The notes under the pieces: model-generated | Seen by the model: only the letters and a program-made list of their open reading frames with translations | Database searches by the model: none | Told to the model about the DNA's origin: nothing | Program-made: the position numbers and the translations under genes | Shown here: positions 1 through 64,000 of the stretch, piece by piece | Position numbering within the stretch: the stretch's first letter is position 1 | Layout: each line of letters starts with the position of its first letter | Origin: Pontibacter sp. G13 | GTDB taxonomy: Bacteria; Bacteroidota; Bacteroidia; J057 | Length of the DNA: 64,000 bases | Direction of reading: 5' to 3' | NCBI RefSeq assembly: GCF_031851795.1 | Contig: NZ_CP134696.1 | Span: forward strand, 2,341,001 to 2,405,000

Positions 1-27
1 ATCCCGGAATTTAGCAGGAGCCGGATT

Positions 28-1176
28 ACCCACGGGCCAGTGCACTTGCCGAAATCCGCCTCAGGATTTCCGGGCAATGAATTGCCCGGTTGTGGGATGT
101 CGCGCCTACAGTGCTTGCATGGATGCCAAGCGCTAAAATATTGCCTCATCCCGCAAAATTCCGACGCGGTGGCGCCTGTGGGTGGGGGAATTTATGCGGG
201 ATCTCACGCCTCGTGCATGCTGGGGCTCGTCTTTTATCGGGAGAGGAATGAGGGCCATATTACTCCCTTGGCATCCGTCCTGCCCTGTGGGCGCCCTACC
301 GCGGAATTGAGCAGGAGGCGGATTACCCACGGGCCAGTGCACTTGCCGAAATCCGCCTCAGCAGAGTTTGTTTGGGCCGATGCACTTGCCGAAATCCGCC
401 TCAGGATTTCCGGGCAATGAATTGCCCGGTTGTGGGATGTCGCGCCTACAGCGCTTGCATGGATGATGATGAGGCCAGAACGTCTCCGATGCCCAAGCCT
501 CGCACGTCATCTTCGACGGCAATGGGCCCTGGCTTGTGTGTAGGCGCCGATCGGGGATCTCCTGAGCGCGAGCAGGAATGCCAAGCCTACTCCACATGCC
601 CCCGCGGCGATCTCCTTGGATGCCATGCAAGCTCAGGGAGATTCCGGATAGGGCTCCAGCGCGAGGGCCGTGGCAGATGCCCTTCCGGAATGACGTGATG
701 GGGGGATTCTGAGCAGGAGGCGGATTACCCACGGGCCAGTACACTTGCCGAAATCCGCCTCAGGATTTCCGGGCAATGAATTGCCCGGTTGTGGGATGTC
801 GCGCCTACAGCGCTTGGATGGATGCCAAGCGAAAAAATATTGCCTCATCCCGCAAAATTCCGACGCGGTGGCGCCTGTGGGTGGGGGAATTTATGCGGGA
901 TCTCACGCTTTGTGCATGCTAGGGCTTGTCTTTTTTCAGGAGCGGAATGAGGGCCATGTTTCTCCCTTGGCATCCATCCTGCCCTGCGGGCGCCCAATCC
1001 TTAGCAGGAGCCGGATTACCCACGGGCCAGTGCACTTGTCGAAATCCGCCTCAGCAGAGTTTGTTTGGGCCGATGCACTTGCCGAAATCCGCCTCAGATT
1101 TCCGGGCAATGAATTGCCCGGTTGTGGAATGTCGCGCCTACAGCGCTTGGATGTTTGAAAGCGCTGTAGGCGCGAC
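28..1176. repeat. Tandemly duplicated hairpin-rich non-coding module
   Basis: A first unit (from about 28, beginning ACCCACGGGCCAGTGCACTT) recurs at about 726, and a second unit (from about 325, carrying GCAGAGTTTGTTTGGGCCG) recurs at about 1018. A block of roughly 0.7 kb is therefore present twice. Each unit carries GAAATCC/GGATTTC, then the perfect stem CCGGGCAA/TTGCCCGG with loop TGAA, then TGTCGCGCCTACAGCGCTTG or a close variant. Open frames here run across the repeats and have no recognisable domain, so I read the block as non-coding. The function is unknown. It may be a decayed repeat array or the edge of an accessory insertion. Confidence 0.75.
1131..1176. repeat. 18-bp perfect inverted repeat ending the module
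   Basis: The arms 1131-1148 (GTCGCGCCTACAGCGCTT) and 1159-1176 are exact reverse complements around a 10-base spacer. The left arm is the conserved tail of the repeat module. Only this last copy has gained a full complementary arm, so this is the probable right boundary of the array. Confidence 0.8.
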
Positions 1177-1207
1177 ACCTCGCAGGCATGGGTTTCCAAC
1201 CCTTGAC

Positions 1208-1397
1208 CTCGTGCGGATGGCTTGCGGCGGCGCGAAGTGCCTGGAGTGGCCGACCTTCGGGAGGAGTCTCGCATCTGGGGGCGGCGATCTATCGCCCCCA
1301 GATGCGAGACCGAGCGCCAGCGAGCACGGAAGGGACTGACCTGCCGACTCCTGATGCCAAGAAAGGAAATCCATGCCCAGATCGGCAGGGCGCGCCC
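1208..1397 (-). repeat. Dispersed structured repeat R1
   Basis: One of six related elements in the window, read on the minus strand. The outer stem pairs CGCGCC at 1391-1396 with GGCGCG at 1229-1234. A second stem pairs 1340-1347 with 1382-1389 (CCTGCCGA/TCGGCAGG). A third is a perfect 18-bp inverted repeat, 1266-1283 with 1293-1310. The conserved single-stranded part includes CTTCCGTGCTCGCTGGCGCT on the minus strand. It lies about 140 bp past the stop codon of the DEH reductase. No coding capacity is seen. The stretch 1398-1535 shows nothing else. Confidence 0.75.
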
Positions 1398-1535
1398 TAC
1401 TCTCCCAAAACAATCATCCCGGAAACCTACACTTGCAAAGCCGTGCAGATCTCCGGGAAAGCGTTCATCATGATCACGCATGATGAATCCTTAGATACCC
1501 GTATATAATCGGTATGAGTGCGTTACCTAATAGGC

Positions 1536-2291
1536 TTAGGAGAAGAACAATCCTCCGTTGATGTCGATGTTGGCACCGGTGATGAAGGAAGCTTCCTCAG
1601 ACACGAGGTACGCTACGAGGTCAGCTACTTCGTCAGGCTGTCCTTCGCGCTTCAACGGGGTAGCGGAAGCCACCTTGGTACGCACCTCATCCTTGGTGAA
1701 TGTATCGTGGAAGGTGGTGTCGATCATGCCTGGGCAAAGGGCGTTCACACGGATCTTGCGAGGTCCGAGTTCTTTGGCCAATGCGCGGGTGAAGGTCATG
1801 ACAGCGCCTTTGGAAGTCGCGTACGCCATCGCACCTGGGCCACCGCCATCACGGCCGGCCTGAGAGCTGAAGTTGATGATGCTACCACCATCGCCGTTCA
1901 TGCGCTCCACAACTGCTTTGGACACGAGGAATGCGGACTTCAGGTTGATGTCCATCACGCTATCCCAGAACGCCTCGTCCATCTCGTCGATCTTCTTACG
2001 GGCGATCAAACCACCGGCTACGTTCACGAGGATATCCACGTGATCGCCGAAGGCTTCTTTGGAAGCAGCCATCATCGCGTCGATGTCGGTCTGCTTGGTC
2101 ATATCGCCCTTGAATTTGATGGCGTTGCCTTCCATGCCTTCGATGAGGGAAATGGTTTTGTCAGCGGCTTCTTCGTTGTTGAGGTAATTGACGACAACAT
2201 TAGCGCCTAGAGCAGCCAATTTCAGAGAAACTTGGCGGCCAATATCTCGGCTTCCGCCGGTTACGATTGCTACTTTTCCTTTGAGATCCAT
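1536..2291 (-). CDS. SDR oxidoreductase, probable DEH (alginate monomer) reductase
   Basis: 251 residues, a typical single-domain classical SDR. It shows the nucleotide-binding loop TGGSRDIG near residue 12, NVAG (usually NNAG) near 91, a catalytic Ser in INFSSQ and the YATSK pair near 160. The Asp in TGGSRDIG replaces the usual second glycine of TGxxxGxG. It is the last gene of the alginate operon, 33 bp after the transporter. From the context I infer it reduces 4-deoxy-L-erythro-5-hexoseulose uronate (DEH) to 2-keto-3-deoxygluconate with NAD(P)H in the cytoplasm. A KduD-like role on the related ketouronate is the alternative. The fold is certain and the substrate is inferred. Confidence 0.85.
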   Translation of the reverse strand: MDLKGKVAIVTGGSRDIGRQVSLKLAALGANVVVNYLNNEEAADKTISLIEGMEGNAIKFKGDMTKQTDIDAMMAASKEAFGDHVDILVNVAGGLIARKKIDEMDEAFWDSVMDINLKSAFLVSKAVVERMNGDGGSIINFSSQAGRDGGGPGAMAYATSKGAVMTFTRALAKELGPRKIRVNALCPGMIDTTFHDTFTKDEVRTKVASATPLKREGQPDEVADLVAYLVSEEASFITGANIDINGGLFFS

Positions 2292-2324
2292 GCTTCGGAA
2301 AGTTGTTGGTGAATGATGAATAAA

Positions 2325-3620
2325 CTAAACAGAATGAGTATGTGGAGCTTTTCCAGTTGTTTTGACTCGTTCAATATTTCCACCCAGGAGGTAGATAGCC
2401 GCTACGCCCAGCGGTACCAATACCGCCCCGAGTAGAAATACATTGAGATAGTTGCCGTCAGCTGAAAGCATCGGGACGATTTTCGTTGTGACCAATACGC
2501 CAGCACTTGCTGCGAGACCGCCCAATCCAGCTACGGAGCCTACGGACTTCCCGGAGAAGAAATCACTCGGCAAGGTCTGGAGGTTTCCGATCACGAATTG
2601 GAAGCCAAAGAGGATCAATCCGATCAGGGTAATGGCGACCATCGGAGTGGAAGCAAATGCCGTCATGATCAGGCAGGGCAACATGATCATCCCACCGATG
2701 GTAATGATCGATTTGCGAACCTTGCCGACTTGCATGCCTCGTCCAATCCATCTCGCAGCGACCCAGCCACCGCTCAAGCTACCGAGTGCCGCGCCGACGT
2801 AGGGCAGCCAGGCAAATGCCCCGATATCCTTGATCTGGAAGCCAAAGCTCTCTGCCAGATAGATGGGCAACCAGTTGACAAACAGCCACCAGATCGGATC
2901 GATCAGGAAGCGGGAAATCAAAATGGCCCACGTCTCTTTGAAAGTCAGGAGCTTGCCCCAAGAGTAGGCAGGAGTAGCCTCATCGGCTTCGGCCTGCGTC
3001 TTCTGACCGCTGAGAATGTATTCACGCTCCTCATCGGACAACCAGGGGTGCTTGTCTGGGTTGGCCTTGTTGATGATCCACCACGGGATGATCCAGAGCA
3101 ATCCGACGGCACCGATGATCACGAAGGTCGCTTTCCAGCCCACTGCCAAGTACAGAAAGGCGATGGAGGGAGCGGCAATGACGGACCCGAGGGCCGCACC
3201 GGAGTTGAAGATCCCCTGTGCAAATGCACGCTCCTTGATCGGGAACCAGATGGCGGATGCCTTGGTGGCTCCGGGCCAGTTGCCGGATTCGCCCAGACCA
3301 AGCAACACGCGATAGAAGGCAAAGCCTCCTACCCCACGTGCCACTGCGTGGAGCGCTGCCGCGACAGACCATACAAAGATGGCCAGTACAAACCCGAAGC
3401 GGACACCGATCCAGTCCATGATTCGACCGAAAAGCCCTTTACCGAGGCCATATGCAACCGTGAAAATCAAGAGGATATTGGCATAGTCGTTTTTGTCCAT
3501 GCCCAAATCCTTCGATACTTCCGGCCACATCACCGCTAGGGCAGTCCGGTCGATATAGTTGATGACGGTGGCCAGGGCGATTAGGCCGATGATCCACCAC
3601 CGTAGTCCTTTTCCTTTCAT
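2325..3620 (-). CDS. MFS transporter, ACS/hexuronate family
   Basis: About 431 residues with some 12 hydrophobic segments, beginning WWIIGLIALATVINYIDRT, the signature first helix of the anion:cation symporter branch that includes ExuT and glucarate transporters. The frame extends eight codons upstream, but ATG at 3620 (MKGKGLRWW) gives the normal N-terminus. It sits between kdgF and the DEH reductase, 31 bp after kdgF. It probably carries unsaturated uronate or DEH across the inner membrane by proton symport. The family is clear and the exact substrate is inferred from context. Confidence 0.88.
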   Translation of the reverse strand: MKGKGLRWWIIGLIALATVINYIDRTALAVMWPEVSKDLGMDKNDYANILLIFTVAYGLGKGLFGRIMDWIGVRFGFVLAIFVWSVAAALHAVARGVGGFAFYRVLLGLGESGNWPGATKASAIWFPIKERAFAQGIFNSGAALGSVIAAPSIAFLYLAVGWKATFVIIGAVGLLWIIPWWIINKANPDKHPWLSDEEREYILSGQKTQAEADEATPAYSWGKLLTFKETWAILISRFLIDPIWWLFVNWLPIYLAESFGFQIKDIGAFAWLPYVGAALGSLSGGWVAARWIGRGMQVGKVRKSIITIGGMIMLPCLIMTAFASTPMVAITLIGLILFGFQFVIGNLQTLPSDFFSGKSVGSVAGLGGLAASAGVLVTTKIVPMLSADGNYLNVFLLGAVLVPLGVAAIYLLGGNIERVKTTGKAPHTHSV

Positions 3621-3650
3621 GTTTGGTCGTTTGAAGTTGCGCAAGGAGGG

Positions 3651-4007
3651 TTACTCGCCCACTTGGATGAAATCTTCCCGCATGGGGCTAAACACGTCGA
3701 TCAGGATTCCTGCTTCGGTGCAGGTACATCCGTGTGAAACGTGCGGAGGAATGTAGAAGGCATCTCCCGCGCGGAGGGTCTTCACCTCGTCCCCAATGGT
3801 CATTTCAAACACACCGCTCTCGACATAGGTCGCCTGAGAATGGTGGTGATCGTGGATTTCGCCAACTCCTCCGGCTTCAAATGCGACTTTGACCATCATG
3901 ATCTTGTCGTCATAGCCGTAGATCTTGCGCTTGAGTTTGGGTGCTACCTGTTCCCATTCGATTTCTTGGGAAAAGATGAATTCAGTACTTGTTGCTGCTG
4001 CGTCCAT
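3651..4007 (-). CDS. kdgF: Cupin, KdgF-type uronate-linearising enzyme
   Basis: 118 residues from ATG 4007, a single cupin barrel. The metal-binding motif is HDHHHSQATYVESGVFE, followed by GDAFYIPPHVSHGC, which supplies the last His. KdgF converts the cyclic 4,5-unsaturated monouronate released by alginate or pectin lyases into the linear ketone (DEH). A longer frame starts at 4031 but overlaps the preceding lyase. ATG 4007 lies one base past that stop and gives tight translational coupling. Length and motifs fit KdgF, and the position after PL17 supports it. Confidence 0.85.
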   Translation of the reverse strand: MDAAATSTEFIFSQEIEWEQVAPKLKRKIYGYDDKIMMVKVAFEAGGVGEIHDHHHSQATYVESGVFEMTIGDEVKTLRAGDAFYIPPHVSHGCTCTEAGILIDVFSPMREDFIQVGE

Positions 4008-4008
4008 G

Positions 4009-6228
4009 CTAATGAGTATGAGTGGGTTCAATCACTTCGAATGAATAGGCCCCTTGCCATTCGATGGTCGTTCCTTCGATCTCCATGGCTTGGGAATCCG
4101 TTGGATCTACCTGCTGCTTGCAATAGGCAAATCGGTATCGTGTGCCGTCCATTCCTTCCAGAAGGAGACAGCCGTATTGTTCGTTTTGAAAAAGAGAAGC
4201 GATGCGATCGATGCGGCTCCGTGGTTGGGCGACGCGCTCGGTATTGGAATTGACGCCTCCGTGGATTTCGTAGGCTTGGGCGAATGTCGCTGTCTTGCCT
4301 TGGGATTTGCGGAGCATGATCATCGGTTCGGTCCGCAAATTCTGGTTGGGATCATGTGCCCCCAGTCTGCCCATGAATGCTGAATCCACATCCGTCGTGT
4401 CAAAGGTCATCGACACAAATCGGCCTTCATGTAGCCACGTGAATCCTTGGTTTTGATCCACTTGGCCGCTCGCCAATTGCCAGATATGCTGATAGCCGTT
4501 TGCTTGGCCGAGTGGATACAGCGCACGTTCGGACGCCTGTAGAGATTGGGGCATTTCCATCCACTGCCCGAGATGATGGATCGGCATGTCAAACGCGTGT
4601 GCTTCCTCTGCTTCCACGGTCATCACATCCAATGCAATCGGAGCTCGTTGTCCCGGTATCTGGATCAATGCCACCATTCGCTCCATATCGACCCCCTCGT
4701 AGGCGTGGGCTTCACTCGCCACCACAAATTGAACGCCCTCCTGCCCCAGATGTAAATGCTTCAAATTAGGAGCGTGTGGCTGTCCTTTTTTCCATTTCCC
4801 CTGATAGTGGGAAGCTTGATCGACGACCAGCGCATTGTGTGCAATGGTATGCTTGGCGTAGGTTTTGTTTTCGGGTAAATAACGCCCCCCTTCTTTGGCG
4901 ACGACATTCACAAATCGGGCGGCCCCATAGTCAGTCAGGACTTCTGTTTGGCCAGCGTACAGCATGACGCCAAGGCGATCGAAGTGTCCGTGGTTCATGC
5001 CTTGTGAAGCGGCCTTGACTACGACGGTCCATTGATTGGCATCTTCTCCCATTCGAAGTAGGGCGATTCCGCCAAAGTCGCCTTCCGCCCCATCGGAAAT
5101 CCAGGCAGATCTCCGCTCGAAGGGCTCAGCTTTTCCTGCCTTCAATCCTTGTGCAATGGCCAATCCTGCTCCATTCATCAGAACGGAACCCTGACGATTG
5201 GCGAGATCCAGCCATTGGGGATTTTGACCTCCGTATTGATAGGCGAGATCACAGGCGAGAATCAATTCAGGCGCCAATTCGCTCATGCCCAAGATGGCAT
5301 CGTTGAGCGGCAGGAATCGTCCCTGTGCATCTGTCAATTGCACCAAGGTCTCCACTGCCTTAGGCAGCAATCCATCCCGATATTCGAAGATCTTCCGGGC
5401 TGGCTCTTGATGCTCAATCGCCAAAGCAAATTGCAAGTAGGGCACCATCGCGTACCGCTGGTAATATGGCCCCTCTGTATAATATCCGTCCGGCGAAAAG
5501 AGTGCATCTAGCTGAGCCAGAAATCCCGCCCGCTCCGGCATGCCCGATTCGGTGGGAACTCCATTGAAGGCCCATCGCACCAGATCGGGAGCTTCAAGGG
5601 CATATCCGGTCATACCGACAGCTGCCACTGCCCACACACCGTGGTTGTGGATGCGGTTGAATACTTCGGGAGATTCGACTGATAAAAATTGGGCGAATGG
5701 CATGAAAAGCTGGGACTCCACTTGTTCGCGCGTAGAGTCTTCCAGTGCTTTTCGGATGCAATCATAGCCCTGAATGGCCTGCACCAACCAAACCGCTTCA
5801 TTGAGCGATTGCCAGAAGAGTTTTCCGGGTGCATAGGATTTCTTGACGGGATGGCGGTCCAGAGTAGGATACAATTCCGCGTACTCCAGCAACATCTGCT
5901 GGGCAAAATCCAGATATTTCTGCTCGCCAGTCAATTGGTACAACAGCCCTGCGGTACGCAATTCTTTGGCGTTTTGCTTGTGGCGCTCATGGGTATATCC
6001 TCCACCGGGATCTTTGGGCACGGGTACATCGATGGGCGCATCGAGTACCGCAGCCATTTTGCCGATTGCCTGATCGATGGTTTGATCCATCAAAGGGACT
6101 GTGCCCCGTGCTTCCCGAATGTCGGTGATTTCCTCAGCGGTCACCATCAATCCAGGTTGGATGCTTTGCGCCATTCCTCCAAGGCTGATGCAGCAAGCCA
6201 CCCCTATTCCTATCCAACGCTTGATCAT
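4009..6228 (-). CDS. PL17 oligoalginate lyase (exolytic)
   Basis: 739 residues. A signal peptide (about 1-20, ending GMAQ) directs it to the periplasm or outer membrane. An alpha/alpha toroid domain (about 70-370) contains N195-H196 (HNHGVWAV) and the Tyr cluster GPYYQRYA near 253-260. Both match the Asn/His and Tyr catalytic positions known for Alg17c-type enzymes. The C-terminal heparinase II/III-like beta-sandwich begins around 380 and has MNHGHFD, the usual metal-site His. The enzyme removes unsaturated monouronates from alginate oligomers by beta-elimination. Its ATG overlaps the PL6 stop by 4 bp (ATGA). Confidence 0.93.
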   Translation of the reverse strand: MIKRWIGIGVACCISLGGMAQSIQPGLMVTAEEITDIREARGTVPLMDQTIDQAIGKMAAVLDAPIDVPVPKDPGGGYTHERHKQNAKELRTAGLLYQLTGEQKYLDFAQQMLLEYAELYPTLDRHPVKKSYAPGKLFWQSLNEAVWLVQAIQGYDCIRKALEDSTREQVESQLFMPFAQFLSVESPEVFNRIHNHGVWAVAAVGMTGYALEAPDLVRWAFNGVPTESGMPERAGFLAQLDALFSPDGYYTEGPYYQRYAMVPYLQFALAIEHQEPARKIFEYRDGLLPKAVETLVQLTDAQGRFLPLNDAILGMSELAPELILACDLAYQYGGQNPQWLDLANRQGSVLMNGAGLAIAQGLKAGKAEPFERRSAWISDGAEGDFGGIALLRMGEDANQWTVVVKAASQGMNHGHFDRLGVMLYAGQTEVLTDYGAARFVNVVAKEGGRYLPENKTYAKHTIAHNALVVDQASHYQGKWKKGQPHAPNLKHLHLGQEGVQFVVASEAHAYEGVDMERMVALIQIPGQRAPIALDVMTVEAEEAHAFDMPIHHLGQWMEMPQSLQASERALYPLGQANGYQHIWQLASGQVDQNQGFTWLHEGRFVSMTFDTTDVDSAFMGRLGAHDPNQNLRTEPMIMLRKSQGKTATFAQAYEIHGGVNSNTERVAQPRSRIDRIASLFQNEQYGCLLLEGMDGTRYRFAYCKQQVDPTDSQAMEIEGTTIEWQGAYSFEVIEPTHTH

Positions 6229-8531
6229 CTTTGGGCAGTTTTGAGGGTGGACAAATCAGGTCCCCATGCTTGGCCATTTGCCGGCGTGAAGTTGGGGCCT
6301 TGGGTATCTGTGGGAAGGGTCTCTAGCTGCTCCAATTGGAGGTTGTCAGGACGGTTGGTCTGGATCAGTTCCGGGTCGGAAATTCCACAAGATTCCCAGT
6401 GCATGTAGGGCGAACCGACGGAATGGTTGAGCTGAATCGGCTCGATATCCATGAAGATGGATTCCGATACTTCCAGCACTTGGACACCATGAAGGGCCAA
6501 GCTCGCTCCGCTTCGGTTTTTCTTGTGATGGCCGCCATCGATCAACGCGCAATTGGAGATTGCCACGGTTGGACCAGAAGTACTTTCATCCGTTCCTCCT
6601 CGGTACAATCTCAGGAACGCTCCGCCGATATGCTCCATCCAGCAGTGATCCATGACCACGCGCTCTGCATTGTAGATGCCCAAATCCTCGAATTCGGCAT
6701 CCATGGCAGCGATCGAGCCAGAGACATTGCGGAAGACACAATTGCGGAAGACGAGGCTGTCTGCGAATGTATCTTTATAGCCTCTGACGACATCGTAGGT
6801 ATGATTCACATCGAGATCGCGAATGAGGCAGTCGTCGATGATCACCTTGTAATTTTGGATCAATCCGTATTTGGAGGTGCGGATCAAGGTATTGCCGTAT
6901 CGGTCGGCTGCTTCCTCGCCGGAGATGGCGAGCCCTTGGAGTTGGATACTGCCGCCATGTTCCAAGACGATCATTTCGGAGCGCTGCGGGAAAATTTCGA
7001 CGCCTTCGTCAGCTGCCTGGATCGTCAGGGGGATATTCAGCTTGATGATTTTCGTGAGTTCGTAACGGCCGGGCTTGAGCATGAGTTTGTCTCCTGCTTG
7101 GGCCATTTTGGCTGCATCGAACAAGGTATTTTCTCCGGGCAGAACTTCGATGACCTTGCCGATGCCAAATCGATGCTCAGGCTCTTGATGGGGATACCAA
7201 GCGACGCCCACCTGATCAGCCTGTGTTCGTTCTTCCCAGACCTTGACGAGGTGTTTCGGAAGCTTGGGCATGTCCTCGATTTTGGAGGATTTCCATTTGC
7301 CTTGCTTGAATCCTTCGGCCTGCCAAGGTTCCATTCCCTCAGTGAATTCATTGCCTTCGAACGTGATCCCGGAGATGTCATCAAAGGTCGTGAACTGAGT
7401 AGGTGTACCATCGGCGAGGAACATATTGTCGGTCACTTTCGCGCCAGATGGAGGCAAGGACCGTTCAGAGTCGCTTCCCACACAGAGTTGGACATTGGCA
7501 CAGTTGATCAGTGCATTTCCAGTGATATGGGCATCGAGGACTTGAACGTATCGATTGGCGGGAGAATTAGGAACCCCATTCATTACAGCCAATGCGCTGC
7601 GGAATCCTTTTCCAGTCAATCCATACATGATATTGTTGCGGATGGTCTGGTACTGGTTGATCACGCGAATCCCTCCAGTATGGGGCATTCCGTTGCCGAT
7701 GAAGACATTCTCCTCCACCGTGGTGTAATCTCCGTGGCGCATGGTCAGCGTTCCACGGCATTCGAAGAAGGTGTTGCGACGGTAGGTATTGTTGCCGGAT
7801 TTGTTGGAAATGACTTCCACCTCTCCATTGCATCGATCGAAGAAGTTGTGTTCGACCACTGTCCGGCTATTCGTGTGGCAATAATGGCTGGTTCCGATTC
7901 GGAGCGTTTCGCCGCCATTGGACCCAAGATTGGGACGAGGTCCGAAATAGTTGTGATCGATTTGGTGTTGATTTTCCTGACTTTCAGGGGAATTCAGTCT
8001 AACCGCCACCATGACGCCTCGGTTCCTTTTTCCCACCAGATAGCAATGATCCAGTCGGTTGTGCTTTCCATACAGGGAAACCCAACGATCAGAAGCATGG
8101 CGATCGGGGTTGTTGAATTCATGAATGACGCACTCGGTCACTCGGCAATGATTGGCTAGGTTCTTGGAGTTTCTGCGGAAGGAAATGACATCTTCCGTAG
8201 GAGTATGGCCATTTCGGAAAACCAATCCGGACACTTCGAGATATTCTCCCGCAATTCGGAGATTGGATTCTCCTTCAAGGAATACCTTCCCGGGCGTTTC
8301 AGCACGCAGGTAAATATGGGCGTCCGGTGTTCCTTGGGCTTGGAAGACCAATTCCGCATGTTCCCAAACCCCATTGGCGAGTAGAATGGTGGTTCCGGGC
8401 TGTGCAGCTTTTGCGGCTTCATGGAATTCCTCCACGGTTTTGACCAGCACTTCGGATTGCGCATGCACATTGGCACTACCCAATAAGAAGTATATGGTCC
8501 CCAAAATCGCGATACATAGATGTCTAAGCAT
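6225..8531 (-). CDS. PL6 alginate lyase, two beta-helix domains
   Basis: 768 residues with a clear signal peptide (about 1-25, ANVHAQ). It folds as two right-handed parallel beta-helix domains (about 30-400 and 470-720), like AlyGC. The catalytic residues can be placed: K244 (VISNKSG) and R265 (TLTMRHG), 21 residues apart as in AlyGC. Calcium ligands N205, E237 and E239 sit at the same constant offset. It cleaves alginate polymer or oligomers outside the cytoplasm and feeds the PL17 enzyme. It is the first structural gene of the operon and lies directly behind a terminator-like hairpin (8551-8601). Confidence 0.93.
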   Translation of the reverse strand: MLRHLCIAILGTIYFLLGSANVHAQSEVLVKTVEEFHEAAKAAQPGTTILLANGVWEHAELVFQAQGTPDAHIYLRAETPGKVFLEGESNLRIAGEYLEVSGLVFRNGHTPTEDVISFRRNSKNLANHCRVTECVIHEFNNPDRHASDRWVSLYGKHNRLDHCYLVGKRNRGVMVAVRLNSPESQENQHQIDHNYFGPRPNLGSNGGETLRIGTSHYCHTNSRTVVEHNFFDRCNGEVEVISNKSGNNTYRRNTFFECRGTLTMRHGDYTTVEENVFIGNGMPHTGGIRVINQYQTIRNNIMYGLTGKGFRSALAVMNGVPNSPANRYVQVLDAHITGNALINCANVQLCVGSDSERSLPPSGAKVTDNMFLADGTPTQFTTFDDISGITFEGNEFTEGMEPWQAEGFKQGKWKSSKIEDMPKLPKHLVKVWEERTQADQVGVAWYPHQEPEHRFGIGKVIEVLPGENTLFDAAKMAQAGDKLMLKPGRYELTKIIKLNIPLTIQAADEGVEIFPQRSEMIVLEHGGSIQLQGLAISGEEAADRYGNTLIRTSKYGLIQNYKVIIDDCLIRDLDVNHTYDVVRGYKDTFADSLVFRNCVFRNVSGSIAAMDAEFEDLGIYNAERVVMDHCWMEHIGGAFLRLYRGGTDESTSGPTVAISNCALIDGGHHKKNRSGASLALHGVQVLEVSESIFMDIEPIQLNHSVGSPYMHWESCGISDPELIQTNRPDNLQLEQLETLPTDTQGPNFTPANGQAWGPDLSTLKTAQR

Positions 8532-8550
8532 GATCCTTTTTTTCAGCGAG

Positions 8551-8601
8551 TAAAAAACGGGGGGCAGTAACCCCGACTATGGTACAGCCACTGGCCCCCC
8601 G
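8551..8601 (-). promoter_or_regulatory. Terminator/attenuator hairpin in the alginate operon leader
   Basis: On the minus strand CGGGGGGCCAGT (8601-8590) pairs with ACTGCCCCCCG (8568-8558), with one bulged C, and is followed at once by TTTTTT (8557-8552). This is a textbook intrinsic terminator, yet it stands 20 bp before the PL6 start codon. The likely role is conditional termination of a leader transcript. It could instead simply end an upstream transcript, with a second promoter very close to PL6. Confidence 0.8.
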
Positions 8602-9169
8602 ACATCAGCTACTACTACTACTTGTTTCGACTTAGTAGGCGGTCAAGCTTCTGGGCTATTTTGCCTGATCTGTTATCCGGATCGTGCGCAAAATTCGCCC
8701 GCTGCCTAGTCCATCTACCTAGACTTTTGACTCTTGAAAAAATGGGGAAGGAAAACACTGCCTAGCAGAAGAATCTACTTGGTCATACAAGCGCCTAAGT
8801 ATGGGCTTGACGGATTGTTGGTGTGTTTTGCAGACGGTCCGAGCGTTGATTCCTCTCTGTGTTCAATCTGAAAATCAGACAAAAGCGGCCCATACAGGCA
8901 TCATGAGACACCTTGCAGGGAAAGTTCAAATTTCATAGATTGAACTGTTTTTGAGAGTTATTATATCAAACGATCGTACGGTCTGGGCATAGAAATGCCG
9001 TCGTCACCGGTCTTTCTGGCTGACCGTAACGAAAAACAGAGCCTGTAAACGACGTTTACGGGTTTTTTTGTTCCCCAAAAGTTCCTGAGAGGCAAAAGTG
9101 GTCCTCTCTAGTAGTTCATCATAAAAGCGGCTATCACTTAGTCCAAAGTTGTCAAATCATAATAACCCA
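8602..9169. other. Long leader/intergenic region of the alginate operon
   Basis: About 570 bp without a credible gene, between the regulator stop and the attenuator. I see no Rfam-type riboswitch motif and no TAnnTTTG promoter I would defend. A weak operator-like word, TTGGTCATACAA at 8779-8790, resembles the half-sites of the FadR-type operator at 9937-9972. A palindrome/terminator lies at 9042-9068. Confidence 0.5.
9042..9068 (+). terminator. Terminator-like hairpin GTAAACG/CGTTTAC
   Basis: CCTGTAAACG-A-CGTTTACGGG followed by TTTTTTT on the plus strand. The flanking genes are both on the minus strand. Read that way the hairpin is followed by CTCTGTTTTT, so it may still end the regulator transcript weakly. 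In the plus orientation it would end an unknown antisense or small transcript. Confidence 0.5.
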
Positions 9170-9910
9170 TTAGTCCAGTGCGATATCTTCCTCAAAAGCC
9201 GCATCGACGACATCCTGCAAGTGAGCCTTCATGGCAAGGGCCGCACCTTCTTCATCTTGTGCGCGAATGCGATCCAAAATGAGTTCGTGCTCGGTCAATG
9301 CCTTGCGAAAACGTCCATTGTCGCAGATTTTCAATTTCAGCGAGTAATGGATCATGTCTGGAGTGACGATGGTCGAGAGCGTATTCAATACTGAATTCTT
9401 GCTCACTTCCGCGATCTTGAGGTGAAACAACATGTCTTCCTCAACTCCAGGTTCATCGGCCAACACGCGATCTTGATAACGCGCCAACGCTTCCTCCAGC
9501 TCAACTAGATCTTGCGCAGTACGTCGTCTTGCCGCCCACCGGGCAGCATTCATCTCAAGCATGAGACGAGTTTCGATCAGCGATTGAAAATCAGGTGTCT
9601 CGATGTGCAACACGTTTGTGATCAGGCCTTCGAGGGCATTCACCCCGATCCCGGCCACGACCGTTCCACTTTGAGGCATGGTCTTCAAGATCCCGTAGAA
9701 TTCCAGTTTTTTCAGCGCCTCTCTCACATGACCACGGCCAACTCCGAAGGAATCAACCAACTGACGCTCAGCAGGCAATTTATCTCCAGGGTTCAGTTGA
9801 CCAGATTTGATCAAGTGCCGGATTTGCTGAATGATCTTGTCCGATGGCTTTTCCATCGAGATCTCCTGAAATACTCGTTTGCCTACATTGGCGGATCCAG
9901 AAATGTCCAT
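9170..9910 (-). CDS. FadR-subfamily GntR transcriptional regulator
   Basis: 246 residues from ATG 9910. The N-terminal winged helix-turn-helix contains PGDKLPAERQLVDSFGVGRGHVREALKKLEFYGIL, the GntR hallmark, and is followed by an all-helical FCD ligand-binding domain (ETRLMLEMNAARWAA, then FHLKIAEVSKN and the ligand-site His in LTEHELILDRI). A longer frame reaches 9949, but that start would lie inside the operator palindrome. ATG 9910 is therefore preferred. Placed ahead of the alginate genes in the same direction, it probably represses them and itself until an alginate-derived ketouronate binds. Confidence 0.88.
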   Translation of the reverse strand: MDISGSANVGKRVFQEISMEKPSDKIIQQIRHLIKSGQLNPGDKLPAERQLVDSFGVGRGHVREALKKLEFYGILKTMPQSGTVVAGIGVNALEGLITNVLHIETPDFQSLIETRLMLEMNAARWAARRRTAQDLVELEEALARYQDRVLADEPGVEEDMLFHLKIAEVSKNSVLNTLSTIVTPDMIHYSLKLKICDNGRFRKALTEHELILDRIRAQDEEGAALAMKAHLQDVVDAAFEEDIALD

Positions 9911-9936
9911 GTGGGTTGATTTCGCAGTGCACTTGT

Positions 9937-9972
9937 ATTGGTAAACCAATAACCAATATTTGGTTTACCAAT
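9937..9972. promoter_or_regulatory. Double palindromic operator upstream of the FadR-type regulator
   Basis: ATTGGTAAACCAAT (9937-9950) and the near-complementary copy ending ATTTGGTTTACCAAT (9958-9972) form an inverted repeat, and each arm is itself a TTGG..CCAA palindrome. The form resembles known FadR-family operators. It lies 27 bp before the regulator ATG and is probably autoregulatory. The following 10.0-10.2 kb shows only AT-rich spacer. Confidence 0.75.
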
Positions 9973-10174
9973 TTTATCAGGACTTTTTCAAAAAACCAAA
10001 TAAGGGGAACAAATTTTTCGGATAAGTGGCTTTTCTAGTCCTGCACGCAATATTTCTCCGAATAAAATTATTCCCAAATCATCGGATTAAATTCAAGCAA
10101 AAAATCCTATAAAAAAGGAAGATTGAGGGATAAACGAGATTAATCAGGCAAAACCGCCGCTTATGGAAAGCTGA

Positions 10175-10213
10175 AAAACAAAGAAGGGTCAGTTCCGAGT
10201 AGAACCGACCCTT
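10175..10213 (-). terminator. Intrinsic terminator of the outer-membrane protein gene
   Basis: AAGGGTCAGTT (10184-10194) pairs with AACCGACCCTT (10203-10213) with one mismatch. On the minus strand the stem is followed by CTTTGTTTTTC. It lies 40 bp past the stop at 10255. Confidence 0.7.
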
Positions 10214-10254
10214 TGTGGAATTCTTCCCGATCAGGCGGAAAGCAATCCCATAGG

Positions 10255-10968
10255 CTAGAAATTATATCCTACGCTGACACGTAGATCTATGCCATATCCC
10301 CAGATAGAGTCAAAATCATAATATCCGGACTTACTGTACAAGTTTGGACCTGCTCCCGCTCCAGCATACCGAGTGAGTTGTCCTTCTGACCATCCTGATG
10401 CCAACGTGAAAAGCACCAAATCTGCCCCCACATCCAGCACCATGCCCGAAGGCCAGATCGTCTGGTAACCGTATCCATAGCCCACTTGGAAATTAGGCAT
10501 TTTAGTGAGTTCGTATTCGTCCTCGGCGTTTTGGGCAAATACAGCTCCTGACTCAAACGTGCGATTGAGATTCGTCGCCAGCAGGTCAAAATCTCCCGTC
10601 ACGCGCTTCAATCCCGCCCGAAAGTAGACCTGACGATACAATCCCAGCGGCGCAGGTTTCACAGATCCGTGATGGTATTTTCGCAATCCCAATCCTAGCG
10701 CCCACCAGTTGTATTGAAAGTCGCGAGTTATCGGAGCCCCAAATCTGTCTTCGATTTGATCCTTGGCGCTGTAGACGCCCCCCATCAGGACAAAGGACTT
10801 TCTTCGGCTCCAAGCATACTCAACCCCAGTTTCGATACCGGGCTTCAATACCGTTGAAGCGAGGTTGGCCTTGGCGATCCATTTACGGCCCATGTATCCG
10901 CTATTCTGAGCGGAGAGGGTCCCTGTGAGGACGAATAGCAACAAAAGAACTAAGCTACTTGATTTCAT
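10255..10968 (-). CDS. Outer-membrane beta-barrel protein, function unknown
   Basis: 237 residues from ATG 10968 (MKSSSLVLLLLFVLTGTLSAQ, a strong signal peptide). The frame extends 36 codons upstream into the neighbouring lipoprotein gene, and that extension looks non-coding. The mature part alternates aromatic and polar strands (YNWWALGLGLRKYH, FQVGYGYGYQTIWPSGMVLDVGADL) and ends DLRVSVGYNF, a C-terminal Phe typical of barrels. It follows the lipoprotein gene by about 100 bp. I recognise no specific family. A role in the envelope is all that can be said. Confidence 0.75.
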   Translation of the reverse strand: MKSSSLVLLLLFVLTGTLSAQNSGYMGRKWIAKANLASTVLKPGIETGVEYAWSRRKSFVLMGGVYSAKDQIEDRFGAPITRDFQYNWWALGLGLRKYHHGSVKPAPLGLYRQVYFRAGLKRVTGDFDLLATNLNRTFESGAVFAQNAEDEYELTKMPNFQVGYGYGYQTIWPSGMVLDVGADLVLFTLASGWSEGQLTRYAGAGAGPNLYSKSGYYDFDSIWGYGIDLRVSVGYNF

Positions 10969-11065
10969 GGCGAATGAGTTTTCGAGATTTTTTACAATTC
11001 CTGCGCATCCAAATCGGATTGACCCAGCTTCCTCGAAGCGATCAATCTTCGAATGTGAGGTAGGA

Positions 11066-11770
11066 CTAGCTTTCATCGGAATACCAATAAGCCTCGCGGC
11101 TTCGGTTTTTTATGTTATTGAAGCTATCGTACATGACCGGGTAGAGATTTCTCGCAACTGCTTTGGATTTGAAGAAACGAACCTCGCGGTACACGACCTC
11201 AGCAGTTTCCACATTCACGATGATGGTCAAATAGAGATTCTTCTTCTTTCTTCCCTGGCCGAGCAGGAGATTCAATGAAAAGTAGGGTGTACCAAACTTC
11301 TGGGCCAATTGGCTGAAACGCGTATCGATGATGGGAGCTTTGTTGAAGATACGCTCGCGTTCCTCCCCGTTCTTGAGGTTTACGTCCTGAGAAAAATTGG
11401 CCTGAAGAATATGATTCCGCAAAGGGATCAATTCATTGAAATAGTCCGCATCGGAAGCTGTCAAATGCCGGTCTCCTCGGGTAATCAGCTTAATGCCGAC
11501 TTCCCTTGCCACCTTCACCAGCATCTTTTCAAATTGATCATTTCTCAGTACATCCTGATCGACAGCTTCTTGCAGACTGGCTGCTGACCCGTAATAGCTC
11601 ATCTCCGGATCAAGCGACACGATCTTTTTCATTTTCTTCGCCTGCGCGGAAATGGAACTATGGACTTCCGATACCATATATCCACCACTGGTGCACCCGA
11701 CTCCGAGCGTTGCCAACAGGAGCAACAGGCCATACTGCCTGATATTCAAATATTTTGTATGGATTTTCAT
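11066..11770 (-). CDS. Putative lipoprotein of unknown function
   Basis: 234 residues from ATG 11770. The N-terminus YGLLLLLATLGVGC carries a lipobox (LGVGC), so the mature protein should be acylated and anchored in the envelope. The remainder is soluble, with helical segments (SISAQAKKMKKIV, DVLRNDQFEKMLVKVAREVG) and a strand-rich C-terminal part (NLYLTIIVNVETAEVVYREVRFFKSKAV). It starts five bases past the M48 peptidase stop, so the two are almost certainly co-transcribed. No family recognised. Confidence 0.75.
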   Translation of the reverse strand: MKIHTKYLNIRQYGLLLLLATLGVGCTSGGYMVSEVHSSISAQAKKMKKIVSLDPEMSYYGSAASLQEAVDQDVLRNDQFEKMLVKVAREVGIKLITRGDRHLTASDADYFNELIPLRNHILQANFSQDVNLKNGEERERIFNKAPIIDTRFSQLAQKFGTPYFSLNLLLGQGRKKKNLYLTIIVNVETAEVVYREVRFFKSKAVARNLYPVMYDSFNNIKNRSREAYWYSDES

Positions 11771-11775
11771 GGTTA

Positions 11776-13338
11776 TCACTTCAAGGTTTCGGCTTTGTTT
11801 CTGGCAAAATTAGCGTGGCGGCTATCGGGGAAACTTTGGCTGAATTGGTCGAATTTTTCCTGAGCTTCCTCCTTTTCCCCAGTTTCCAACAGATACCGGG
11901 CATAGGCAATCTGGATTTCTGGGTTGTCGGGAAAAGTTGTGGCTCGATGAACCAATACCGCTCCCAGAATGGGTTCGAACTTGGAGCTCCGTACATACTT
12001 CAAGAAATACACAAAGTCGCCGAATGGATAGCCTTTGTAACTATATGGATCTGGCAGAATTTCATCTACGTCCAAATATTGATCGTGGAAGATTAGCCAA
12101 AAGACCGATTGAGCAATCACTCCCTGCACAAATTGGTTTTCGGGGAAATCCTTGGCTAGTCTCAGCCCCAGATACAGCGAATGCGCATACATCCCTTTCT
12201 GGTAGTACAACTCGAGTGTTTCGTAAGTAGAAATCAGCATCGTGCTGTAGAATCGCTCCGATGGCAGAATAAAACCGCCCTCTTCGATCGCAGCAGTATC
12301 CGTTACATCATACTCCGGCAACATGCGACGAACAGCCTCGATTCTCTTATCTATATCGGGATGAGTGCTGTAGTCTACGTCTTCCTCCTCTGATGCATCC
12401 GAGGTCTCTTCCGCTTCTTCCTCCATTTCTTCATCTGCCTCTCTGGAGAAAAATTTCAATTGGCTAGAATCGATTTCCAGCTCTGGAGTTGCCAAGAGGT
12501 CCAACAAATCGAGGTGAGGATATGGGCCATCGTCTCCGTTGATTTCCTTCAATACCTGCAAGGCCGTCACGGCGTGATGCGGATGATAATCGGTGTCCAA
12601 ATACAATTGCAGCCCCATGGAATCCGCCTCCATCTCCTGATGGCGGGAGAATCGCATATTCTCATATTCGGCATCGAGATCGGCTCCAGCCTCTACCTCT
12701 TCTTCCAAATCCCGCTCCTTTTGGAAGGACTGTACAGAATGAGAAAGAATATAATGCTGGATTTCGTGGGCCAAGATGCAAGCCAATTGGGCCTCATTGT
12801 CAAGGTATCGAAGGAGGGCAGTATTGACGAAAATGGTTCCGTTCCTCCAGCAGAATGCATTGGCCGTCGGGAATCGAGTGGCATATACGTTGATCTTGTC
12901 TTGAAACTCGGGGTGATCCCGGAGCAGATACCCTACCAAGGTGCGGAGGTATTCGGACATCGGATCGTCAATGAAGACATGGCCACTCAGAAAGGCATTC
13001 TTGAGGGCCAGATTGGAGCGAAGATAAAACGCTTGTGCCTCTTCATCCTGTGCATCGAAGTCGGCATTGCTCATCTCTTCGATGGATTTGAGCGTCAAAT
13101 CTTCAATCAGGATATCCGGCAATTGCCCCTCTATCTGAATGGGGCGGTAGTCGAGATGTAATTGGGCGTGCAGCGCTTTTGGGAGAAAAGTAGCCTGCGC
13201 AATCAGGGCGATGATCATGAGAAGGAGCTTCCTTCGGCGGAGATCTCCACCAGTTCTGGCAATGAGCTCCAGAGTTCCTATCCGGTCATGACTATCCGGA
13301 AGAAAAGAGTGGTTCATGGTTACGTTCATATATTCCAA
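11776..13338 (-). CDS. M48-family metalloprotease
   Basis: 520 residues as drawn. The zinc motif HEIQH is at 191-195 and the third ligand lies in EMEADSMGL near 235-237, the signature of M48 peptidases such as BepA/YfgC. The Ser/Asp/Glu-rich stretch near 300-325 is acidic and probably disordered. The C-terminal third (LYLGLRLAKDFPENQFVQGVIA, QIAYARYLLETGEKEEAQEKF) resembles TPR helices, as in BepA. A hydrophobic export signal (about 37-59, ending ALHAQ) comes unusually late, so the start could be any of Met1, Met4 or Met8. Probable role: envelope protein quality control, together with the adjacent lipoprotein. Confidence 0.85.
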   Translation of the reverse strand: MEYMNVTMNHSFLPDSHDRIGTLELIARTGGDLRRRKLLLMIIALIAQATFLPKALHAQLHLDYRPIQIEGQLPDILIEDLTLKSIEEMSNADFDAQDEEAQAFYLRSNLALKNAFLSGHVFIDDPMSEYLRTLVGYLLRDHPEFQDKINVYATRFPTANAFCWRNGTIFVNTALLRYLDNEAQLACILAHEIQHYILSHSVQSFQKERDLEEEVEAGADLDAEYENMRFSRHQEMEADSMGLQLYLDTDYHPHHAVTALQVLKEINGDDGPYPHLDLLDLLATPELEIDSSQLKFFSREADEEMEEEAEETSDASEEEDVDYSTHPDIDKRIEAVRRMLPEYDVTDTAAIEEGGFILPSERFYSTMLISTYETLELYYQKGMYAHSLYLGLRLAKDFPENQFVQGVIAQSVFWLIFHDQYLDVDEILPDPYSYKGYPFGDFVYFLKYVRSSKFEPILGAVLVHRATTFPDNPEIQIAYARYLLETGEKEEAQEKFDQFSQSFPDSRHANFARNKAETLK

Positions 13339-13690
13339 TAATTAAGAATACTTGGCAATATCCTTTGTTTGGAGGAAACGAACAAATTTATTCCCCTTTC
13401 AAGACTATTCAAAAAAGGTTGCAAATATCCCCGTCCCCATGAGGGATTGTCTCCCCGGATCATAGCTTCATGCCTGTGACTTCGAATGCGCCAAACAACC
13501 ATTGGCTCATTTGCTGGACTGGCTCATTCACTTCAGCACGATTGTGAAAGGGGTCGTGAAGTCTGCAGGAGATATTTTCCCCTATCCAGCAAGCTGCCAC
13601 ATCGATTGGTCCATCTGTAACCCCTCTTGACATGCTGGATGGGCACATTTTGACAAGCATTGGGAGCAGAGATAAAAAAAATTCAATTTT
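13339..13690. other. Intergenic stretch, nothing identified
   Basis: A 350-bp region between the divergent M48 gene and the efflux operon. An open frame on the minus strand (13460-13693) has no Bacteroidota-like composition and no domain, and I do not call it. The promoter of the M48 gene should lie near 13340-13420, but no clear TAnnTTTG is seen. Confidence 0.4.
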
Positions 13691-13710
13691 CACTAAACAC
13701 TGTTCATTAA
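13691..13710. promoter_or_regulatory. Operator-like repeat, copy 1 (efflux operon)
   Basis: CACTAAACACTGTTCATTAA. Its core AACA-C-TGTT is palindromic, a form common for TetR-family operators. A second copy lies 103 bp downstream, and both precede the RND efflux operon. Confidence 0.5.
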
Positions 13711-13793
13711 TTTCCCGTTATTTACCCATCGAACTTCGATCAGTCAACTCATTCGCAGTCGATTCCGCCTCACGGCGTTTTTTTTGACGCAAC

Positions 13794-13813
13794 CACTAAA
13801 CACTGTTCACTAA
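13794..13813. promoter_or_regulatory. Operator-like repeat, copy 2 (efflux operon)
   Basis: CACTAAACACTGTTCACTAA, identical to copy 1 at 19 of 20 positions and 46 bp before the first efflux gene ATG. Between the copies lies a short CGCC/GGCG hairpin followed by eight T (13766-13785). No TetR-family gene is present in the window. Confidence 0.5.
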
Positions 13814-13859
13814 CTTTTTCTAGTTCAACAGACGTTGGATTGTATCATTCTCACGCATC

Positions 13860-15230
13860 ATGAAATCTGTCTCCATTCGAGCCATTTACCTATTGATCCT
13901 CATCCCGCTCATCGGCCTTCCCAATCATGGGATCAGCCAATCAGCATTGGATCAATACGTCGAGCTGGGGTTGTCGAGCAACTTGGCCATTCAGCAGAGT
14001 GACCTTCAAGTTGCCAAGCGCCAGCAAGCCCTCCGAGAAGCCAAGGGCCTATTTCTGCCCTATGTGAGTTTTCAGGCGAGCTACACGGTCGCAGCCGGGG
14101 GTCGATCCCTCGATTTTCCAGTAGGGGATCTCCTCAACCCAGTCTATGCCACCCTCAATGAGCTGACGGAAACCAACCAGTTTCCCACCAACATTGAGAA
14201 TGTGAACGAACAGTTCCTGCCACACAATTTTCAGGAAACGTACGTACGAGTCGTACAGCCAGTATTCAATAGTGACATCCTCTTCAATCGGAGAGCGCAG
14301 GACGATCTATTGAAGGCGGAAGGATTCCAGCGGGAAGCATTCCAACGAGAATTGGTACGGGACATCAAGACGGCCTATTTCGCCTATCTACAGACGGAAG
14401 ATGCGCTGCGAATCAATCGGGAAACCCGTGTGCTGCTGGAGGAAATTCTCCGCGTCAACCGATCGCTCGTGGACAATGACAAAGCCACGCGGGATGTGAT
14501 CTACAATGCGGAATTCGAATTGCGGAAGCTGGACAAAGAGCAAGCCCAGACGCTCCAACGCAATCAATCTGCCAGAGCGTACTTCAATTTCCTCTTGAAT
14601 CGTCCATTGGATTCAGACATCGAGATTGACACGACCTGGTTCAATCCCGAGCAGCAATCTCTCATCAATCTAGAAGTGGAAGCCCCCGGAAGGCGCCCGG
14701 AGATTGCGCAATTCGAAGCCTCCATCAACGCCGTAGAAAACCAAGAGAAGGTCGAGCAATGGGGAATCCTCCCCAAAGTGAACGCCATCTTCGACATGGG
14801 ATTCCAAGGGTTTGGCTATGACTTCGCCAATCAGGAGTACGCCATGGCACGGGTTGGATTGCAATGGGATATCTTCCAAGGATTTCGTCGAGATGCTCGC
14901 CGCCAACAAGCAGCACTCGATCGAAAAACCCTCGAAAAGCGCCAAGAAGCCACTAGTCAGCAGATTCAGCTCCAAGTCCGAGAAGCTTGGTACCAACTGG
15001 CAGCAGCTCAGGCTTCACTCGAAGCTTCCAAATCCGGCGTGCAAGATGCCACCGCGGCGTTTGATATCATCTCCAAAAAATACCGCGAGTCCCAAGCCAA
15101 TTGGCTAGAACTCCTCGAAGCGAGAAACCGATTCACTTTGGCACAGATCAGCCAAAGCATCGATACCTATTCCGTATGGGCTAGGATGGCTGAACTCGAA
15201 TACGCCGCCGGAACCGCCCAAATTCCCTAA
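13860..15230 (+). CDS. TolC-family outer membrane efflux protein
   Basis: 456 residues with signal peptide (about 1-27, ending GISQS). Two homologous halves of long amphipathic helices (about 30-75 and 165-240; 280-310 and 355-445) are interrupted by barrel strands such as FQETYVRVVQPVF and YAMARVGLQWDIFQGFRRDA, the normal TolC pattern. It forms the outer-membrane channel of the tripartite pump encoded by the next two genes, with spacings of 33 and 12 bp. The order TolC-adaptor-pump is usual in Bacteroidota. Confidence 0.92.
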   Translation: MKSVSIRAIYLLILIPLIGLPNHGISQSALDQYVELGLSSNLAIQQSDLQVAKRQQALREAKGLFLPYVSFQASYTVAAGGRSLDFPVGDLLNPVYATLNELTETNQFPTNIENVNEQFLPHNFQETYVRVVQPVFNSDILFNRRAQDDLLKAEGFQREAFQRELVRDIKTAYFAYLQTEDALRINRETRVLLEEILRVNRSLVDNDKATRDVIYNAEFELRKLDKEQAQTLQRNQSARAYFNFLLNRPLDSDIEIDTTWFNPEQQSLINLEVEAPGRRPEIAQFEASINAVENQEKVEQWGILPKVNAIFDMGFQGFGYDFANQEYAMARVGLQWDIFQGFRRDARRQQAALDRKTLEKRQEATSQQIQLQVREAWYQLAAAQASLEASKSGVQDATAAFDIISKKYRESQANWLELLEARNRFTLAQISQSIDTYSVWARMAELEYAAGTAQIP

Positions 15231-15263
15231 CCCATTTTTCAACCAGCATTCATCCGACCCACC

Positions 15264-16361
15264 ATGTGGAAAAACCTGACATATACCCTTGGCGTGCCTG
15301 CCCTTGCAGCATTGGCAGCTTGCACTCCAACTTCTGGAGCCGATGAAACTCCTGACCTGACCACTCCTCGTCATGTCCCGGTGAGAATCGCCAAGATTCA
15401 GCCAAGCATCCAGCCTATTCCCATTCTGGCATCTGGGATTGTGGCCGCTCGGGAGGAAATCAATCTTTCCTTCAAAACAGGCGGGATCATCCAGAAGACC
15501 TTTGTCCGAGAAGGTCAACGTGTCAAAAAGGGTCAGCTTTTGGCCACCCTGAACTTGGCGGAAATCGACGCACAGGTCAAGCAAGCACAGGCTTCCGTCA
15601 CCAAATCTCAACGTGACCTACAACGACTCGAACGTCTGTATGCGGATTCCGTCGCGACCTTGGAACAAGTTCAGGATCTCCGTACTGCCTTGGAAGTCTC
15701 GGAGGCGAATCTGCGCATTGCTTCCTTCAACCAGTCCCAATCGAAAATTGTGGCTCCAACGAGTGGACGCATTCTCCGGAAATTGGGCGAAACAGGCGAA
15801 ATCATCTCCCCCGGGATGCCCGTCTATCGATTGGCTTCCGACCGAAATGCCCAAGTGATCCGTACAGGATTGTCCGACGTCGACATCGTGCAGGTAAAAA
15901 TGGGCGATCAAGCCAAGATTCGGTTTGATGCCTGGCCGCAGCGGACCTTTGAAGCTCGTGTCACAGAAATTGCGGCAGGGGCTCACCCCGTGAATGGCAC
16001 CTATGAGGTCGAATTGAGCTTGGACAAAACTGATCTTCCCATCAAAAATGGATTCATCGGGCACATCCAATTGTTCCCGAGTGATCAGGAATCTCAGGTC
16101 TTGATTCCCATCGCAGCTATGGTGGAAGGCTACCCAGATAGTGTCAAACTCTACGTATTGGACGAATCCAAGACGCACGCACAGCCTCATACCGTGCATC
16201 GCTATGAGATCCGTTCCAATCAATTGGCCATTCCCACTGAGGAATTGGAAGGACATGAACAGGTGATCACCGAAGGAGCGAAATACCTCCAACCGGGAAC
16301 CGCCATCGACATTGTCCCCAAAACCCCACAGGTCTCTGAATCCAACATCGCCAACCGCTAA
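15264..16361 (+). CDS. RND efflux periplasmic adaptor (membrane fusion protein)
   Basis: 365 residues. The start MWKNLTYTLGVPALAALAAC carries a lipobox, so the adaptor is probably lipid-anchored. Order of domains: barrel-sandwich half (INLSFKTGGIIQKTFVREGQRVKKGQLLATL, about 73-103), a short coiled-coil hairpin (about 105-160), the second lipoyl half (IVAPTSGRILRKLGETGEIISPG), then beta-barrel and membrane-proximal domains. It links the TolC channel and the RND pump. The short hairpin is typical of HlyD/AcrA-type adaptors in this phylum. Confidence 0.92.
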   Translation: MWKNLTYTLGVPALAALAACTPTSGADETPDLTTPRHVPVRIAKIQPSIQPIPILASGIVAAREEINLSFKTGGIIQKTFVREGQRVKKGQLLATLNLAEIDAQVKQAQASVTKSQRDLQRLERLYADSVATLEQVQDLRTALEVSEANLRIASFNQSQSKIVAPTSGRILRKLGETGEIISPGMPVYRLASDRNAQVIRTGLSDVDIVQVKMGDQAKIRFDAWPQRTFEARVTEIAAGAHPVNGTYEVELSLDKTDLPIKNGFIGHIQLFPSDQESQVLIPIAAMVEGYPDSVKLYVLDESKTHAQPHTVHRYEIRSNQLAIPTEELEGHEQVITEGAKYLQPGTAIDIVPKTPQVSESNIANR

Positions 16362-16373
16362 TCTCTGAATCGC

Positions 16374-19300
16374 ATGAGACTGCCAAAATTAGCCATCGCT
16401 AACTTCCAATTCGTGCTGGTCATGGTATGCATGGCCGTGGCACTTGGGGTGATTTCCTTCCTGAATATGCCCCGCTCGGAAGACCCGACGCTGGACTTCC
16501 CCAACTACACCATCATTGCGGTGTATCCCGGAGCCAGTCCTGTAGACTTGGAGGAATTGGTCGCAGATCCCTTGGAGGAAAAGATCAACGAGCTCGAAGA
16601 CCTCACCGAAATCCTCACCGAAATCGAGGATGGAGTCGTCATGATTCAGGTGGAAGGTTCCTTCGAATTGGATATCGACGAGCAATTTGACGAACTCAAA
16701 GCCAAGGTCAACGAGGTACGCGCTGACCTTCCAGACGAACTATACAGTTTGGAAACCATCAAGGCGAGCCCGCTGGATGTGAGCATTCTCCAATTGGCCA
16801 TGGTATCCGAGGACATTCCCTATGCGGAACTGCTGGAATGGACCGAAAAGCTGGAAAAGCGTATCGAGCAGGTCAATGGCGTCCGGACAACCGAAATCTC
16901 CGGGTTTCCGGAGGAAGAGGTGCGTATCGCCCTGAATCTGGAAAAAATGTCCAAACTGAACCTGCCATTGACTCGGGTCATGGGCATCATCCAAGGAAAC
17001 AACGCCAACATTCCGGGCGGCAACCTCAAGGCTGGAACGGGAAATTTCTCGCTCAAAACCAGCGGTGGATATCGCACGCTTGACGCACTCCGTGAAACCG
17101 TCGTAGCCGCAGACGGCGGAAATATCATCCGACTGCGAGACATCGCCAAGGTCTACATGGACTATGAAGATGATCGCTATCTGGCGCGCTACAACGGAAA
17201 ACGGGCGATGTTCCTGTCCGTCACGCAAAAAGGCGGGGTGAACATCCTGGACCTTTCCGACAAGCTCAATGCGGAGCTCGAATCATTCGCAGCGGAATTG
17301 CCTGCCACGATCACGATGGAGAAGGCCTTTGAGCAAGGTCCAGCGGTCGAAAGCCGGGTGAATGATTTCTTCGGGAACCTGCTTCAAGGACTGGCATTGG
17401 TCGGGCTGATCATCTTGGCATTCCTCGGAATCCGAAATGCGTTGATCATTATCACGGTCATTCCCGCATCGGTCATCGTGGCCATTTTCCTCCTCGATGC
17501 CAATGGATTCGGTCTACAACAGATTTCCATCGCCGGATTGGTGATCGCCTTGGGGTTGCTCGTGGATAATGGAATTGTAGTAGCGGAAAACATCAACCGA
17601 TTTATTCAGCAAGGATTTTCCTCCAAGGAGGCCGCCGCAAAAGGCACCGCAGAGGTGGGCTGGGCGATTGTTTCCTCGACGGTTACGACCATCCTGTCTT
17701 TCTTTCCCATGACCCAATTGGGCGGAGGCACGGGAGCCTTTATCGAGTCTATGCCCTTGATCGTGATGTTTAGCCTGATCGCTTCTTTGATATTTGCGCT
17801 GACGCTGACACCGCTATTGGCCACCAAACTCATCACCAAACGGGAACATGCACGCGAGCAATTGCTCAATAAATGGATGCGGGGATTTGTGGACCGTGTG
17901 TATCGTCCTTCGTTGGAATTTGCCCTGAAGCGTCCCTTGATCGTGATGCTACTGGCAGTGGGATCATTGGGCGGTAGTTTTGCGCTCTTTCCGCTGGTAG
18001 GGGTTTCGTTTTTCCCGGCAGCAGACAAGCCTGTTTTGCTAGTGAATATCGAGCTTCCCCAAGGAAGTAATCTGGACCACACCGATCTGGCGGCTAGCTA
18101 TGTCGAAGCCGTGCTGGATACGTTCGAAGGCGTGGAAGGCTACGCCATGAATGTCGGCCACGGTAATCCCCAGATCTATTACAACATTTTCCCAGAGAAC
18201 TACACCCAGCATTACGCGCAGGCGTTGGTGGAATTGGATAGTTGGGACAAGGTGAATTTCTACGACCGAATCGATCGACTCCGCGCCGAATTTGCGACCT
18301 ATCCCGGTGCCAACATTCAGGTCGAGGAGCTGAAAAATGGCCCACCTGCGGAAGCCCCCATTGCCATCAAGGTCATCGGGGAAGATCTCAACATGCTCAA
18401 GGTGCTCTCGGCGCAAGTCGAGGAATTGATTGCGGCCCAAGCCGGCGTCATCAATCTCGACAACCCCATTACGTTGCCCAAAACCAATATCCGCGCCCGA
18501 GTAAATCGCGACAAGGCCGGGATGCTGGGCGTTCCACTTCAGGAATTGGATTTGGCGGTACGAACAGCCATGACCGGCAATGACCTCGGGACGATGAATA
18601 CGCCCGCTGGAGATAAGTACGATTTGGTGGCACGCATGCAATACGCCGACGAGCCCAGCGTGCAGGATTTCAGTCGGATGTACCTCCCGACCATGAGTGG
18701 GGCACAAATTCCATTGCGGCATTTGGTGCGGTTGGAATTCGAGAATGAACCGGCCCAGATCAAGCATTTCGATCTGGAGCGGACCAATACCTTGACAGCA
18801 GACGCGGCCGACGGATATAATCCCACTGCCATTGCCGAGAACTTGATCCCTGCGCTTGATCAGATTGACTGGCCCAACGGCTATCGGTACAAGGTGGCAG
18901 GCGACTACGAAAACCAGCAGGAATCCTTCGGTGATATGGGCAAGATGCTCATCATCGCCCTGATGGGAATTTTCGCAGTGCTGATCCTACAGTTCCGCTC
19001 CTTCAAGCAGCCGTTTATCGTCTTGGCGGCCATCCCGCTGGCATTTAGCGGTTCGATTGTGGCGCTGCTCCTGTCGGGCTATTCCTTCAGCTTCTTCGCA
19101 TTTGTGGGCTTTTCGAGTTTGGCGGGGATTGTGGTGAATGCGTCCATCATCTTGGTGGACTACGCGAATCAGCTCCGCCAGCAGGGGTTAGGGTTGACCG
19201 AAGCATTGATTCAAGCTTCCACGACCCGATTTATTCCGATCCTATTGACCACGATGACGACCATCTTGGGACTGCTCCCGCTGACGATTACCGGCGGAAA

Positions 19301-19460
19301 CCTCTGGGCCCCCTTGGGATGGACGATCATCGGCGGCATGATCAGTTCGACCGTATTGACCCTCTTGGTGGTTCCGATCCTGTACAAATGGCTCAGTCCC
19401 AAAGTAGCAGTCGGTACAGAGACACAAACACATTCGGCAGGAGATGTAGCGATGGGTTGA
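16374..19460 (+). CDS. RND efflux pump, AcrB/HAE-type
   Basis: 1028 residues, full length for the family. It has an N-terminal helix, periplasmic porter loops (about 35-335 and 560-860), and two blocks of transmembrane helices (about 335-500 and 860-1015). In TM4 the proton-relay motif reads VDNGIVVAEN, with D398 kept but the neighbouring Asp of classical HAE1 pumps (VDDAIVVVEN) replaced by N399. It exports small hydrophobic compounds using proton-motive force, with the two preceding genes. The substrate is not predictable from sequence. Confidence 0.93.
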   Translation: MRLPKLAIANFQFVLVMVCMAVALGVISFLNMPRSEDPTLDFPNYTIIAVYPGASPVDLEELVADPLEEKINELEDLTEILTEIEDGVVMIQVEGSFELDIDEQFDELKAKVNEVRADLPDELYSLETIKASPLDVSILQLAMVSEDIPYAELLEWTEKLEKRIEQVNGVRTTEISGFPEEEVRIALNLEKMSKLNLPLTRVMGIIQGNNANIPGGNLKAGTGNFSLKTSGGYRTLDALRETVVAADGGNIIRLRDIAKVYMDYEDDRYLARYNGKRAMFLSVTQKGGVNILDLSDKLNAELESFAAELPATITMEKAFEQGPAVESRVNDFFGNLLQGLALVGLIILAFLGIRNALIIITVIPASVIVAIFLLDANGFGLQQISIAGLVIALGLLVDNGIVVAENINRFIQQGFSSKEAAAKGTAEVGWAIVSSTVTTILSFFPMTQLGGGTGAFIESMPLIVMFSLIASLIFALTLTPLLATKLITKREHAREQLLNKWMRGFVDRVYRPSLEFALKRPLIVMLLAVGSLGGSFALFPLVGVSFFPAADKPVLLVNIELPQGSNLDHTDLAASYVEAVLDTFEGVEGYAMNVGHGNPQIYYNIFPENYTQHYAQALVELDSWDKVNFYDRIDRLRAEFATYPGANIQVEELKNGPPAEAPIAIKVIGEDLNMLKVLSAQVEELIAAQAGVINLDNPITLPKTNIRARVNRDKAGMLGVPLQELDLAVRTAMTGNDLGTMNTPAGDKYDLVARMQYADEPSVQDFSRMYLPTMSGAQIPLRHLVRLEFENEPAQIKHFDLERTNTLTADAADGYNPTAIAENLIPALDQIDWPNGYRYKVAGDYENQQESFGDMGKMLIIALMGIFAVLILQFRSFKQPFIVLAAIPLAFSGSIVALLLSGYSFSFFAFVGFSSLAGIVVNASIILVDYANQLRQQGLGLTEALIQASTTRFIPILLTTMTTILGLLPLTITGGNLWAPLGWTIIGGMISSTVLTLLVVPILYKWLSPKVAVGTETQTHSAGDVAMG

Positions 19461-19482
19461 TGCAGTGCTGAATCGGTTCAGA

Positions 19483-19519
19483 AATCCCCCGCTCAGGCTT
19501 TCGGCTTGGGCGGGGGATT
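19483..19519 (+). terminator. Strong stem-loop after the efflux operon
   Basis: AATCCCCCGC (19483-19492) pairs with GCGGGGGATT (19510-19519), and the inner TCAGGC/GCTTGG extends the stem around a TTTCG loop. No T-run follows, so it may act as a 3'-end stabiliser as much as a terminator. Confidence 0.7.
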
Positions 19520-19765
19520 GTGGTTGGGGGGCGATTCATCAATTGAAGAAAAACGAGCGGCGCAAGATTTGGCATACATCAAATGGCTTAGAAGAAGCAC
19601 CATTTCCACCTCATAAAACCGACAACGCTCGGTACCTTATTCAACCAGCTCAGCGCAGGAATCGTACAATATATTCACGGACAGCAACATGATTGCTTCA
19701 TGTACCAAAAACTTGTACTTTACTGGAACATCATCCGATACAAGCTCTTCAAAACGTACCCTGAT

Positions 19766-19969
19766 ATGGAATCCTCCAAAAAATCACATAAAAAGCTTCC
19801 TTTCGCAGTCGCCAGCGAGCCCGCCAAAAAGATGTTGAGCAGCCCCAATATCTCGAAGCAATTGGTGGAAGCGATCCGCAATTCCAAGTCCAAGGATGCG
19901 GATAAAGCCAAGCGCAATTCTTTCACCATTTCCCAATCGGATTATGATCGTCTTCAACTAGACGAATAG
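19766..19969 (+). CDS. Small basic hypothetical protein
   Basis: 67 residues from ATG 19766 (MESSKKSHKKLPFAVASEP). Highly charged and Ser-rich, with no membrane segment or signal. The frame is open further upstream to 19700, but that part looks non-coding. It ends 60 bp before the next membrane-protein gene on the same strand, and the two may form a pair. No family recognised. A non-functional frame remains possible. Confidence 0.5.
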   Translation: MESSKKSHKKLPFAVASEPAKKMLSSPNISKQLVEAIRNSKSKDADKAKRNSFTISQSDYDRLQLDE

Positions 19970-20029
19970 GAGTCCTATTCCGCCACCTAGAATCAATGCC
20001 TACCTCTCCAGCTTCAATCTCGGTTTTTC

Positions 20030-20860
20030 ATGAACATTGCGCTCACCTCGATTTTTATCTTTTTGCTGTTGCTGCCGGGTATTCTCTTTAGGCGGATGTA
20101 CTATACCAGCCACTTTTCCCATCAGTTTTCCACCAGCAATTTCTTCGAGTTATTTTTTGCCTCCTTCGTTCCGGCCATTGTGATTCATGCCGCAATCGCC
20201 GGGACTTTTTCATTTTGGTATCCGATACAATTCGATCTCCTCTTTGCCCTTTTGATGGACTCAAATGACGCTCAAGTGAAGTTGGCGCTGGAGCACTTTC
20301 AATCCAACCAAACGCAAGTATTTGCCTATCTGCTTTCCAGTTTTGGGGTGGGATTGCTATCAGGTTGGGTAGGCCAGTTGTTGGTCATCCGATTCCAATT
20401 GGACCGGAGATTCTCCATTTTCCGATTCAAGAACAAGTGGCACTATTACTTCACGGGGGCTTTTTTGGAGTTCCAGCAGACTGCTCAGCAAGTCGACAAT
20501 CCCGGCAATCAAAAGATCGACCTGACGTATCTCCAAATTTTGGTGGATAGCCGAGAAGGGACCTTGCTCTACGATGGGCTATTGGTCAACTACGATGTAG
20601 ATGCCTCAGGGGAATTGACAGCATTGTCAATGAGTCAGGTACGACGAAGAAAACTCAATGATGATGTACCTACTGATTCAGATGGGGATTCGGCACAAGA
20701 TTCCCGCTATTATCATATCATGGGGAATGTGATGAGATTTGAAGCAGACAAGATCATTAACATGAATCTCACCTACTACTTTCTCGAATTTGAGCAGGAT
20801 GAACAGAGCGGAGACTTCCAGGTAGCCTTGAAGCCTTGGCCTCCCGCCTTTTTTGATTAG
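20030..20860 (+). CDS. Membrane-anchored protein of unknown function
   Basis: 276 residues. The N-terminal half has three hydrophobic segments (about 5-20, 43-65 and 102-124), giving LLPGILFRRMYY at the start and SSFGVGLLSGWVGQLLVI for the third. The C-terminal half is soluble, with strand-rich sequence (IDLTYLQILVDSREGTLLYDGLLVNYDVD, then MNLTYYFLEFEQDE) and probably lies in the cytoplasm. The layout of a few helices plus a cytoplasmic beta domain recalls uncharacterised DUF6338-like membrane proteins, but I cannot confirm that. It is paired with a small basic protein upstream. Confidence 0.7.
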   Translation: MNIALTSIFIFLLLLPGILFRRMYYTSHFSHQFSTSNFFELFFASFVPAIVIHAAIAGTFSFWYPIQFDLLFALLMDSNDAQVKLALEHFQSNQTQVFAYLLSSFGVGLLSGWVGQLLVIRFQLDRRFSIFRFKNKWHYYFTGAFLEFQQTAQQVDNPGNQKIDLTYLQILVDSREGTLLYDGLLVNYDVDASGELTALSMSQVRRRKLNDDVPTDSDGDSAQDSRYYHIMGNVMRFEADKIINMNLTYYFLEFEQDEQSGDFQVALKPWPPAFFD

Positions 20861-20893
20861 CTGGCAAGCTATCTCCGCCCTGTCCAAATTCCA

Positions 20894-21481
20894 TCAATAC
20901 GGCGTACGCTCCTGACGAGCTTCCTTCAAGGCAGAAGCATACCACAGCAATTCATCGGAAAATTTGTCGAAGCGCGGCCCGATCTTGTCATCCCAAGGTC
21001 TACCGGATTCGTCGATTGCGTCGTGAACGTGTGATACCTGCATCATACGCGAGATGGAGGCCATCCCCAATTCACCTACCACTACCCGAGCATGGACAGA
21101 AGCCCTTGCTCCGCCGAATCCTCCCATGGAGTAGGACATAATTCCAGCAGGCTTGAAGAAGTATTCTTTCTGAAAATGATCGAGGAGGTTTTTGAGACCG
21201 GGAGGTAGACTATGGTTGTACTCTCCGGTGCAGATGACAAATCCATCTGCCTCCATCAGATGATCGGAGATTTTCTGAAGATTCTGGGGAGCACTTCCGG
21301 CCGGATATTCCTTGAACATTTTATCCAGCATCGGAACAGAGTAGGACTTGGCATCGATCAGAAATGCCTTACAGCGGTTGGCTAAACGATTGACGGCAAA
21401 CTGAGCAGCACGAATGCCTTGCCTGTGATGGCGGTATGAGCCATACAGGACTGCGATCTTGAGATCGGAAAGGGTGGACAT
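20894..21481 (-). CDS. NAD(P)H-dependent FMN reductase-like flavodoxin-fold protein
   Basis: 195 residues. It begins with a flavodoxin-like strand and phosphate loop (IAVLYGSYRHHRQGIRAA) and contains GFVICTGEYNHSLPPGLKNLLDH, the FMN-contact motif of the FMN_red/WrbA group. It probably reduces FMN, quinones or similar electron acceptors in the cytosol with NAD(P)H. It is convergent with the membrane-protein gene (stops 34 bp apart). The family assignment is firm and the physiological substrate is unknown. Confidence 0.87.
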   Translation of the reverse strand: MSTLSDLKIAVLYGSYRHHRQGIRAAQFAVNRLANRCKAFLIDAKSYSVPMLDKMFKEYPAGSAPQNLQKISDHLMEADGFVICTGEYNHSLPPGLKNLLDHFQKEYFFKPAGIMSYSMGGFGGARASVHARVVVGELGMASISRMMQVSHVHDAIDESGRPWDDKIGPRFDKFSDELLWYASALKEARQERTPY

Positions 21482-21635
21482 AACTAAGCGTTGAGAAATA
21501 GGATTACAGATCCCAACCTACCGAAATTTTCTAAAATACCAATAAGTTGGCAATCAGAAATATTGCCTAGTCGGCCAGAATATCCTCATGAAGCACCTAG
21601 GCATGCGTTTGAATGATGGAGATCTGTGCTGTTTC

Positions 21636-21820
21636 TCCCTGTGCGGCTGGCTGGTGGGGCGTGAGCCGACAGGAGTGTGAGGCGCAGCCGAAGTCCCGGA
21701 GGCACGTAGGGACCGAGCCCTGGATCTTGGTCCGGGGCAGGCGGCGAGCACGAAAGGTGGCGACCCTGCGGCCATGATGCCGAGAGGGATTCAAAGGACA
21801 AGCAAGCGGGGGCACGCCCA
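21636..21820 (-). repeat. Dispersed structured repeat R3
   Basis: A nearly identical, oppositely oriented relative of R4 (46243-46430). The outer stem GGGCGTG/CACGCCC uses 21813-21819 and 21657-21663. The second stem has a mismatch (CCCCGC against GCAGGG), and the CCCCGGA/TCCAGGG hairpin has one G-U type change, suggesting a slowly decaying copy. It lies about 140 bp past the rpoD stop, between two minus-strand genes. Confidence 0.7.
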
Positions 21821-21876
21821 CATCATGCTAAAGCCACTCGAGCAATTCGAGGGAAAAAGCCCAAGACATGCAGCAC

Positions 21877-21913
21877 AAAAATCAAGCAGCCGCCTGAAGA
21901 TCAAGCGGCTGCT
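21877..21913 (-). terminator. Intrinsic terminator of rpoD
   Basis: AGCAGCCGC (21885-21893) pairs exactly with GCGGCTGCT (21905-21913). On the minus strand the hairpin is followed by TTGATTTTTG. It lies 46 bp past the rpoD stop. Confidence 0.8.
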
Positions 21914-21958
21914 AATGACACAAAGATACGATACTAACTCCAATAGGCTAAACTTCGC

Positions 21959-22825
21959 CTATCCGAGATATGTTTTCAAACCTTTAGAGCGTGAAGTGTG
22001 ACGCAGACGGCGAATCGCCTTTTCCTTGATCTGACGTACACGTTCACGAGTCAAGTCAAATTTTTCTCCAATTTCTTCCAGGGTCAGGGAGTGTTCCACC
22101 CCGATCCCGAAGTACAAACGGATCACTTCCGCCTCACGCTGTGTCAGGGTGCTGAGTGCTCGCTCGACCTCTTTGGACAGCGACTCGTTGATGAGTTCGT
22201 TGTCGGGATTAGGTTCGGCGTCGTTTTCCAAGACATCCAACAGGCGGTTTTCTTCCCCTTGTACAAAAGGTGCATCCACGGAGACGTGGCGTCCAGAGAT
22301 TTTGAGTGTATCGGAGATTTCATCCTCACTCATGTTCTCGAGGACTTCGGAGATCTCTTCAGGAGAAGGCTCACGTTCGAATTCCTGCTCCAGTTTGGAG
22401 AACGCCTTACCGATCTTGTTCAGGGCGCCGACCCGGTTGAGGGGTAGACGTACGATACGGGACTGTTCGGCCAAGGCCTGGAGGATAGACTGACGAATCC
22501 ACCATACGGCGTAGGAGATAAATTTAAATCCCCGAGTTTCATCAAATCGTTTCGCAGCCTTGATGAGGCCCAAGTTCCCTTCATTGATCAGGTCCCCGAG
22601 AGACAGCCCTTGGTTCTGATATTGCTTGGCGACAGATACCACAAACCGCAAGTTGGCCTTGGTCAACTTTTCGAGGGCAACTTGGTCTCCCTGCTTGATC
22701 CTACGAGCCAGTTCTACTTCCTCGTCTGGCGTCAACAGTTCCACCTTACCGATCTCTTGCAGGTATTTGTCCAGGGATTGGGACTCCCGGTTGGTTATCT
22801 GCTTGCTGATCTTAAGCTGTCTCAT
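21959..22825 (-). CDS. rpoD: Primary sigma factor RpoD (short Bacteroidota type)
   Basis: 288 residues. It lacks region 1.1 and the long non-conserved insert, as in other Bacteroidota primary sigma factors. Order: region 1.2 ([20 protein letters not shown]), region 2 ([39 protein letters not shown] then [14 protein letters not shown]), region 3, and region 4 ([43 protein letters not shown]). It directs core RNA polymerase to housekeeping promoters of the TTG/TAnnTTTG type, one of which appears directly upstream of this gene. Confidence 0.96.
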
Positions 22826-22896
22826 GTACTAGTGGGTAAAAGATGTTTACGAAGTCGCATCCCGGCTTTCGGGACACAGCTGCCTTAATCAACTGG

Positions 22897-22927
22897 CAAA
22901 TTTACGTTCTAAAGGGCCGTTTTGCAA
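22897..22927 (-). promoter_or_regulatory. Bacteroidota-type promoter of rpoD
   Basis: On the minus strand TTG (22927-22925), a 20-bp spacer, then TAAATTTG (22904-22897), which fits TAnnTTTG exactly. A 5' untranslated region of about 65 bases to the ATG at 22825 would result. The rest of 22.93-23.23 kb shows nothing I can assign. Confidence 0.65.
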
Positions 22928-23238
22928 GTATACTTTTTAGTTGTATTAGGGAACTTTTATCAAGTTCCGGATCTTCTTGCTCGCAGCCAACAAAAAATAC
23001 AACGAACCCTGAGGTCCATTGGCGGTCTCCCCCTGTGATCTGTATACTCAGACCCATGATAGATATCGCTTGCCATCTGCTCAGAACCTATCGCTGAATC
23101 ATCCGCCTTCCTGAGCTTGGACAAGGACTTTCATTTTCAGGACCTTCCTAGGGAAGGGCCCGAAAGTTCTATCTGCAAACCTAGACACTGCGAAAAATGT
23201 TCTAACTTCGAACGCTGATCGTACTGAAAGGATTACTT

Positions 23239-24120
23239 ATGAGTCAGACAGAACTGATCCTCAATCCAGACTCCTCCATCTATCATTTGGGTCTCAAACC
23301 CGGAGAACTCGCCAAAAAGATCATTTTTGTCGGAGATCCGGCCCGTGTGGATCGAGTGGCTGAACATTTCGAGGATGTAACAATTCGACGCAAAAAACGC
23401 GAATTTCACACCGTTACAGGGATTTACAAGTCCACACCGATATCGGTGATCTCCACAGGAATCGGTACCGACAACATAGATATTGTCTGGAACGAAATCG
23501 ACGCATTGTTTAATGTGAATTTTTCGGACCAAACCGTAAAAGAATCACTTACTTCGCTCAAAGTGCTTCGTTTGGGCACATGCGGAGGGCTCCAGCCCCA
23601 CATTCCGGTGGGGACCGTCGTCTATTCTCGCTTTGCCATTGGGGCGGACGCCATGATGCAATATTATGCCCAAGAACGGACCGTATCGCACGCAACCCTA
23701 GAGGAAAAGCTTTCGGAATTCGTCAAAAAAAGATTGGGACTGCGTGTACGCATGTATGGCTCGGTAGGTTCAGGAAGCCTTGAACGCCTCATCCATGAAC
23801 ATTATCCCCAAGTCGAATCGGGCATCACCTTCACCGCAGCAGGATTCTATGGGCCTCAAGGAAGATCTCTTGGTCGAATCCCCTTGCTCAAGCAGGACTT
23901 GATCGATGGGGTGTCGAAATTCAGTTTTGGGGATCGAGAGGTATTGAATATGGAGATGGAGACCTCGGGTATCTTGGGCTTGAGTCAAGCTCTTGGGCAT
24001 CGTGCAGGATCGTTGTCTGTGATTTTGGCCAATCGTCGCACAGGTGAATTCTCCGAAGATCCTACCGGACATATTGAGGATTTGATCCAAAAAGGGCTCC
24101 ATATCCTCCACAAGTGGTAA
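23239..24120 (+). CDS. udp: Uridine phosphorylase-like nucleoside phosphorylase
   Basis: 293 residues of the PNP_UDP family. Visible motifs: GDPARVDRVAEHF near residue 33 (phosphate-binding loop), ISTGIGTDNIDIVWNE near 72, RLGTCGGLQPHIPVGT near 112, and VLNMEMETSGILGLS near 237, where MEMET contacts the ribose. The enzyme splits uridine (possibly other nucleosides) with phosphate into base and ribose-1-phosphate for salvage. Length is slightly above the bacterial Udp norm, as is common in Bacteroidota. It stands alone, with a strong hairpin after it. Confidence 0.88.
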   Translation: MSQTELILNPDSSIYHLGLKPGELAKKIIFVGDPARVDRVAEHFEDVTIRRKKREFHTVTGIYKSTPISVISTGIGTDNIDIVWNEIDALFNVNFSDQTVKESLTSLKVLRLGTCGGLQPHIPVGTVVYSRFAIGADAMMQYYAQERTVSHATLEEKLSEFVKKRLGLRVRMYGSVGSGSLERLIHEHYPQVESGITFTAAGFYGPQGRSLGRIPLLKQDLIDGVSKFSFGDREVLNMEMETSGILGLSQALGHRAGSLSVILANRRTGEFSEDPTGHIEDLIQKGLHILHKW

Positions 24121-24151
24121 CCCGTTAATTTCCAGAACACTGGCAAGCCTC

Positions 24152-24192
24152 GTGAAAAATGCGTAGTTTCTTTTGATACTCGCATTTTTCAC
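24152..24192 (+). terminator. Perfect 12-bp stem-loop after udp
   Basis: GTGAAAAATGCG (24152-24163) pairs exactly with CGCATTTTTCAC (24181-24192). The stem carries its own T-run, so it could terminate in either direction. It separates udp from the zinc-ribbon gene. Confidence 0.7.
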
Positions 24193-24232
24193 CCGGGCGC
24201 AATGCGCCTTCCACCCCCAAGGACTACTTGCC

Positions 24233-24487
24233 ATGCCTCTGATCGAATGCCCCAAGTGCCATTGGCAGCCCAATCTCCATACCCACTGGACATGTGATTG
24301 CGGCCATCATTTCCCCTCCTTTCAGACCCACGGACGCTGCCCAAAATGCGCCAAAGTCTGGCGTACCACCCGCTGCAAAATCTGCTTCCAGACGTCCCCC
24401 TATCACGAATGGATTCATGACGACCAGCCACTCCCCCTCAGAAATATCCTCGGGATCGATTGGGACTGGGATCAGCCGAGAGAGTAG
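24233..24487 (+). CDS. Small zinc-ribbon protein
   Basis: 84 residues from ATG 24233 (MPLIECPKCHW). The frame extends upstream into the udp terminator, so the later start is chosen. It contains three or four Cys pairs: CPKC, CDCGHH, CPKC and CKIC, consistent with two tandem zinc ribbons. Trp- and His-rich between the knuckles, with no membrane segment. Such proteins often bind nucleic acid or act as chaperone-like adaptors, but nothing here shows which. Confidence 0.7.
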   Translation: MPLIECPKCHWQPNLHTHWTCDCGHHFPSFQTHGRCPKCAKVWRTTRCKICFQTSPYHEWIHDDQPLPLRNILGIDWDWDQPRE

Positions 24488-24597
24488 CACAGAGCATCAG
24501 GTAGACCAGGCACGCCATCGCCAATATTCGAAATATTCAATTTTATTGATATATTCGAATATCAAATTTACCTGATCAACCGACCATTTCCTTCGCC

Positions 24598-27303
24598 ATG
24601 AACCACTTCTGGGGCGCATTGCTACGTCCACAATCCGCATGGCCTGCCGTCCGGGCCCTGCTTCTGCTGCCTTGGATTTCCTTGCAAGTCATGGCCCAAA
24701 ACTTGGTTCCCAACCATAGCTTTGAATCAGCCACAGCCTACCCCAATGCACAAGGACAATACTATCTTGCCGCCCCCTGGACAAACGCTGGAGTAACTCC
24801 CGCCACTCCAGATTATTTCCATCAAAATGCATGGAACGCCTATGGATTGCCGACCAATGCATTTGGCTTCACTGATCCTCAATCTGGGAATGCTGTCATG
24901 GGATTGGTGGGATATCACGGGGTCAATCCATATCTCCGCGAGTATATCCAGTGCCAGCTGACAAGTCCCATGACGGTCGGGCAAACCTATCAGGTATCAT
25001 TTTGGGTAACGCATGGGGATTCGAGCCAGATTTATGGAACCCAAAGCTCGGGACTCGGGGTTTTGCTATCCACCAGTCCTGTAACCGCTACCGGAGGAAC
25101 TTCCCCCAATGGCACCCCCAACATGATCATCACAGGCAATCCACAATTTGAAATCAACAGTATCATTTGGCATACAAGCTGGACCCAATACTCCTTCCTC
25201 ATTACCCCTAGTTCAGCATTTGACTACCTCACCATCGGGAATTTCAGAGCACCCGGCAATATCCAGACCCAGATGGTCGATCCCACTGTCATCAACGCCA
25301 CCTACTATTATCTCGACAATATCCAGATCATCCCAGCCCCTCCGCAGGTCTATGGAGATACCATCCTTTGCTTAGGAGATTCTGCCAGACTGTGGGCGAT
25401 CGGAGAGCCTCAAAATGCATGGGCGGATAGCCTCGATCCCGGTACCATTATTTCCACAAACGATGAGGTTTGGGTACAACCTGACTCATCCACTCGGTAT
25501 TTTTGGTACGGCCCAAATGATACCCTGTCGGTCTGGGTACAGGTACAGGACCCTAGTCTCTACCAGAGCTTTACCTTGGGGACCGACACCGCCCTCTGCG
25601 AGGGAGATACCCTAACCCTTTCGGTGGATCTCCCGACTTCCTTTACTGTTTGGCAAAGCCAATATCCCGACTCGATATTCTGGGTGGCTGATACAGGCGT
25701 CTACTGGGTGGATTATGCATCGGAATGCGGGTTGTACTCGGATACCCTCCATGTGCATTTCACTTCTGAACCTATCATGGATTTGGGGCCAGATACCCTA
25801 ATCTGCACTGGAGCTCCTTGGGTCCTGGATGTCTCCTATCCCCATGCTACCTACGAATGGCAAGATGGTTCTCATACGCCCCAAATGATCGTATCAAACT
25901 CAGGTACCTACCATGCCACCCTCACCGATCATTGCGGCCAAACCGCCAGCGATACGATTGCAATCGAATATCAATATCCTCCTCAATTCGAGCTTGGCAA
26001 TGACACCTCCATCTGCCCGGGGACCGTATTGACGTTGGAAGTTCCAGCAGATCAGGGCACGATCCTTTGGCAGGACAGTTCCGATGCGGCAACATTCGCA
26101 GTTGAAAATCCGGGGCAATATTGGGTGCGGATTCAAAATGCCTGCGGAGATTGGCAATCTGATTCGATCAATATCCTGCTAGATCCGATCGGGCCCATTT
26201 TTGAACTACCCGATGACACCCTCCTTTGCGAAGGCCAAACCCTGATGCTGTCGGCTTCCTTCCCCCAATCAACCTATCTATGGCAGGACGGCTCCACCCA
26301 GAACTTTCAGCTCATCTCTCAAGCGGGAATCTACCATCTGACCATTACCGATCGTTGCGGCCAAGAAGGGGTCGATTCTTTGGAGGCAACTTATCTCCCA
26401 AATCCTCATCTGGATTTGGGCAATGACACGGTACTTTGCGTAGGAGATCTCCTGTGGCTGGATGCCTCCTTCGCAGGCGCATCGTATGTGTGGCAAGATC
26501 AATCCACCCAGGCTCAATTCCCGGTAGACACGCCCGGGATCTACGGGGTCTCACTGAATCATTATTGCGGAAGTCTCATGGATACGATCGAGGTTTTTGC
26601 ACCGCCTGTAGCTGCTGAACTTTTAGGACCTGACACGACGATCTGTCCCAATCCGCCACTGGTGCTGGACGTGGGGATGCCATTCGCCCAATACCTCTGG
26701 CAGGATGGTTCGACCTTGCCCGCCCAGACAGTTTTGCAACCGGGGCTTTATACGATTTCTATCCAACACACTTGCGGGACTTATTTGGACACCCAATTCA
26801 TCCAATTTCATCCCTACCCGATCGCCCATCTTGGCACTGATACTTCCCTCTGTCCCGGCGATACGTTGTGGCTCCAGTCGCCTGATTCTGGCGTGACCTA
26901 CGTGTGGCAGGATGGATCTACCGATTCCGTGTTGATGGTGACCCTCCCGGGCGATTACCAAGTGGAAGTATGGAATCAATGCGGAATGCGTGCAGATGGG
27001 ATCAGCATTTGGGAAGCAGATTGCCAATGCCAGATGTTTATACCCAATATATTCACCCCCAATGGCGACCAACTCAATGAGGCATTTCTAGCCAAATCCA
27101 GCTGCCTGCCCCAATCTTTCCAGCTCTCCATTTTCAATCAATGGGGACAACAGGTCTTCTTCTCCAATCAGATGCAGGGGTCTTGGGATGGTAGATTTAG
27201 GGGCATCCCCGTCCCCGAGGGCGTCTATATCTATCGGATCTCCTATCAATTCGAGGACCAACCCAAACACATGCGTTCGGGAAGCATTACGCTCATTCGG
27301 TAG
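24598..27303 (+). CDS. T9SS-secreted Ig-repeat protein with type B sorting domain (paralogue 1)
   Basis: 901 residues. Signal peptide (about 1-34, ending VMAQN). An N-terminal jelly-roll-like domain (about 35-245) is followed by about seven Ig/PKD-like repeats of some 85 residues, each opening LGxDTxxCxGxxLxLD and carrying YxWQDGST. A C-terminal domain from about 820 (NIFTPNGDQLNEAF .. IFNQWGQQVF .. WDGRFRGIPVPEGVYIY) is the gliding-motility-associated CHU_C/type B sorting signal recognised by the type IX system. Probably a cell-surface adhesin or matrix protein. Its last 60 codons and 3' flank are almost identical to those of the next gene. Confidence 0.9.
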   Translation: MNHFWGALLRPQSAWPAVRALLLLPWISLQVMAQNLVPNHSFESATAYPNAQGQYYLAAPWTNAGVTPATPDYFHQNAWNAYGLPTNAFGFTDPQSGNAVMGLVGYHGVNPYLREYIQCQLTSPMTVGQTYQVSFWVTHGDSSQIYGTQSSGLGVLLSTSPVTATGGTSPNGTPNMIITGNPQFEINSIIWHTSWTQYSFLITPSSAFDYLTIGNFRAPGNIQTQMVDPTVINATYYYLDNIQIIPAPPQVYGDTILCLGDSARLWAIGEPQNAWADSLDPGTIISTNDEVWVQPDSSTRYFWYGPNDTLSVWVQVQDPSLYQSFTLGTDTALCEGDTLTLSVDLPTSFTVWQSQYPDSIFWVADTGVYWVDYASECGLYSDTLHVHFTSEPIMDLGPDTLICTGAPWVLDVSYPHATYEWQDGSHTPQMIVSNSGTYHATLTDHCGQTASDTIAIEYQYPPQFELGNDTSICPGTVLTLEVPADQGTILWQDSSDAATFAVENPGQYWVRIQNACGDWQSDSINILLDPIGPIFELPDDTLLCEGQTLMLSASFPQSTYLWQDGSTQNFQLISQAGIYHLTITDRCGQEGVDSLEATYLPNPHLDLGNDTVLCVGDLLWLDASFAGASYVWQDQSTQAQFPVDTPGIYGVSLNHYCGSLMDTIEVFAPPVAAELLGPDTTICPNPPLVLDVGMPFAQYLWQDGSTLPAQTVLQPGLYTISIQHTCGTYLDTQFIQFHPYPIAHLGTDTSLCPGDTLWLQSPDSGVTYVWQDGSTDSVLMVTLPGDYQVEVWNQCGMRADGISIWEADCQCQMFIPNIFTPNGDQLNEAFLAKSSCLPQSFQLSIFNQWGQQVFFSNQMQGSWDGRFRGIPVPEGVYIYRISYQFEDQPKHMRSGSITLIR

Positions 27304-27318
27304 GAGATAGAAACAGCT
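27202..27318. repeat. 117-bp near-identical segment, copy 1
   Basis: Matches 29815-29931 with only three differences, all synonymous, across the end of the sorting domain, the stop codon and 15 bases beyond. The upstream parts of the two genes are far more diverged, which points to gene conversion or strong constraint. Confidence 0.9.
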
Positions 27319-27329
27319 CTCCCTGCCTG

Positions 27330-27367
27330 TTTCTGTAGGGGGGTCCCTTGTGGCCCCCCTACAGAAA
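27330..27367 (+). terminator. Terminator after Ig-repeat paralogue 1
   Basis: TTTCTGTAGGGGGG (27330-27343) pairs exactly with CCCCCCTACAGAAA (27354-27367). A decayed relative of this hairpin follows the second paralogue at about 29991-30028, so the 3' flank was duplicated with the gene. Confidence 0.75.
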
Positions 27368-27492
27368 ATGAAGCCTCTCTCGGGTCTTGCGAATCATCAT
27401 GCCTTTTGGGCTTTCACTCTCGACACTTTTCATCGCATTATATGCCAGATTTCTTTTCACGATTCTATGGAAAACCAGGCCCATTTTTCTGG

Positions 27493-29916
27493 ATGAAGCT
27501 ACGCATTGCTTGGGTAACGATTTTGTGGGTATCCATCGGTCCTGCTTGGGGCCAATCATGGATTTCCAATCCTGATTTTGAGACTTACACGACACTTCCA
27601 ACAGGACTTTCTCAACTGACCAATGCCACGGGGTGGTTTTCCCCCATCGGAACTTCTCCTGATTATTTCCATACTTTATCTACCAATCCACTCACCGGAA
27701 TGTCCAACAGTTTCGCCAATTTGGCCCCACAATCGGGGCAAGGAATTGCGGGATTCATTTCCTTCATGTATCACAATGAATATCGAGAATTCATTACGAC
27801 GATCTTTACCAATCCTCTGACGACCGGAGATAAATACGAGCTCTCCTTCTGGATGACCAACGGCAATCCTACGCATGGAGCAAGCTGTAGTATTGATGGA
27901 GTTGGAGCCCTGCTATCGGTCGGGCATCCTCCCGGCAATATGACCCCAATGGTCGGCACGGTACCCATGCCCACCAGCAAGCTCGTCTCCCTTCCCAATC
28001 AGTTTTACAATCCCCAGTGGGAGCAAATCAAGTTGAGATTTCGGGCTGATCAACCCTATACGCATTTGACGGTAGGGAGCTTTTACGGACATGCACTCAT
28101 TGATACTGCTTCTGTCAATCCCGGCATTTGCATCACGACCTACCTATTTGTCGACAATTTCAACTTGGATGTCATTCCCCCGATTACAGGAACCTCCCCA
28201 ATTTGTCCAGAGCAATTGGACACCCTCGTAGCACTCAATTGGTCCGGAAACCTTCGCTGGAGTCTTGACGATTCCTTTCAGACAATCCTATCACAAGACG
28301 ACACCTTGATCGTGGCCCCTTCTCAAACGACTACCTATTGGGTGGCAGATGGTCCAGACACCAATAGTTTTACCGTCGTGGTAGATTCTATTTCGGTAGA
28401 TCTAGGCCCTGATATCCTGTTGTGTCCCAATACCACGGTGGATCTTGCGGTTACCTCAGCTTACTCCTCACTCGTATGGGATGATCAATCTGTTTTACCG
28501 ATCCGGTCCGTGGGCACCCCAGGAGTTTATTGGGTGGATGTCGCGAGCCCGATGTGCACGGCGAGGGACTCCATCGAAGTTTGGACTCCTCCCTTCCCCA
28601 CTGTGGAGTTAGGGCCCGATTCGACGATATGCCCCGGAGATTCGGGCATTTTGATTCCTCTTGCCACCTCAGGCCATCTGTTATGGCAGGATCAATCCAC
28701 CGACTCCCAGTTTTCATTCACAGGAGTTGGGCACTATTGGGTCACCTTGACGGATACTTGTGGAAATCAAGCTTCAGATTCGCTCCTATTTTCCGAAATC
28801 CCTCCCCTAGCCCTAGACCTTGGAGGCGATACCTTGATTTGTCCCGGAACCTCTTGGTTCATTTCTGCCGCTTCTCAGGCCATCGACTATCTTTGGCAAG
28901 ATGGATCTGATGACCAAACCTATCTCATTGATACAGGGGGCCAATATTGGGTCACCCAGTCCGACCAATGCGGGCGAAATATCACCGACTCGATTTGGGT
29001 AGCGGAAGTCGCCATCCCCGACCTGGATTTGGGGCCGGACACTGTGTGGTGCTCAGGGGATACCTTTAGGATTCAGTTTCCGCAAGACTTTCTATCTATC
29101 CGCTGGGAAGATGGCTCCGACGCATTCGACCGGCAACTCACTAAACCGGGTTTATACAGCTTCGAGGCCCAGCATATTTGCCGGGCATTTTCGGATACCT
29201 TGCAGCTTTCCCCGTCTCCTTGGGATGAACCTTGGGTCTCAGTCGATTCAATTTTATGTCCAGAAACACCGTGGACCGTTGACTTGGCGGAGCCTTATTC
29301 AACCTATCTATGGCAGGATGGAACTTCCGATGCAACCTATCAAATCGCCAGAGCCGGAACCTACCTAGTGGAAATCAGCCATCCTTGTGGCAATGCCATC
29401 CATGAATTCCACATGGATATCGACTCCCCTCCAATAGCCGATTTGGGCGATGACCTAGAGATCTGCCCGGGTGATACCCTCTGGCTTTCCAGTCCTCATC
29501 CTGGTGCCACCTACCTGTGGCAAGATGGGGCTACCCATGATCGAATCCCTGTTGTCGAGGCGGGAAGTTATTCATTGCTGGTACAAGATGCCTGCGAAAG
29601 CTCCCTAGATGCTATCGAAGTTTGGGAAGGTGCTTGCGAATGCAATCTGTACATCCCCTCTGCATTTTCGCCCAATTCCGATGCAGTCAACCAGACCTTC
29701 TCCACAAAATCCCAATGCCCGTTTCTATCCTTCCGATTGAACATTTTCAACGCTTGGGGTGGGGTAATTTTTGAGAGCACAGATCCAGACCAATCATGGG
29801 ATGGGGCCTTCCAAGGCATCCCCGTCCCCGAGGGCGTCTATATCTATCGGATCTCCTATCAATTTGAGGACCAACCCAAACACATGCGTTCAGGAAGCAT
29901 TACACTCATTCGGTAG
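27493..29916 (+). CDS. T9SS-secreted Ig-repeat protein with type B sorting domain (paralogue 2)
   Basis: About 807 residues from ATG 27493 (MKLRIAWVTILWVSIGPAWGQS, a good signal peptide); earlier in-frame Met codons at 27406 and 27442 are less likely. It shares the design of paralogue 1: an N-terminal jelly-roll-like domain with NPDFETYTTLPTG, about six LGxDxxxCxG/WQDGS repeats, and a type B C-terminal sorting domain ending KHMRSGSITLIR. The direct arrangement and shared 3' flank show tandem duplication. Same inferred role at the cell surface. Confidence 0.88.
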   Translation: MKLRIAWVTILWVSIGPAWGQSWISNPDFETYTTLPTGLSQLTNATGWFSPIGTSPDYFHTLSTNPLTGMSNSFANLAPQSGQGIAGFISFMYHNEYREFITTIFTNPLTTGDKYELSFWMTNGNPTHGASCSIDGVGALLSVGHPPGNMTPMVGTVPMPTSKLVSLPNQFYNPQWEQIKLRFRADQPYTHLTVGSFYGHALIDTASVNPGICITTYLFVDNFNLDVIPPITGTSPICPEQLDTLVALNWSGNLRWSLDDSFQTILSQDDTLIVAPSQTTTYWVADGPDTNSFTVVVDSISVDLGPDILLCPNTTVDLAVTSAYSSLVWDDQSVLPIRSVGTPGVYWVDVASPMCTARDSIEVWTPPFPTVELGPDSTICPGDSGILIPLATSGHLLWQDQSTDSQFSFTGVGHYWVTLTDTCGNQASDSLLFSEIPPLALDLGGDTLICPGTSWFISAASQAIDYLWQDGSDDQTYLIDTGGQYWVTQSDQCGRNITDSIWVAEVAIPDLDLGPDTVWCSGDTFRIQFPQDFLSIRWEDGSDAFDRQLTKPGLYSFEAQHICRAFSDTLQLSPSPWDEPWVSVDSILCPETPWTVDLAEPYSTYLWQDGTSDATYQIARAGTYLVEISHPCGNAIHEFHMDIDSPPIADLGDDLEICPGDTLWLSSPHPGATYLWQDGATHDRIPVVEAGSYSLLVQDACESSLDAIEVWEGACECNLYIPSAFSPNSDAVNQTFSTKSQCPFLSFRLNIFNAWGGVIFESTDPDQSWDGAFQGIPVPEGVYIYRISYQFEDQPKHMRSGSITLIR

Positions 29917-29931
29917 GAGATAGAAACAGCT
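29815..29931. repeat. 117-bp near-identical segment, copy 2
   Basis: Partner of 27202-27318 (three mismatches in 117 bp). It encodes the identical C-terminal strands of the sorting domain. Confidence 0.9.
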
Positions 29932-30038
29932 TGAAGGCCAGAAAAGCCATCCGGAGATTCCTCCAATTCCCGAAGCATCTCCTTGCCTTTTTCTGTAGGG
30001 AGGTCTCTTGTGGACCCCCGAAAGAAAAAGAAGCATCA

Positions 30039-30229
30039 TTTGGGCGTGCCCCAGCGAGGGAGCGGCCATTCCTCTCCGGGCATTTCATTCGCTGGGTCTG
30101 GCCCTTCCGTGCTCGCTGGCGCTCGGTCGGGGATCAGGAGGCGAGATATCGCCGCCTCCTGATCCCCGACTCCTCCTGACGGAGGCCACTTCAGGCCCAT
30201 CACGCCGCGGCAAGCCATCCGCACATCGA
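30039..30229 (+). repeat. Dispersed structured repeat R2
   Basis: Outer stem GGCGTG (30043-30048) with CACGCC (30201-30206). Second stem CCCAGCGA (30050-30057) with TCGCTGGG (30089-30096). Third stem is a perfect 18-bp inverted repeat, 30126-30143 with 30153-30170. It ends GCAAGCCATCCGCACATCG, shared in part with R1 and R6. It fills the gap between two convergent genes and ends about 10 bp from the stop of the next one. Confidence 0.8.
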
Positions 30230-30237
30230 CATCGGAT

Positions 30238-30888
30238 TCAATGTGCCTGCGTGGAACTTTTGGGAGACATTCGGAGCCAGCATTCCACCAAGATCAATGG
30301 CAACAGCCAACTCCCCCAAGCAGCGATCGGATAGCTTTCAGAGGTCGGTAAATCGGTACATTTCCACAGCAAAAAACTGAAAACCCGAAGCCACACCGCA
30401 GAAGTAGTCAGTGTATAGCTCCGGATCATCCAAAGACGGTGTCCCTCAAGATGGCCTTGGCGAATGGTCTGAAACCCTTTCCAAGTACTCAGCCACCATC
30501 CCAAAGACAGCAGGACGAAACACGCATTCACCCAAATGCCGCCTGTCGCATACAATGCCATGACCATTGCGCTTGGCGCTGAGACCAACAGAATGAGCGA
30601 GACGTAGGTTTTGCCCAAGGCTCGATGGAGAGAAATTCGTCGTTGCAGGCTATGGGAGAATTGGAACAGCCCAAGCATCAGGATGATCGGACTCACCGAG
30701 ATATGCAGGAAGAAAGCCACGAAATAGGGCGTTGACCAAAAGAAGGAGCCTTTGTCATGCAAGAACCCTTCAAACACTGGCGGCACATACCCGATGCTTC
30801 GACGAGCGATCATCACGCCTGTCAGGACGATCATCAACACGCCCAGTCCACCTAGTCCCCTTTTCCCAATTCGACGCAATCCCTTCAT
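30238..30888 (-). CDS. DUF2306-like integral membrane protein
   Basis: 216 residues with about six hydrophobic segments. The central sequence HRALGKTYVSLILL and later HRLWMIRSYTLTTSAVWLRVF match the conserved His/Arg-containing helices of DUF2306 proteins. These are multi-pass inner-membrane proteins without assigned activity, and the conserved His residues have prompted suggestions of haem or redox roles. It is 14 bp downstream of the YARHG lipoprotein gene on the same strand, so the two are probably co-transcribed. Family assignment likely, function unknown. Confidence 0.75.
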   Translation of the reverse strand: MKGLRRIGKRGLGGLGVLMIVLTGVMIARRSIGYVPPVFEGFLHDKGSFFWSTPYFVAFFLHISVSPIILMLGLFQFSHSLQRRISLHRALGKTYVSLILLVSAPSAMVMALYATGGIWVNACFVLLSLGWWLSTWKGFQTIRQGHLEGHRLWMIRSYTLTTSAVWLRVFSFLLWKCTDLPTSESYPIAAWGSWLLPLILVECWLRMSPKSSTQAH

Positions 30889-30902
30889 TCTACTTCCATT
30901 CT

Positions 30903-32474
30903 TTATCCTGCGTCACTCCATACCGACCATTCCCCATTGACAAAATCGGCTTCCTTGCCCTGCATCTGGGCTTTGTACTTGAGGATGAATTGGACATTGC
31001 GCTTTTCAAGGTCAGAGAGCCGATCATTCACATCGTCGTATCTCGGCTGATACCACGAGAATTGAGAGAAGTATTGCTGCCACCGCGCTGACTTGAAACG
31101 ATACCCATAACTCGCAAAAATCTCATTGCGCATGATGTCCAGATCTTCAATATCCAGATGCTGACTCAGGTAGGACTCTCTGTACCCGGGGAGATCCTGT
31201 GATTCGCGAAATTCCTCCCCCCAAAAACATCCGCGAAAATATTGCTCATTCAGCTCCACATGCGCTGTGTAGGAAAACAATCGATTGGACTTCATGGCTT
31301 GCCAAGTCCCATCCTTCTGGAGCTTCCAAAATGAATAGCTTGGAGCCATCCAATATTTCGGATTTGCCTCCGCGAAATCCGCAATACGAAAAACAACCAA
31401 CGTATCCTGAATGAATCGAGTCTCAGCACGCTCCTGACAATTTTGGTCCGTCCAGTTATCGAGCATCAATGGATCTTGACTTTTCCCTGTCCCATCAAAT
31501 GATACCACCACCGTTTTTTCGGAATCATATCCTCGCCCATTGATTCCATACTGATCAAAATCAGCCAGTAATACCTTCAAGGAATTCCAAGCTTGTTCAA
31601 CCTTGGATATGTGCACTGCCCCATCCTCGACTTGATAGGTCGAAGACGAGCCTTCTAGCGTGAATTCAGTCTTTTCCCCCGAAACAGTAGCAGGTATGAC
31701 CTCCCAATCTGCTAGGTAAAATGGGGCAATGTGAAAATAAAACGACCCATCACCGAGATCAGCGGACAGATGAAATCTGGAACGCAACACCAACCGATCC
31801 CCAAACGGTCGGGTGGAGAATTCCCAAGTAAGATGCTGGTGGAAGTTGGATGTCAGCGGGTCTTGAAACCAGACAGCCGGGAGGTTATTGGGATTATGTG
31901 TGCGCAGCTGGCCGGTTCCATCGAGGATGCCCGTCTTGCCATTCGCCTGTGCTTGGAGGGGCCTTTGCGGTCCCAAAGCGGGAAAGATTCGATCCAACGT
32001 CGGAGGCACTTGCCAAGCGCCATCTTCATTCCAGAGGCCGACCTTTCCATGTTTGGCAACCTCGACCACCCCTTGCTCCAGACTTCCCAGTTCACCGATT
32101 CTGTCATATTCGACAGGAAGAATCTCTTCCCCCGCCAAGTTGACCAATCCCATTTTCACGTTGGCAGGCCATGCTTTCATGTTCTCCTTCAGCAATTTGG
32201 CTCCGCTGCCTTTGGCCACATGGAACCATACATCACCTCCGACCAATTGCGCCCAAGGCACGGCGTCATAGATGGAATCCAAGGAATTCCAGCGAGCGAG
32301 AATTTCTGCATCCCCAGGAGAAGTGACGGGATCAGAAAGCGGCTCAGCAGCGGAAAATGATGAGAAGGAAAAGTGAGCTGGCGGCTCAGTATGAAACGAT
32401 GTGGTGGTATGTGTTCCTCCACATGCGGCCAGCAGAAGCATCAACGCTCCGAGCGGTAAGACAAGTTGATTCAT
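30903..32474 (-). CDS. Lipoprotein with WG-like repeats and a C-terminal YARHG domain
   Basis: 523 residues from ATG 32474 (MNQLVLPLGALMLLLAACGG), a lipoprotein signal with lipobox LAAC. The region after residue 100 shows WG-repeat-like units (KMGLVNLAGEEILPVEYDRIG, KVGLWNEDGAWQVPPTLDRI). The middle is strand-rich. The last 75 residues (YLSQHLDIEDLDIMRNEIFASYGYRFKSARWQQYFSQFSWY) fit the YARHG domain, an extracellular module often found on lipoproteins and thought to act at the cell wall. Exact function unknown. Confidence 0.8.
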   Translation of the reverse strand: MNQLVLPLGALMLLLAACGGTHTTTSFHTEPPAHFSFSSFSAAEPLSDPVTSPGDAEILARWNSLDSIYDAVPWAQLVGGDVWFHVAKGSGAKLLKENMKAWPANVKMGLVNLAGEEILPVEYDRIGELGSLEQGVVEVAKHGKVGLWNEDGAWQVPPTLDRIFPALGPQRPLQAQANGKTGILDGTGQLRTHNPNNLPAVWFQDPLTSNFHQHLTWEFSTRPFGDRLVLRSRFHLSADLGDGSFYFHIAPFYLADWEVIPATVSGEKTEFTLEGSSSTYQVEDGAVHISKVEQAWNSLKVLLADFDQYGINGRGYDSEKTVVVSFDGTGKSQDPLMLDNWTDQNCQERAETRFIQDTLVVFRIADFAEANPKYWMAPSYSFWKLQKDGTWQAMKSNRLFSYTAHVELNEQYFRGCFWGEEFRESQDLPGYRESYLSQHLDIEDLDIMRNEIFASYGYRFKSARWQQYFSQFSWYQPRYDDVNDRLSDLEKRNVQFILKYKAQMQGKEADFVNGEWSVWSDAG

Positions 32475-32618
32475 GAGAAATGCTGATTGATTTCGATTCG
32501 AGTATAGTGAAATTTTTGAATACCCAAAACGCTTGTACACAATTTCCGGAATTTCAAATCGCTGAAATCCTTGGGGAACCAGATTGCAAAACTCATTTCG
32601 ACCACCGTAATTTGCAGC

Positions 32619-32960
32619 ATGTCAAACATAGGAAAATCTATAGGCGGATTGGCAGCAGGCGCCCTGATTTTGGTGCGCGTCCTTGCTACAGACGGCTGTT
32701 CGATCGCGATGAAAGGCTTAGGTCGCTTTGGGGATGAAGCGATAGATGCTACCCGATATCTGGATGATGTATCCCTGCTAGACGATGCTGCACGACTAGG
32801 GGATGCGGTGGATGCCGGCGAACTCCTCTACGAAGTGTATGATGAAGTTGGGGAAGATGAAGAATTGGACTTCGATGGCGAGGAATTGATAGGGATTGAG
32901 GCTGAACTGGAAATGGCCGAGCCCGAGATGGAAGAGGATTCCATGGAAACCCATCAGTAA
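32619..32960 (+). CDS. Small acidic hypothetical protein
   Basis: 113 residues from ATG 32619. A hydrophobic N-terminus (SIGGLAAGALILVRVLA) is followed by an extremely acidic tail with runs such as DEVGEDEELDFDGEEL. A good terminator follows the stop, which supports it as a real gene. An earlier Met (32571) is possible. It is divergent from the YARHG lipoprotein gene, with starts 145 bp apart. No family recognised. It could be membrane-tethered with a calcium- or cation-binding tail. Confidence 0.6.
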   Translation: MSNIGKSIGGLAAGALILVRVLATDGCSIAMKGLGRFGDEAIDATRYLDDVSLLDDAARLGDAVDAGELLYEVYDEVGEDEELDFDGEELIGIEAELEMAEPEMEEDSMETHQ

Positions 32961-32970
32961 AGATTGCCTC

Positions 32971-33001
32971 AGGAAGCCACAACGCGTGAGCTTCCTTTTT
33001 T
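32971..33001 (+). terminator. Intrinsic terminator
   Basis: AGGAAGC (32971-32977) pairs with GCTTCCT (32990-32996), followed by a run of T. It begins 10 bp past the stop of the acidic protein gene. Confidence 0.75.
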
Positions 33002-33045
33002 TGAATAGCTGTTTCATGATTGGGTCCTGGCACAGATGATCTATT

Positions 33046-33418
33046 CTTATTTAAGTTTTCCGCCATTTTCTTAAATAAGACCATTCCTTATTTAAACCCG
33101 TGAAACTTAGCCAATCCCTTATTTAAAAATTTGACCATTTCCTTAAATAAGACCATTCCTTATTTAACCCCTTGAAACTTAGCCAATCCCTTATTTAAAA
33201 ATTTGACCATTTCCTTAAATAAGAATTCCGCTTATTTAAATTTTTTACCATTTCCTTAAATAAGACCATTCCTTATTTAACCCCATGAAACTTAGCCAAT
33301 CCCTTATTTAAAAATTTGTCCATTCCCTTAAATAAGAATCCCGCTTATTTAAACTTATTGCCATTTTCTTAAATAGCACTTCTCTTTAATTACATTATTC
33401 CCGTATTTATTAAATAAG
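33046..33418. repeat. Phased array of 16 CTTATTTAA/TTAAATAAG sites upstream of fic
   Basis: Nine forward sites start at 33046, 33087, 33118, 33159, 33190, 33231, 33272, 33303 and 33344. Seven reverse sites start at 33070, 33142, 33214, 33255, 33327, 33368 (truncated) and 33410. Forward spacings are 41 or 31 bp, and reverse spacings are 72, 41 or 42 bp. A reverse site is always followed by a forward site 17 bp later. Between sites the text is also repeated (TGAAACTTAGCCAATCC three times). It ends 27 bp before the fic start codon. Confidence 0.9.
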
Positions 33419-33445
33419 ATTTCTATATCTCTCATCTTCAAAATC

Positions 33446-34582
33446 ATGGACCAATTCATCTCCGGGCAACAAATTCATCAAGGGTATTATCAGAGTTTTC
33501 AACCCTGTATGATTCACCGAAAATGGAACATCACGGACATGGAGCTTTTGAGCTTGCTGGGGAAAGCAGATCGACAATTAGGAAAGCTGGATATGTTCTC
33601 CTCCTTTGTTCCCAACATCGAGTTATTTATCAGTATGCACGTCCTGAAGGAAGCCACTCAATCCAGTAAAATCGAGGGGACCAAAACCAATATCGAGGAT
33701 TTGCTGATGGATCAACCGGATGTTGACGTTGAAAAAAGGGATGACTGGGAAGAAGTTCAAAACTACATCAAAGCCCTTCATCATGGATTAAATCGACTGT
33801 CTGATCTTCCACTGTCAGCACGATTGATGCGTGAAACCCATCAGATCCTTCTACAAGGAGTGAGAGGCACGAATAAACTACCAGGAGAGTTTCGCAATAG
33901 CCAGAATTGGATTGGTGGTGCCTCCATCAATGATGCGACCTTTGTTCCCCCTCATCACTCGACCATTGGGGATTACATGAGCGACCTTGAACGATTCATT
34001 CACGATGAGCAGAACTTCTTTCCTGAATTGCTCAAGATTGCGCTGATCCACTATCAATTCGAAACCATCCACCCTTTCCTTGACGGAAATGGGAGGCTCG
34101 GCCGCTTGTTCATCGTCATGTATCTTGTGGACAAAGGCCTTTTACAGAGACCGATTCTCTATTTGTCTGATTTTTTCGAGCGCAATAAGGGATTGTACTA
34201 TGACAATTTGATGAGAGTCCGAACGCATAGCGATATCAGGCAATGGTTCAAATTCTTTCTGGTGGGGGTTATCGAAACGGCCAGTTTTGCCAGTCAGACC
34301 TTTGAGGAAATTTTGCAACTCAAGCAACAGAGCGAAAAGGACATTCAAGTCTTAGGAAATCGTATTCCAAGCGCTTTGAAAGTCTTGGAACATCTATTCA
34401 AGCGACCCTTGGTCAATGCCTCCATGGTTCAGTCCATCACAGGACTCTCTTCGCCTTCAGCCTACCGGCTGCTCAATGATCTGGAAAAGCTGGGAATTCT
34501 GGAAGAAGTAAGCGGGCGAAAACGGAAACGCGTCTACATTTTCAGGTCCTATCTGTCGCTTTTCGAATCGCCTCAACCTTAG
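33446..34582 (+). CDS. Fic-domain AMPylase-like protein with winged helix
   Basis: 378 residues. The N-terminal Fic_N helix carries the auto-inhibitory motif SSKIEG (73-78, form S-x-x-x-E-G), which blocks the active site in class II Fic proteins. The catalytic loop HPFLDGNGRLGR (209-220) is complete, so transfer of AMP or another NMP to a Ser/Thr/Tyr target is expected. A C-terminal winged helix-turn-helix (about 325-370, VQSITGLSSPSAYRLLNDLEKLGILEEV) should bind DNA. The architecture matches SO4266-like Fic proteins. The site array directly upstream suggests that it regulates its own promoter. No antitoxin gene is adjacent. Confidence 0.93.
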   Translation: MDQFISGQQIHQGYYQSFQPCMIHRKWNITDMELLSLLGKADRQLGKLDMFSSFVPNIELFISMHVLKEATQSSKIEGTKTNIEDLLMDQPDVDVEKRDDWEEVQNYIKALHHGLNRLSDLPLSARLMRETHQILLQGVRGTNKLPGEFRNSQNWIGGASINDATFVPPHHSTIGDYMSDLERFIHDEQNFFPELLKIALIHYQFETIHPFLDGNGRLGRLFIVMYLVDKGLLQRPILYLSDFFERNKGLYYDNLMRVRTHSDIRQWFKFFLVGVIETASFASQTFEEILQLKQQSEKDIQVLGNRIPSALKVLEHLFKRPLVNASMVQSITGLSSPSAYRLLNDLEKLGILEEVSGRKRKRVYIFRSYLSLFESPQP

Positions 34583-34585
34583 CCC

Positions 34586-35437
34586 CTACCCCATCACATG
34601 TTCGGCACACACATCTGGTGCTTCCAGCGGGAAAAGATGGCCATATTGGTAGGCTTCCACCCATTCGGTATTGGCGGACATGGCTTTCCATTTGTTGCGC
34701 ATTTTGGGATTGAGAAACAGCGAGGGTTTGCCCACGATCACCTTGATGGGTAGAAAGACTTCCTTGACGTAATCGAGCACGTATTGGGGCTTGGCATAAT
34801 TCGCGGCTTCCCATTCCTTGGAAAATCGGTTGGACAAATAGCCGTCTTGAGCGCGTAGTCCATAATCAGCCCAGTTCTGAATGGAGGATTCCGCAAGTCT
34901 CCGATAGGCACGATACCCGTGGACCCAATCCACAAACGCCTCCCGAGAGGTCCATTTGTCTGGTCTTGCGAGGGCAGATTTCACAGGTTCCTGCGTACGC
35001 TTGATGCTGAAAGGCACCATCGCGGCCAATTTGGACAGATGCTTGGGAATCGATGCCGGCTCGATGAGGATGATCGATTGGAATAGATCTGGGCGCATCG
35101 CAGCCGCCATTAATGTTGCCGTGGCTCCCTGCGAATGACCAATTCCCACAATCGGACCTCGGTTCCGCTCGTCCAAAAAAGCGATCAGATCATCGGCATA
35201 GCGTTGCCAATTGACTTGCCGTGGGGGTTTGCCGATCTCTGGCCAGCATGCCCGGAGGGAAAGGGATTCCAGCTCGTAGTTTTTCCGAATCGGCTCCAGA
35301 AAATTGAGATAGCAAGCCGAGGGAAATCCATTTGCCCCATAGAAATGGGCAGGAACTCCCGACTCAGACAATCGGGCAAATTCGGCTGTTTTGCCCAATA
35401 GGGGCATGTATTCGTAAGAAATCGGCGTAGAATCCAT
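34586..35437 (-). CDS. Alpha/beta hydrolase
   Basis: 283 residues from ATG 35437 (MDSTPISYEYMPLLG). The open frame continues to 35662, but that would overlap the divergent oxidoreductase gene. The nucleophile elbow GHSQG (VGIGHSQGATATLMAAAM) is clear. The acid lies in the IKVIVGKPS region and the catalytic His in YGHLFPLEAP near the end. The oxyanion region reads HFYGANGFPSACYLNFL. A cytosolic esterase or similar hydrolase of unknown substrate. Three bases separate its stop from the fic stop (convergent). Confidence 0.82.
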   Translation of the reverse strand: MDSTPISYEYMPLLGKTAEFARLSESGVPAHFYGANGFPSACYLNFLEPIRKNYELESLSLRACWPEIGKPPRQVNWQRYADDLIAFLDERNRGPIVGIGHSQGATATLMAAAMRPDLFQSIILIEPASIPKHLSKLAAMVPFSIKRTQEPVKSALARPDKWTSREAFVDWVHGYRAYRRLAESSIQNWADYGLRAQDGYLSNRFSKEWEAANYAKPQYVLDYVKEVFLPIKVIVGKPSLFLNPKMRNKWKAMSANTEWVEAYQYGHLFPLEAPDVCAEHVMG

Positions 35438-35638
35438 CATCGTCAATTGGAAAACACGAAGATCGTATGCATGCATGTATTTTCCGAATTGAATTGACCG
35501 GAAACTTGAGCAAAAATCCCATTTACTACGCAAATCGCTTATTTCTGCATTTGTAATATTTACCAAAAATTGCGCCTCCGTATTTGAGCGAGAAGGGAGA
35601 TATTCTTGCTTCAACTTTCCCAACCATTTCTCGCATTC

Positions 35639-36550
35639 ATGAAGAAGATTCTCTTCCATCAATTTGGCAATGCCTCCCAGCTTTCCCTTGAAGAAGTTTC
35701 TGTCCCAATTCCCGCATCTGACGAGCTGCTCATTCGCGTGAAAGCGGCTTCTTGCAATCCGGTTGACCGAGGCATCTTGTCGGGCAATTTCCCCGGTCTC
35801 GACCCAGAATTCCCCAAAGGAATGGGCCTAGACTTCGCAGGGACGGTCGAAGGCTCGGGAAGTCAGGTATCGAAATTTCAGCTAGGAGACGAAGTGTATG
35901 GCTGGATGGGATACGGTTCCTCAGGCAGCTTCAGCGAGTACGTCGTCGCTCCGCAAGCACAGGTTTTCATGAAGCCTTCCTACCTGTCATTCGAAGAGGC
36001 CGCCTGCCTACCGCTTGTGGGAGCCACGGCCTACAACGCACTGATATTGAGAGGAAAGCTCAAACAAGGCCAATCGGTTTTCATACATGGATGTACAGGT
36101 GGCGTCGGTCAATTGGCCGTTCAAATCGCCAAGCATTTCGGGGCCTATGTCATAGGCACTTGCAGCCTCAGGACGCAGGATTTGGCGAGGATCATCGGAG
36201 CAGATGAGGTGTACGAATATCGAAAGCTCGACCTCAAGCCTTTTGCCAAACGCGCCGATATCGCCCTCGTGACCGGTGGCAAACTAGACTTCGAGGACAT
36301 ACTCCCCATCCTCAAATCCAAAGGCGTATTCACCGACATTCGCCCCAAAAATCATGTGCATCCCCAATATCGGCAGGTGATCACAGCTCCTGTAACCCAA
36401 GAGATGTTGAATGCCGTCAACAAAATCGCCCATGAATCTCAGCTCAAACTGATCATCGGAGAACGCGTGTCGCTTCAGCAAGCAATTCCCACCTTGATCA
36501 AACTGGAGCAGGGAAAGCGCGCATCCGGCAAAACTGTTTTGGTCATGTAG
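35639..36550 (+). CDS. Zinc-independent quinone oxidoreductase-like MDR protein
   Basis: 303 residues from ATG 35639. It belongs to the medium-chain dehydrogenase/reductase superfamily. The N-terminal GroES-like domain (VKAASCNPVDRGILSGNFP) lacks the structural and catalytic zinc Cys set. The Rossmann domain contains SVFIHGCTGGVGQLAVQIAKHFGAYVIGT, the NADPH loop. Likely reduces quinones or alpha,beta-unsaturated carbonyls. It diverges from the hydrolase gene over a 200-bp shared promoter region. Confidence 0.88.
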   Translation: MKKILFHQFGNASQLSLEEVSVPIPASDELLIRVKAASCNPVDRGILSGNFPGLDPEFPKGMGLDFAGTVEGSGSQVSKFQLGDEVYGWMGYGSSGSFSEYVVAPQAQVFMKPSYLSFEEAACLPLVGATAYNALILRGKLKQGQSVFIHGCTGGVGQLAVQIAKHFGAYVIGTCSLRTQDLARIIGADEVYEYRKLDLKPFAKRADIALVTGGKLDFEDILPILKSKGVFTDIRPKNHVHPQYRQVITAPVTQEMLNAVNKIAHESQLKLIIGERVSLQQAIPTLIKLEQGKRASGKTVLVM

Positions 36551-36573
36551 GCGGTGAGCTTTTGATTAGGAGT

Positions 36574-36756
36574 ATGTTAGAGCATTTTTTCCATTGTCCC
36601 TATTGTCAGGCATACATCTCCATGCTGCTGGATCTCTCTGTGCCTGTGCAGGAGTACATTGAAGATTGTGAGGTGTGTTGCAATCCCATTCAGATCCGTT
36701 TTCAGATCGAGGAACATGAATTAGCGAGCTTCGATGCGATCTCGATTGAGCAGTGA
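36574..36756 (+). CDS. CPXCG-motif cysteine-rich small protein
   Basis: 60 residues from ATG 36574 (MLEHFFHCPYCQAYISMLLD). It has two zinc knuckles, CPYC and CEVC, with SVPVQEYIEDCEVCCNPIQIRF between and after them, matching the CPXCG family of short bacterial zinc-binding proteins. It starts 24 bp after the oxidoreductase stop. Function unknown. The family is usually a standalone accessory. Confidence 0.8.
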   Translation: MLEHFFHCPYCQAYISMLLDLSVPVQEYIEDCEVCCNPIQIRFQIEEHELASFDAISIEQ

Positions 36757-36900
36757 GTGCTGGGGACTCTCTCATTGCAAACAATTTGGTCGAGATTGCT
36801 TTTTACATGAAGCTGTTGAGTTTTCATGCTCAACCAGAAGGTTATTTTTCTGAGAAATCCGGTTGGTCGCTGACATTGATTCCCACTTATCCGAATGCTC

Positions 36901-37293
36901 ATGACGCTTGAAGCAGTATTGGAACTCGTAGCCCAAACGGAATTCCCCTTTATCAAAGCCGGGGAAGACCACGGATTCACACGAATCTGGATTGTCGAAG
37001 CTGAAGGCAGATTATTCTGTCGTCAGTATTCCTTTAGCTCTAGAAGTTGGTACTCGGCATTTCAGGAAGATCCCCACGGATACATTCGCTGCGGAGACGA
37101 AGTGATCGAGATTGAGGGTCATATCCCAGCCGACCTCTCGGAAATCACGCCCAAAGTCAATGCTGCCTACCTACACAAGTATGGGGATGTGTTCCCGGAC
37201 AATGCAAGCATTGCACATGCCATGACTGGCCAGAAATACGTGGACAAAACTATGGAACTGATCCCAGTGGTATCGGGAGCAAGAGCAAATTAA
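36901..37293 (+). CDS. DUF2255-like protein
   Basis: 130 residues. The sequence TRIWIVEAEGRLFCRQYSFSSRSWYSAFQEDPHGYIRCGDEVIEIEG fits the small split-barrel-like DUF2255 proteins (a W.V...G.LY.R...... WY pattern and a glycine-rich strand). No signal peptide or membrane segment. These are often near F420/flavin-type split barrels, but no cofactor motif is seen here. Function unknown. It lies 144 bp after the CPXCG gene. Confidence 0.65.
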   Translation: MTLEAVLELVAQTEFPFIKAGEDHGFTRIWIVEAEGRLFCRQYSFSSRSWYSAFQEDPHGYIRCGDEVIEIEGHIPADLSEITPKVNAAYLHKYGDVFPDNASIAHAMTGQKYVDKTMELIPVVSGARAN

Positions 37294-37360
37294 TTCCGAT
37301 TAGATCTTTCAGGTGTCCATTTTCGAATTACATTGGGTGAAATTCTAAAAATTTCACCCA

Positions 37361-38008
37361 ATGAAAATTCATTTAGAAACGGAACTTAAGGAGCACTTAG
37401 AACAAATCTGGGCGAATCCCGACTACCAAAAGTTTTGCGAGCATTCATACATGGCTCCCAGTGTGATTCCGGATACTCGCCTCCACTTTATTGGCTTGAA
37501 CCCTTCATATACTGCTGGGCATGAAAAGGTCCAATTTTTTGATCTAAGCATTCCAGAAAAACTCCATCGGTATTACCACAAATTCCAGAAAATTGCAGAT
37601 GATCATGGAATCGAGTGGGGGTATCTCGATTTATTTTTCTTTCGAAAAACAAGCTCTAAACAGGTAGAAGCCCTTCGTAAGAACAAAAATGGCGGTGAGT
37701 TCCTAATGGATCAACAGAAGTTGAGTTTTGGAATTCTTCGTAAACTCATGGAATCCGACCAGCCACAGGTCATTGTTGTTTGCAATGCAACATCCCGAAA
37801 AATCCTCAAAAAATACTTCGACTTCTCCCATTACGCCCCAGGAAAAAGCAGTTGGGATGACCTATGGGATGATCATTTTGGCACCTACCGGATGGGCAAG
37901 CACTTTTGGTTTTTCTCCGGAATGTTGTCCTATGGAGTTACTGAGAATGAAACCTTTAGACGATTAGAATGGCAGCTAAAAAAGGTCATAGATCATATCA
38001 ATAAATAA
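37361..38008 (+). CDS. Hypothetical protein, possible uracil-DNA-glycosylase fold
   Basis: 215 residues. The strand-loop LHFIGLNPSYTAG resembles the GxNPS water-activating loop of UDG-superfamily proteins, and a later strand VIVVCNATSRKIL is compatible with that fold. The other glycosylase motif (H/S-P) is not obvious; the HFWFFSGMLSYG segment is the only candidate. I infer a UDG-like fold with low confidence and do not claim DNA repair activity. A strong bidirectional hairpin follows immediately. Confidence 0.6.
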   Translation: MKIHLETELKEHLEQIWANPDYQKFCEHSYMAPSVIPDTRLHFIGLNPSYTAGHEKVQFFDLSIPEKLHRYYHKFQKIADDHGIEWGYLDLFFFRKTSSKQVEALRKNKNGGEFLMDQQKLSFGILRKLMESDQPQVIVVCNATSRKILKKYFDFSHYAPGKSSWDDLWDDHFGTYRMGKHFWFFSGMLSYGVTENETFRRLEWQLKKVIDHINK

Positions 38009-38039
38009 AATCGGCCCAGATCTACATCTGGGCCGATTT
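38008..38039. terminator. Bidirectional terminator hairpin
   Basis: AAATCGGCCCAGAT (38008-38021) pairs perfectly with ATCTGGGCCGATTT (38026-38039) around CTAC. It overlaps the stop codon of the plus-strand gene and also serves the convergent barrel gene, where TTTTATTTATT follows. Confidence 0.85.
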
Positions 38040-38073
38040 CGAAAAAAGCGTATTGGTTCTTTATGGGAACCGA

Positions 38074-38856
38074 TTAGAAGAAGATGGAGAAATTGACTCC
38101 ACCAGTTGCGATAGATTCGATTCCAAATCCTGACTCGAGGTCTTGGTAAGACTCGTCAGAAGAGATCGCTACAGTAGCACCACCAGCAGTGGCAGAACCC
38201 GTAACTGCAACGTCTACATCTCCGCCCATGCGCGTGTTCAGGAAGCTGATTCCGTACTCGGCACCGATAGCGATCTTCTCGGAGAAGAAGTAATTGAATC
38301 CACCCAACAACTGCAGGCCTACACTCATGCCGCCAGCAGCTTCGGTTTTGGTGTTGATAGAGGAAGAAGCAATCTGCTCGCCACCTACCAAAGTTTCAGT
38401 CATTTCAGCGTCTTCTTCGCTGGTAGTTTTGCCCATCATACCGAACAACACTTCCGCGCCTACATAAGGATCGAGGCGGCTACCATTTGCGGCCATGTGA
38501 TATTCCACACCTGGGTTGAAGCTGAATCCGAATCCGGAGCTAGTCATCAAGTAGGAAGTATCCACGGAGGTAGGTTGAGTGTCCAAGTTCTTGAGGAAAG
38601 TCTCGGAATACTCGGAACGGGTAGAAGTGAAATTAACTCCCAAGCGACCACGGATAGCCAACTTGTCGCTGATGAAATAACGCCCCTGGATCTCAGGAAT
38701 GTCGAATGCGTTGGAGCTCCATTCTGTGAATGCAACAGTGCCCAAGCCGGTCACACGGAATCCAAGGCTGATGTCTCCTTGGCTAGGCTTGTACTGCGCC
38801 ATGGTGGTAGCTGAAAAGCATACCACTGCAATCAGGGTAAAGAATAGTTTCTTCAT
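38074..38856 (-). CDS. Outer-membrane beta-barrel protein
   Basis: 260 residues with signal peptide (MKKLFFTLIAVVCFSATTMAQ). The mature chain is a set of amphipathic strands (DISLGFRVTGLGTVAFTEW, KLAIRGRLGVNFTSTRSEY, SVGLQLLGGFNYFFSEKIAIGAEYGISFL) ending GGVNFSIFF with terminal Phe, as expected for an OmpA/OmpX-like barrel of about 8-10 strands. The long loops are Asp/Ser/Thr-rich. A structural or transport role in the outer membrane. Standalone, with its own terminator. Confidence 0.82.
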   Translation of the reverse strand: MKKLFFTLIAVVCFSATTMAQYKPSQGDISLGFRVTGLGTVAFTEWSSNAFDIPEIQGRYFISDKLAIRGRLGVNFTSTRSEYSETFLKNLDTQPTSVDTSYLMTSSGFGFSFNPGVEYHMAANGSRLDPYVGAEVLFGMMGKTTSEEDAEMTETLVGGEQIASSSINTKTEAAGGMSVGLQLLGGFNYFFSEKIAIGAEYGISFLNTRMGGDVDVAVTGSATAGGATVAISSDESYQDLESGFGIESIATGGVNFSIFF

Positions 38857-38944
38857 GCTGTAGATGTTCTAGAAGACCAGGGGGTAAATTCCCTCGTTCG
38901 TTGAATTCAAGCAATTTAGAAACAATTCCTTCCAGTAACAAACT

Positions 38945-39592
38945 TTACTGAAACCCAGACTTCCCACGTAAAGGGACAAACTGGAACTCGTGGAGCCTTC
39001 CAATTTCATATTCATGGCGGGAGATCCGCTGCACAATGGTCATGAATTGCAGGTCCAAATTACCGACAGGAAGCACCATTCTTCCTCCTACAGCCAACTG
39101 CTGTTTGAGGGCTAGCGGGATCTCCGGGCAAGCCGCTGTGACAAGGATTCTCTCGTAGGGTTCATGGGCGGCCCAGCCTTGCGAACCGTCTCCCAGAAGC
39201 ATTTTGGGACGAAATCCCAAGTCGGACAACTTCTCCTTGGCATCGGAATGAAGGCGCGGAATCATCTCTACCGTGTGGAGCTTCATCCCCATCTGACAGA
39301 GGACTGCTGCTTGATATCCAGAACCGGTACCAATCTCCAGTACTTTCATGCCTCGCTTGAGTCGGAGCAGTTGAGTCTGATAGGCAACTGTGTAGGGTTG
39401 GGAAATGGTCTGTCCCTTGGCAATGGGCAAGGCCTTATCCGCGTAGGCTTGCGCAGAAAATGCTCCCTCCACAAAGAAATGCCGAGGCACCTCAGCCATC
39501 GCTTCCAATACCCGCTCATCGGATATTCCGCTTTCCCGCAGTCCTTGGACCATCCGCTTGCGCAGGCCCTTCATTTGAAAAGTATCCAGCAC
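38945..39592 (-). CDS. pcm: Protein-L-isoaspartate O-methyltransferase
   Basis: 215 residues, the usual length. The N-terminal part ends VPRHFFVEGAFSAQAYADKALPIAKGQTISQPYTVAYQ, the diagnostic PCMT substrate loop. The SAM-binding motif VLEIGTGSGYQAAVL follows, then LLGDGSQGWAAHEPYERILVTAACPEIP. It methylates isoaspartyl residues with SAM to repair aged proteins in the cytosol. An alternative start at Met7 (39574) is possible. The 250 bp upstream hold no gene that I can support. Confidence 0.93.
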   Translation of the reverse strand: MLDTFQMKGLRKRMVQGLRESGISDERVLEAMAEVPRHFFVEGAFSAQAYADKALPIAKGQTISQPYTVAYQTQLLRLKRGMKVLEIGTGSGYQAAVLCQMGMKLHTVEMIPRLHSDAKEKLSDLGFRPKMLLGDGSQGWAAHEPYERILVTAACPEIPLALKQQLAVGGRMVLPVGNLDLQFMTIVQRISRHEYEIGRLHEFQFVPLRGKSGFQ

Positions 39593-39841
39593 GTATACCT
39601 CCGTTAAAAACCAAGCTGCTTGTCAAAACACAGTCCCAAAACAGCTTTATGAAGAATGTCTATTGGACCCTTTGGGCAGCTCCACCAGCATATCCGTAAA
39701 GTTCTGGAATCCGAAGAAGAATGCCCAAAGAAATTCCCACTTTCGGTGGCAATCCTGCACAATTGTCATGCCGCCTTACAAGGAAAACCATCTTCGGGGC
39801 AAAGGGTTCCGCAGCTGACTCCTTTCTGGGCGAAAGGCCAG

Positions 39842-40270
39842 TCAGATTCCCAAGGTCGACAATGTCTTGACACGGTGATAGTCCAAAGTAGCCCGAATGC
39901 ACCTGCGCAACTCCTCGGTGGGAAGGTCATCCTCCAATCCGAACACAATGGCGCGATTGCCTTCATATTGGAAAGTGCTGGGAAAAACCATCCGAAAAGT
40001 CTCCACCAATCGACTGGAACACTGAAAATACAGGGCATAATGCGCTGGCGCTCGCTCCTTCCAATCCATCCTGAGCGTGCTTCCATGCTTGGTCTGATAG
40101 CTGGGCTCTCCCCATTTGAGGGTTTCGGTCAATTGATCCACATCCTCCATCTCCCGCGCCACATCCAGTACCAATTCTCGCAGGACAAGCATCTTGGGGC
40201 GGATTGCATCGGGATATCGAGCAAATACTTCGGCGACTTCAGGGGAAGATTGAATATGCAGTTGAGACAT
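39842..40270 (-). CDS. DUF1801 protein
   Basis: 142 residues. The sequence QLTETLKWGEPSYQTKHGSTLRMDWKE near residue 45 and the C-terminal LPTEELRRCIRATLDYHRVK match DUF1801 (YdhG-like) proteins, small alpha/beta cytosolic proteins often found alone. The WGEPSY motif is diagnostic. Enzymatic activity is not known for the family. Confidence 0.82.
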   Translation of the reverse strand: MSQLHIQSSPEVAEVFARYPDAIRPKMLVLRELVLDVAREMEDVDQLTETLKWGEPSYQTKHGSTLRMDWKERAPAHYALYFQCSSRLVETFRMVFPSTFQYEGNRAIVFGLEDDLPTEELRRCIRATLDYHRVKTLSTLGI

Positions 40271-40380
40271 ATAGTTCTGAAGGTTTGAAGAGAAGATACA
40301 GAACCTCCAGATCTATGTGGGGCCATTGTCTGCAAAAAGGCCAGAAGATATCCCCATTTGTGGATAATGGGGGAAAGAAT

Positions 40381-40410
40381 AAGCGAGGAGACTACATTGA
40401 CTCCTCGCTT
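40381..40410. terminator. Terminator hairpin
   Basis: AAGCGAGGAG (40381-40390) pairs exactly with CTCCTCGCTT (40401-40410). On the minus strand ATTCTTTCCC follows, 11 bp past the stop of the secreted protein gene. Confidence 0.65.
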
Positions 40411-40421
40411 CTTTCGATTTA

Positions 40422-41045
40422 TTACTCAGGGGCCAATTGGCCAGCCACCCAATCTTTCAACTTTCCCTTCTCTTCTAGAGAAATCAGCTTTTGGATTTGC
40501 TTGTCCTTCTCTAGGCCACCTTTTTGGTAAATCCTCATCACGCATCGGAGTCCTGCCGATGTGCCATGGAGGACATCCTTGGAGTAGTCATTTTCCAAGG
40601 CGTACTTCGTCCAACCTGCCAAAAAGAAGATCAACATGGCTTCATTCTTTTGCGTGTATTTCATCACCAGCGTGTTGAGTTCAATCGTCACAGTAGGCGA
40701 ATTGGTCAGCCAACTCATAAGAATGCCATATTGCTCTGTATGCTTGTCTTTTTGCTCGTTGATGGGGGTGTTTTCCATCCAAGCGATAGTTGCCAAAACA
40801 TGCTTTTCGCTTTCTATGAATTCCTCCTTGGTTTTTGGAATTTTACTCAGCAATGCTACTGGTTCTTGAGCAAAAGCCTGGAAAAACAGCATTAACAGGA
40901 ATGCGGTTAGGGTCGTTTTGGGAATGTTTATAGGTTTTGGTTCAGTTTGTCGTGCAGGATTCCAATGTCTTTGGAATATTGGATTGGACAAAGTAGAATA
41001 TTCCACAAGTTTGGATAGAATGCTTCTAAGCAAGCCCCATTTCAT
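40422..41045 (-). CDS. Secreted hypothetical protein with uncertain start
   Basis: 207 residues from the only clear upstream ATG. A hydrophobic export segment (LTAFLLMLFFQAFAQ) appears only at about 46-60, so the true start is probably a non-ATG codon closer to it. The mature part (VALLSKIPKTKEEFIESEKHVLATIAWMENTPI .. LAGWTKYALENDYSKDVLHGTSAGLRCVMRIYQKGG) is helical and soluble. I recognise no family. A periplasmic role is likely. Confidence 0.6.
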   Translation of the reverse strand: MKWGLLRSILSKLVEYSTLSNPIFQRHWNPARQTEPKPINIPKTTLTAFLLMLFFQAFAQEPVALLSKIPKTKEEFIESEKHVLATIAWMENTPINEQKDKHTEQYGILMSWLTNSPTVTIELNTLVMKYTQKNEAMLIFFLAGWTKYALENDYSKDVLHGTSAGLRCVMRIYQKGGLEKDKQIQKLISLEEKGKLKDWVAGQLAPE

Positions 41046-41187
41046 CGGCCAAAAACTATTTCACCTACCGCATACCCAGATGAAAATGATGTGTATCAAG
41101 CAACGCTTGAAGGCGTAGCTAGGACCAGAGATTTGCTGGAAATGGGAACTCATCCAAACCCGGGTTCCATGCATCGGGATTCGACCA

Positions 41188-42507
41188 TCAAGGTCTCAGT
41201 TTCCACCCGACCTGTAGGAGTATTTGATACGGAATCTGGTCGGAAAACAGCTCGCCAGACCGCCAAAGGTGGTATTGATAGGTGAGAACCTGGTAGGATA
41301 CACGGCCGCGCTCAATCCCCACCCCAAGATTGAGACCCAAAAAGAATGGCTCACTATTAGAACGGGGATTGATGCTTTCCAACGGTGAAAAATCCTCATC
41401 GGCTGAAGTTCTGGAATAATACCGAGAAGCTCCCCCAAAATGCCCCACAACCAAGCCACCTGCTTCTACAAATGGGCGGGTCTTTCCCTTACCGAAGGCA
41501 TTTCTGATGCCCACTTTCAGCATGACCTGCGCACCATCTTGAACTTGCTTGATCCCCCCGCCGTTGATATCTGTTAATAAGTAGGTTTGGGAATAATGGA
41601 GCATTTGCAGTCCCACCGTAAAATGCGTATTGGGGCGCTTGAGCGGATTTGAAAAGAATGCTTGAAGCCCTACAGCCACTCCATAGCCTCGGCTTTGTTC
41701 ATCCTGATTCCCCTGCCAAAGGATGATACTGGGATCTCTGTTCCTGAAATCCGAATACCCACCCCCAAGCGTGAGCTCCATTTTCACACCGGGAAAGGAT
41801 ATCTCCTTGGAAGGTGCGGGAGCCTCAGAGCCCGAACCTCCTGCGTCTTTGCAGGATTCGTACCGGTGGAAAAGCTCTATCAAAGCCTCCATTTCGTATG
41901 GAACCCGATCAATCTTCTTGATCAGTTTGGGACAATCCCCGAATGCCATCATCAATTGGCTACGGAATTCGGTATTCTCCCCTTCCAGTCTCTTTAGTAT
42001 CCCATTAATCACCTCTGAAAACAGATACTTCTTGTATTTCAGCAGCGTAAACGTTCCTGCTTTTTTTAAGTAAAAGCCCTCATTTCCATCATTCGAAAGA
42101 CCTCTGTAAAGCGCCTTCTCTCCCTCGGTCAACCGACTGAGGAACAAATGCTTTTTCCGGATGATGAATTCTGAATCATGGGTGAGATCCTGCCGATTTA
42201 TCGGACTCACTTCGATGTCTACCAAGGCAGATTCAAAGGTCACAGAATCGGTAAGAAACCCAGTAAGGTCCTGAGGTTCAAACACCGTGCGTTCTCCGGC
42301 TCGATTCCAGAAGGAGAGCTTTCGAGCTTTGCGCCTAGAGTTGGTTAGAATCGCAAACCCTTCCAACGTGTCACCTGAAACCGTGTAAACGGTGCAGGGG
42401 ACCTTCTCTTGAGATTGTGCTTTGAGGGGGGAAGCAATGGCAATTGTCGCCAGCCATACTGCGAATAGCCCACGAAGAACGGGGCCGAAATGGTGAGTTG
42501 TGGTCAT
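41188..42507 (-). CDS. Secreted protein with C-terminal outer-membrane barrel
   Basis: 439 residues with signal peptide (about 1-31, SPLKAQS). The N-terminal half begins VPCTVYTVSGDTLEGFAILTNSRRKARKLSFW, a periplasmic globular segment seen in several Bacteroidota barrels. A disordered linker (SCKDAGGSGSEAPAPSKE, about 218-235) leads to a C-terminal barrel of about 8 strands (VGLQAFFSNPLKRPNTHFTVGLQML, RPFVEAGGLVVGHFGG) ending LLQVGWKLRP. Function unknown, probably envelope-associated. Confidence 0.75.
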   Translation of the reverse strand: MTTTHHFGPVLRGLFAVWLATIAIASPLKAQSQEKVPCTVYTVSGDTLEGFAILTNSRRKARKLSFWNRAGERTVFEPQDLTGFLTDSVTFESALVDIEVSPINRQDLTHDSEFIIRKKHLFLSRLTEGEKALYRGLSNDGNEGFYLKKAGTFTLLKYKKYLFSEVINGILKRLEGENTEFRSQLMMAFGDCPKLIKKIDRVPYEMEALIELFHRYESCKDAGGSGSEAPAPSKEISFPGVKMELTLGGGYSDFRNRDPSIILWQGNQDEQSRGYGVAVGLQAFFSNPLKRPNTHFTVGLQMLHYSQTYLLTDINGGGIKQVQDGAQVMLKVGIRNAFGKGKTRPFVEAGGLVVGHFGGASRYYSRTSADEDFSPLESINPRSNSEPFFLGLNLGVGIERGRVSYQVLTYQYHLWRSGELFSDQIPYQILLQVGWKLRP

Positions 42508-42662
42508 GGTTGTCTGATTATACCTCTGTAGAAAATCCCACAGATATTTGACAAAAATGGATATACGTCAAATGTATAATGTTCACTTCAATTGACCAAA
42601 AAATCCATCTACAGATTGTTCATTATCCTATTCCTTTTGACCACGACACGAGTGAAAAGGAA

Positions 42663-42691
42663 CAGGGAGAGCCAGATTTTGACTCCCCCTG
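42663..42691 (-). terminator. Terminator of the SDR/DUF4345 operon
   Basis: On the minus strand CAGGGGGAG (42691-42683) pairs with CTCCCTG (42669-42663), with two unpaired G. TTCCTTTTCAC follows. The stop of the SDR gene is about 22 bp upstream. Confidence 0.55.
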
Positions 42692-42712
42692 CTCATGGCA
42701 ATAATTGCTTCG

Positions 42713-43633
42713 TTAGGCAAAACGATGGATCGCTTCATACGCATGGTCCTGATAGCTTTGGTTGGCAAGATCTGGAAAAATAGTCGCCTGATCTACCACA
42801 GGACCTACCAACACCCCTTCTTTGCTGGCATAAAATTTTCCGCTTTCCAGCTGAGGGTTGCTGATGCCATCCACGAATCGTTTGGCTCCTTTCTCCAAAC
42901 TGTGCGACAAGCCCATCAAAGGCATGAAGATCGGCATCCCGATATACTTGAACATGATCCGTTGGATGAAAGGCAGGTCATCGAAACCTTGGGTTCCCCG
43001 CGTGCCACCCGGACTCATCGTAATGAATCGGATATGAGGATATTTCCGAGCCATGGCAGACATCCAGAGCGCGCCGCCATACTTCACCACGCCATAGACC
43101 TGCATCGGATCGAATGCCTCCCCAAAGAACGAACCATCAAAAACGGTCTCAAATTCATGGACAGAAGATGCCTTGAGATCTGGACGTTTCATGCCCATTT
43201 TCTTGATGCCGCGCGCTGCCTCAGAACTCGCAAACAAGGCAACCTGCTTGAGTTTGTCAGCTGCGATCAGCTCGTCCACCAGGACCACATGGCCCAGCAA
43301 ATTGGAAGCCGTGATGGTCGTCACGCCATCCTTGGTGAGTTTCTCGGGGTTTTTCCCACCCGTACCCCCTGCATTCATGACGAGCGCATCGACAGGAGTG
43401 GTCACTTCACGGACGGCCCGGCGGACAGAATCCGTATCCGATACATCCATGATGATGATCTCAAAGATCTTCCTACCCGTAGCCTCCTCCAATTCCTGCT
43501 GGGCTGCGATGGCCTTGGTCTTGTTGCGGCAAGCCAGATAGATCTTTTCGGTTGCGGGATTCAATGCCAATTGGCGGGCGGTCTCTTTACCGATGCCTGC
43601 ATTGGCACCAGTAATCATGATGATCTTGTTCAT
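42713..43633 (-). CDS. SDR-family oxidoreductase
   Basis: 306 residues from ATG 43633 (MNKIIMITGANAGIGKETARQLA). The longer frame (to 43759) lies inside the previous gene and is rejected. It has the dinucleotide loop TGANAGIG, NAGGT in the position of NNAG, and YGVVKYG as the catalytic YxxxK. It resembles RDH/WWOX-like atypical SDRs with a long C-terminal part. Starts 22 bp after the DUF4345 gene, so the two form an operon, probably controlled by the AraC-type gene upstream. Confidence 0.85.
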   Translation of the reverse strand: MNKIIMITGANAGIGKETARQLALNPATEKIYLACRNKTKAIAAQQELEEATGRKIFEIIIMDVSDTDSVRRAVREVTTPVDALVMNAGGTGGKNPEKLTKDGVTTITASNLLGHVVLVDELIAADKLKQVALFASSEAARGIKKMGMKRPDLKASSVHEFETVFDGSFFGEAFDPMQVYGVVKYGGALWMSAMARKYPHIRFITMSPGGTRGTQGFDDLPFIQRIMFKYIGMPIFMPLMGLSHSLEKGAKRFVDGISNPQLESGKFYASKEGVLVGPVVDQATIFPDLANQSYQDHAYEAIHRFA

Positions 43634-43655
43634 GTGAATGGTTTGTTGTAGGTGA

Positions 43656-44054
43656 TTATTTGTGGGAGGGTTGAAATACCTTGAAAAAGACGGCGCCGAG
43701 CGCTCCGAGAACGAGTTCCAGCCCTGTCGCTCCAAGCAAGCCTTCGACAGGCATCCCATCGATCAGGATACTGATCACCCTTCCGGCTCCTAGGGAGAGG
43801 AAGAGCAGGATGGTCGATAAGGTCGCTGAAAAGGTCAGTTTTGGGTTGAAGGCGCCTACGAGGGACAGGATGGCCACCCCGAGAATCATGGCGCTGGCGG
43901 CGCGCACGTCATTGATCACGCTTATGTTGGAAGCAATGTCAATGCCCGCGCTGGCTTTCATTTCGACGGGCATCAACAAGGTCGCCCCGCCGATGAAGGA
44001 GAGCAACAGGCCGGAAATGATCAGGTAGGTTTTGAGTGCTTTTGAATTGTTCAT
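43656..44054 (-). CDS. DUF4345 four-helix membrane protein
   Basis: 132 residues from ATG 44054 (MNNSKALKTYLIISG). Four hydrophobic segments are visible (about 9-28, 52-70, 78-95, 104-125). The sequence NDVRAASAMILGVAILSLVGA between helix 2 and the loop matches DUF4345 proteins. These are small inner-membrane proteins without known activity. It sits between the AraC regulator and the SDR. Confidence 0.75.
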   Translation of the reverse strand: MNNSKALKTYLIISGLLLSFIGGATLLMPVEMKASAGIDIASNISVINDVRAASAMILGVAILSLVGAFNPKLTFSATLSTILLFLSLGAGRVISILIDGMPVEGLLGATGLELVLGALGAVFFKVFQPSHK

Positions 44055-44138
44055 GACTTTGTCCTTGAATGGTGATAGGACAAATGTCATGGAAACTTAG
44101 GCCATACGTTGTGCGGATCGGGTCAAAGGCTGGTCATT

Positions 44139-44975
44139 TTAGCTCACGCGGAATTCCGTCGGGGATTTTCCGAATTCCGCCGCAAAATTTCGGTTGAAAG
44201 TCGCCAAAGAGTCGAATCCCACATCATAGGCTATGTCCGAGATCCGATCATTGTTCGAGCGCAGCAATTCGGCTGCACGCTCGACCTTTTTGCGGTTGAG
44301 ATACTTCTTGGGACTTTCGTCAAATACTTCCTTGAATTTTCGCTTGAAGGAGGAAAGGCTCAAATGTGTCAATGCCGCTAATTCCTCCAAGGATAGATTG
44401 GCAAATAGATTCTGCTGAATGACGGATTTGAATTCGGTCTCATGTGGATGAAACAAAGCTGCCAGAAAATCCAACTGTGAAGGGGCTTCCTGTGATTTGG
44501 TCATTAGCAGCACAAACTCCTTGAGCTTGGTCTTGATGATCTGGTCATCCACCAACTCGGGATGGTCCAGCAAAATGTCGATGCTCGAACGGAAATGGTC
44601 CAACAGCAGATCTACCTGTACTTGCTTGACATTGTAGTCCACCCGATAGCTCGACAGCGAAAGGTCGAATTCGAAGAGGTCCTTGACCAAGGAAGGATAG
44701 AGGAAGATTCCGACGGATTCGATGCCGTCTTTGCAGGCATCAGAATCTCCCGTAGGCTCGAAAAAATAGTTCAGGCACTTGGCCAACATCGCGGTCTTCC
44801 GATTCAGCTTGAGATAGTCTTCTGGCGAACGAACGCCTACCTCGCCTTGATTGACAAACATAAAGCAGGCTTCGTCCTCCACATAATGCTTAAGCGTGCG
44901 ATTGAAGGATGGCATGGACAGACGGATGAACACCACGCGCCCTTTGTATTTGATGACCTGCTCTTTGAACTCCAT
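44139..44975 (-). CDS. AraC-family transcriptional regulator
   Basis: 278 residues from ATG 44975 (MEFKEQVIKYKG). The N-terminal 170 residues form a cupin-like sensor of the ExsA/AraC type. The C-terminal domain has two helix-turn-helix units (LSLEELAALTHLSLSSFKRKFKEVFDESPKKYLNRKKVERA, then ISDIAYDVGFDSLATFNRNFAAEFGKSPTEFR). It probably activates the downstream DUF4345-SDR pair, which it precedes by 84 bp on the same strand. The inducer is unknown. Confidence 0.88.
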   Translation of the reverse strand: MEFKEQVIKYKGRVVFIRLSMPSFNRTLKHYVEDEACFMFVNQGEVGVRSPEDYLKLNRKTAMLAKCLNYFFEPTGDSDACKDGIESVGIFLYPSLVKDLFEFDLSLSSYRVDYNVKQVQVDLLLDHFRSSIDILLDHPELVDDQIIKTKLKEFVLLMTKSQEAPSQLDFLAALFHPHETEFKSVIQQNLFANLSLEELAALTHLSLSSFKRKFKEVFDESPKKYLNRKKVERAAELLRSNNDRISDIAYDVGFDSLATFNRNFAAEFGKSPTEFRVS

Positions 44976-45042
44976 GAATCGAAATATTGCAGGCACAATA
45001 TAGCTTTTTCCTCCATGTCTGAATATCGGAATCCGCATAGAA

Positions 45043-45082
45043 AAAGCCCCTCAAAGTGGCATTGCCTTCCTTGAGGGGCTTT
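45043..45082. terminator. Terminator between SDR and AraC genes
   Basis: AAAGCCCCTCAA (45043-45054) pairs exactly with TTGAGGGGCTTT (45071-45082). On the minus strand the stem is followed by TTCTATG and contains its own T-run. It isolates the SDR gene at 45100 from the AraC gene. Confidence 0.75.
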
Positions 45083-45099
45083 CACGGGAGGATTTGGGC

Positions 45100-46092
45100 T
45101 TATGCACCGCGCGCTCCGCTGAAACTAAAGGTCCCAACGGCCGCCTCGCATCCTTCCCAATTGACGCGGATATTGGCCTCGTCGAACAACAGGTCCTCAG
45201 GAGGCAAACGATCCGGATATCCTTTCCAATTTTCGGGGCCAAAGAAATCACCCGACTGGGCCTCTGGGTCCATCGCCGCACGGATAATTCCCGTTGCTCC
45301 GTCTTCAGCGGATTGTCCACGGCTCATGAGTTCCTCAGAGGTCTGCATGCCTCCATCTTCTGTCGTGGTAAACTGGAGCTGAGTCAGCGCCAAGCCCGGA
45401 TGCGCCAGCAAGGGGATGACTTGATCAATGCCCGCAGCCTCCAACTTTTCCTTCAAGCCATAGGTGAATGCACAATTGGCGAGCTTGGTCTGGTGATAGC
45501 GTTGCCAACGTGGCCCCTTGAAGGACAGGTTCTCTTCAGGCGTTCCATCGCCACCGAGATTTCCGCCGTTTTTGCCAAAATATTTCATGTCCAACGGGTC
45601 ACCCAACCGCGCCATAGATGAGTGATTGACCACGCGACCTTGCCCGCTAGCCATGAGCAATGGGAACAACCCCTTGGTCAGGAGAAAATGCGACAGGACG
45701 TTGGTTTGGATCTGGACGTCATATCCATCTTTTGTGGCTTGGTCCTTGAGCGCCATTACGCCCGCGTTGTTGACCAGCACATCGAGCTTGTCATACTTGG
45801 ATTTGATCGTATCGATGGCGGTTTGGACACTCGCGAAATCTTGGAGGTCACAAGTGATCGCATCGAAAACCCCATTGGGGACTTCTTGCTGTAGGTTTTG
45901 GGCGGATTCGGTAGCACGCTGACTCTGGCGGTTCAGCAATATGACCGTAGCGCCCTTCCTGGCAAGTTCACGGGCACAGACATAGCCCGTTCCGCTGGTG
46001 GTACCTGTAACCGCGACGATTTTGCCGGTCATGTCTTGCCCATGATTGGCGAGGACATCCTCGAGGTGCAGGGTTTTAAGCGTAAGATCCAT
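45100..46092 (-). CDS. SDR-family oxidoreductase (retinol-dehydrogenase-like)
   Basis: 330 residues from ATG 46092 (MDLTLKTLHLEDVLANHGQDMTGKIV). Classical motifs: TGTTSGTGYVCARELA (dinucleotide loop), LVNNAGVMAL, VVNHSSMARLG (Ser), and YHQTKLANCAF, the YxxxK pair. The length and the segment after the active site resemble the light-dependent protochlorophyllide reductase/RDH branch of SDRs. Substrate unknown. The start was moved downstream because the first 30 codons of the open frame look non-coding. Confidence 0.83.
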   Translation of the reverse strand: MDLTLKTLHLEDVLANHGQDMTGKIVAVTGTTSGTGYVCARELARKGATVILLNRQSQRATESAQNLQQEVPNGVFDAITCDLQDFASVQTAIDTIKSKYDKLDVLVNNAGVMALKDQATKDGYDVQIQTNVLSHFLLTKGLFPLLMASGQGRVVNHSSMARLGDPLDMKYFGKNGGNLGGDGTPEENLSFKGPRWQRYHQTKLANCAFTYGLKEKLEAAGIDQVIPLLAHPGLALTQLQFTTTEDGGMQTSEELMSRGQSAEDGATGIIRAAMDPEAQSGDFFGPENWKGYPDRLPPEDLLFDEANIRVNWEGCEAAVGTFSFSGARGA

Positions 46093-46242
46093 GAGAAATT
46101 GTGAGATGATGGGTGAAATGATCCATCTAATCTCCCCATTATTTCTCGATGAAAAACACACAGATTGGCGCAGGTCCAACACGATTTGGGGGAAATCTAG
46201 CCTGCCGAGGGAGAGAAAAGATCTGGAGAAGCTTGAGCATCA

Positions 46243-46430
46243 TTTGGGCGTGACCCCGCGTGCTTGGCCTTTGAATCTCTCTTGGCATCATGGCTGCGGG
46301 GTCGCCACCTTCCGTGCTCGCCGCCTGCCCCGGACCAAGATCCGGGGCTCGGTCCCTCCGTGCCTCCGGGACTTCGGCTGCGCCTCACACTCCAGTCGGC
46401 TCACGCCCCACCAACCAGCCGCACAGGGAG
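46243..46430 (+). repeat. Dispersed structured repeat R4
   Basis: Outer stem GGGCGTGA (46246-46253) with TCACGCCC (46401-46408). Second stem CCCCGC with GCGGGG (46254-46259 and 46296-46301). An inner perfect hairpin GCCCCGGA/TCCGGGGC follows CTTCCGTGCTCGC. A GTCCC/GGGAC stem stands in for the long third stem. Near-identical to R3 on the opposite strand. It abuts R5 in head-to-head orientation. Confidence 0.8.
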
Positions 46431-46443
46431 AAATATTTCGGAA

Positions 46444-46657
46444 GTGCGGTTGGCCTTGCAGGGGCGCAAAGTGCCTGGAGGATTCAGTCGGTGCAAGAGG
46501 TCAACCTCCCCAACTTGCTCCACGCTCCCAATGAACTCAAATACCCAGCCTGAACATGAAGCACCGACCGGAGCGACAGCGGAGTCCGGAAGGGACTGAC
46601 CCGGCGCTCAATGGCCAAGCGTCGCCCAACAGGCCCATTCGCCGGGATGCGCCCAAA
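46444..46657 (-). repeat. Dispersed structured repeat R5
   Basis: Read on the minus strand. The outer stem is GGGCGCA/TGCGCCC (plus-strand 46649-46655 and 46462-46468), that is, both arms changed together relative to R4. Second stem CCCGGCG (46600-46606) with CGCCGGG (46640-46646). Third stem GTCGGTGC with GCACCGAC. It lies 100 bp past the stop of the CsgG-like gene. The open frame 46611-46799 running out of it is not credible. Confidence 0.75.
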
Positions 46658-46756
46658 CACTCCTTTTAGAAATGCCCCTCAAGCAAAAAGTGCCAACCAG
46701 CAGGCCCGAGGACCCGCTGATCAGCACAAATATCTAGGTGGCGCTCAGGCCGGAAA

Positions 46757-48112
46757 TTACAAAGACGCTTCCGTCGCGAAAGGCGCCAATTTGTTGTAGA
46801 CTTCCAAGGCAGCCTGAGACAGCGCATCGTTCAGCAGGCTCTCCTCCATCGGGAACTGTACTTCCTTTTTCTTGTAGCTGGAAGGCACCGCACGCTCATC
46901 ACCGCTGGCGCTGCTCAACCAGGTATAGTTCCAAGATTGCTGGCCAGACACCTCGCCCGCGAGCACTACCGCTCCGGTTTTGACGTCGATCACCATGAAG
47001 TTGGCGGTCAGCGTGGCGGAGGAAGTCTTCTCATTGATCACCCCGGTGGCGTAGACGGTGCCGTAGATGTTCCGGGTTTTCTCTTTCCCTTTTTCGTTGA
47101 TGTACTTCTCCTTGCGGACGACAACGCTTTTTTCAAATCGCTCTCTCCGCGCGTCCAGGCGTTGGCGGTCTACTCCGCATGAGGAGATCTGTCCGACCAA
47201 GATCACATTCACACCGGAGATATTGCCCAATTCCACAGTGGTCGATTCGTCCATCAGGCCACTCACGCTCAACTGCTGCTCGTCCAAAATGCGGTCAAGC
47301 TGCTCTCTGTTGATGGCTTCGAAGAATTCGTATTTGGAGGCATTGTTGACCAAGTTTTCGATCACCTTGTTGGAGAGCGAAGCACCTGCGTTTCCGTGCT
47401 CGTATCCCGACCACTCAAAATTGGTGACTCCGAGGCGGGTGGTTCCTTTCTTTCTGGCATCGGCATACTGTGCCTCGGCATCTTTGAAGCTCGGCACATA
47501 TTCGTACGAATAGCGGAAATGCTTGGCGGCCTTTTTGTTGGAGGCGATGTCGGCGGAACCGACCAATTCAGCCCCTTGGTTGTAGTGCCATTCGGCGGCT
47601 TGTTGCTCAAACTCCTTGAGGGTAGCTTTGGCCTCGGTGATCTGCGTGTTGTAGCGATTGATCTCAAATTCAAGCGCAGGGTCCTTCTTTTTGGTTGGCT
47701 TGAACTTTTCGGGATCGGTACGCTTGAGGATTTTGCTGTATTTGTCCAGCGCGATGTAGGCATTCACGATGGTTGCCTTGTGCGCAGCGCTTGCGTCATT
47801 TTCGAACGTCTGGGAGGCTGCTTCCGAAGCCGCAATTGTCTCCAGATTGATGTCCGTGGTTCTTTCGTAGAATCGTCTCAGGTAGTCCTGAGCATTCTTG
47901 ATGTCCTTTTTCTTCTCGGCAATCTCCAGCGCATAGGCAGCGTAGATGACTGCTTCGTTCAGTTGGTCATTCTCCACAAAATCTTTGGCCGCCTTGATGT
48001 AGTAGTTCGGCTTTTCGGTCATCGGCATGCTGTACGATTTGATCGTGTATGCCTTCTGAGCAAATATCGAGGTTGTGGATAGTACCAATAGGGTAAAAAT
48101 AGCGATTCTCAT
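46757..48112 (-). CDS. Secreted CsgG/TolB-N-like domain protein
   Basis: 451 residues from ATG 48112 (MRIAIFTLLVLSTTSIFAQ, signal peptide). The first half has TPR-like helices (NYYIKAAKDFVENDQLNEAVIYAAYALEIAEKKKDIKNAQDYLRRFYE). From about 255, RLGVTNFEWSGYEHGNAGASLSNKVIENLVN .. EFFEAINREQLDRILDEQQLSVSGLMDEST .. VELGNISGVNVILVGQIS fits the CsgG curli-secretion lipoprotein fold. No lipobox is seen, so it may be soluble in the periplasm or surface-associated. Role unknown. Confidence 0.8.
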   Translation of the reverse strand: MRIAIFTLLVLSTTSIFAQKAYTIKSYSMPMTEKPNYYIKAAKDFVENDQLNEAVIYAAYALEIAEKKKDIKNAQDYLRRFYERTTDINLETIAASEAASQTFENDASAAHKATIVNAYIALDKYSKILKRTDPEKFKPTKKKDPALEFEINRYNTQITEAKATLKEFEQQAAEWHYNQGAELVGSADIASNKKAAKHFRYSYEYVPSFKDAEAQYADARKKGTTRLGVTNFEWSGYEHGNAGASLSNKVIENLVNNASKYEFFEAINREQLDRILDEQQLSVSGLMDESTTVELGNISGVNVILVGQISSCGVDRQRLDARRERFEKSVVVRKEKYINEKGKEKTRNIYGTVYATGVINEKTSSATLTANFMVIDVKTGAVVLAGEVSGQQSWNYTWLSSASGDERAVPSSYKKKEVQFPMEESLLNDALSQAALEVYNKLAPFATEASL

Positions 48113-48892
48113 AATCTCGCAATATGAAAGGTTTAGGTATATAGGAAGTGGTCGCGTTTTGGTGGAGAAGGAACATGAGACCTTCGTCAGCAGAAGCAGG
48201 TTGGAAAATGTCTCCATTCTGATTCATAAATCCGCATTTTCTTGAAAAAGGAAAGTACATTCCCGGCTTTTTTCCACGAAGTATTCGCCCATCAAATAGC
48301 AAAAAAAATCACGAAATTATTAAATAATGGTATTAAATATTCAGTAAATGTAGATAGTCCTATATACAGTCATGAATGAACCATTCAATACCCAACCCGC
48401 TCATAACGCAGCAAATACGATCAGCATTTGGGGTTTCTGTGACTCCCATTGATCAGATGAGCGATCGAAAAACTATTGTAAGGAGAGAGAATCCAACCGA
48501 ATTCCACATGTCGTCTGTCCATTCCCCCAAAATTCAGCAGTACCAAGTAGGGGAAATTATCCTATCTCACGTCCCCTCCATATATAGGGTCTTTGCTCCC
48601 ACAATAGATAGAACCTGAATCATGGAGCTTCAGTCCCTTCCTGTTTCGAGGAAAATGCACCTTTCCATTTCCGCCCAATACTTGGACAAATGATGCTGCT
48701 GAGTTCAATGGATTCCCGGTATGAAGTCCCCATTTTCTCGATCCCCTTAAACAGATTCATGGAGCCATGATCCAAAATGCGGGAAATGCGTATGGGGATG
48801 CATCGGGAAGTGGGGTGTGGATTTTCATTCTATCCCGAAAAGCCTTTATTTTGGGGGCTTATAGAAAGGGTATCAGAACGTCTAAGTTCAAC
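48113..48892. other. Intergenic region before gcvP
   Basis: 780 bp between divergent genes. I searched by eye for a glycine riboswitch and saw none. No gene with a recognisable domain is present. The frame that extends gcvP upstream to 48767 looks non-coding. Confidence 0.5.
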
Positions 48893-51775
48893 ATGATCAA
48901 ACATCCAGACAGATTTCAGCGTCGTCATATCGGTCCTACTCCTGGGGAGCTGGATCATATGCTTTCCACAGTAGGTGTGGACTCACTCGACGATTTGATC
49001 GGGCAAACCGTGCCGGCAAAAATCCGATTGGAACAGCCGTTGGAGGCACATGAAGCCTTGAGCGAACATGAATACCTGCGGGCTTTGAAGCAATCCGCTG
49101 CCAAGAACCAAGTATTCAAGAACTATATCGGATTGGGATATTACGGTACCGTAACTCCCTCCGTGATCTTGCGGAATATCTTTGAGAACCCGGGATGGTA
49201 CACCCAGTACACCCCCTATCAGGCTGAAATCTCCCAAGGCCGTTTGGAAGCATTGCTGAACTTCCAGACCATGGTGAGCGATCTGACCGGACTGCCTATC
49301 GCCAATGCATCTTTGCTGGACGAAGGTACAGCCGCTGCAGAGGCCATGGCCATGACCTATGGACAAAAGCGCAAAAAAGACCGCAAGTCAAATGCAAATG
49401 TCCTGCTCGTGGCAAGCACGCTCTTCCCTCAGACCATCGAGGTACTGAAGACACGCGCGGAAGCAGTCGGCATCGAATTGCGGATTGCCCACCCGAGCGA
49501 GTTTGTGGTAGACGAAAGCGTATTTGGTGCAGTCGTCCAATACCCAGACAACAATGGCGAAATCCACGGCTATCAGGCATTGGCTGATGAGCTGCACGCC
49601 CAAAAAGGGTACTTGATCGTCGCTGCGGACATTATGTCCCTGCTCAACCTAGAAGCTCCGGCTTCCTTTGGTGCAGATGTAGTAGTCGGCAATACCCAGC
49701 GATTTGGGGTACCGATGGGCTTTGGTGGTCCACACGCTGCCTACTTCGCCACTTCCAACGAATTCTTGCGCCTCCTGCCAGGCCGTATCATCGGAGTTTC
49801 CGTAGATCGCCTCGGCAATGCCGCTATGCGAATGACGCTCCAGACTCGTGAGCAGCACATTCGTCGCGACAAGGCGACTTCCAATATCTGTACTGCGCAG
49901 GCATTGCTCGCCATCATGGCAGGGATGTACGCAGTTTATCACGGTCCAACCGGACTGCAGGCCATTGCCACCCGAATCCACAGATTCACGGCAACGACCG
50001 ACAAGGCACTCAAGGCACTCGGCCTAAACCAGCAGAATAGTTCCTACTTCGACACCCTCCGAATCGAAGCCGACGTCGAGCAGCAATTGCACATCCGCGA
50101 ACTTGCAGAAGCACGCGGAATCAACTTGCGCTACGACGATGGATTCGTGGGAATCTCCCTCGATGAGACCACCGAATGGAGCGATGTGGAAGGATTGGTG
50201 AATCTATTCGCAGCATGGAAAGGCGTTCAAGCACCTGAACTGGATTTGGCAGAAGCGAACGCAGCCATCTCTCCAGATTTCATCCGCAAAAGCGAATTCC
50301 TTACGCACCCAGTATTCAACAGCCATCACTCCGAAACGGCGATGATGCGCTACATCAAGTCCCTCGAAAACAAGGACTTGTCCCTGAATGCTGCCATGAT
50401 CCCATTGGGCTCCTGCACCATGAAACTGAATGCAGCAACCGAGCTGATCCCTGTTTCTTGGCCAGAATTCTCCCAGATCCACCCATTTGCCCCTGAAAAT
50501 CAGACGCAAGGATACAAGGAGATCATCACTGAGCTGGAAAACCGCCTATGCGACATCACTGGATTCGCGGGCATGTCCTTCCAGCCCAACTCTGGTGCAC
50601 AGGGTGAATTTGCAGGGCTGCTGGTCATCCGTGCCTATCACCATAGCCGCGGCGATCACCACCGTAACATCGCCTTGATTCCTTCCTCCGCTCACGGAAC
50701 CAACCCTGCTTCCGCCGTCATGGCCGGGATGAAAGTGGTAGTTGTGAAGTGCGATGACCAAGGAAACATCGATGTTGCCGATCTTAAAGCCAAGGCAGAA
50801 CAACACAAAGACAATCTGTCCAGCCTGATGATCACCTATCCGTCTACCCACGGGGTATTCGAAGAGACCATCATGGACATTTGCCAGATCATCCACGACA
50901 ATGGAGGTCAGGTATACATGGACGGTGCCAATATGAATGCACAGGTGGGATTGACAAGCCCCGGTCGTATCGGAGCGGATGTCTGCCACTTGAATCTCCA
51001 CAAGACGTTTGCCATTCCTCATGGTGGTGGTGGACCGGGTGTGGGCCCGATTGGTGTGGCCGCTCACTTGAAGCCATTCCTCCCCGGACACGGTTTGTCT
51101 ACCATCGGTACAGATCAGTCTATCCCAGCGGTTTCTGCAGCGCCATTTGGTTCTGCCAGCATCTTGCTGATCTCCTACGCCTACCTGCAATTGTTGGGAA
51201 GCGAAGGCTCCAAGGCTGCCTCTGAGTATGCGATCTTGAACGCCAACTACATGAAGTCTCGTCTGGAAGAAGCCTACCCGGTATTGTTCCAAGGGACCAA
51301 TGGACGAGTTGCCCACGAGTTCATCCTCGACCTGCGCCAGTTCAAGGCCAGCCTTGGATTGGAAGTGGACGACATCACCAAGCGTTTGATCGACTATGGA
51401 TTCCATGCACCGACCGTATCTTGGCCAGTACCGGGAACCATCATGGTCGAGCCTACCGAGTCCGAGCCGTTGAGCGAGTTGGACCGCTTCTGTGATGCGA
51501 TGCTGTCCATCCGTGAAGAGATCCGCGAGCTGGAAAATGGATTGGCAGATGCCGACGACAATGTCCTGAAAAATGCGCCGCATACCATGGCGGAAGTTAC
51601 TTCCGATGGATGGGCACATGCCTACAGCCGCCAAAAGGCTGCCTTCCCAGTTCCTTCTTTGTATCAGAACAAGTTCTGGCCTTCCGTAGCCCGGGTAAAC
51701 AATACCTTCGGCGATCGCAATGTCGTGTGTACCTGTCCTCCACTGGAAGCGTACGCCGAGGAAGCAGCCAACTAG
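48893..51775 (+). CDS. gcvP: Glycine dehydrogenase (decarboxylating), P protein
   Basis: 960 residues from ATG 48893 ([24 protein letters not shown]), the normal length for the fused alpha-beta P protein. An open frame 42 codons longer has no homologous character. Both halves are present. The pyridoxal-phosphate Lys is K704 in [16 protein letters not shown], and the glycine-rich loop follows. The enzyme decarboxylates glycine and passes the aminomethyl group to lipoyl-GcvH in the glycine cleavage system. gcvH and gcvT are not in the window. Confidence 0.97.
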
Positions 51776-51799
51776 ATTATATTTTACATCCTACCCCTT

Positions 51800-51830
51800 G
51801 GGCATGTGACATCGTCGCATGCCCTTTTTT
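51800..51830 (+). terminator. Intrinsic terminator of gcvP
   Basis: GGGCATG (51800-51806) pairs with CATGCCC (51818-51824), followed by TTTTTT. Confidence 0.85.
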
Positions 51831-52010
51831 GTTGGCTGACCCAATCTGCCGAGATTGCTAAATCCCTGACTGCCAAAATACTTGGTGTATTTCATGTGGA
51901 TAAGTAGGCCCACTTCCAGTTGTTTCATCTGGGGAGAATCGAAACATTTGGGCTTTCTGCTGTTAGAGAGGAACCACCACACTTTCATCTATCACACTCA
52001 AAACACACAG

Positions 52011-52790
52011 ATGTCCTCGCAACAAGCTATTCAGACAGGTGTTTTTTGTTGGGCAGAGCTCGCAACTCCCAATCTTGACGCCGTACAGCCTTTTTATGCC
52101 CAATTGTTCCACTGGAACCCCACTCCTTCTCCAGATCCGAATGGCGATCCGTACACCTTTTGCCAATCGGGCGAAGATACCATTGCGGGCATGTACGCCT
52201 TTCAACCCGGAGAAGCAGGCCAATATCCACGTTGGGATTCCTATATCGCAGTGGCAGATGCCCAACACGCCGTGAATGTGGCTCGGGTGACTGGTGGCAC
52301 CATCCTGACCGAACCCACAGAAGTGATGAATATGGGCACCATGGCCGCCATTCAAGATCCGGGCGGTGCGGTCATCCGTGTATGGCAACCCCACAAACCC
52401 GAACCGATTCCTGCAGCTGGGGCTCCGGGGACCATTGTCTGGAATGAGTTGGCGACCCGCAACACACAGGCATGTACCGAGTTCTACACGGAGGTATTCG
52501 GTTGGAAAGCTGAATACACCGAAGATCCCATGCCCTACACCGTTTTCTGGAAAGACGACGTTCGTGCAGCTGGCATGATGGAAATGGGTGACAACTTCCC
52601 GAAAGAGGTTCCCGCACATTGGATGCCTTACTTCGCAGCCGATGATGTAGATCATCTCCAGACACTCGCCAAATCACTGGATGGTGAAATCGTGGTACCT
52701 GCACAAGACGTACCGACCGTAGGCAGATTTGCGGTCCTTCAAGATCCGGGCGGAGCCACATTCTCCGTCATCAAGTTTTCCGAAGCCTGA
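52011..52790 (+). CDS. Two-domain VOC (glyoxalase/bleomycin-resistance fold) protein
   Basis: 259 residues from ATG 52011 (MSSQQAIQTGVFCWAELATPN). Two tandem VOC units: FCWAELATPNLDAVQPFYAQLFHW .. AAIQDPGGAVIRVWQP (about 11-130) and VWNELATRNTQACTEFYTEVFGW .. AVLQDPGGATFSVIKF (about 140-257). Both retain the DPGG turn before the last strand. The fold binds metals or small molecules, and this branch (PhnB/CFP32-like) has no fixed substrate. Monocistronic. Confidence 0.86.
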   Translation: MSSQQAIQTGVFCWAELATPNLDAVQPFYAQLFHWNPTPSPDPNGDPYTFCQSGEDTIAGMYAFQPGEAGQYPRWDSYIAVADAQHAVNVARVTGGTILTEPTEVMNMGTMAAIQDPGGAVIRVWQPHKPEPIPAAGAPGTIVWNELATRNTQACTEFYTEVFGWKAEYTEDPMPYTVFWKDDVRAAGMMEMGDNFPKEVPAHWMPYFAADDVDHLQTLAKSLDGEIVVPAQDVPTVGRFAVLQDPGGATFSVIKFSEA

Positions 52791-52935
52791 TCAAAGGTCA
52801 GGTCAATCCTGTCGGAAGGGGCTGCTCCTTGGAGTTGGCCCCTGTTTTTTGGGGATCAGGGAGAATGGAACACCAAGGCTCCACCAGGAGATTCCCCTAC
52901 GGGATAAGTCTCAGATGGAATTGTGTTTGGAAGGT

Positions 52936-53152
52936 TTGGGCGTGCCCCGGCAGGCTTGGGAGCAGGTTCCTGCTTGGGTAGGAGCGACGCCGGGTCAGGT
53001 GCCTATGGGCTACGCGGTCGCTTCGGTCGGAGGAGGCTGGACGCCGCCGTTCATGTTTTGATCCAAAACTTCTCGTGTCTCCCAGATGATCCCATCCATC
53101 TCTCCGACTACCCCTTCGGCCCCTTCACGCCGCACTTGCCAGCCGCACATCG
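52936..53152 (+). repeat. Dispersed structured repeat R6
   Basis: Outer stem GGCGTG (52939-52944) with CACGCC (53126-53131). Second stem CCCGGC with GCCGGG near 52946-52951 and 52991-52996. Third stem GTCGGAG with CTCCGAC near 53026-53032 and 53102-53108. It ends AGCCGCACATCG, as does R2. It lies between the convergent VOC and susD genes. Confidence 0.7.
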
Positions 53153-53180
53153 AGAGATGAACTTCCTAGCCCCACCAAAA

Positions 53181-53210
53181 AATCGAGGCTACCTCAAACG
53201 AGGTAGCCTC
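53181..53210 (-). terminator. Intrinsic terminator of the susCD operon
   Basis: GAGGCTACCTC (53185-53195) pairs exactly with GAGGTAGCCTC (53200-53210) around AAAC. On the minus strand GATTTTTTGG follows, 42 bp past the susD stop. Confidence 0.85.
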
Positions 53211-53251
53211 ACGATATCTGATATCATTTCCGGGTGGATGATATCGGATGT

Positions 53252-54637
53252 TTATTCATCCCACCACACAGGCTTCAAGATGTCGGATGTGACAACTGCA
53301 CTGGTGTTGTAGAGACGCTCCACAGAAGGGGTTGGCAGACGACGAGGAATTCCCGCTACACTTCCACCTGGATTGGGGGTCAGCTCTGGAAATCCGGTAC
53401 GACGCCAGTCAGAGTAAGACTCGATCTGCGTGAACATTGCCACGTACTTCTGCTCCATGATCTTCTTCAACGTGATGGAAGCTCCATCCTCAGAAGCGAT
53501 CGCATCTACAAATTCGCTAGGCGCTTCCTCGCCAGTCACTTTCTCGATGTGCGTGATAACAGCCTCATTGAATGCAGAAGCAGCATTGTCTACATCGCCA
53601 GAACGCAAGCTAGCTTCTGCTTCCAGGAACTTGGCTTCCACATAGGTAGCCAATGGTGCCGCAGAAGTAGGAGAAGCATAGTAGGGTCCAGTGATGGAAG
53701 TACTGTTGTCTACAGATCCGAGTGGGGTACCCACGTATTCACCAGCCGTCGTCTGAGTGGCGATCATCGGCAAACGAGGGTCGTTCTGAGCCTTCAACAT
53801 TTCGATGAAGAACTCGCCCATCATCATGTAGCCACCACGGTTTTGGTGGAACGCATACCATTGGTTGTTCTCATTACCGTTGGGACCGAAGATGGCCATG
53901 GCATCGTCTTCAACTCCAGTCATTCCGGCATTGGCCAAGTACTGAAGCACTTTGGCAGCAGACTCACTGTCGCGCTTGCTGATGCGGTTGGCATAGCGAG
54001 CTTTCAGCAACCAAGCAGTCTTGATCCATGCATCGACATCACCGCCGTGGATAAAATCGTCAGCGCCCGGGAGATTGACATTCGCAGTTACATCCTTGGA
54101 AAGATCAGCAATGCCCTCGTCCAACAAGGTTTGAACATCTTGGATCACGGCAGCTTGGGCATCGTAGGCAGGATTGAAATTGTCCTCGCCATTGATTCCC
54201 AAAGAAGCTTCTTGGCTAGGCACATCGCCCCACAGGTCAGTCGCCAATCCCAAGGCCATCGCCTTCATGATTTTGGCGATTCCACGGTAGTATGGGTCCG
54301 TTTCACCCGCCTGCTCGATCAACTGGTTCTCGTTGACGATACACTTGGTGTAGATCGTTTCCCACTCGTTCACGTTGTTTCCTTCCAAGATGACATAGTT
54401 GGCAATGTCCTCAAGCTGGAAGTCGGTACCCGCTGAGTGCTGCGTCAAGACAGAAGTCAGACGAGCCAATTGTCCGGTAAATGCCGTAAAGGTTCCCAAC
54501 TGAGAGGCAGACAGCAAGAGGCCATTGGTGACGCCAGAAGGATTGTTGGGAGATTCATCGAGGCCATCGACAAAGTTGGAGCAAGAAGATGCCACCATCA
54601 GTGCCCCAAGGGCCAACATGGAAAATATCTTTTTCAT
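53252..54637 (-). CDS. susD: SusD/RagB-family outer-membrane nutrient-binding lipoprotein
   Basis: 461 residues. Lipobox in MKKIFSMLALGALMVASSC. The sequence after it (SNFVDGLDESPNNPSGVT) is the typical lead-in of the SusD-like_2 subfamily. The all-helical TPR-type scaffold includes DPYYRGIAKIMKAMALGLATDLWGDVP and AKFLEAEASLRSGDVDNAASAFNEAV. The C-terminal QIESYSDWRRTGFPELTPNP is characteristic. It sits on the outer face of the outer membrane as a lid on its partner SusC barrel. The gap between the genes is 94 bp. The substrate cannot be told. Confidence 0.94.
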   Translation of the reverse strand: MKKIFSMLALGALMVASSCSNFVDGLDESPNNPSGVTNGLLLSASQLGTFTAFTGQLARLTSVLTQHSAGTDFQLEDIANYVILEGNNVNEWETIYTKCIVNENQLIEQAGETDPYYRGIAKIMKAMALGLATDLWGDVPSQEASLGINGEDNFNPAYDAQAAVIQDVQTLLDEGIADLSKDVTANVNLPGADDFIHGGDVDAWIKTAWLLKARYANRISKRDSESAAKVLQYLANAGMTGVEDDAMAIFGPNGNENNQWYAFHQNRGGYMMMGEFFIEMLKAQNDPRLPMIATQTTAGEYVGTPLGSVDNSTSITGPYYASPTSAAPLATYVEAKFLEAEASLRSGDVDNAASAFNEAVITHIEKVTGEEAPSEFVDAIASEDGASITLKKIMEQKYVAMFTQIESYSDWRRTGFPELTPNPGGSVAGIPRRLPTPSVERLYNTSAVVTSDILKPVWWDE

Positions 54638-54731
54638 GAGTATGATCTATTGAAGAAAATTTGACAAGCGATGGCGGAATTCCTCTGGTACATGTAGAGG
54701 AATGCCTCCATCTGATTGCATCGAAAACTCC

Positions 54732-57700
54732 CTAGAATCCAAGGGAAAGAGTCGCCATGTAGGACTTGGTGCTAGGCATGTTGAAATAGTCGAATCCATT
54801 CACATTGGACTCTGCACCCAACAAGCTCGTCTCAGGGTCAACCCCCGGGTAGTCAGTGCTCAACCACAAGTTGCGGCCAGACAGAGACACCGTCAGGCTG
54901 CGGAGGAACTTGGTGTTGATCGCTGTGCGGTAGTTGAGAGACACCTCGCGAAGACGAATCCAAGATCCATCAAAGACAGCATTCTCAACAGCGGCACCAG
55001 CATCTCCCAAGTAGTTCTGGTAGTAAGTTTGAGCATCAATGGCGATGTCGTTGGCACGGAAAGTACCATCGGCATTTTCGATCACTCCCTCGATCACGTA
55101 GTCGCGCTCACGATCAGCAGAAGCTTCGGTACGACCCAAGCGGTTCAGACGTGCACAAGTACCACACCATACATCTCCTCCTTGGCGGATGTCCAACAAG
55201 GCGGTAGCGGAGAATCCTTTGTAGGTAAGGGTGTTGCGGATACCGGCCAACCAGTCTGGGTAGGGATTCCCTACATTGCCACGCTCGGCAGCCACGATTG
55301 GCAGACCATCTGTCTCGTCGATGAGCAACTGACCGTCCTCTGTGCGCTCCCACTTGGTGGAGTACAAAGCACCGTAAGGCTGGCCTACAATCGCGAAGGA
55401 ACCGATGGAAGAGAACGCAGATTCAATAGACAACTCTTCAACGCCGTCAGCCAAGGACAATACCTCGTTCACGTTGCGTGTGAAGTTCACCCCGATATCC
55501 CAAGAGAAATTGTCGGTTTTGACGGGAGTACCTGTGATGACTGCTTCGATACCCCGGTTGCGCATGGAACCGAAGTTGCCGAAGATGAAGCGGAAACCGG
55601 AAGAACCAGCCAATGGACGAGTGATCAGCAAGTCCTCAGACTTTTGATCGTACAGCGTCACATCCAAGCCCAAACGACCGAGGAAGAAGCGCAAGTCAAA
55701 CCCAAGTTCGGTAGAGGTTACCTTCTCGGGTCTCAAGTTGGCATTTCCGAGCGTAGTGGCGAATCCGAAACCTGACTGAGCCAAGTATGGGAAGCTGATA
55801 CCGTTGGTGAATCCATCTGTGAAGAACGGAGGCGTGTACAGCGTCCGGGTCAAGTATGGATCTGGATTGATACCTGCCTGCGCGATGGCAAAACGAACTT
55901 TACCGAAGGAGAGAATCTCGTTGTCAGGAATCAACTCGGAGAATACGAAGGACAGGTTGGCAGCAGGATAGAAGAAGTTATCCTTGGCAGGACCGAAGGT
56001 GGAAGCCCACTCGTTACGGCCAGTCAACTGCAAGTACAACATTTCTTTGAAGCTCACATTCGCGTCAAAGAAGAAGGCAGCGGTACGCTGAGTTTCCTCT
56101 ACCTCGGACACATACAGGTCGTTGGTATTGGAATAATTGTAGAATCCAGGGATAGAAATGTTTCGTCCGCGAGAGAACAAGTTCTGCGTGTATTTTTCCC
56201 ACAGGTTGTTACCGAGAGTCAATTCGGCTGTCAAGTCATCGGTGAAGTCGTACTTGGCACGCACCAAGAGGTCGGAGTACAATTCACGAGAGCGGAGCGT
56301 ATTGTCCCAGATTTCTCCCAAAGGCGCGTTTGCAGGGTTCCATGCACCCAAGGCCCAGATTTGGTTACGCTGATCGGTGTAGGTATCCGTACCCAGACGG
56401 TAGGTCACGCTCAACCAATCCAATGGCTTGTACTCGGCGTAGATGTTCCCCATCAAGCGATCCACTTGGTCAGTGAATGGGTTTTTGTACGCAGTGAAGT
56501 ATGGGTTGTCATACACGAAGAAGTACTGGCGCTGTTGGCCATTTGGATAGAGGTATCCTTCTTCGCCTGTTCCTGCGAGGTTGAAGCTGGCAGGGGTACG
56601 AGACAAGGTCAACATGACCCCAGAGAGGTTGGAACCATTCTGGGCACGGTTACCACCAGAATTGATGTAACCGATTGTCGCGCCTACCTTGATCTGATCA
56701 TTGACTTTGACGTCAGACGCCAAACGGATGGAAGCACGGTTGAAGCTCGTGTTGGGTACCACCCCGGTTTGATCCAAGAAGCCCAAAGACAAGCGGAAGG
56801 AAGCATTTTCGGTTCCACCGGCAACAGACAAGTTGGAGCTAGAGGAAACTGCATTCTGGAAGAAGTCCCCTACGTTGTCGTAAGCTTGCAGATTGGTGGA
56901 GTCTGAGATTTTGGGACCCCAGCTAGCGGAGGTACCCGCAGATACATCATCCGCAGTTCCGTACAAATTGTCTGGACCGGGATCGAAGGTATTGAATACC
57001 GGTACACCGTCTGCATTGTAGTTCCCCTGCGCCCACTCATCCTGCAACTCAGGCATTTTGTTGACTTGAGAAATCTCCAACGTGCTACGGAAATTGACGG
57101 TCGTACGCCCCGCCTTACCACGCTTGGTGGTGATGATGATCGCACCGTTACCAGCACGTACTCCGTAGAGGGCAGCAGCTGCAGGACCTTTCAGGATGGA
57201 CACAGACTCGATGTCATCTGGGTTGATGTCAATCGCCCGGTTGGAGTTGTTCACCCCTTGGAGGTTGTCGTTGAATGGATAATCTTCCCCCTCAGACTGA
57301 TCGGTCGAGTTGTCGATGGGCACACCGTCCACGACAAATAGGGGCTGGTTTTCTCCTGTAAAGGTAGAAGCACCACGGATCAAGATTTTGGAGGAAGCAC
57401 CGGGAGTACCACTGGACCCTACGACTTGGATACCTGCAGCTTTACCGGAGAGAGATTGGACGACATTTACCTCACCGGAATTCACCAGTTCAGATCCGTC
57501 GACATCTTGAATAGAATAACCGAGTGATTTCTTCTCGCGAGAAACACCAAGGGCAGTCACGACTACCTCATCCAGTTGGAGCAGATCCTCTTCCAGCTGG
57601 ATATCCAGCGAAGTCTGCCCGGTCATTTCAATTGTCAGGGGCTTGTAGTTGATGTAGGAAACGACCAGTTCCTTGACCTCAGCAGGCACCTCAAGCGAGT

Positions 57701-57875
57701 ATGCTCCAGCTGCATCAGTCAAGACCCCTTGGGTAGTTCCAGCAAGCAAAATGGTCACCCCTTCCATGGGAAGACCTGTTGCTTTGTCGGTCACACGACC
57801 AGAAATCGTGCTCTGTGCCCAGGCCATACCTGAGATCAGGAGGCTGAACACCAAGAAGGATAACACCTTTTTCAT
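54732..57875 (-). CDS. susC: SusC/RagA-family TonB-dependent transporter
   Basis: 1047 residues from ATG 57875 (MKKVLSFLVFSLLISGMAWAQ). Domain order: carboxypeptidase-regulatory-like beta sandwich (STISGRVTDKATGLPMEGVTILLAGT), TonB-box region (LQLDEVVVTALGVSREKKSLG), plug (about 115-230, ILIRGASTFTGENQPLFVVDGVPID), then the 22-strand barrel ending MATLSLGF. With SusD it imports oligomeric or other large nutrients into the periplasm using TonB energy. No hydrolase, sensor or sigma/anti-sigma gene flanks the pair. Confidence 0.95.
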   Translation of the reverse strand: MKKVLSFLVFSLLISGMAWAQSTISGRVTDKATGLPMEGVTILLAGTTQGVLTDAAGAYSLEVPAEVKELVVSYINYKPLTIEMTGQTSLDIQLEEDLLQLDEVVVTALGVSREKKSLGYSIQDVDGSELVNSGEVNVVQSLSGKAAGIQVVGSSGTPGASSKILIRGASTFTGENQPLFVVDGVPIDNSTDQSEGEDYPFNDNLQGVNNSNRAIDINPDDIESVSILKGPAAAALYGVRAGNGAIIITTKRGKAGRTTVNFRSTLEISQVNKMPELQDEWAQGNYNADGVPVFNTFDPGPDNLYGTADDVSAGTSASWGPKISDSTNLQAYDNVGDFFQNAVSSSSNLSVAGGTENASFRLSLGFLDQTGVVPNTSFNRASIRLASDVKVNDQIKVGATIGYINSGGNRAQNGSNLSGVMLTLSRTPASFNLAGTGEEGYLYPNGQQRQYFFVYDNPYFTAYKNPFTDQVDRLMGNIYAEYKPLDWLSVTYRLGTDTYTDQRNQIWALGAWNPANAPLGEIWDNTLRSRELYSDLLVRAKYDFTDDLTAELTLGNNLWEKYTQNLFSRGRNISIPGFYNYSNTNDLYVSEVEETQRTAAFFFDANVSFKEMLYLQLTGRNEWASTFGPAKDNFFYPAANLSFVFSELIPDNEILSFGKVRFAIAQAGINPDPYLTRTLYTPPFFTDGFTNGISFPYLAQSGFGFATTLGNANLRPEKVTSTELGFDLRFFLGRLGLDVTLYDQKSEDLLITRPLAGSSGFRFIFGNFGSMRNRGIEAVITGTPVKTDNFSWDIGVNFTRNVNEVLSLADGVEELSIESAFSSIGSFAIVGQPYGALYSTKWERTEDGQLLIDETDGLPIVAAERGNVGNPYPDWLAGIRNTLTYKGFSATALLDIRQGGDVWCGTCARLNRLGRTEASADRERDYVIEGVIENADGTFRANDIAIDAQTYYQNYLGDAGAAVENAVFDGSWIRLREVSLNYRTAINTKFLRSLTVSLSGRNLWLSTDYPGVDPETSLLGAESNVNGFDYFNMPSTKSYMATLSLGF

Positions 57876-58955
57876 AGCAAAGAATTGTACATGAGTAAAC
57901 TCGAATAAAGAACGAGCATGCATGAGTCCTCCCTGTCCATTTTGGCAAAAGCCAAAAGGAGGATCTCACCCCGAAAAGCGGGATGCATGCGAGTAAAAAA
58001 ATTATGTTGGAAATTCGGGAGGTGGGATAGTGTCCATTGATAAAGCCACCTTTCCGATTTCACGGGAGTTCCGCGGAGCGAAATGTATCGATCATTCGGT
58101 GCGTCCAACTACCAGAATGATCGGGATTCGGTTGATTTGCAACCTTTAGAAATCTCCATTTCAATCCTTGGGAATACCCAGTGTCATGTACCAAACTAAC
58201 TGTTTTCCGGAGAGAAAAGAAGCCTAGCATTCCCAACTTTAGCCCAACAGCAGGCATGGCAAGTCCAGCGGCACGAATCCTTCGACAAACGGAAGCCCCA
58301 AAAGACAACCCGTAAGCATTGGCTGATTTAGCGGAAAATCACACGCCCAACTCCCTCATTTGCTCGACAAAACGCAATCGGGCAAATTCCTTCCCTATCT
58401 TTCCTCAAACTTGAAATCCAGCGAGGTAGAGACAGCATTCGTCGAATACATCGGTTTGGTCTCCAAGGACTTATTACCTTACCATCCTCAGTTATCAAGC
58501 ACAGTGTTCGACGTCCCCGCGCTGAAATTCCTTTCGGTGCGGGATTTTTTTGTTTGAAATGAATGGGGATAGGTGGGGGGGCCGGACTGAGGGAGGCTTG
58601 GAAATAGCAGTAAACAAACAACCCACTGGGCATAGGGTATATGAATGCCGCAGTGGGTGGATGACTTTATCAATGGATGTGTCAATTAATCACATCTGGA
58701 AGAATTTTCCTGATCATTTCGCTCGAATGCTCCCTACACCCGATAGAAAGCGGAATTCTGGACAAAAAGGTCCACATCGAATCCCAAGGCCTTGAGCGGA
58801 AATTCCGAACCATGCATCTGCCCCCTCGATACTTGGGCAGGTGAATGGATTCACTGATCGTGTAGGCTTGACGGTTAGTCGGGTAAAAATGGGAAGATCC
58901 AAATCAGTACAGTTCTGTTTTCAGATGACTCCAATTCGCACGATGGATTCCTTCG
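57876..58955. other. Gene-poor region upstream of susC
   Basis: About 1.08 kb. I support no protein gene here. It holds a 9-bp inverted repeat CGATCATTC/GAATGATCG (58089-58097 and 58115-58123) and a very strong plus-strand terminator at 58516-58551. A plus-strand non-coding transcript is therefore possible. The susC promoter must lie in its left part but shows no clean TAnnTTTG. Confidence 0.55.
58516..58551 (+). terminator. Strong plus-strand intrinsic terminator without an upstream gene
   Basis: CCCGCGCTGAAA (58516-58527) pairs over 12 positions (two G-U) with TTTCGGTGCGGG (58532-58543), then A and seven T. The frame 58360-58557 runs through it and is not credible as a gene. Confidence 0.8.
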
Positions 58956-59393
58956 CTAGTTTCTTTCGATCTTGTCTAGAAGGGTCAAAATAGCGTGAGT
59001 GATAGTATTCTGAGTACGGTTAGCTTGGCTAGGACTAAGTATTCCTTGCATGCTTTCCTTTTCCAAGAGAGACTGTCGTCCCAATAATTGGATGACCGTA
59101 CTACTCTCATCTGAATTTCTTGCCCAAGTTTCTAGACGTTCCAAGGCTCGTCGGTTATCACCCTTGGCGACAAAATCACGAACTTCCTTCAACAACCCTT
59201 CGGGAGGAAGATTGCTATTGTCGGAATCTGGAGCATCTCCCAAAATGGCTTCTTCCATGGCTTCCTCCAACTGCCTTTGCAAATCTTTGATCTCGCTATC
59301 AATACTAAACTTGATCATCGGGTCGGCAGTTTTGACTCGCTGCGTCTTCAGAAATTGGATTTTTCCCTTGATAGTATCTAATAATTCGCTCAT
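58956..59393 (-). CDS. Standalone effector-associated-domain (EAD11-like) protein
   Basis: 145 residues. The N-terminal part (about 1-50, IKFSIDSEIKDLQRQLEEAMEEA) is a helical coiled-coil-like segment. After a short linker, 66-144 (LLKEVRDFVAKGDNRRALERLETWARNSDES .. IQLLGRQSLLEKESMQGILSPSQANRTQNTITHAILTLLDKI) fits the six-helix effector-associated domain 11 pattern. Such domains are adaptors found on bacterial conflict proteins with NACHT, caspase-like, TIR or CHAT modules. No such partner lies in the window, so a partner in trans is inferred. Neighbours are unrelated housekeeping genes. Confidence 0.75.
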   Translation of the reverse strand: MSELLDTIKGKIQFLKTQRVKTADPMIKFSIDSEIKDLQRQLEEAMEEAILGDAPDSDNSNLPPEGLLKEVRDFVAKGDNRRALERLETWARNSDESSTVIQLLGRQSLLEKESMQGILSPSQANRTQNTITHAILTLLDKIERN

Positions 59394-59523
59394 ACGGCAG
59401 ATGTATTGTTATGGAATAACAAATTATCAAAAAGCAAGAAATGAATCCACCACCACGAACTTTTTTAAATAGGAAATAGGGACAAGCTGAATAGCGATGT
59501 CAACATTCCAATCAAAACAAGGC

Positions 59524-59554
59524 TTGCCCACTAGCGGATAATGTCGCAACTTTG
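59524..59554 (+). promoter_or_regulatory. Candidate promoter of pyrR, nearly leaderless
   Basis: TTG (59524-59526), 20-bp spacer, then CAACTTTG (59547-59554), one mismatch from TAnnTTTG. Only five bases separate it from the pyrR ATG, so transcription would begin at or near the start codon. Confidence 0.35.
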
Positions 59555-59559
59555 CGGAA

Positions 59560-60111
59560 ATGGAAACCTCAGAACAACTGGATCTATTCCCACAAGGGAA
59601 ATTGCAACTCACCTTGCGCAGGCTCTGCCATCAATTGGTCGAGAACTACGGAGATTTTTCCGACACCATCTTGTTGGGCGCCCAACCACGCGGCAAATAT
59701 CTCGCTCGGCGAATCAAGCAGATCCTCGAGGAACTGAATCCAACGCTGGAAATACCCATCGGCGAACTGGATGCGACCTTTTTCCGAGATGATTTCCGGA
59801 TGCGCGAAAAGCCATTGGAGCCCAACCGAACCCACATCGACTTCCTGATCGAAAACAAGCGGGTCATCATGGTCGATGACGTGCTCTATACAGGCAGGAC
59901 TGTCCGGGCGGGGATGGATGCCATGCTGGCATTTGGCCGACCCAAAACCGTGGAATTGTTGGTATTGGTGGATCGTAAACATCAGCGGGAATTGCCGATT
60001 GAGGCTTCATACATCGGCATCACGGTGGACACCATCGACTCGCAACGCATCCGAGTGGAACTCAAGGAAAGTGGGGGGCAAGATCAGGTGTTCCTGGTTT
60101 CTAAATCGTAA
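59560..60111 (+). CDS. pyrR: Bifunctional pyrimidine regulator / uracil phosphoribosyltransferase PyrR
   Basis: 183 residues. The PRPP-binding loop RVIMVDDVLYTGRTVRA (101-117) is complete. GAQPRGKYLARRI (40-52) and DATFFRDDF near 71-79 are the other PyrR landmarks. PyrR binds pyr mRNA leaders in some bacteria and also makes UMP from uracil and PRPP. It is followed 24 bp later by pyrB. No attenuator-type leader is seen before it, so regulation through RNA is not evident here. Confidence 0.95.
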   Translation: METSEQLDLFPQGKLQLTLRRLCHQLVENYGDFSDTILLGAQPRGKYLARRIKQILEELNPTLEIPIGELDATFFRDDFRMREKPLEPNRTHIDFLIENKRVIMVDDVLYTGRTVRAGMDAMLAFGRPKTVELLVLVDRKHQRELPIEASYIGITVDTIDSQRIRVELKESGGQDQVFLVSKS

Positions 60112-60135
60112 GCAAACAACTGGCAGGCAGGAAAT

Positions 60136-61062
60136 ATGGCGTTAAGCACACGGCATTTGTTGGGCATCAAGTATGTCACGGCGGGGGACATCCAGACCAT
60201 CCTGGATACGGCTGACAATTTCAAGGAAGTCATCAACCGTCCGATCAAGAAGGTACCTTCCCTTCGCGACATTACGATCGCCAATTTGTTTTTCGAGAAC
60301 TCTACCCGAACTCGAATTTCTTTCGAATTGGCAGAAAAGCGGCTTTCCGCGGATGTTGTCAACTTCTCCGCATCCTCCTCTTCGGTGAAGAAGGGAGAGA
60401 CCTTGCTCGATACCGTCAACAACATCTTGGCGATGAAGGTGGATATGGTGGTCATGCGTCATCCCATGCCCGGAGCACCCGTTTTCTTGAGCAAGCACAT
60501 CCCCGCGCAGATCGTCAATGCTGGAGATGGTACACACGAGCACCCCACCCAAGCTTTGTTGGATGCCTACTCCATCCGCGAGCAATTGGGAGATCTCAAA
60601 GGGGCCAATATTGCCATCGTTGGAGATATCACGCATAGCCGTGTAGCACTCTCCAACATTTTCCTCCTCACCAAGATGGGCGCCAATGTCCGCCTCTGTG
60701 GACCGCCGACCTTGATTCCCAAGCATATCGAAAGTCTCGGCGTTGAGGTGGACTACAATTTGAAACGCACCCTCGAATGGGCAGATGTCGCCAATATGCT
60801 CCGTATCCAATTGGAGCGGCAAGACATCAAATTCTTCCCATCTCTTCGTGAATATTCCATGCAATACCAACTCAACCTTCCCCTGCTGGAAAGCCTTGGG
60901 AAAAAGTTGGTCGTCATGCACCCAGGCCCCATCAATCGAGGCGTGGAAATCACTTCCGAAGTTGCCGATCACGAGAATGCCATCATCTTGGATCAGGTCC
61001 AAAATGGAGTGGCCGTTCGGATGGCAGTCTTGTACCTGCTTGCCGGACAAAAAGGAGACTAA
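60136..61062 (+). CDS. pyrB: Aspartate carbamoyltransferase catalytic subunit
   Basis: 308 residues. Carbamoyl-phosphate motif FFENSTRTRISFELA (53-67), HPTQALLDAY (around 136-145), and the aspartate-loop region HPGPINRGVEI near 260. It makes carbamoyl-aspartate from carbamoyl phosphate and aspartate, the first committed step of pyrimidine synthesis. No pyrI follows, so this is the class without the zinc regulatory chain. Coupled with pyrR and closed by a strong terminator. Confidence 0.97.
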   Translation: MALSTRHLLGIKYVTAGDIQTILDTADNFKEVINRPIKKVPSLRDITIANLFFENSTRTRISFELAEKRLSADVVNFSASSSSVKKGETLLDTVNNILAMKVDMVVMRHPMPGAPVFLSKHIPAQIVNAGDGTHEHPTQALLDAYSIREQLGDLKGANIAIVGDITHSRVALSNIFLLTKMGANVRLCGPPTLIPKHIESLGVEVDYNLKRTLEWADVANMLRIQLERQDIKFFPSLREYSMQYQLNLPLLESLGKKLVVMHPGPINRGVEITSEVADHENAIILDQVQNGVAVRMAVLYLLAGQKGD

Positions 61063-61081
61063 TCCTCCTATCCATTCATTC

Positions 61082-61119
61082 ATGCCGCTTTGGGACTTTC
61101 TCCAAAGCGGCATTTTTTT
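61082..61119 (+). terminator. Intrinsic terminator of pyrRB
   Basis: ATGCCGCTTTGG (61082-61093) pairs exactly with CCAAAGCGGCAT (61102-61113) and runs into seven T. Confidence 0.9.
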
Positions 61120-61218
61120 GTGAGAGCCAACCGGAATGAACGCATTCGACACTTTACGGGGAAGCTCAAATTTGTGTAGATTGGGCGATCATTTGCATGG
61201 ACAAAAGCCGCAAATCCT

Positions 61219-62712
61219 TTGAAACGCATAGACTGGTTGGTTCTCCGGATGTACATGGGCCCATTTATCATGGGGCTTGCGATCATCCTCTTCATGTTGG
61301 TCCTTCAATTCATGTCTCTCTACCTCGACGACATCGCTGGTAAAGGACTGAGTGTGTGGATTCTATTCAAATTTTTCTATTACGCAGGAGGCCGATTACT
61401 CCTCAATGCTTTGCCGATCGCGGTGCTCGTGGCAGGCTTGATGACTTTCGGGAGTTTGGGGGAACACTATGAATTGGCTTCTATCAAATCATGTGGAATC
61501 TCCCTGCTCAAGGCCATGAGATCACTCATCGTTTTGGGGGTGGCTATCACGGGGATCGCCATTTGGATTTCCTTTGATTTGATTCCACAAGCCAATCTGA
61601 AATTTTTCAGCCTCTACTACGATGTCCAGCGGAAGAAGGCTGATGTCGCCATAGAACCCGGCCATTTCTACTCAGATATCGACAACTATGTGATCCGTGT
61701 GTCAGACAAGAACCTCGAGACGGGGACGCTGTATGACATCATGATTTATGATCACACCGAAAATAGAGGCAACAACGACCTGATCGTTGCCGATTCTGCC
61801 CGTATGAATCTGCGCGGAAAAACCATGCAGATGACGCTTTACAACGGGATTCGATATGAAGAATACAAGAGCGAAGCCGGCAAACCCAATTCCTATCCGC
61901 ATGGTCGGACCAAGTTCGACTCCCTTTACTACCGATTTGTCCTAAAGGGATTCGACCTCCAAAATACCGACGAATCGAGGTTCCGCCATCAAGTCACCAT
62001 GCCGATGAAAAGGCTTCAGGGCGCACTTGATAGTCTCGAATCGCTCAAGGATCGGAATCACTTCAAGTCCCTCAAACAGGTTGGTCGCTACAACAAGATG
62101 GATACCGCCTACTTCATGGGGACGGTGGATACAGTTGCAGTACCGGATACTGCGGTCTGGTCTACCCCCAGTGTGGTCGAACAAGGCGATTTTCTCGATA
62201 GCGTGAAAGTGGAAGATCGACTGGATCTGCTCAATCGGGCCGTCGTGAACGCAAGAGCTGTAAAAAGCTATGTGGAGTTCATGGTCAAGAAGGAAGAAGA
62301 CCAGAAGAAAGCCGACATGCGGTACCAGTATGAGTACTACAACCGGTATGCACTGCCATTCAACTGCTTGGTATTTCTGCTGATTGGCGTTTCGATGGGA
62401 GCCATCATCCAGAAGGGTGGTTTGGGAGCCCCTGCTTTGGTGGCAATTGTGCTGTTCTTCCTGTTTTATGTCCTGACGACCAATGGCCGTAAGTTCGCCA
62501 AGGAAGGAGTATTCGAACCTTGGCTGGGAGCTTGGTTCTCGGTGATCATCTTCACGCCGATTGCCATTTACATCACCTATAGTGCCGTGACGGATTCTCC
62601 GCTCTTCAATGAGAGTTTTTGGGGTTCGGTCCGAGATTCGATTACCAACTCCATTCGCAACTTATTCAAGAAGAAGACGCGAGAACTGGATGCTGGGGAC
62701 GATTCGGTCTGA
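61219..62712 (+). CDS. LptF/LptG-family LPS export permease
   Basis: 497 residues. Six transmembrane segments, three before (about 11-35, 52-75, 98-118) and three after (from about 373) a large periplasmic beta-jellyroll (about 130-370). The start IDWLVLRMYMGPFIMGLAIILFMLVLQF and the C-terminal LPFNCLVFLLIGVSMGAIIQKGGLG are typical of YjgP/YjgQ proteins. With LptB2 and LptC it extracts LPS from the inner membrane. The periplasmic domain is longer than in E. coli, as usual in Bacteroidota. Whether it is LptF or LptG cannot be told. Followed by a GT90-like gene. Confidence 0.92.
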   Translation: MKRIDWLVLRMYMGPFIMGLAIILFMLVLQFMSLYLDDIAGKGLSVWILFKFFYYAGGRLLLNALPIAVLVAGLMTFGSLGEHYELASIKSCGISLLKAMRSLIVLGVAITGIAIWISFDLIPQANLKFFSLYYDVQRKKADVAIEPGHFYSDIDNYVIRVSDKNLETGTLYDIMIYDHTENRGNNDLIVADSARMNLRGKTMQMTLYNGIRYEEYKSEAGKPNSYPHGRTKFDSLYYRFVLKGFDLQNTDESRFRHQVTMPMKRLQGALDSLESLKDRNHFKSLKQVGRYNKMDTAYFMGTVDTVAVPDTAVWSTPSVVEQGDFLDSVKVEDRLDLLNRAVVNARAVKSYVEFMVKKEEDQKKADMRYQYEYYNRYALPFNCLVFLLIGVSMGAIIQKGGLGAPALVAIVLFFLFYVLTTNGRKFAKEGVFEPWLGAWFSVIIFTPIAIYITYSAVTDSPLFNESFWGSVRDSITNSIRNLFKKKTRELDAGDDSV

Positions 62713-62815
62713 TATGGGAATGAATCTTTTTTGGTAAATTCGGGCACTGAAAAATCCCCCAATAGGACGTTCGGTCTTCCCCCGACGAACCTCATTGGGG
62801 ATTCCAGATGGTCCC

Positions 62816-63754
62816 ATGAAGTTTCTGTATTATCTCCGCAACGTAGGCCTATCGTTCATGCCCCAGTCATATTTCCGTTGGAGATATCGCAGACTGAAGG
62901 CACAGTTAGCTCAATACCATCCTCAAGCGATTCAGGATCGGGTCGATTACTATGTCAAGCCCAATACGGAATTTGACGTTTCGTCCAAGGCTGTGGCGGT
63001 GAAAAACTATGAGCGCACCGGCGGAAGCGCCTATTACTTCGACCTGAAGGAATTTCTGTATTACTTCGAGCAGAATACCCGTTTTGCATTCCACTTTGGG
63101 GATGAAACCCATATTGAGTCCTCCCCTACCCTCTTCAAGGCGCGCCCCATCGCTGGCGATAATGCCAACTCTGTCCTATTCAAACTCAACAAGCACAGGC
63201 ATTTTCGATTCGTAGACGACAAGCTCAGCTTCCGGGAAAAGCGGGATCAACTGGTCTGGCGCGGAGGAGCGTATCAACCCCACAGAAAGCGGTTTATCGA
63301 AGCGTATTGGGAGCATCCGATGTGCAATGCAGGACAAACCAACAAACCCGTGGAAGATGTCCCCTGGCAAAAGGAGTTCATGAGTATCTCCGAGCAGCTG
63401 CAATACAAGTTTATCCTCTGCATCGAGGGCAATGATGTAGCCACCAATCTCAAATGGGCGATGTCCTCCAATTCCCTCGTCATCATGCCCAAACCCAAAT
63501 TCGAGACCTGGTTCATGGAGGGAAAACTGGAAGCGGGTGTACATTATGCCCAAATCCGCGATGACTATTCTGACCTCGAAGAGACCCTCCAATACTATAT
63601 CGATCACCCTGCAGAAGCTGAATCCATCATTGCCGGGGCGAATGCCTATGTCCAACAATTTCAGGATGAAGACCTTGAAAATCTTTTGTGCCTGATGGTC
63701 TTGGAGAAATATGCAGCACTTTCTGGACAAAAAGCAGGAATTTTAGCGAAGTAG
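62816..63754 (+). CDS. GT90/CAP10-like LPS glycosyltransferase
   Basis: 312 residues from ATG 62816 (MKFLYYLRNVGLSFMPQSYFRWRYRRL). Motifs of the CAP10/LpsA group: KRDQLVWRGGAYQPHRKRFIEAYW, then YKFILCIEGNDVATNLKWAMSSNSLVIMPKPKFETWFMEGKL, where EGND..NLKW.M.SNS is the diagnostic nucleotide-sugar site. No membrane helix. It probably adds xylose, glucose or a similar sugar to LPS or another surface glycan, consistent with the LptF/G gene 103 bp upstream. Confidence 0.88.
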   Translation: MKFLYYLRNVGLSFMPQSYFRWRYRRLKAQLAQYHPQAIQDRVDYYVKPNTEFDVSSKAVAVKNYERTGGSAYYFDLKEFLYYFEQNTRFAFHFGDETHIESSPTLFKARPIAGDNANSVLFKLNKHRHFRFVDDKLSFREKRDQLVWRGGAYQPHRKRFIEAYWEHPMCNAGQTNKPVEDVPWQKEFMSISEQLQYKFILCIEGNDVATNLKWAMSSNSLVIMPKPKFETWFMEGKLEAGVHYAQIRDDYSDLEETLQYYIDHPAEAESIIAGANAYVQQFQDEDLENLLCLMVLEKYAALSGQKAGILAK

Positions 63755-64000
63755 TTTTGTACAGGAGATAGAATTTTTTGTTTATTGAGACGAAAGCTCT
63801 CCTCATTTAGGAATCGGCCATCGATCCAGCACGAACGATCGATCAATCTTCAATGTACATTTCTGCCTGACGTCCCTCACGCTACCCTAGGCCTCGCCTA
63901 TCCTTCCCACCATCGGACTTTCGGCAATCTCCCAACGGTCAAAGTACCGTCTGGGACTACCATTTATTCATGAGATATGCATAACCGCTCAACCCTTCTT
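63755..64000. other. Right edge, nothing identified
   Basis: 246 bp after the glycosyltransferase. A minus-strand open frame here (63661-63846) overlaps the real gene and is rejected. No terminator with a clear T-run and no RNA gene seen. Confidence 0.4.

Follow-up and report, generated by a model that had tools for sequence, protein, structure and literature searches.

Two hairpins in the window, the whole 64,000-nt stretch of DNA analysed here, occupy one homologous position with different sequences and equally perfect stems, and the question is what keeps their arms complementary. Both exact 18-bp stems are real (1266-1283/1293-1310 in the copy R1 and 30126-30143/30153-30170 in the copy R2, each with a loop of 9 nt), and by simple counting two such inverted repeats in 64 kb would not be expected by chance. 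We find that both hairpins correspond to P3, a single helix within a larger dispersed element of ~190 nt. The reading that we favour, with a probability of roughly 70%, is that P3 is part of a repeat folded as one strand, most likely RNA, that spreads non-autonomously and lies mainly in 3' intergenic DNA.

Three points in the initial annotation of the hairpins change with the larger sample. R1 and R2 are oppositely oriented, the common flank CTTCCGTGCTCGCTGGCGCT being read on the + strand in R2 but on the − strand in R1. What was described as a single 18-bp stem combines two registers, a variable stem of 14 bp and a last 4 bp (GGCG/CGCC) that compete with a constant GGCGA/UCGCC cap, the pairing of which would give a 3-nt GGY bulge in P3. 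Perfect pairing holds at R1 and R2 but is not general: the stem is exact over 18 bp in 41 of 100 copies of this subtype, with one mismatch in 33, two in 24 and three or four in 2. The 41 exact copies carry 32 different stems.

The source genome (7.67 Mb, 3 contigs) has 117 P3-subtype sites that match a pattern of conserved stem parts, against 1 for the reversed control pattern, and all 150 of the 150 candidates scored match the core model R2, giving at least 150 copies. One hundred distinct copies were drawn from those listed among the 117 pattern sites. A first alignment (A1) holds 85 of them, with 14 near-identical copies and one further copy (L110) left out; the 5' end is recognised in 92 and not in 8, and the full-length alignment A5 holds 81 after 11 of the 92 were dropped as too long or too alike. 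G.U pairs in P3 were counted in 93 copies, 7 of the 100 being out of frame. The element spans GTGCGG to CGCCCAAAT; of the 92 copies in which both ends could be located, 89 are 186-193 nt long. Its parts at R1 and R2, and the further copies in the window, are as follows.

1211-1401, + strand: R1, complete element, 5' GTGCGG to 3' CGCGCCC plus 4 nt, ends from the 92-copy alignment
1204-1349: match of search models R1/R2 at R1
1229-1234 (5' arm GGCGCG) and 1391-1396 (3' arm), + strand: R1 P0, from covariation
1236-1248 and 1325-1337 (3' arm), + strand: R1 P1, with G.G mismatch and GNA internal loop
1250-1264, + strand: R1 P2 hairpin, tandem G.A in the R1 subtype
1266-1310, + strand: R1 P3, variable stem 1266-1279/1297-1310, cap 1283-1287/1292-1296
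1311-1324, + strand: R1 P4, CGAGC GCCA GCGAG, tandem G.A
1340-1389, + strand: R1 P5 hairpin, CCTGCCG/CGGCAGG, 36-nt loop
30038-30224, − strand (folded strand): R2, complete element; models match 30087-30231
30126-30170, − strand: R2 P3, the second hairpin
30050-30096, − strand: R2 P5 hairpin, CCCAGCG/CGCTGGG
21634-21773, + strand: extra copy of another subtype with short P3 and extended P4, model match
46292-46431, − strand: extra copy of the same subtype as 21634-21773, model match
46437-46609, + strand: extra copy, P3 GUCGGUGC/GCACCGAC enclosing a loop of about 70 nt, model match
52985-53155, − strand: extra copy with a large P3 loop, model match

In the 85-copy alignment on the R1 + strand the flanks of P3 also pair, and on looking further 3' we found a second hairpin (P5) and a closing helix (P0). 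P0 (GGCGUR/YACGCC) closes a three-way junction with P1 and P5. P1, a helix of nine pairs interrupted by a G.G mismatch and a 3x3 GNA/GNA loop, opens to a four-way junction with the hairpins P2, P3 and P4; P4 has tandem G.A pairs, and the loop of P5 is about 33-36 nt. In the columns of A5 the helices are P0 20-26/195-200, P1 28-40/126-140, P2 43-48/54-58, P3 60-74/92-106 with its cap at 78-82/87-91, P4 107-111/121-125 and P5 143-149/187-193. A kink-turn reading of GCGG-CGU-GA..GA-CC was dropped, as the 3' extension shows that those bases form P0.

Covariation shows a single-strand fold. Across the 81 full-length copies and 48 pairs, 98.0% of 3875 cells hold standard pairs (84.9% when shuffled), 444 cells are double changes (94.2 shuffled), and 30 pairs have double changes (20.3 shuffled). 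None of 500 shuffles matched any of these measures, and structures slid along the alignment were 33-46% paired. A separate count on the 85 copies also placed double changes far above the shuffled and slid controls, so the idea that pairing is actively maintained holds up well. The weakest helix is P2 (86.1% standard) because one subtype has G.A in place of a pair. Covariation extends to helices with distant arms (P1, 38-149; P0, 24-181; P5, 134-176), and positions other than Watson-Crick are held inside helices: the G.G of P1 in 66 of 85 copies, the G.A and the A.G of the 3x3 loop in 79 of 85 each, and the tandem G.A of P4 in 85 and 84 of 85. Minimum-energy folds of single sequences (R1, z = −2.95; R2, z = −4.34) contain P3 but reproduce the covariation structure only in part. 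It is the shape of the element that is kept and not its sequence.

The fold has a strand polarity, and the folded strand is + at R1 and − at R2. G.U outnumbers A.C by 51:10 over the helices then known (85 copies, p about 1e-7), by 58:9 over the full element and by 33:0 within the 14 pairs of P3 (93 copies), and the consensus folding energy is −134.2 on the folded strand versus −123.0 on the opposite strand. Irregular motifs such as G.G, GNA/GNA and tandem G.A are of a kind seen in RNA; sheared G.A pairs form in DNA as well. The G.U polarity is also compatible with single-stranded DNA, and we consider RNA the likelier of the two.

If the strand that matters were DNA, the element could be the substrate of a single-strand transposase (REP/TnpA_REP or IS200/IS605-like), with the fold kept because only folded copies move. 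G.T is tolerated in DNA hairpins too, and such a substrate would suit the high copy number and the lack of target duplication at the ends of the 92 copies (4-mers, 5/92 versus 9.8 shuffled; 5-mers, 0 versus 1.4 shuffled). Y1_Tnp matches are present in 7 of 10 genomes scanned, two of them in the source genome. Neither of these two has the element within the stretch fetched around it, however, and the scans revealed no mobilising gene. Over all genomes the element lies at 1 of 12 Y1_Tnp loci, in a genome with 83 copies, and three genomes with 1-2 copies each (G094, G119, G344) have no Y1_Tnp match. Along the chromosome the copies favour neither orientation (139 copies, p = 0.91), and their size and two-junction fold are unlike those of REPs. 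We therefore dropped a link to IS200 or REP systems, unsupported as it is by Y1_Tnp loci or chromosomal orientation, and regard a DNA substrate as unlikely.

The copies lie between genes, as judged by a gene predictor built for this analysis. One of 92 overlaps a predicted gene, 96 of the 141 gene ends that face these copies are 3' ends, and none of the copies is within 60 nt of a predicted start. On both sides, the nearest predicted stops practically adjoin the element (distance about zero). This placement, with some copies 2-17 nt from a predicted stop codon on either side, together with a core conserved across phyla, is what might be seen if the element were a functional RNA or a 3' mRNA element (for stability or termination) that many genes have recruited, its spread being a by-product. 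Against this, copies in tandem gene contexts run along the genes in 14 cases and against them in 8, with no clear orientation preference, and transcription within the upstream mRNA is thus not favoured; no match was found in 10 of the family's 13 genomes. Transcription as the 3' UTR of the gene upstream seemed favoured in an early count, yet placement proved roughly symmetric once the true ends were used. Recruitment by genes seems improbable to us as the main explanation.

The initial annotation had offered copying of one arm from the other as a cause of the perfect stems. That RNA hairpins can be created and maintained by template switching has been proposed by Monttinen and Loytynoja (2022, PMC8794818), and this mechanism accounts for perfect stems and multiple paired changes. 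Quasipalindrome correction, in which one arm of P3 templates the other at replication, would be a mutational process and not selection, and the 41 exact stems speak for it, as do double transversions (GC to CG, GC to UA) that are frequent even between fairly close copies. Paired changes moreover saturate about as fast as unpaired ones: relative to saturation they stand at 0.28 versus 0.31 among the nearest copy pairs (a bin of 8) and at 0.59 versus 0.86 in the next bin (89 copy pairs), a comparison of poor resolution with no genome of the same genus among those compared. Double changes in P3, transversions included, run near the rate of unpaired sites and faster than a plain two-step model suggests.

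Several results argue against copying as the main cause. P0 and P1 covary although their arms at R1 are 156 and 76 nt apart. The G.G, G.A and GGY irregularities are kept inside helices, where a copying tract would erase them, and copying has no polarity of the kind seen in the G.U pairs of P3. If copying were at work, recent changes in one arm should be mirrored in the other. In the 11 most similar copy pairs, whose flanks are at least 90% identical, all 5 P3 differences are one-sided and none is mirrored, and all 5 switch between G.U and a Watson-Crick pair. At 85-90% flank identity (15 pairs), 29 of 38 P3 differences go from one Watson-Crick pair to another with both sides changed. Template-switch signatures were likewise missing: the 3-nt bulge of P3 is on the 5' side in all 100 copies, and no loop among them is the reverse complement of another, except for TATA in 6 copies, which is uninformative. 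The 100 copies thus lack the loop inversion expected from template-switch maintenance (PMC8794818), and selection is what the G.U polarity indicates. The pairing is better explained by selection on a single-strand fold, probably of RNA, than by arm-to-arm copying, which as the sole process is quite improbable; template switching as a helper to selection is possible, as is swapping of P3 between copies.

An ordinary terminator or short palindromic repeat that lacks any wider structure, for which P3 alone would serve as a strong hairpin and the 3'-side placement would fit, is refuted as a simple palindrome by the full-length covariation and is hardly tenable in view of the conserved unpaired motifs, the relatives with very different P3 and the lack of a U-run directly 3' of the element at R1 or R2.

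Under the preferred reading of a non-autonomous repeat with a selected single-strand fold, selection would keep the pairing and not the letters of the variable helices. Mutations would enter one arm, often as G.U, and would later be matched on the other. The element would spread inside genomes as a non-autonomous repeat and persist mainly in 3' intergenic DNA, where it may be least harmful, and the conserved core (P1, P4 and the junctions) may be recognised by a putative protein partner or mover.

The element matches no known family in the searches made. In the window and at ten loci, the element scores below gathering for every family of Rfam 15, and literature searches turned up no paper on it. 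Matches of R1 to mir-617 and mir-3199 and of a Pseudomonas copy to int-alpA fell below Rfam gathering and are taken as chance. One Pseudomonas copy aligns full-length to Actinomyces-1 (RF02928) at 18.1 bits, below the gathering score of 39.1 and with the helices out of line, and R1 gives no match to this family at E up to 10; we take this as chance too. The 5' GUGCG of the element resembles the GUGYG of group II introns, presumably by chance. No intron family reached Rfam gathering in the window and 10 loci, and no domain V of a group II intron was recognised there.

Some bcr repeats fold as RNA. The repeats bcr1-bcr18 of Bacillus cereus are interspersed repeats of 100-400 bp, with bcr1 in up to about 130 copies per genome, found on chromosomes and plasmids with mobile features (PMC6542083). 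Like repeats of the bcr/BOX/ERIC kind, the element is non-coding, is dispersed between genes in many copies and has a conserved single-strand secondary structure. The bcr repeats are reported to be confined to the B. cereus group and associated with a TTTAT motif (PMC6542083), whereas the element differs from them in sequence and fold and has relatives in two phyla. REP and BIME sequences are extragenic, of high copy number and palindromic, with G.T pairs noted (PMC3733652). REPs are single hairpins of 20-40 bp with GTAG or CGTC tags, in contrast to the two junctions and about 190 nt of the element, which ends in GTGCGG and CCCAAAT and has no linked Y1_Tnp gene in its own genome. MITE-like repeats such as RUP, NEMIS and ERIC are 70-300 bp long, adjoin genes and have no coding capacity (PMC3733652); the element differs from a MITE in having neither terminal inverted repeats (GTGCGG ... 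CCCAAAT) nor target duplications. We class the element as a new dispersed, structured, non-coding repeat of bacteria that lacks the defining features of REPs and MITEs and has an unusual fold and range.

Relatives are scattered, and genomes that carry the element vary widely in its copy number (1 to at least 150). Search model R1 found one other genome among 60 (the source genome included), G009, with 14 matches. Core model R2, run on the 13 family genomes, found at least 150 copies in the source genome, 46 in G009, which belongs to another genus, and 1 in G007. A 23-base core pattern found eight stretches outside the source genome: in MAG J049 (two contigs), Saprospiraceae UBA3362, the Pseudomonas fragi plasmid pAd12, P. 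peli, and two proteobacterial MAGs (three contigs in all). With the core model there are 83 copies in a Saprospiraceae MAG (G450), 2 in one proteobacterial MAG, 1 per Pseudomonas genome and 0 in one MAG found by the pattern. Scans with strict filters, in which absence is weak evidence, gave 1-2 copies in four other Bacteroidota of 394 and, in 397 Pseudomonadota, 1 weak match (L218) beside the model centre.

The foreign copies share parts of the fold. P1 with its GNA/GNA loop occurs in 34 of 38 versus 24 of 760 shuffles, a count that is not independent, the copies having mostly been found by models that contain P1. P0 and P5 occur together in 26 of 38 versus 6 of 760 shuffles; this too is weak, as swapped 3' flanks give them in 515 of 1122 (46%) because the letters are common. 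In the source genome P0 and P5 rest on covariation. P1 is missing from L153 and from the Comamonas, Hydrogenophaga and Thauera plasmids. Mean core identity is 0.69 within the source genome (G000), 0.71 within G009 and 0.61 within G450, and 0.56-0.63 between genomes, and the higher identity within genomes fits local amplification, as expected. Single plasmid copies are nonetheless up to 0.82 identical with a G009 copy and up to 0.81 with a copy of the source genome.

The Pseudomonas copy matches six plasmid records, and in the 3 plasmids viewed it has an SprT-like gene on one side and stbC, or the neighbour of stbC, on the other. In the P. silesiensis plasmid pPL2 the copy (L192) is at the same place as in related plasmids and has an internal deletion that drops P2-P4 and keeps the 3' strand of P1 and P5.

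We suggest, tentatively, that the element may represent a new structured RNA class of Bacteroidota and proteobacterial plasmids, a SINE-like element multiplying inside genomes, whose folded RNA or single-stranded DNA would itself be recognised and moved by a protein acting in trans, with P2, P3 and P5, free in sequence yet always paired, acting as struts; this stronger proposal is doubtful. With no Rfam match here and copies in two phyla and on plasmids, it is a candidate new structured RNA family, and the identity of its mover or binding protein would tell whether bacteria host SINE-like RNA elements. With at least 150 natural variants of the fold in a single genome, the course of stem evolution (a two-step path through G.U, simultaneous double changes or template copying) would be directly testable given a sister strain.

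Several copies differ from the common form or have repeats as neighbours. In the window, the copies at 46292-46431 (−) and 46437-46609 (+), of different subtypes, stand back to back with the 5' ends of their model matches 5 nt apart. In L170-L174, P3 is reduced to an outer GUCGGUG-like stem with a loop of roughly 70-100 nt of unrelated sequence, and L175-L181 are shortened relatives (GGCGATAGGGATGGGAAGGG CGAGCGCCAGCGAG GTCCGGAGCC) without the usual P3. Adjoining R1 is a cluster of related direct repeats (13-1180; 92-284 nt, spacing about 340-700) that contains three matches to the Rfam family Acido-Lenti-1 (410-455, 769-814 and 1102-1147), and letters similar to these repeats flank some copies of the element (L084, L085, L176-L178). 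A tract GGAGCATCCCCTTGTGGGTGCCCCGGT / AGGGGAATCTCCTTGTGGG, perhaps another repeat family, recurs in the P5 loop of L079 and L080 and downstream of several other copies.

Follow-up and report, generated by a model that had tools for sequence, protein, structure and literature searches.

A helically phased half-site array before a Fic gene of Pontibacter sp. G13, a probable autoregulatory operator

Although many Fic enzymes carry a winged helix, a specific DNA target has been published for almost none of these domains. A related form of control is found in toxin-antitoxin operators such as phd-doc, where a toxin-like gene is autorepressed by cooperative, adjacent binding on repeated palindromes; unlike that system, the Fic enzyme described here carries its own DNA-binding domain, and a separate antitoxin gene was not seen. 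CccR, a Fic-HTH protein of Yersinia pseudotuberculosis, represses its own gene from an inverted repeat near -35/-10, which it contacts with its HTH, as demonstrated by reporter assay, EMSA and footprinting, and requires dimerisation to do so (PMC9755527). For two further Fic proteins with a winged helix the role of DNA is less defined: DNA binding by SoFic from Shewanella oneidensis was described as undemonstrated as of 2023, and DNA binding by CbFic2 from Coxiella burnetii (PDB 8CIL) alters both dimerisation or oligomeric state and enzyme activity (PMC10628234).

We analysed a window of Pontibacter sp. G13 DNA, by which we mean the whole stretch of 64,000 nucleotides (contig NZ_CP134696.1, positions 2,341,001 to 2,405,000), which contains the sole Fic_N gene of this genome (fic; Table 1). 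Judged from its sequence, the product is a class II predicted AMP-transferase of the SoFic type with a C-terminal winged helix: the domain order is Fic_N, Fic, HTH, the fold matches SoFic, and both SoFic-type motifs are present, the catalytic HPFx(D/E)GNGRxxR (HPFLDGNGRLGR at 209) and the N-terminal inhibitory (S/T)xxxE(G/N) (SSKIEG at 73). Residues H209, N215, R217, S73, E77 and G78 are invariant in all 86 family members. The AlphaFold2 model has a mean pLDDT of 84 and places residues 336-337 in the first turn of the recognition helix (336-348). A preliminary description of the locus had recognised the gene as coding for a Fic protein with a winged helix, in agreement with these domain matches.

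SoFic (PDB 3EQX, 3ZCN), which shares the Fic_N, Fic and winged helix domains, is the nearest solved relative (E 9e-38; Foldseek rank 1-5, TM 0.72-0.76) but, unlike the Pontibacter protein, has no known operator. CccR (PDB 7XUX) is homologous as well (E 5e-16, also by fold) and likewise joins a Fic domain to a C-terminal HTH. It differs in being a secreted T6SS effector and in its operator, a single inverted repeat with 10-bp half-sites and a 26-bp spacer for which no array has been reported. No single inverted repeat with a 26-bp spacer was found at Pontibacter fic, which is instead preceded by a lattice of 41-bp period, with spacers of 16 and 7 bp and at least 15 half-sites. By analogy, the Pontibacter Fic may work like CccR but on a different type of operator. 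(PDB 7CB8 was rejected as a CccR structure; it is a Mycobacterium marinum Fic.) CbFic2 is also a class II Fic with a C-terminal winged helix, but it was studied with random DNA only, without a specific operator, and a host-histone target has been proposed for it (PMC10628234).

The array before fic is built from CTTATTTAA, which occurs in 15 exact copies counting both strands. All of them fall within 33046-33418; the rest of the 64-kb window has none. In the window as a whole 0.23 copies are expected, and at most 2 were seen in 100 shuffles. The sites follow an F-25-R-16-F arrangement with a 41-bp period, some links being 31 bp: along the array, the forward sites are spaced by 41, 31, 41, 31, 41, 41, 31 and 41 bp and the reverse sites by 72, 72, 41, 72, 41 and 41 bp. 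Two mismatched units (33344-33377, 2 mismatches; 33385-33418, 3 mismatches) carry the lattice on. The decayed reverse site within the 31-bp link keeps the proper 16 bp to the following forward site, and the link therefore looks like a unit minus 10 bp, or one helix turn. The array has a GC content of 28%, against 50.5% for the window.

Table 1 Features of the fic locus, in window coordinates.
Feature	Position	Strand	Description
Upstream ORF	32571..32960	+	129 aa, no Pfam match; outside the fic/array system
Terminator-like hairpin of upstream ORF	32969..33003	+	Stem AGGAAGC/GCTTCCT then T7; -13.9 kcal/mol, z -2.2
Array	33046..33418	.	Exact half-sites CTTATTTAA/TTAAATAAG: 9 forward, 6 reverse; plus degenerate sites
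Forward exact half-sites	33046, 33087, 33118, 33159, 33190, 33231, 33272, 33303, 33344		
Reverse exact half-sites	33071, 33143, 33215, 33256, 33328, 33410		
Degenerate array sites	33369; 33385		33369, 2 mismatches (16th site); 33385, 3 mismatches for the pair
Representative 41-bp repeat unit	33118..33158	+	F-N16-R-N7
31-bp link	33087..33117, also 33159-33189, 33272-33302	+	Decayed reverse site GAAACTTAG at F+15
Promoter-proximal unit	33344..33393	+	By-eye alignment to ortholog operator-promoter (CTTAAATAAG..TATCTTTG..)
Last half-site	33410..33418	-	3' of inferred -7 element, ~28 bp ahead of start codon
fic	33446..34582	+	Fic_N (36-115), Fic (122-227), C-terminal IclR-like winged helix (310-354)

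The preliminary description had counted 16 sites, of which 15 are exact and the sixteenth carries two mismatches; its forward spacings of 41 or 31 bp and reverse spacings of 72 or 41 bp hold, while a further reverse spacing of 42 bp should read 41. It had also noted that the spacings are close to multiples of 10.3 bp, and we find that the forward sites and the reverse sites are each in phase if one helical turn takes 10.25-10.3 bp (resultant 0.98-0.99). With a repeat of 10.5 bp the array is out of phase (resultants 0.39 and 0.20), so that phasing of the whole array requires 10.3 bp and the claim assumes a DNA repeat near 10.25 bp; adjacent sites are almost in phase whichever of 10.3 and 10.5 bp is used. 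The spacers are copied nearly unchanged from unit to unit (122-nt copies are 88% identical), and since they were duplicated along with the sites, the array probably grew by tandem duplications of 72 and 113 bp.

On one side the array is flanked by the fic start codon, and on the other by the hairpin that follows the upstream ORF and divides the array from transcription upstream. This hairpin was missed by a terminator consensus scan, whose loop limit was 8. Paired sites are essentially limited to the fic locus in this genome: with up to 3 mismatches allowed, three other places had paired sites, about as many as in the reversed control. Recurrence of the array genome-wide and away from fic, which the preliminary description held would count against a role in fic control, was thus not found.

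Upstream regions were read for 80 orthologs of 51-65% identity and for further relatives. An exact 41-bp direct-repeat lag is present in 53 of 87 ortholog promoters, compared with 2.3 after shuffling and 1.6 among AT-matched windows taken from these loci, and an 82-bp lag in 25/87 ortholog upstream regions. Registers from a rigid 41-bp fit were poor, and that fit was dropped. The lattice fit, which like the half-site extraction was blind to protein sequence, reached at least 6.5 in 79 of 86 promoters, the Pontibacter one included, and in none of 80 AT-matched control windows; AT-rich half-sites are common, so registers may be misassigned at weak loci. Among the more distant held-out promoters, 23 of 37 reached a fit of 6.5. 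A search of other genomes for the array next to fic had been suggested as a check; arrays of this kind are widespread, and the set extends beyond Bacteroidota, partly through metagenome bins, to Thiobacillus, Gallionellales, Nitrotoga, Desulfuromonadales, Delongbacteria and Ignavibacteria. Most orthologs have 2-5 sites, and several lineages besides Pontibacter have 7-9; by near-exact half-site count the Pontibacter array is the largest, with 15 (next 9, median 3-4).

Distant Fic paralogs (about 30-37% identity) have unrelated half-sites but the same spacings of 30/31, 40/41, 70/72 and 82 bp, which are approximately integral turns of ~10.2 bp. This recurrence, like the array itself, supports helical phasing of the sites. 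Five paralogs (L017, L021, L018, L019 and L025) have phased repeats of the half-sites CTTTACATG, CCTCTAAT and ACATGTTCA, with spacings of 41/72/82 or 70 bp. A subfamily with the helix TTKPAN or TSKPAN (L101, L105, L111, L134 and L135) has a 40-bp period and another half-site, such as TATAATGGAG; the choice between 40 and 41 bp seems to be clade-dependent. In four genomes of Desulfuromonadales or Gallionella type (L049, L058, L059 and L063), fic comes after what looks like the end of hsdS, and in two of them (L049 and L058) it also precedes an apparent hsdR, these genes being recognised by eye. In those two, fic would lie inside a type I restriction-modification operon and retain its own lattice operator.

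The spelling of the half-site varies by gene (TTATTTAAG, TTATTTTAG, TTAGTTAAG, TTATTGCAA and others). Covariation of spelling with the protein was tested twice: first by comparing entire upstream regions through their 6-mer spectra, which showed no significant association with the winged helix, and then by explicit half-site extraction, with held-out promoters as an independent check. With extracted half-sites, operator similarity correlates with similarity of the 8-residue recognition helix (partial r 0.344, P 0.0005, with Fic-core similarity and that of the remaining winged helix controlled for), in partial Mantel tests that do not fully remove shared ancestry. The remaining winged helix contributes nothing beyond the recognition helix.

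The strongest coupling among all pairs of operator position and protein residue is that of position 8 with residue 337: Pro goes with TA in 30 of 34 cases, Val with TA in 14/15, Ala with TT in 12/13 and Arg with GC or GT in 4/5, the Arg rule having very few independent origins. Lys336 goes with G at operator position 5 in 5/7. On the Fic-core tree, the Ala337/TT rule has five supported independent pairs, on average 4.6 concordant and 0.0 opposite (sign test P 0.06, from these 5 contrasts only). In the held-out promoters the residue-337 rule was correct in 8 of 10 cases; TA was found with Pro or Val337 in 7/9 and otherwise in 0/14 (P 1.5e-4), and the Lys336-G association held in 3/4 against 2/19. 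Conservation of the array before orthologs, its covariation with the recognition helix and its absence elsewhere in the genome together indicate that each Fic very probably uses its winged helix to read the array that precedes its gene, and they agree with the earlier proposal that the array serves fic and is bound by its product.

The -7 element of Bacteroidota promoters has the consensus TANNTTTG. Of 85 ortholog promoters, 46 contain it, against 9.7 after shuffling, and it starts mostly at one lattice phase, right after a reverse half-site and into the next forward site; in 11 promoters TTTG lies 19-21 bp 5' of it. The final unit overlaps the -33/-7 promoter in most Bacteroidota orthologs. 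In Pontibacter the -7-like element (about 33381-33388, TCTCTTTA) is degenerate, and the transcription start was therefore placed by alignment; a promoter consensus scan, which used a sigma-70 model unsuited to Bacteroidota, found nothing. Two features of CccR-type autoregulation thus have counterparts here: inverted repeats overlap the gene's own promoter, as seen in the orthologs and aligned onto Pontibacter, and they appear to be read by the protein's own HTH, as indicated indirectly by covariation.

We propose, with a probability of roughly 0.8, that the array serves fic as its autoregulatory operator and that Fic dimers sitting side by side on it repress their own gene. Array, lattice, gene linkage, recognition-helix covariation and promoter overlap in the orthologs all emerge from comparison of genomes; we infer that the outcome is repression rather than activation and that binding is dimeric and cooperative. 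Dimers would bind the half-sites via the C-terminal winged helix, with residues 336-337 reading operator positions 5 and 8, and the half-site repeat of 41 bp (or 31, one turn less) would place them on one helix face with neighbours able to bind. The promoter-proximal unit would cover -33/-7, so that its occupancy would stop transcription and keep down the amount of an AMP-transferase that could be toxic. With the promoter covered by a bound dimer, repression would be the probable result. The extra upstream units of Pontibacter, which would stem from recent 72/113-bp tandem duplications, may raise the local Fic concentration and make repression sharper or stronger.

It is possible, though on balance doubtful, that only about three promoter-proximal half-sites count and that the rest arose neutrally by tandem duplication. 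The near-unchanged spacers are as recent duplication predicts, the Pontibacter array is an outlier in its number of sites, and part of the expansion could be neutral, because spacers duplicate together with sites. On the other hand, nine forward and six reverse sites are letter-perfect despite spacer variation, the phase is held over every link, and long arrays are found in several other lineages too; perfect sites and long arrays elsewhere are not decisive against neutral expansion, however, because the duplications may be young. We consider it improbable that Fic activates its own promoter from the array: the bulk of the array does lie upstream of the inferred promoter, like activator sites, but the last units cover -33 and -7 in orthologs, repression by CccR acts from the equivalent position (PMC9755527), and placing an AMP-transferase under constitutive positive feedback would be costly.

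The array by itself names no reader, and a regulator other than Fic could bind it. This is very unlikely, since the spelling follows Fic residues 336-337 better than it follows the Fic core or the remaining winged helix, and the lattice stays with fic across changing neighbourhoods and phyla. Even less plausible is an element that works as RNA, through leader hairpins or processing sites, or as a mobile or REP-like repeat. The inverted repeats do form modest predicted stems, but at z -2.0 to -2.8 these are weak, and RNA structure was rejected as the function; an Rfam scan of the array returned no family, the inferred start lies downstream of most of the array, and half-site changes track the DNA-binding helix. 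The array locus is unique in the genome, and a mobile or genome-wide repeat was rejected on this ground. Returning to autorepression by Fic, a speculative and rather unlikely elaboration would be that the array acts as a DNA 'antitoxin', a phased scaffold holding Fic as a cooperative oligomer in a state that is dimeric, inhibited or deAMPylating. Expression and enzyme activity would then both depend on array length, and leaving the DNA or auto-AMPylation would free active enzyme. The preliminary description had similarly supposed that Fic could oligomerise on the array, with its auto-AMPylation state as a possible switch. Such a link between array and enzyme state would have its one basis in analogy to a distant relative, CbFic2.

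We found no report of an operator array, lattice or recognition code for Fic-HTH proteins in the open-access literature (subscription papers were outside the search). While the principle of autoregulation is already known, the family-wide lattice, the recognition code and the 15-site expansion appear to be new. The array had initially been called new as such; its exceptional length relative to the family median is, but arrays are the norm in this family and autoregulation by CccR is published. Lattice and two-residue code together would make the binding site predictable from sequence for many Fic winged-helix proteins. They would also open to direct test the role of the winged helix, the geometry of dimers on DNA (alternation of 25 and 16 bp, phasing of about 10.25 bp) and any coupling of DNA binding with AMPylation. 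For work on cooperative autoregulation, the 15-site array offers a naturally occurring extreme case.

Elsewhere in the window, a large surface-type protein is encoded at 27406-29916 (+), a neighbour only, whose C-terminus (SAFSPNSDAVNQTF...) resembles the type B sorting domain of gliding Bacteroidota. Three matches to the Acido-Lenti-1 RNA (Rfam RF01687) lie at 410-455, 769-814 and 1102-1147 (+), ~350 bp apart; they exceed the gathering score, in a genome that looks like that of a member of the Bacteroidota.

Follow-up and report, generated by a model that had tools for sequence, protein, structure and literature searches.

Branched, covarying repeats of Pontibacter sp. G13 form a large family, probably of passenger mobile DNA elements related to Flavo-1

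The repeats of the window and their fold

The window (the whole stretch of 64,000 nt from Pontibacter sp. G13 that was analyzed) contains six structured repeats, R1 to R6. A covariance model made from 27 copies of the same genome (model R1, distinct from the repeat of that name), with R1 and R2 in the seed and R3 to R6 outside it, matched all six copies as a common fold (E 6.8e-37 to 6.1e-21) and retrieved no further matches in the window, so that the six repeats of shared layout described in the original prediction are all present at their places. In the canonical reading the plus strand carries R4, R2, and R6 and the minus strand R1, R3, and R5, so an alignment of the six copies as given fails. 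The repeats, and the parts of R4 as read from its sequence, are:

1207–1404, minus strand: R1, whole repeat (model R1, 128 bits; in the seed)
21637–21826, minus strand: R3, whole repeat (model R1; 91% identity to R4 over 211 nt)
30035–30228, plus strand: R2, whole repeat, with a perfect long hairpin in the variable arm (model R1, 138.3 bits; in the seed)
46239–46428, plus strand: R4, whole repeat (model R1 boundaries, 144.1 bits, E 6.8e-37)
46246–46253, plus strand: R4, outer stem P1, 5′ arm GGGCGTGA
46254–46301, plus strand: R4, side hairpin P2, CCCCGCG / TGCGGGG, with a variable loop
46304–46306, plus strand: R4, helix P3, first 5′ pairs GCC after the conserved TC
46351–46373, plus strand: R4, variable arm GGTCCC..GGGACT; the loop length varies among copies
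46398–46400, plus strand: R4, helix P3, 3′ arm GGC
46401–46408, plus strand: R4, outer stem P1, 3′ arm TCACGCCC
46415–46424, plus strand: R4, conserved tail CCAGCCGCAC, the 3′ end of the unit (information content, 75 copies)
46440–46661, minus strand: R5, whole repeat (model R1, 83.6 bits, E 6.1e-21)
52931–53152, plus strand: R6, whole repeat (model R1, 89.8 bits, E 1.4e-22)

The unit starts near ATGATTT, followed by GGGCGTG (the 5′ arm of P1), hairpin P2 (consensus CCCnGCG/CGCnGGG, with a variable loop), TC and helix P3; next come a short internal loop accompanied by one more helix, then two small hairpins, one on either side of the GGTC..GACT arm, whose loop differs in length from copy to copy; the 3′ arms and the conserved tail complete the unit. 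The CTTCC..GCTCGC text follows the second stem and precedes the GGTC..GACT stem, as in the layout first described. The three-helix core consists of P1, P2, and P3, and it is this part that is conserved in other genera. The boundaries originally drawn have to be moved: the conserved unit actually reaches from about ATGATTT, ahead of GGGCG, through CCAGCCGCAC, beyond the outer stem, and among 75 copies the information content is at background level just outside it, with both ends sharp.

The covarying stems of the original prediction were borne out. RNAalifold detected compensatory change at 19 of 32 pairs in 27 copies and, among 75 copies from the same genome, both sides had changed at 26 of the 32 base pairs. 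In this larger set the doubly changed cells numbered 406, compared with 102.8 ± 9.4 in shuffled alignments and at most 79 with slid partners, and 93.9% of the cells were paired, against 74.7% and at most 48.5%, respectively; fitting to the model biases such alignments towards structure, and the copies are mutually related, but the excess over the slid versions is very large. None of 500 shuffles reached the observed value on any covariation measure. By helix, 99.8% of the cells were paired in P1 and 98.3% in P2, with double changes at 4/6 and 5/7 pairs, while P3 was doubly changed at all six of its pairs. Likewise, 75 matches from other genomes and viral contigs, also aligned by fitting to the model, contained 162 doubly changed cells vs. 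31 after shuffling. That the fold of this repeat family is constrained is thus strongly supported; that it is a selected fold, as was first argued, is not proven, because arms copied from one another would likewise give matched changes.

Abundance, siting and mobility

The family is not one of six, as it had first appeared. BLAST retrieved more than 40 copies from the same genome, and the covariance model at least 150 full-length matches; 138 complete copies in 2.39 Mb (76 on one strand and 62 on the other) amount to 58 per Mb and, by extrapolation to the 7.67 Mb genome, to about 440 copies. Contig C3, of 92.9 kb, holds at least five. Units are 154–354 nt long, most of them 158–232 nt.

The counts on siting are approximate, since the gene calls come from a simple hexamer script. 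None of the first 75 copies overlapped a predicted gene, and 5 of 138 did so by more than 40 nt. Divergent spacers, which contain promoters, are avoided (6/137 vs. 240/1114, p 9e-8) and convergent spacers are favoured (56/137 vs. 189/1114). A terminator-like hairpin on the same strand precedes 32 of 75 copies, mostly by 9–25 nt, and one on the opposite strand follows 23 of 75, both counts being given without a background set. An apparent co-direction with the upstream gene (31:15 in the first 74 copies) decreased in a larger sample to 44:31 among tandem neighbours, which is not a significant bias (p 0.17), and no replication-strand bias was found among the copies of this genome. Adjacent copies within 150 bp are arranged tail to tail in 6/6 pairs, including R4–R5, where 11 nt separate the model ends. 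All six repeats of the window had been placed within about 140 bp of a gene 3′ end; this holds for five, whereas R4 lies 57 bp from a start codon and 329 bp from the next stop and is near a gene end only as part of the R4–R5 pair.

Several comparisons indicate that the repeats move. R3 and R4 are highly identical while their flanks are unrelated, and pairs on contigs C1 and C3 likewise share only the element. All six pairs exceeding 90% in identity times coverage have their members within 100 kb of each other, vs. 8.6% of all pairs; this clustering of near-identical copies, several of them within one repeat-rich region, is suggestive only. An element follows a gene for an RF-1-domain protein in two Flavobacterium species, with none beside the orthologue in other species of the genus among the matches listed, and one genome (G471) has no element at all. 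Similarly, the phage gene ahead of the element in L287 is 71% identical to a relative in L414, where no element follows. The best-scoring element of four congeneric species (L365, L367, L391, and L392) sits downstream of an aldehyde dehydrogenase gene, and three of the four have it no more than a few nt from the stop codon, a position suited to comparing orthologous loci.

Searches for exact empty sites, paralogous ones included, recovered none, and there was no target-site duplication (best z 3.1 over around 700 combinations of offset and length). No ORF was found within the 138 complete copies from the 2.39 Mb; in the same 2.39 Mb, separate searches with the 5′ and 3′ halves yielded no ORF-bearing version, the largest gap within an element being 226 nt, and no autonomous element with the same ends. 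As this covers about 2.4 of 7.67 Mb, a rare copy bearing an ORF may have escaped detection. A 1.3 kb gap considered as a candidate ORF-bearing element proved to be two near-identical elements flanking one gene. At G000:C1:273337–274774, two near-identical elements in direct repeat surround a single gene, which they could in principle move or duplicate. With dispersed copies, sharp ends, unrelated flanks and no ORF, the family has the characters of a MITE or other non-autonomous transposon, and its mobility is well supported.

The convergent spacers enriched in copies, the promoters that are mostly free of them and the tail-to-tail pairs would also suit a useful, host-selected chromosomal element acting between transcription units in the manner of BIMEs, on DNA topology, termination or mRNA ends. 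However, presence at the same gene differs among related genomes, copy number ranges from none to 30 across 14 Flavobacterium genomes against about 440 here, elements occur also in phage genomes, and no U-run follows the fold in either direction, which together make this explanation quite unlikely.

Relatives of the family and known systems

Searching this genome and other Bacteroidota with covariance models, as had been proposed, recovered the copies of the window and found relatives elsewhere. With a broader model, relatives with the same three-helix core were detected in at least 49 of 296 sampled Bacteroidota genomes, a lower bound given the strict filters and the few candidates scored; carriers include Schleiferia, Flavobacterium and a Fibrobacter MAG. 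A pattern search with confirmation by the model gave matches in Schleiferia, the Fibrobacter MAG, Flavobacterium aquicola and one Bacteroidetes MAG, and the remaining pattern matches were mostly due to chance, in GC-rich Actinobacteria. Compact copies are found in viral (phage) contigs, often a few nt past a stop codon and on the same strand, and one of them lies between the genes for a head maturation protease and a major head protein; its position within a head-gene operon implies that some copies are transcribed. Nothing convincing was retrieved from a plasmid collection.

The claim that the repeats belong to no known family stands in part. No Rfam family matches the copies of the window. 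HEARO and IscB omega-RNA elements are structured mobile non-coding elements with ORF-less copies; HEARO gave no match to R4 or R5 even at E 5 and, unlike those elements, the present family has no ORF-bearing copy in 2.39 Mb. Flavo-1 (RF01705) did not match the window, nor R4 or R5 at E 5, nor anything in the genome at E 0.01, with 150 candidates scored. Conversely, among the elements that model R2 retrieved from other genomes and phages, five (L287, L300, L378, L379, and L393) score above the Rfam gathering cut-off for Flavo-1, on the other strand, and the inner domain of Flavo-1, CTTTnCGnTnCAATCTTT..AAAGGATTTnCnCTnCnATC, is common to the relatives from other Bacteroidota. This comparison comprised two Flavo-1 copies aligned with five GGGCGT-type elements, and for the window copies sequence alone does not establish the domain. 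A further similarity is the high copy number in Flavobacterium. Nevertheless, the two Flavo-1 copies compared lack the P1–P2 module and have P3 in reversed polarity, and in Flavobacterium the listed matches of Flavo-1 and of model R2 do not coincide. Since some relatives overlap Flavo-1 and share its inner domain, the family of the window is a divergent branch of a known, unexplained kind: a P1–P2-bearing offshoot of a superfamily in which Flavo-1 is the one named member encountered here. Weinberg et al. (2010, PMC2864571) put Flavo-1 forward as an RNA that lacks a cis-regulatory role; by other published data (PMC9723704) it occurs indistinctly sense or antisense to transcripts, often outside them.

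The family resembles REP, REPIN and BIME sequences, which RAYT mobilises, in its hundreds of extragenic palindromic units, inverted pairs and absence of an ORF. REPs, however, are 20–40 bp long and carry a GTAG or CGTC tag (PMC3733652), whereas our units are not short tagged palindromes but branched structures of 154–354 nt, typically around 160–230 nt, and do not occur at the Y1 genes of the genome. A link to RAYT (Y1) transposases, which the original prediction suggested looking for, was not found: the genome has two such genes (PF01797), with no copy of the family within 1.5 kb and each flanked by a different repeat. BOX, RUP, and other MITEs are likewise non-autonomous folded intergenic repeats with mutually paired ends and modular length (PMC3049150); the present family differs from them by the lack of target duplication, by its distribution across the phylum and in phages, and by complementary changes in almost every stem. 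A link to the 23S rRNA intervening-sequence/four-helix-bundle carrier was not found either: the element core appeared in none of the 30 best PF05635 loci of the class; no PF05635 gene was found in this genome, although the control genomes were silent too.

Other repeats were observed along the way. Acido-Lenti-1 (RF01687) scores on tandem repeats near the beginning of the window (410–455, 769–814, and 1102–1147) and on a repeat (L191:2020–2075) that neighbours a Y1/RAYT transposase gene; although an RNA in Rfam, it resembles a REP-type repeat belonging to that transposase. Around the second Y1 gene (L192, around G000:C1:5488564–5488794) lies a different palindromic family, GCGGACTTCCGGACCGTG..CTGCCGCGTAGTCCGCG, with no relation to R1–R6. 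The window also contains an AT-rich array at 33046–33392, with units CTTATTTAA..TTAAATAAG spaced by 72 and 41 nt, and two direct repeats of 138 nt, 91% identical (27181–27318 and 29794–29931), where two neighbouring large genes end; the second gene has a CHU_C type IX secretion signal domain there.

Pairing in DNA or RNA and the nature of the elements

RNA folds normally leave G-U pairs in excess over A-C. Taking tRNAs as the single yardstick, G-U amounted to 0.24% of the P1–P4 cells in the same genome (Fisher p 5e-12) and to 0.43% of the P1–P3 cells in other genomes (p 6e-9), vs. 4.7% in 25 tRNAs of the same genome, that is, 10–20 times more than in the repeats. A-C cells, which are G-T on the opposite strand, were roughly equal to or above G-U in the repeats; the corresponding figure for tRNAs was not relied on because the ARAGORN brackets may hide mismatches. 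Parsimony on the copies of the genome, using a weakly resolved tree from the unpaired columns, counted 132 double transversions and 141 double transitions vs. 16 G-T and 17 A-C steps. The scarcity of G-U without an excess over A-C favours arms that pair as DNA, or that are copied one from the other. The original prediction had rightly left open the choice between RNA and a cruciform; the scarce G-U and the symmetry between strands lean to DNA and suggest that the repeat arms pair at this level, and recognition in DNA is the better of the two readings.

If the repeats were instead transcribed structured RNAs, with a fold kept for protein binding or processing and with copies that are dispersed RNA genes or selfish RNAs, then the strong covariation, the original proposal of Flavo-1 as RNA, and the phage copies within operons, right after stop codons and on the same strand, would be readily understood. 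G-U pairs no more frequent than A-C and so much rarer than in tRNAs, together with many copies beyond terminators, the non-significant orientation among tandem neighbours and the indistinct placement of Flavo-1 relative to transcripts, speak against it, and we regard it as rather improbable. Mutational co-templating, in which one arm is copied from the other in a DNA hairpin (quasi-palindrome correction) without selection on the fold, agrees with double transversions nearly as frequent as double transitions and with single-step intermediates that are rare, G-T and A-C alike. By itself it fails to explain the persistence across the phylum of the three-helix core and its joining bases, and as a sole cause it is highly unlikely, although it could act together with the mobile-DNA explanation.

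We favour, with a probability of around 0.6, the reading that R1–R6 are members of a large, non-autonomous family of mobile DNA, REP- or MITE-like in a broad sense. An enzyme acting in trans would recognise the folded single strand or a cruciform and would insert copies at gene ends, where harm is least, so that the pairing would be under constraint mainly as DNA. The equal placement of Flavo-1 strands relative to transcripts (PMC9723704) counts in favour of this mobile-DNA reading. Counting against it are the failure to find a mobilising enzyme, an exact empty site or a target duplication, the absence of the replication-strand bias of lagging-strand-targeting single-strand transposons, and the phage copy in the head-gene operon, with some copies transcribed. 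Overall, we take the repeat for a probable passenger element of mobile DNA, akin to Flavo-1, and not for an ordinary RNA gene. A more tentative proposal, possible but on balance doubtful, is that of a phylum-wide class of mobile DNA, including Flavo-1, that would move as a branched single-stranded three-helix fold through a novel enzyme, with strict Watson-Crick co-change of the paired arms at the level of DNA.

The mobile-DNA reading would tie an abundant Rfam RNA family of unexplained function to mobile DNA, and some of the small RNAs annotated in Bacteroidota may be repeats. Additionally, a genome with roughly 440 natural variants of the same fold allows a direct comparison of DNA-level and RNA-level constraint, and the mobilising enzyme, to be expected across the phylum and its phages, becomes a concrete search target.
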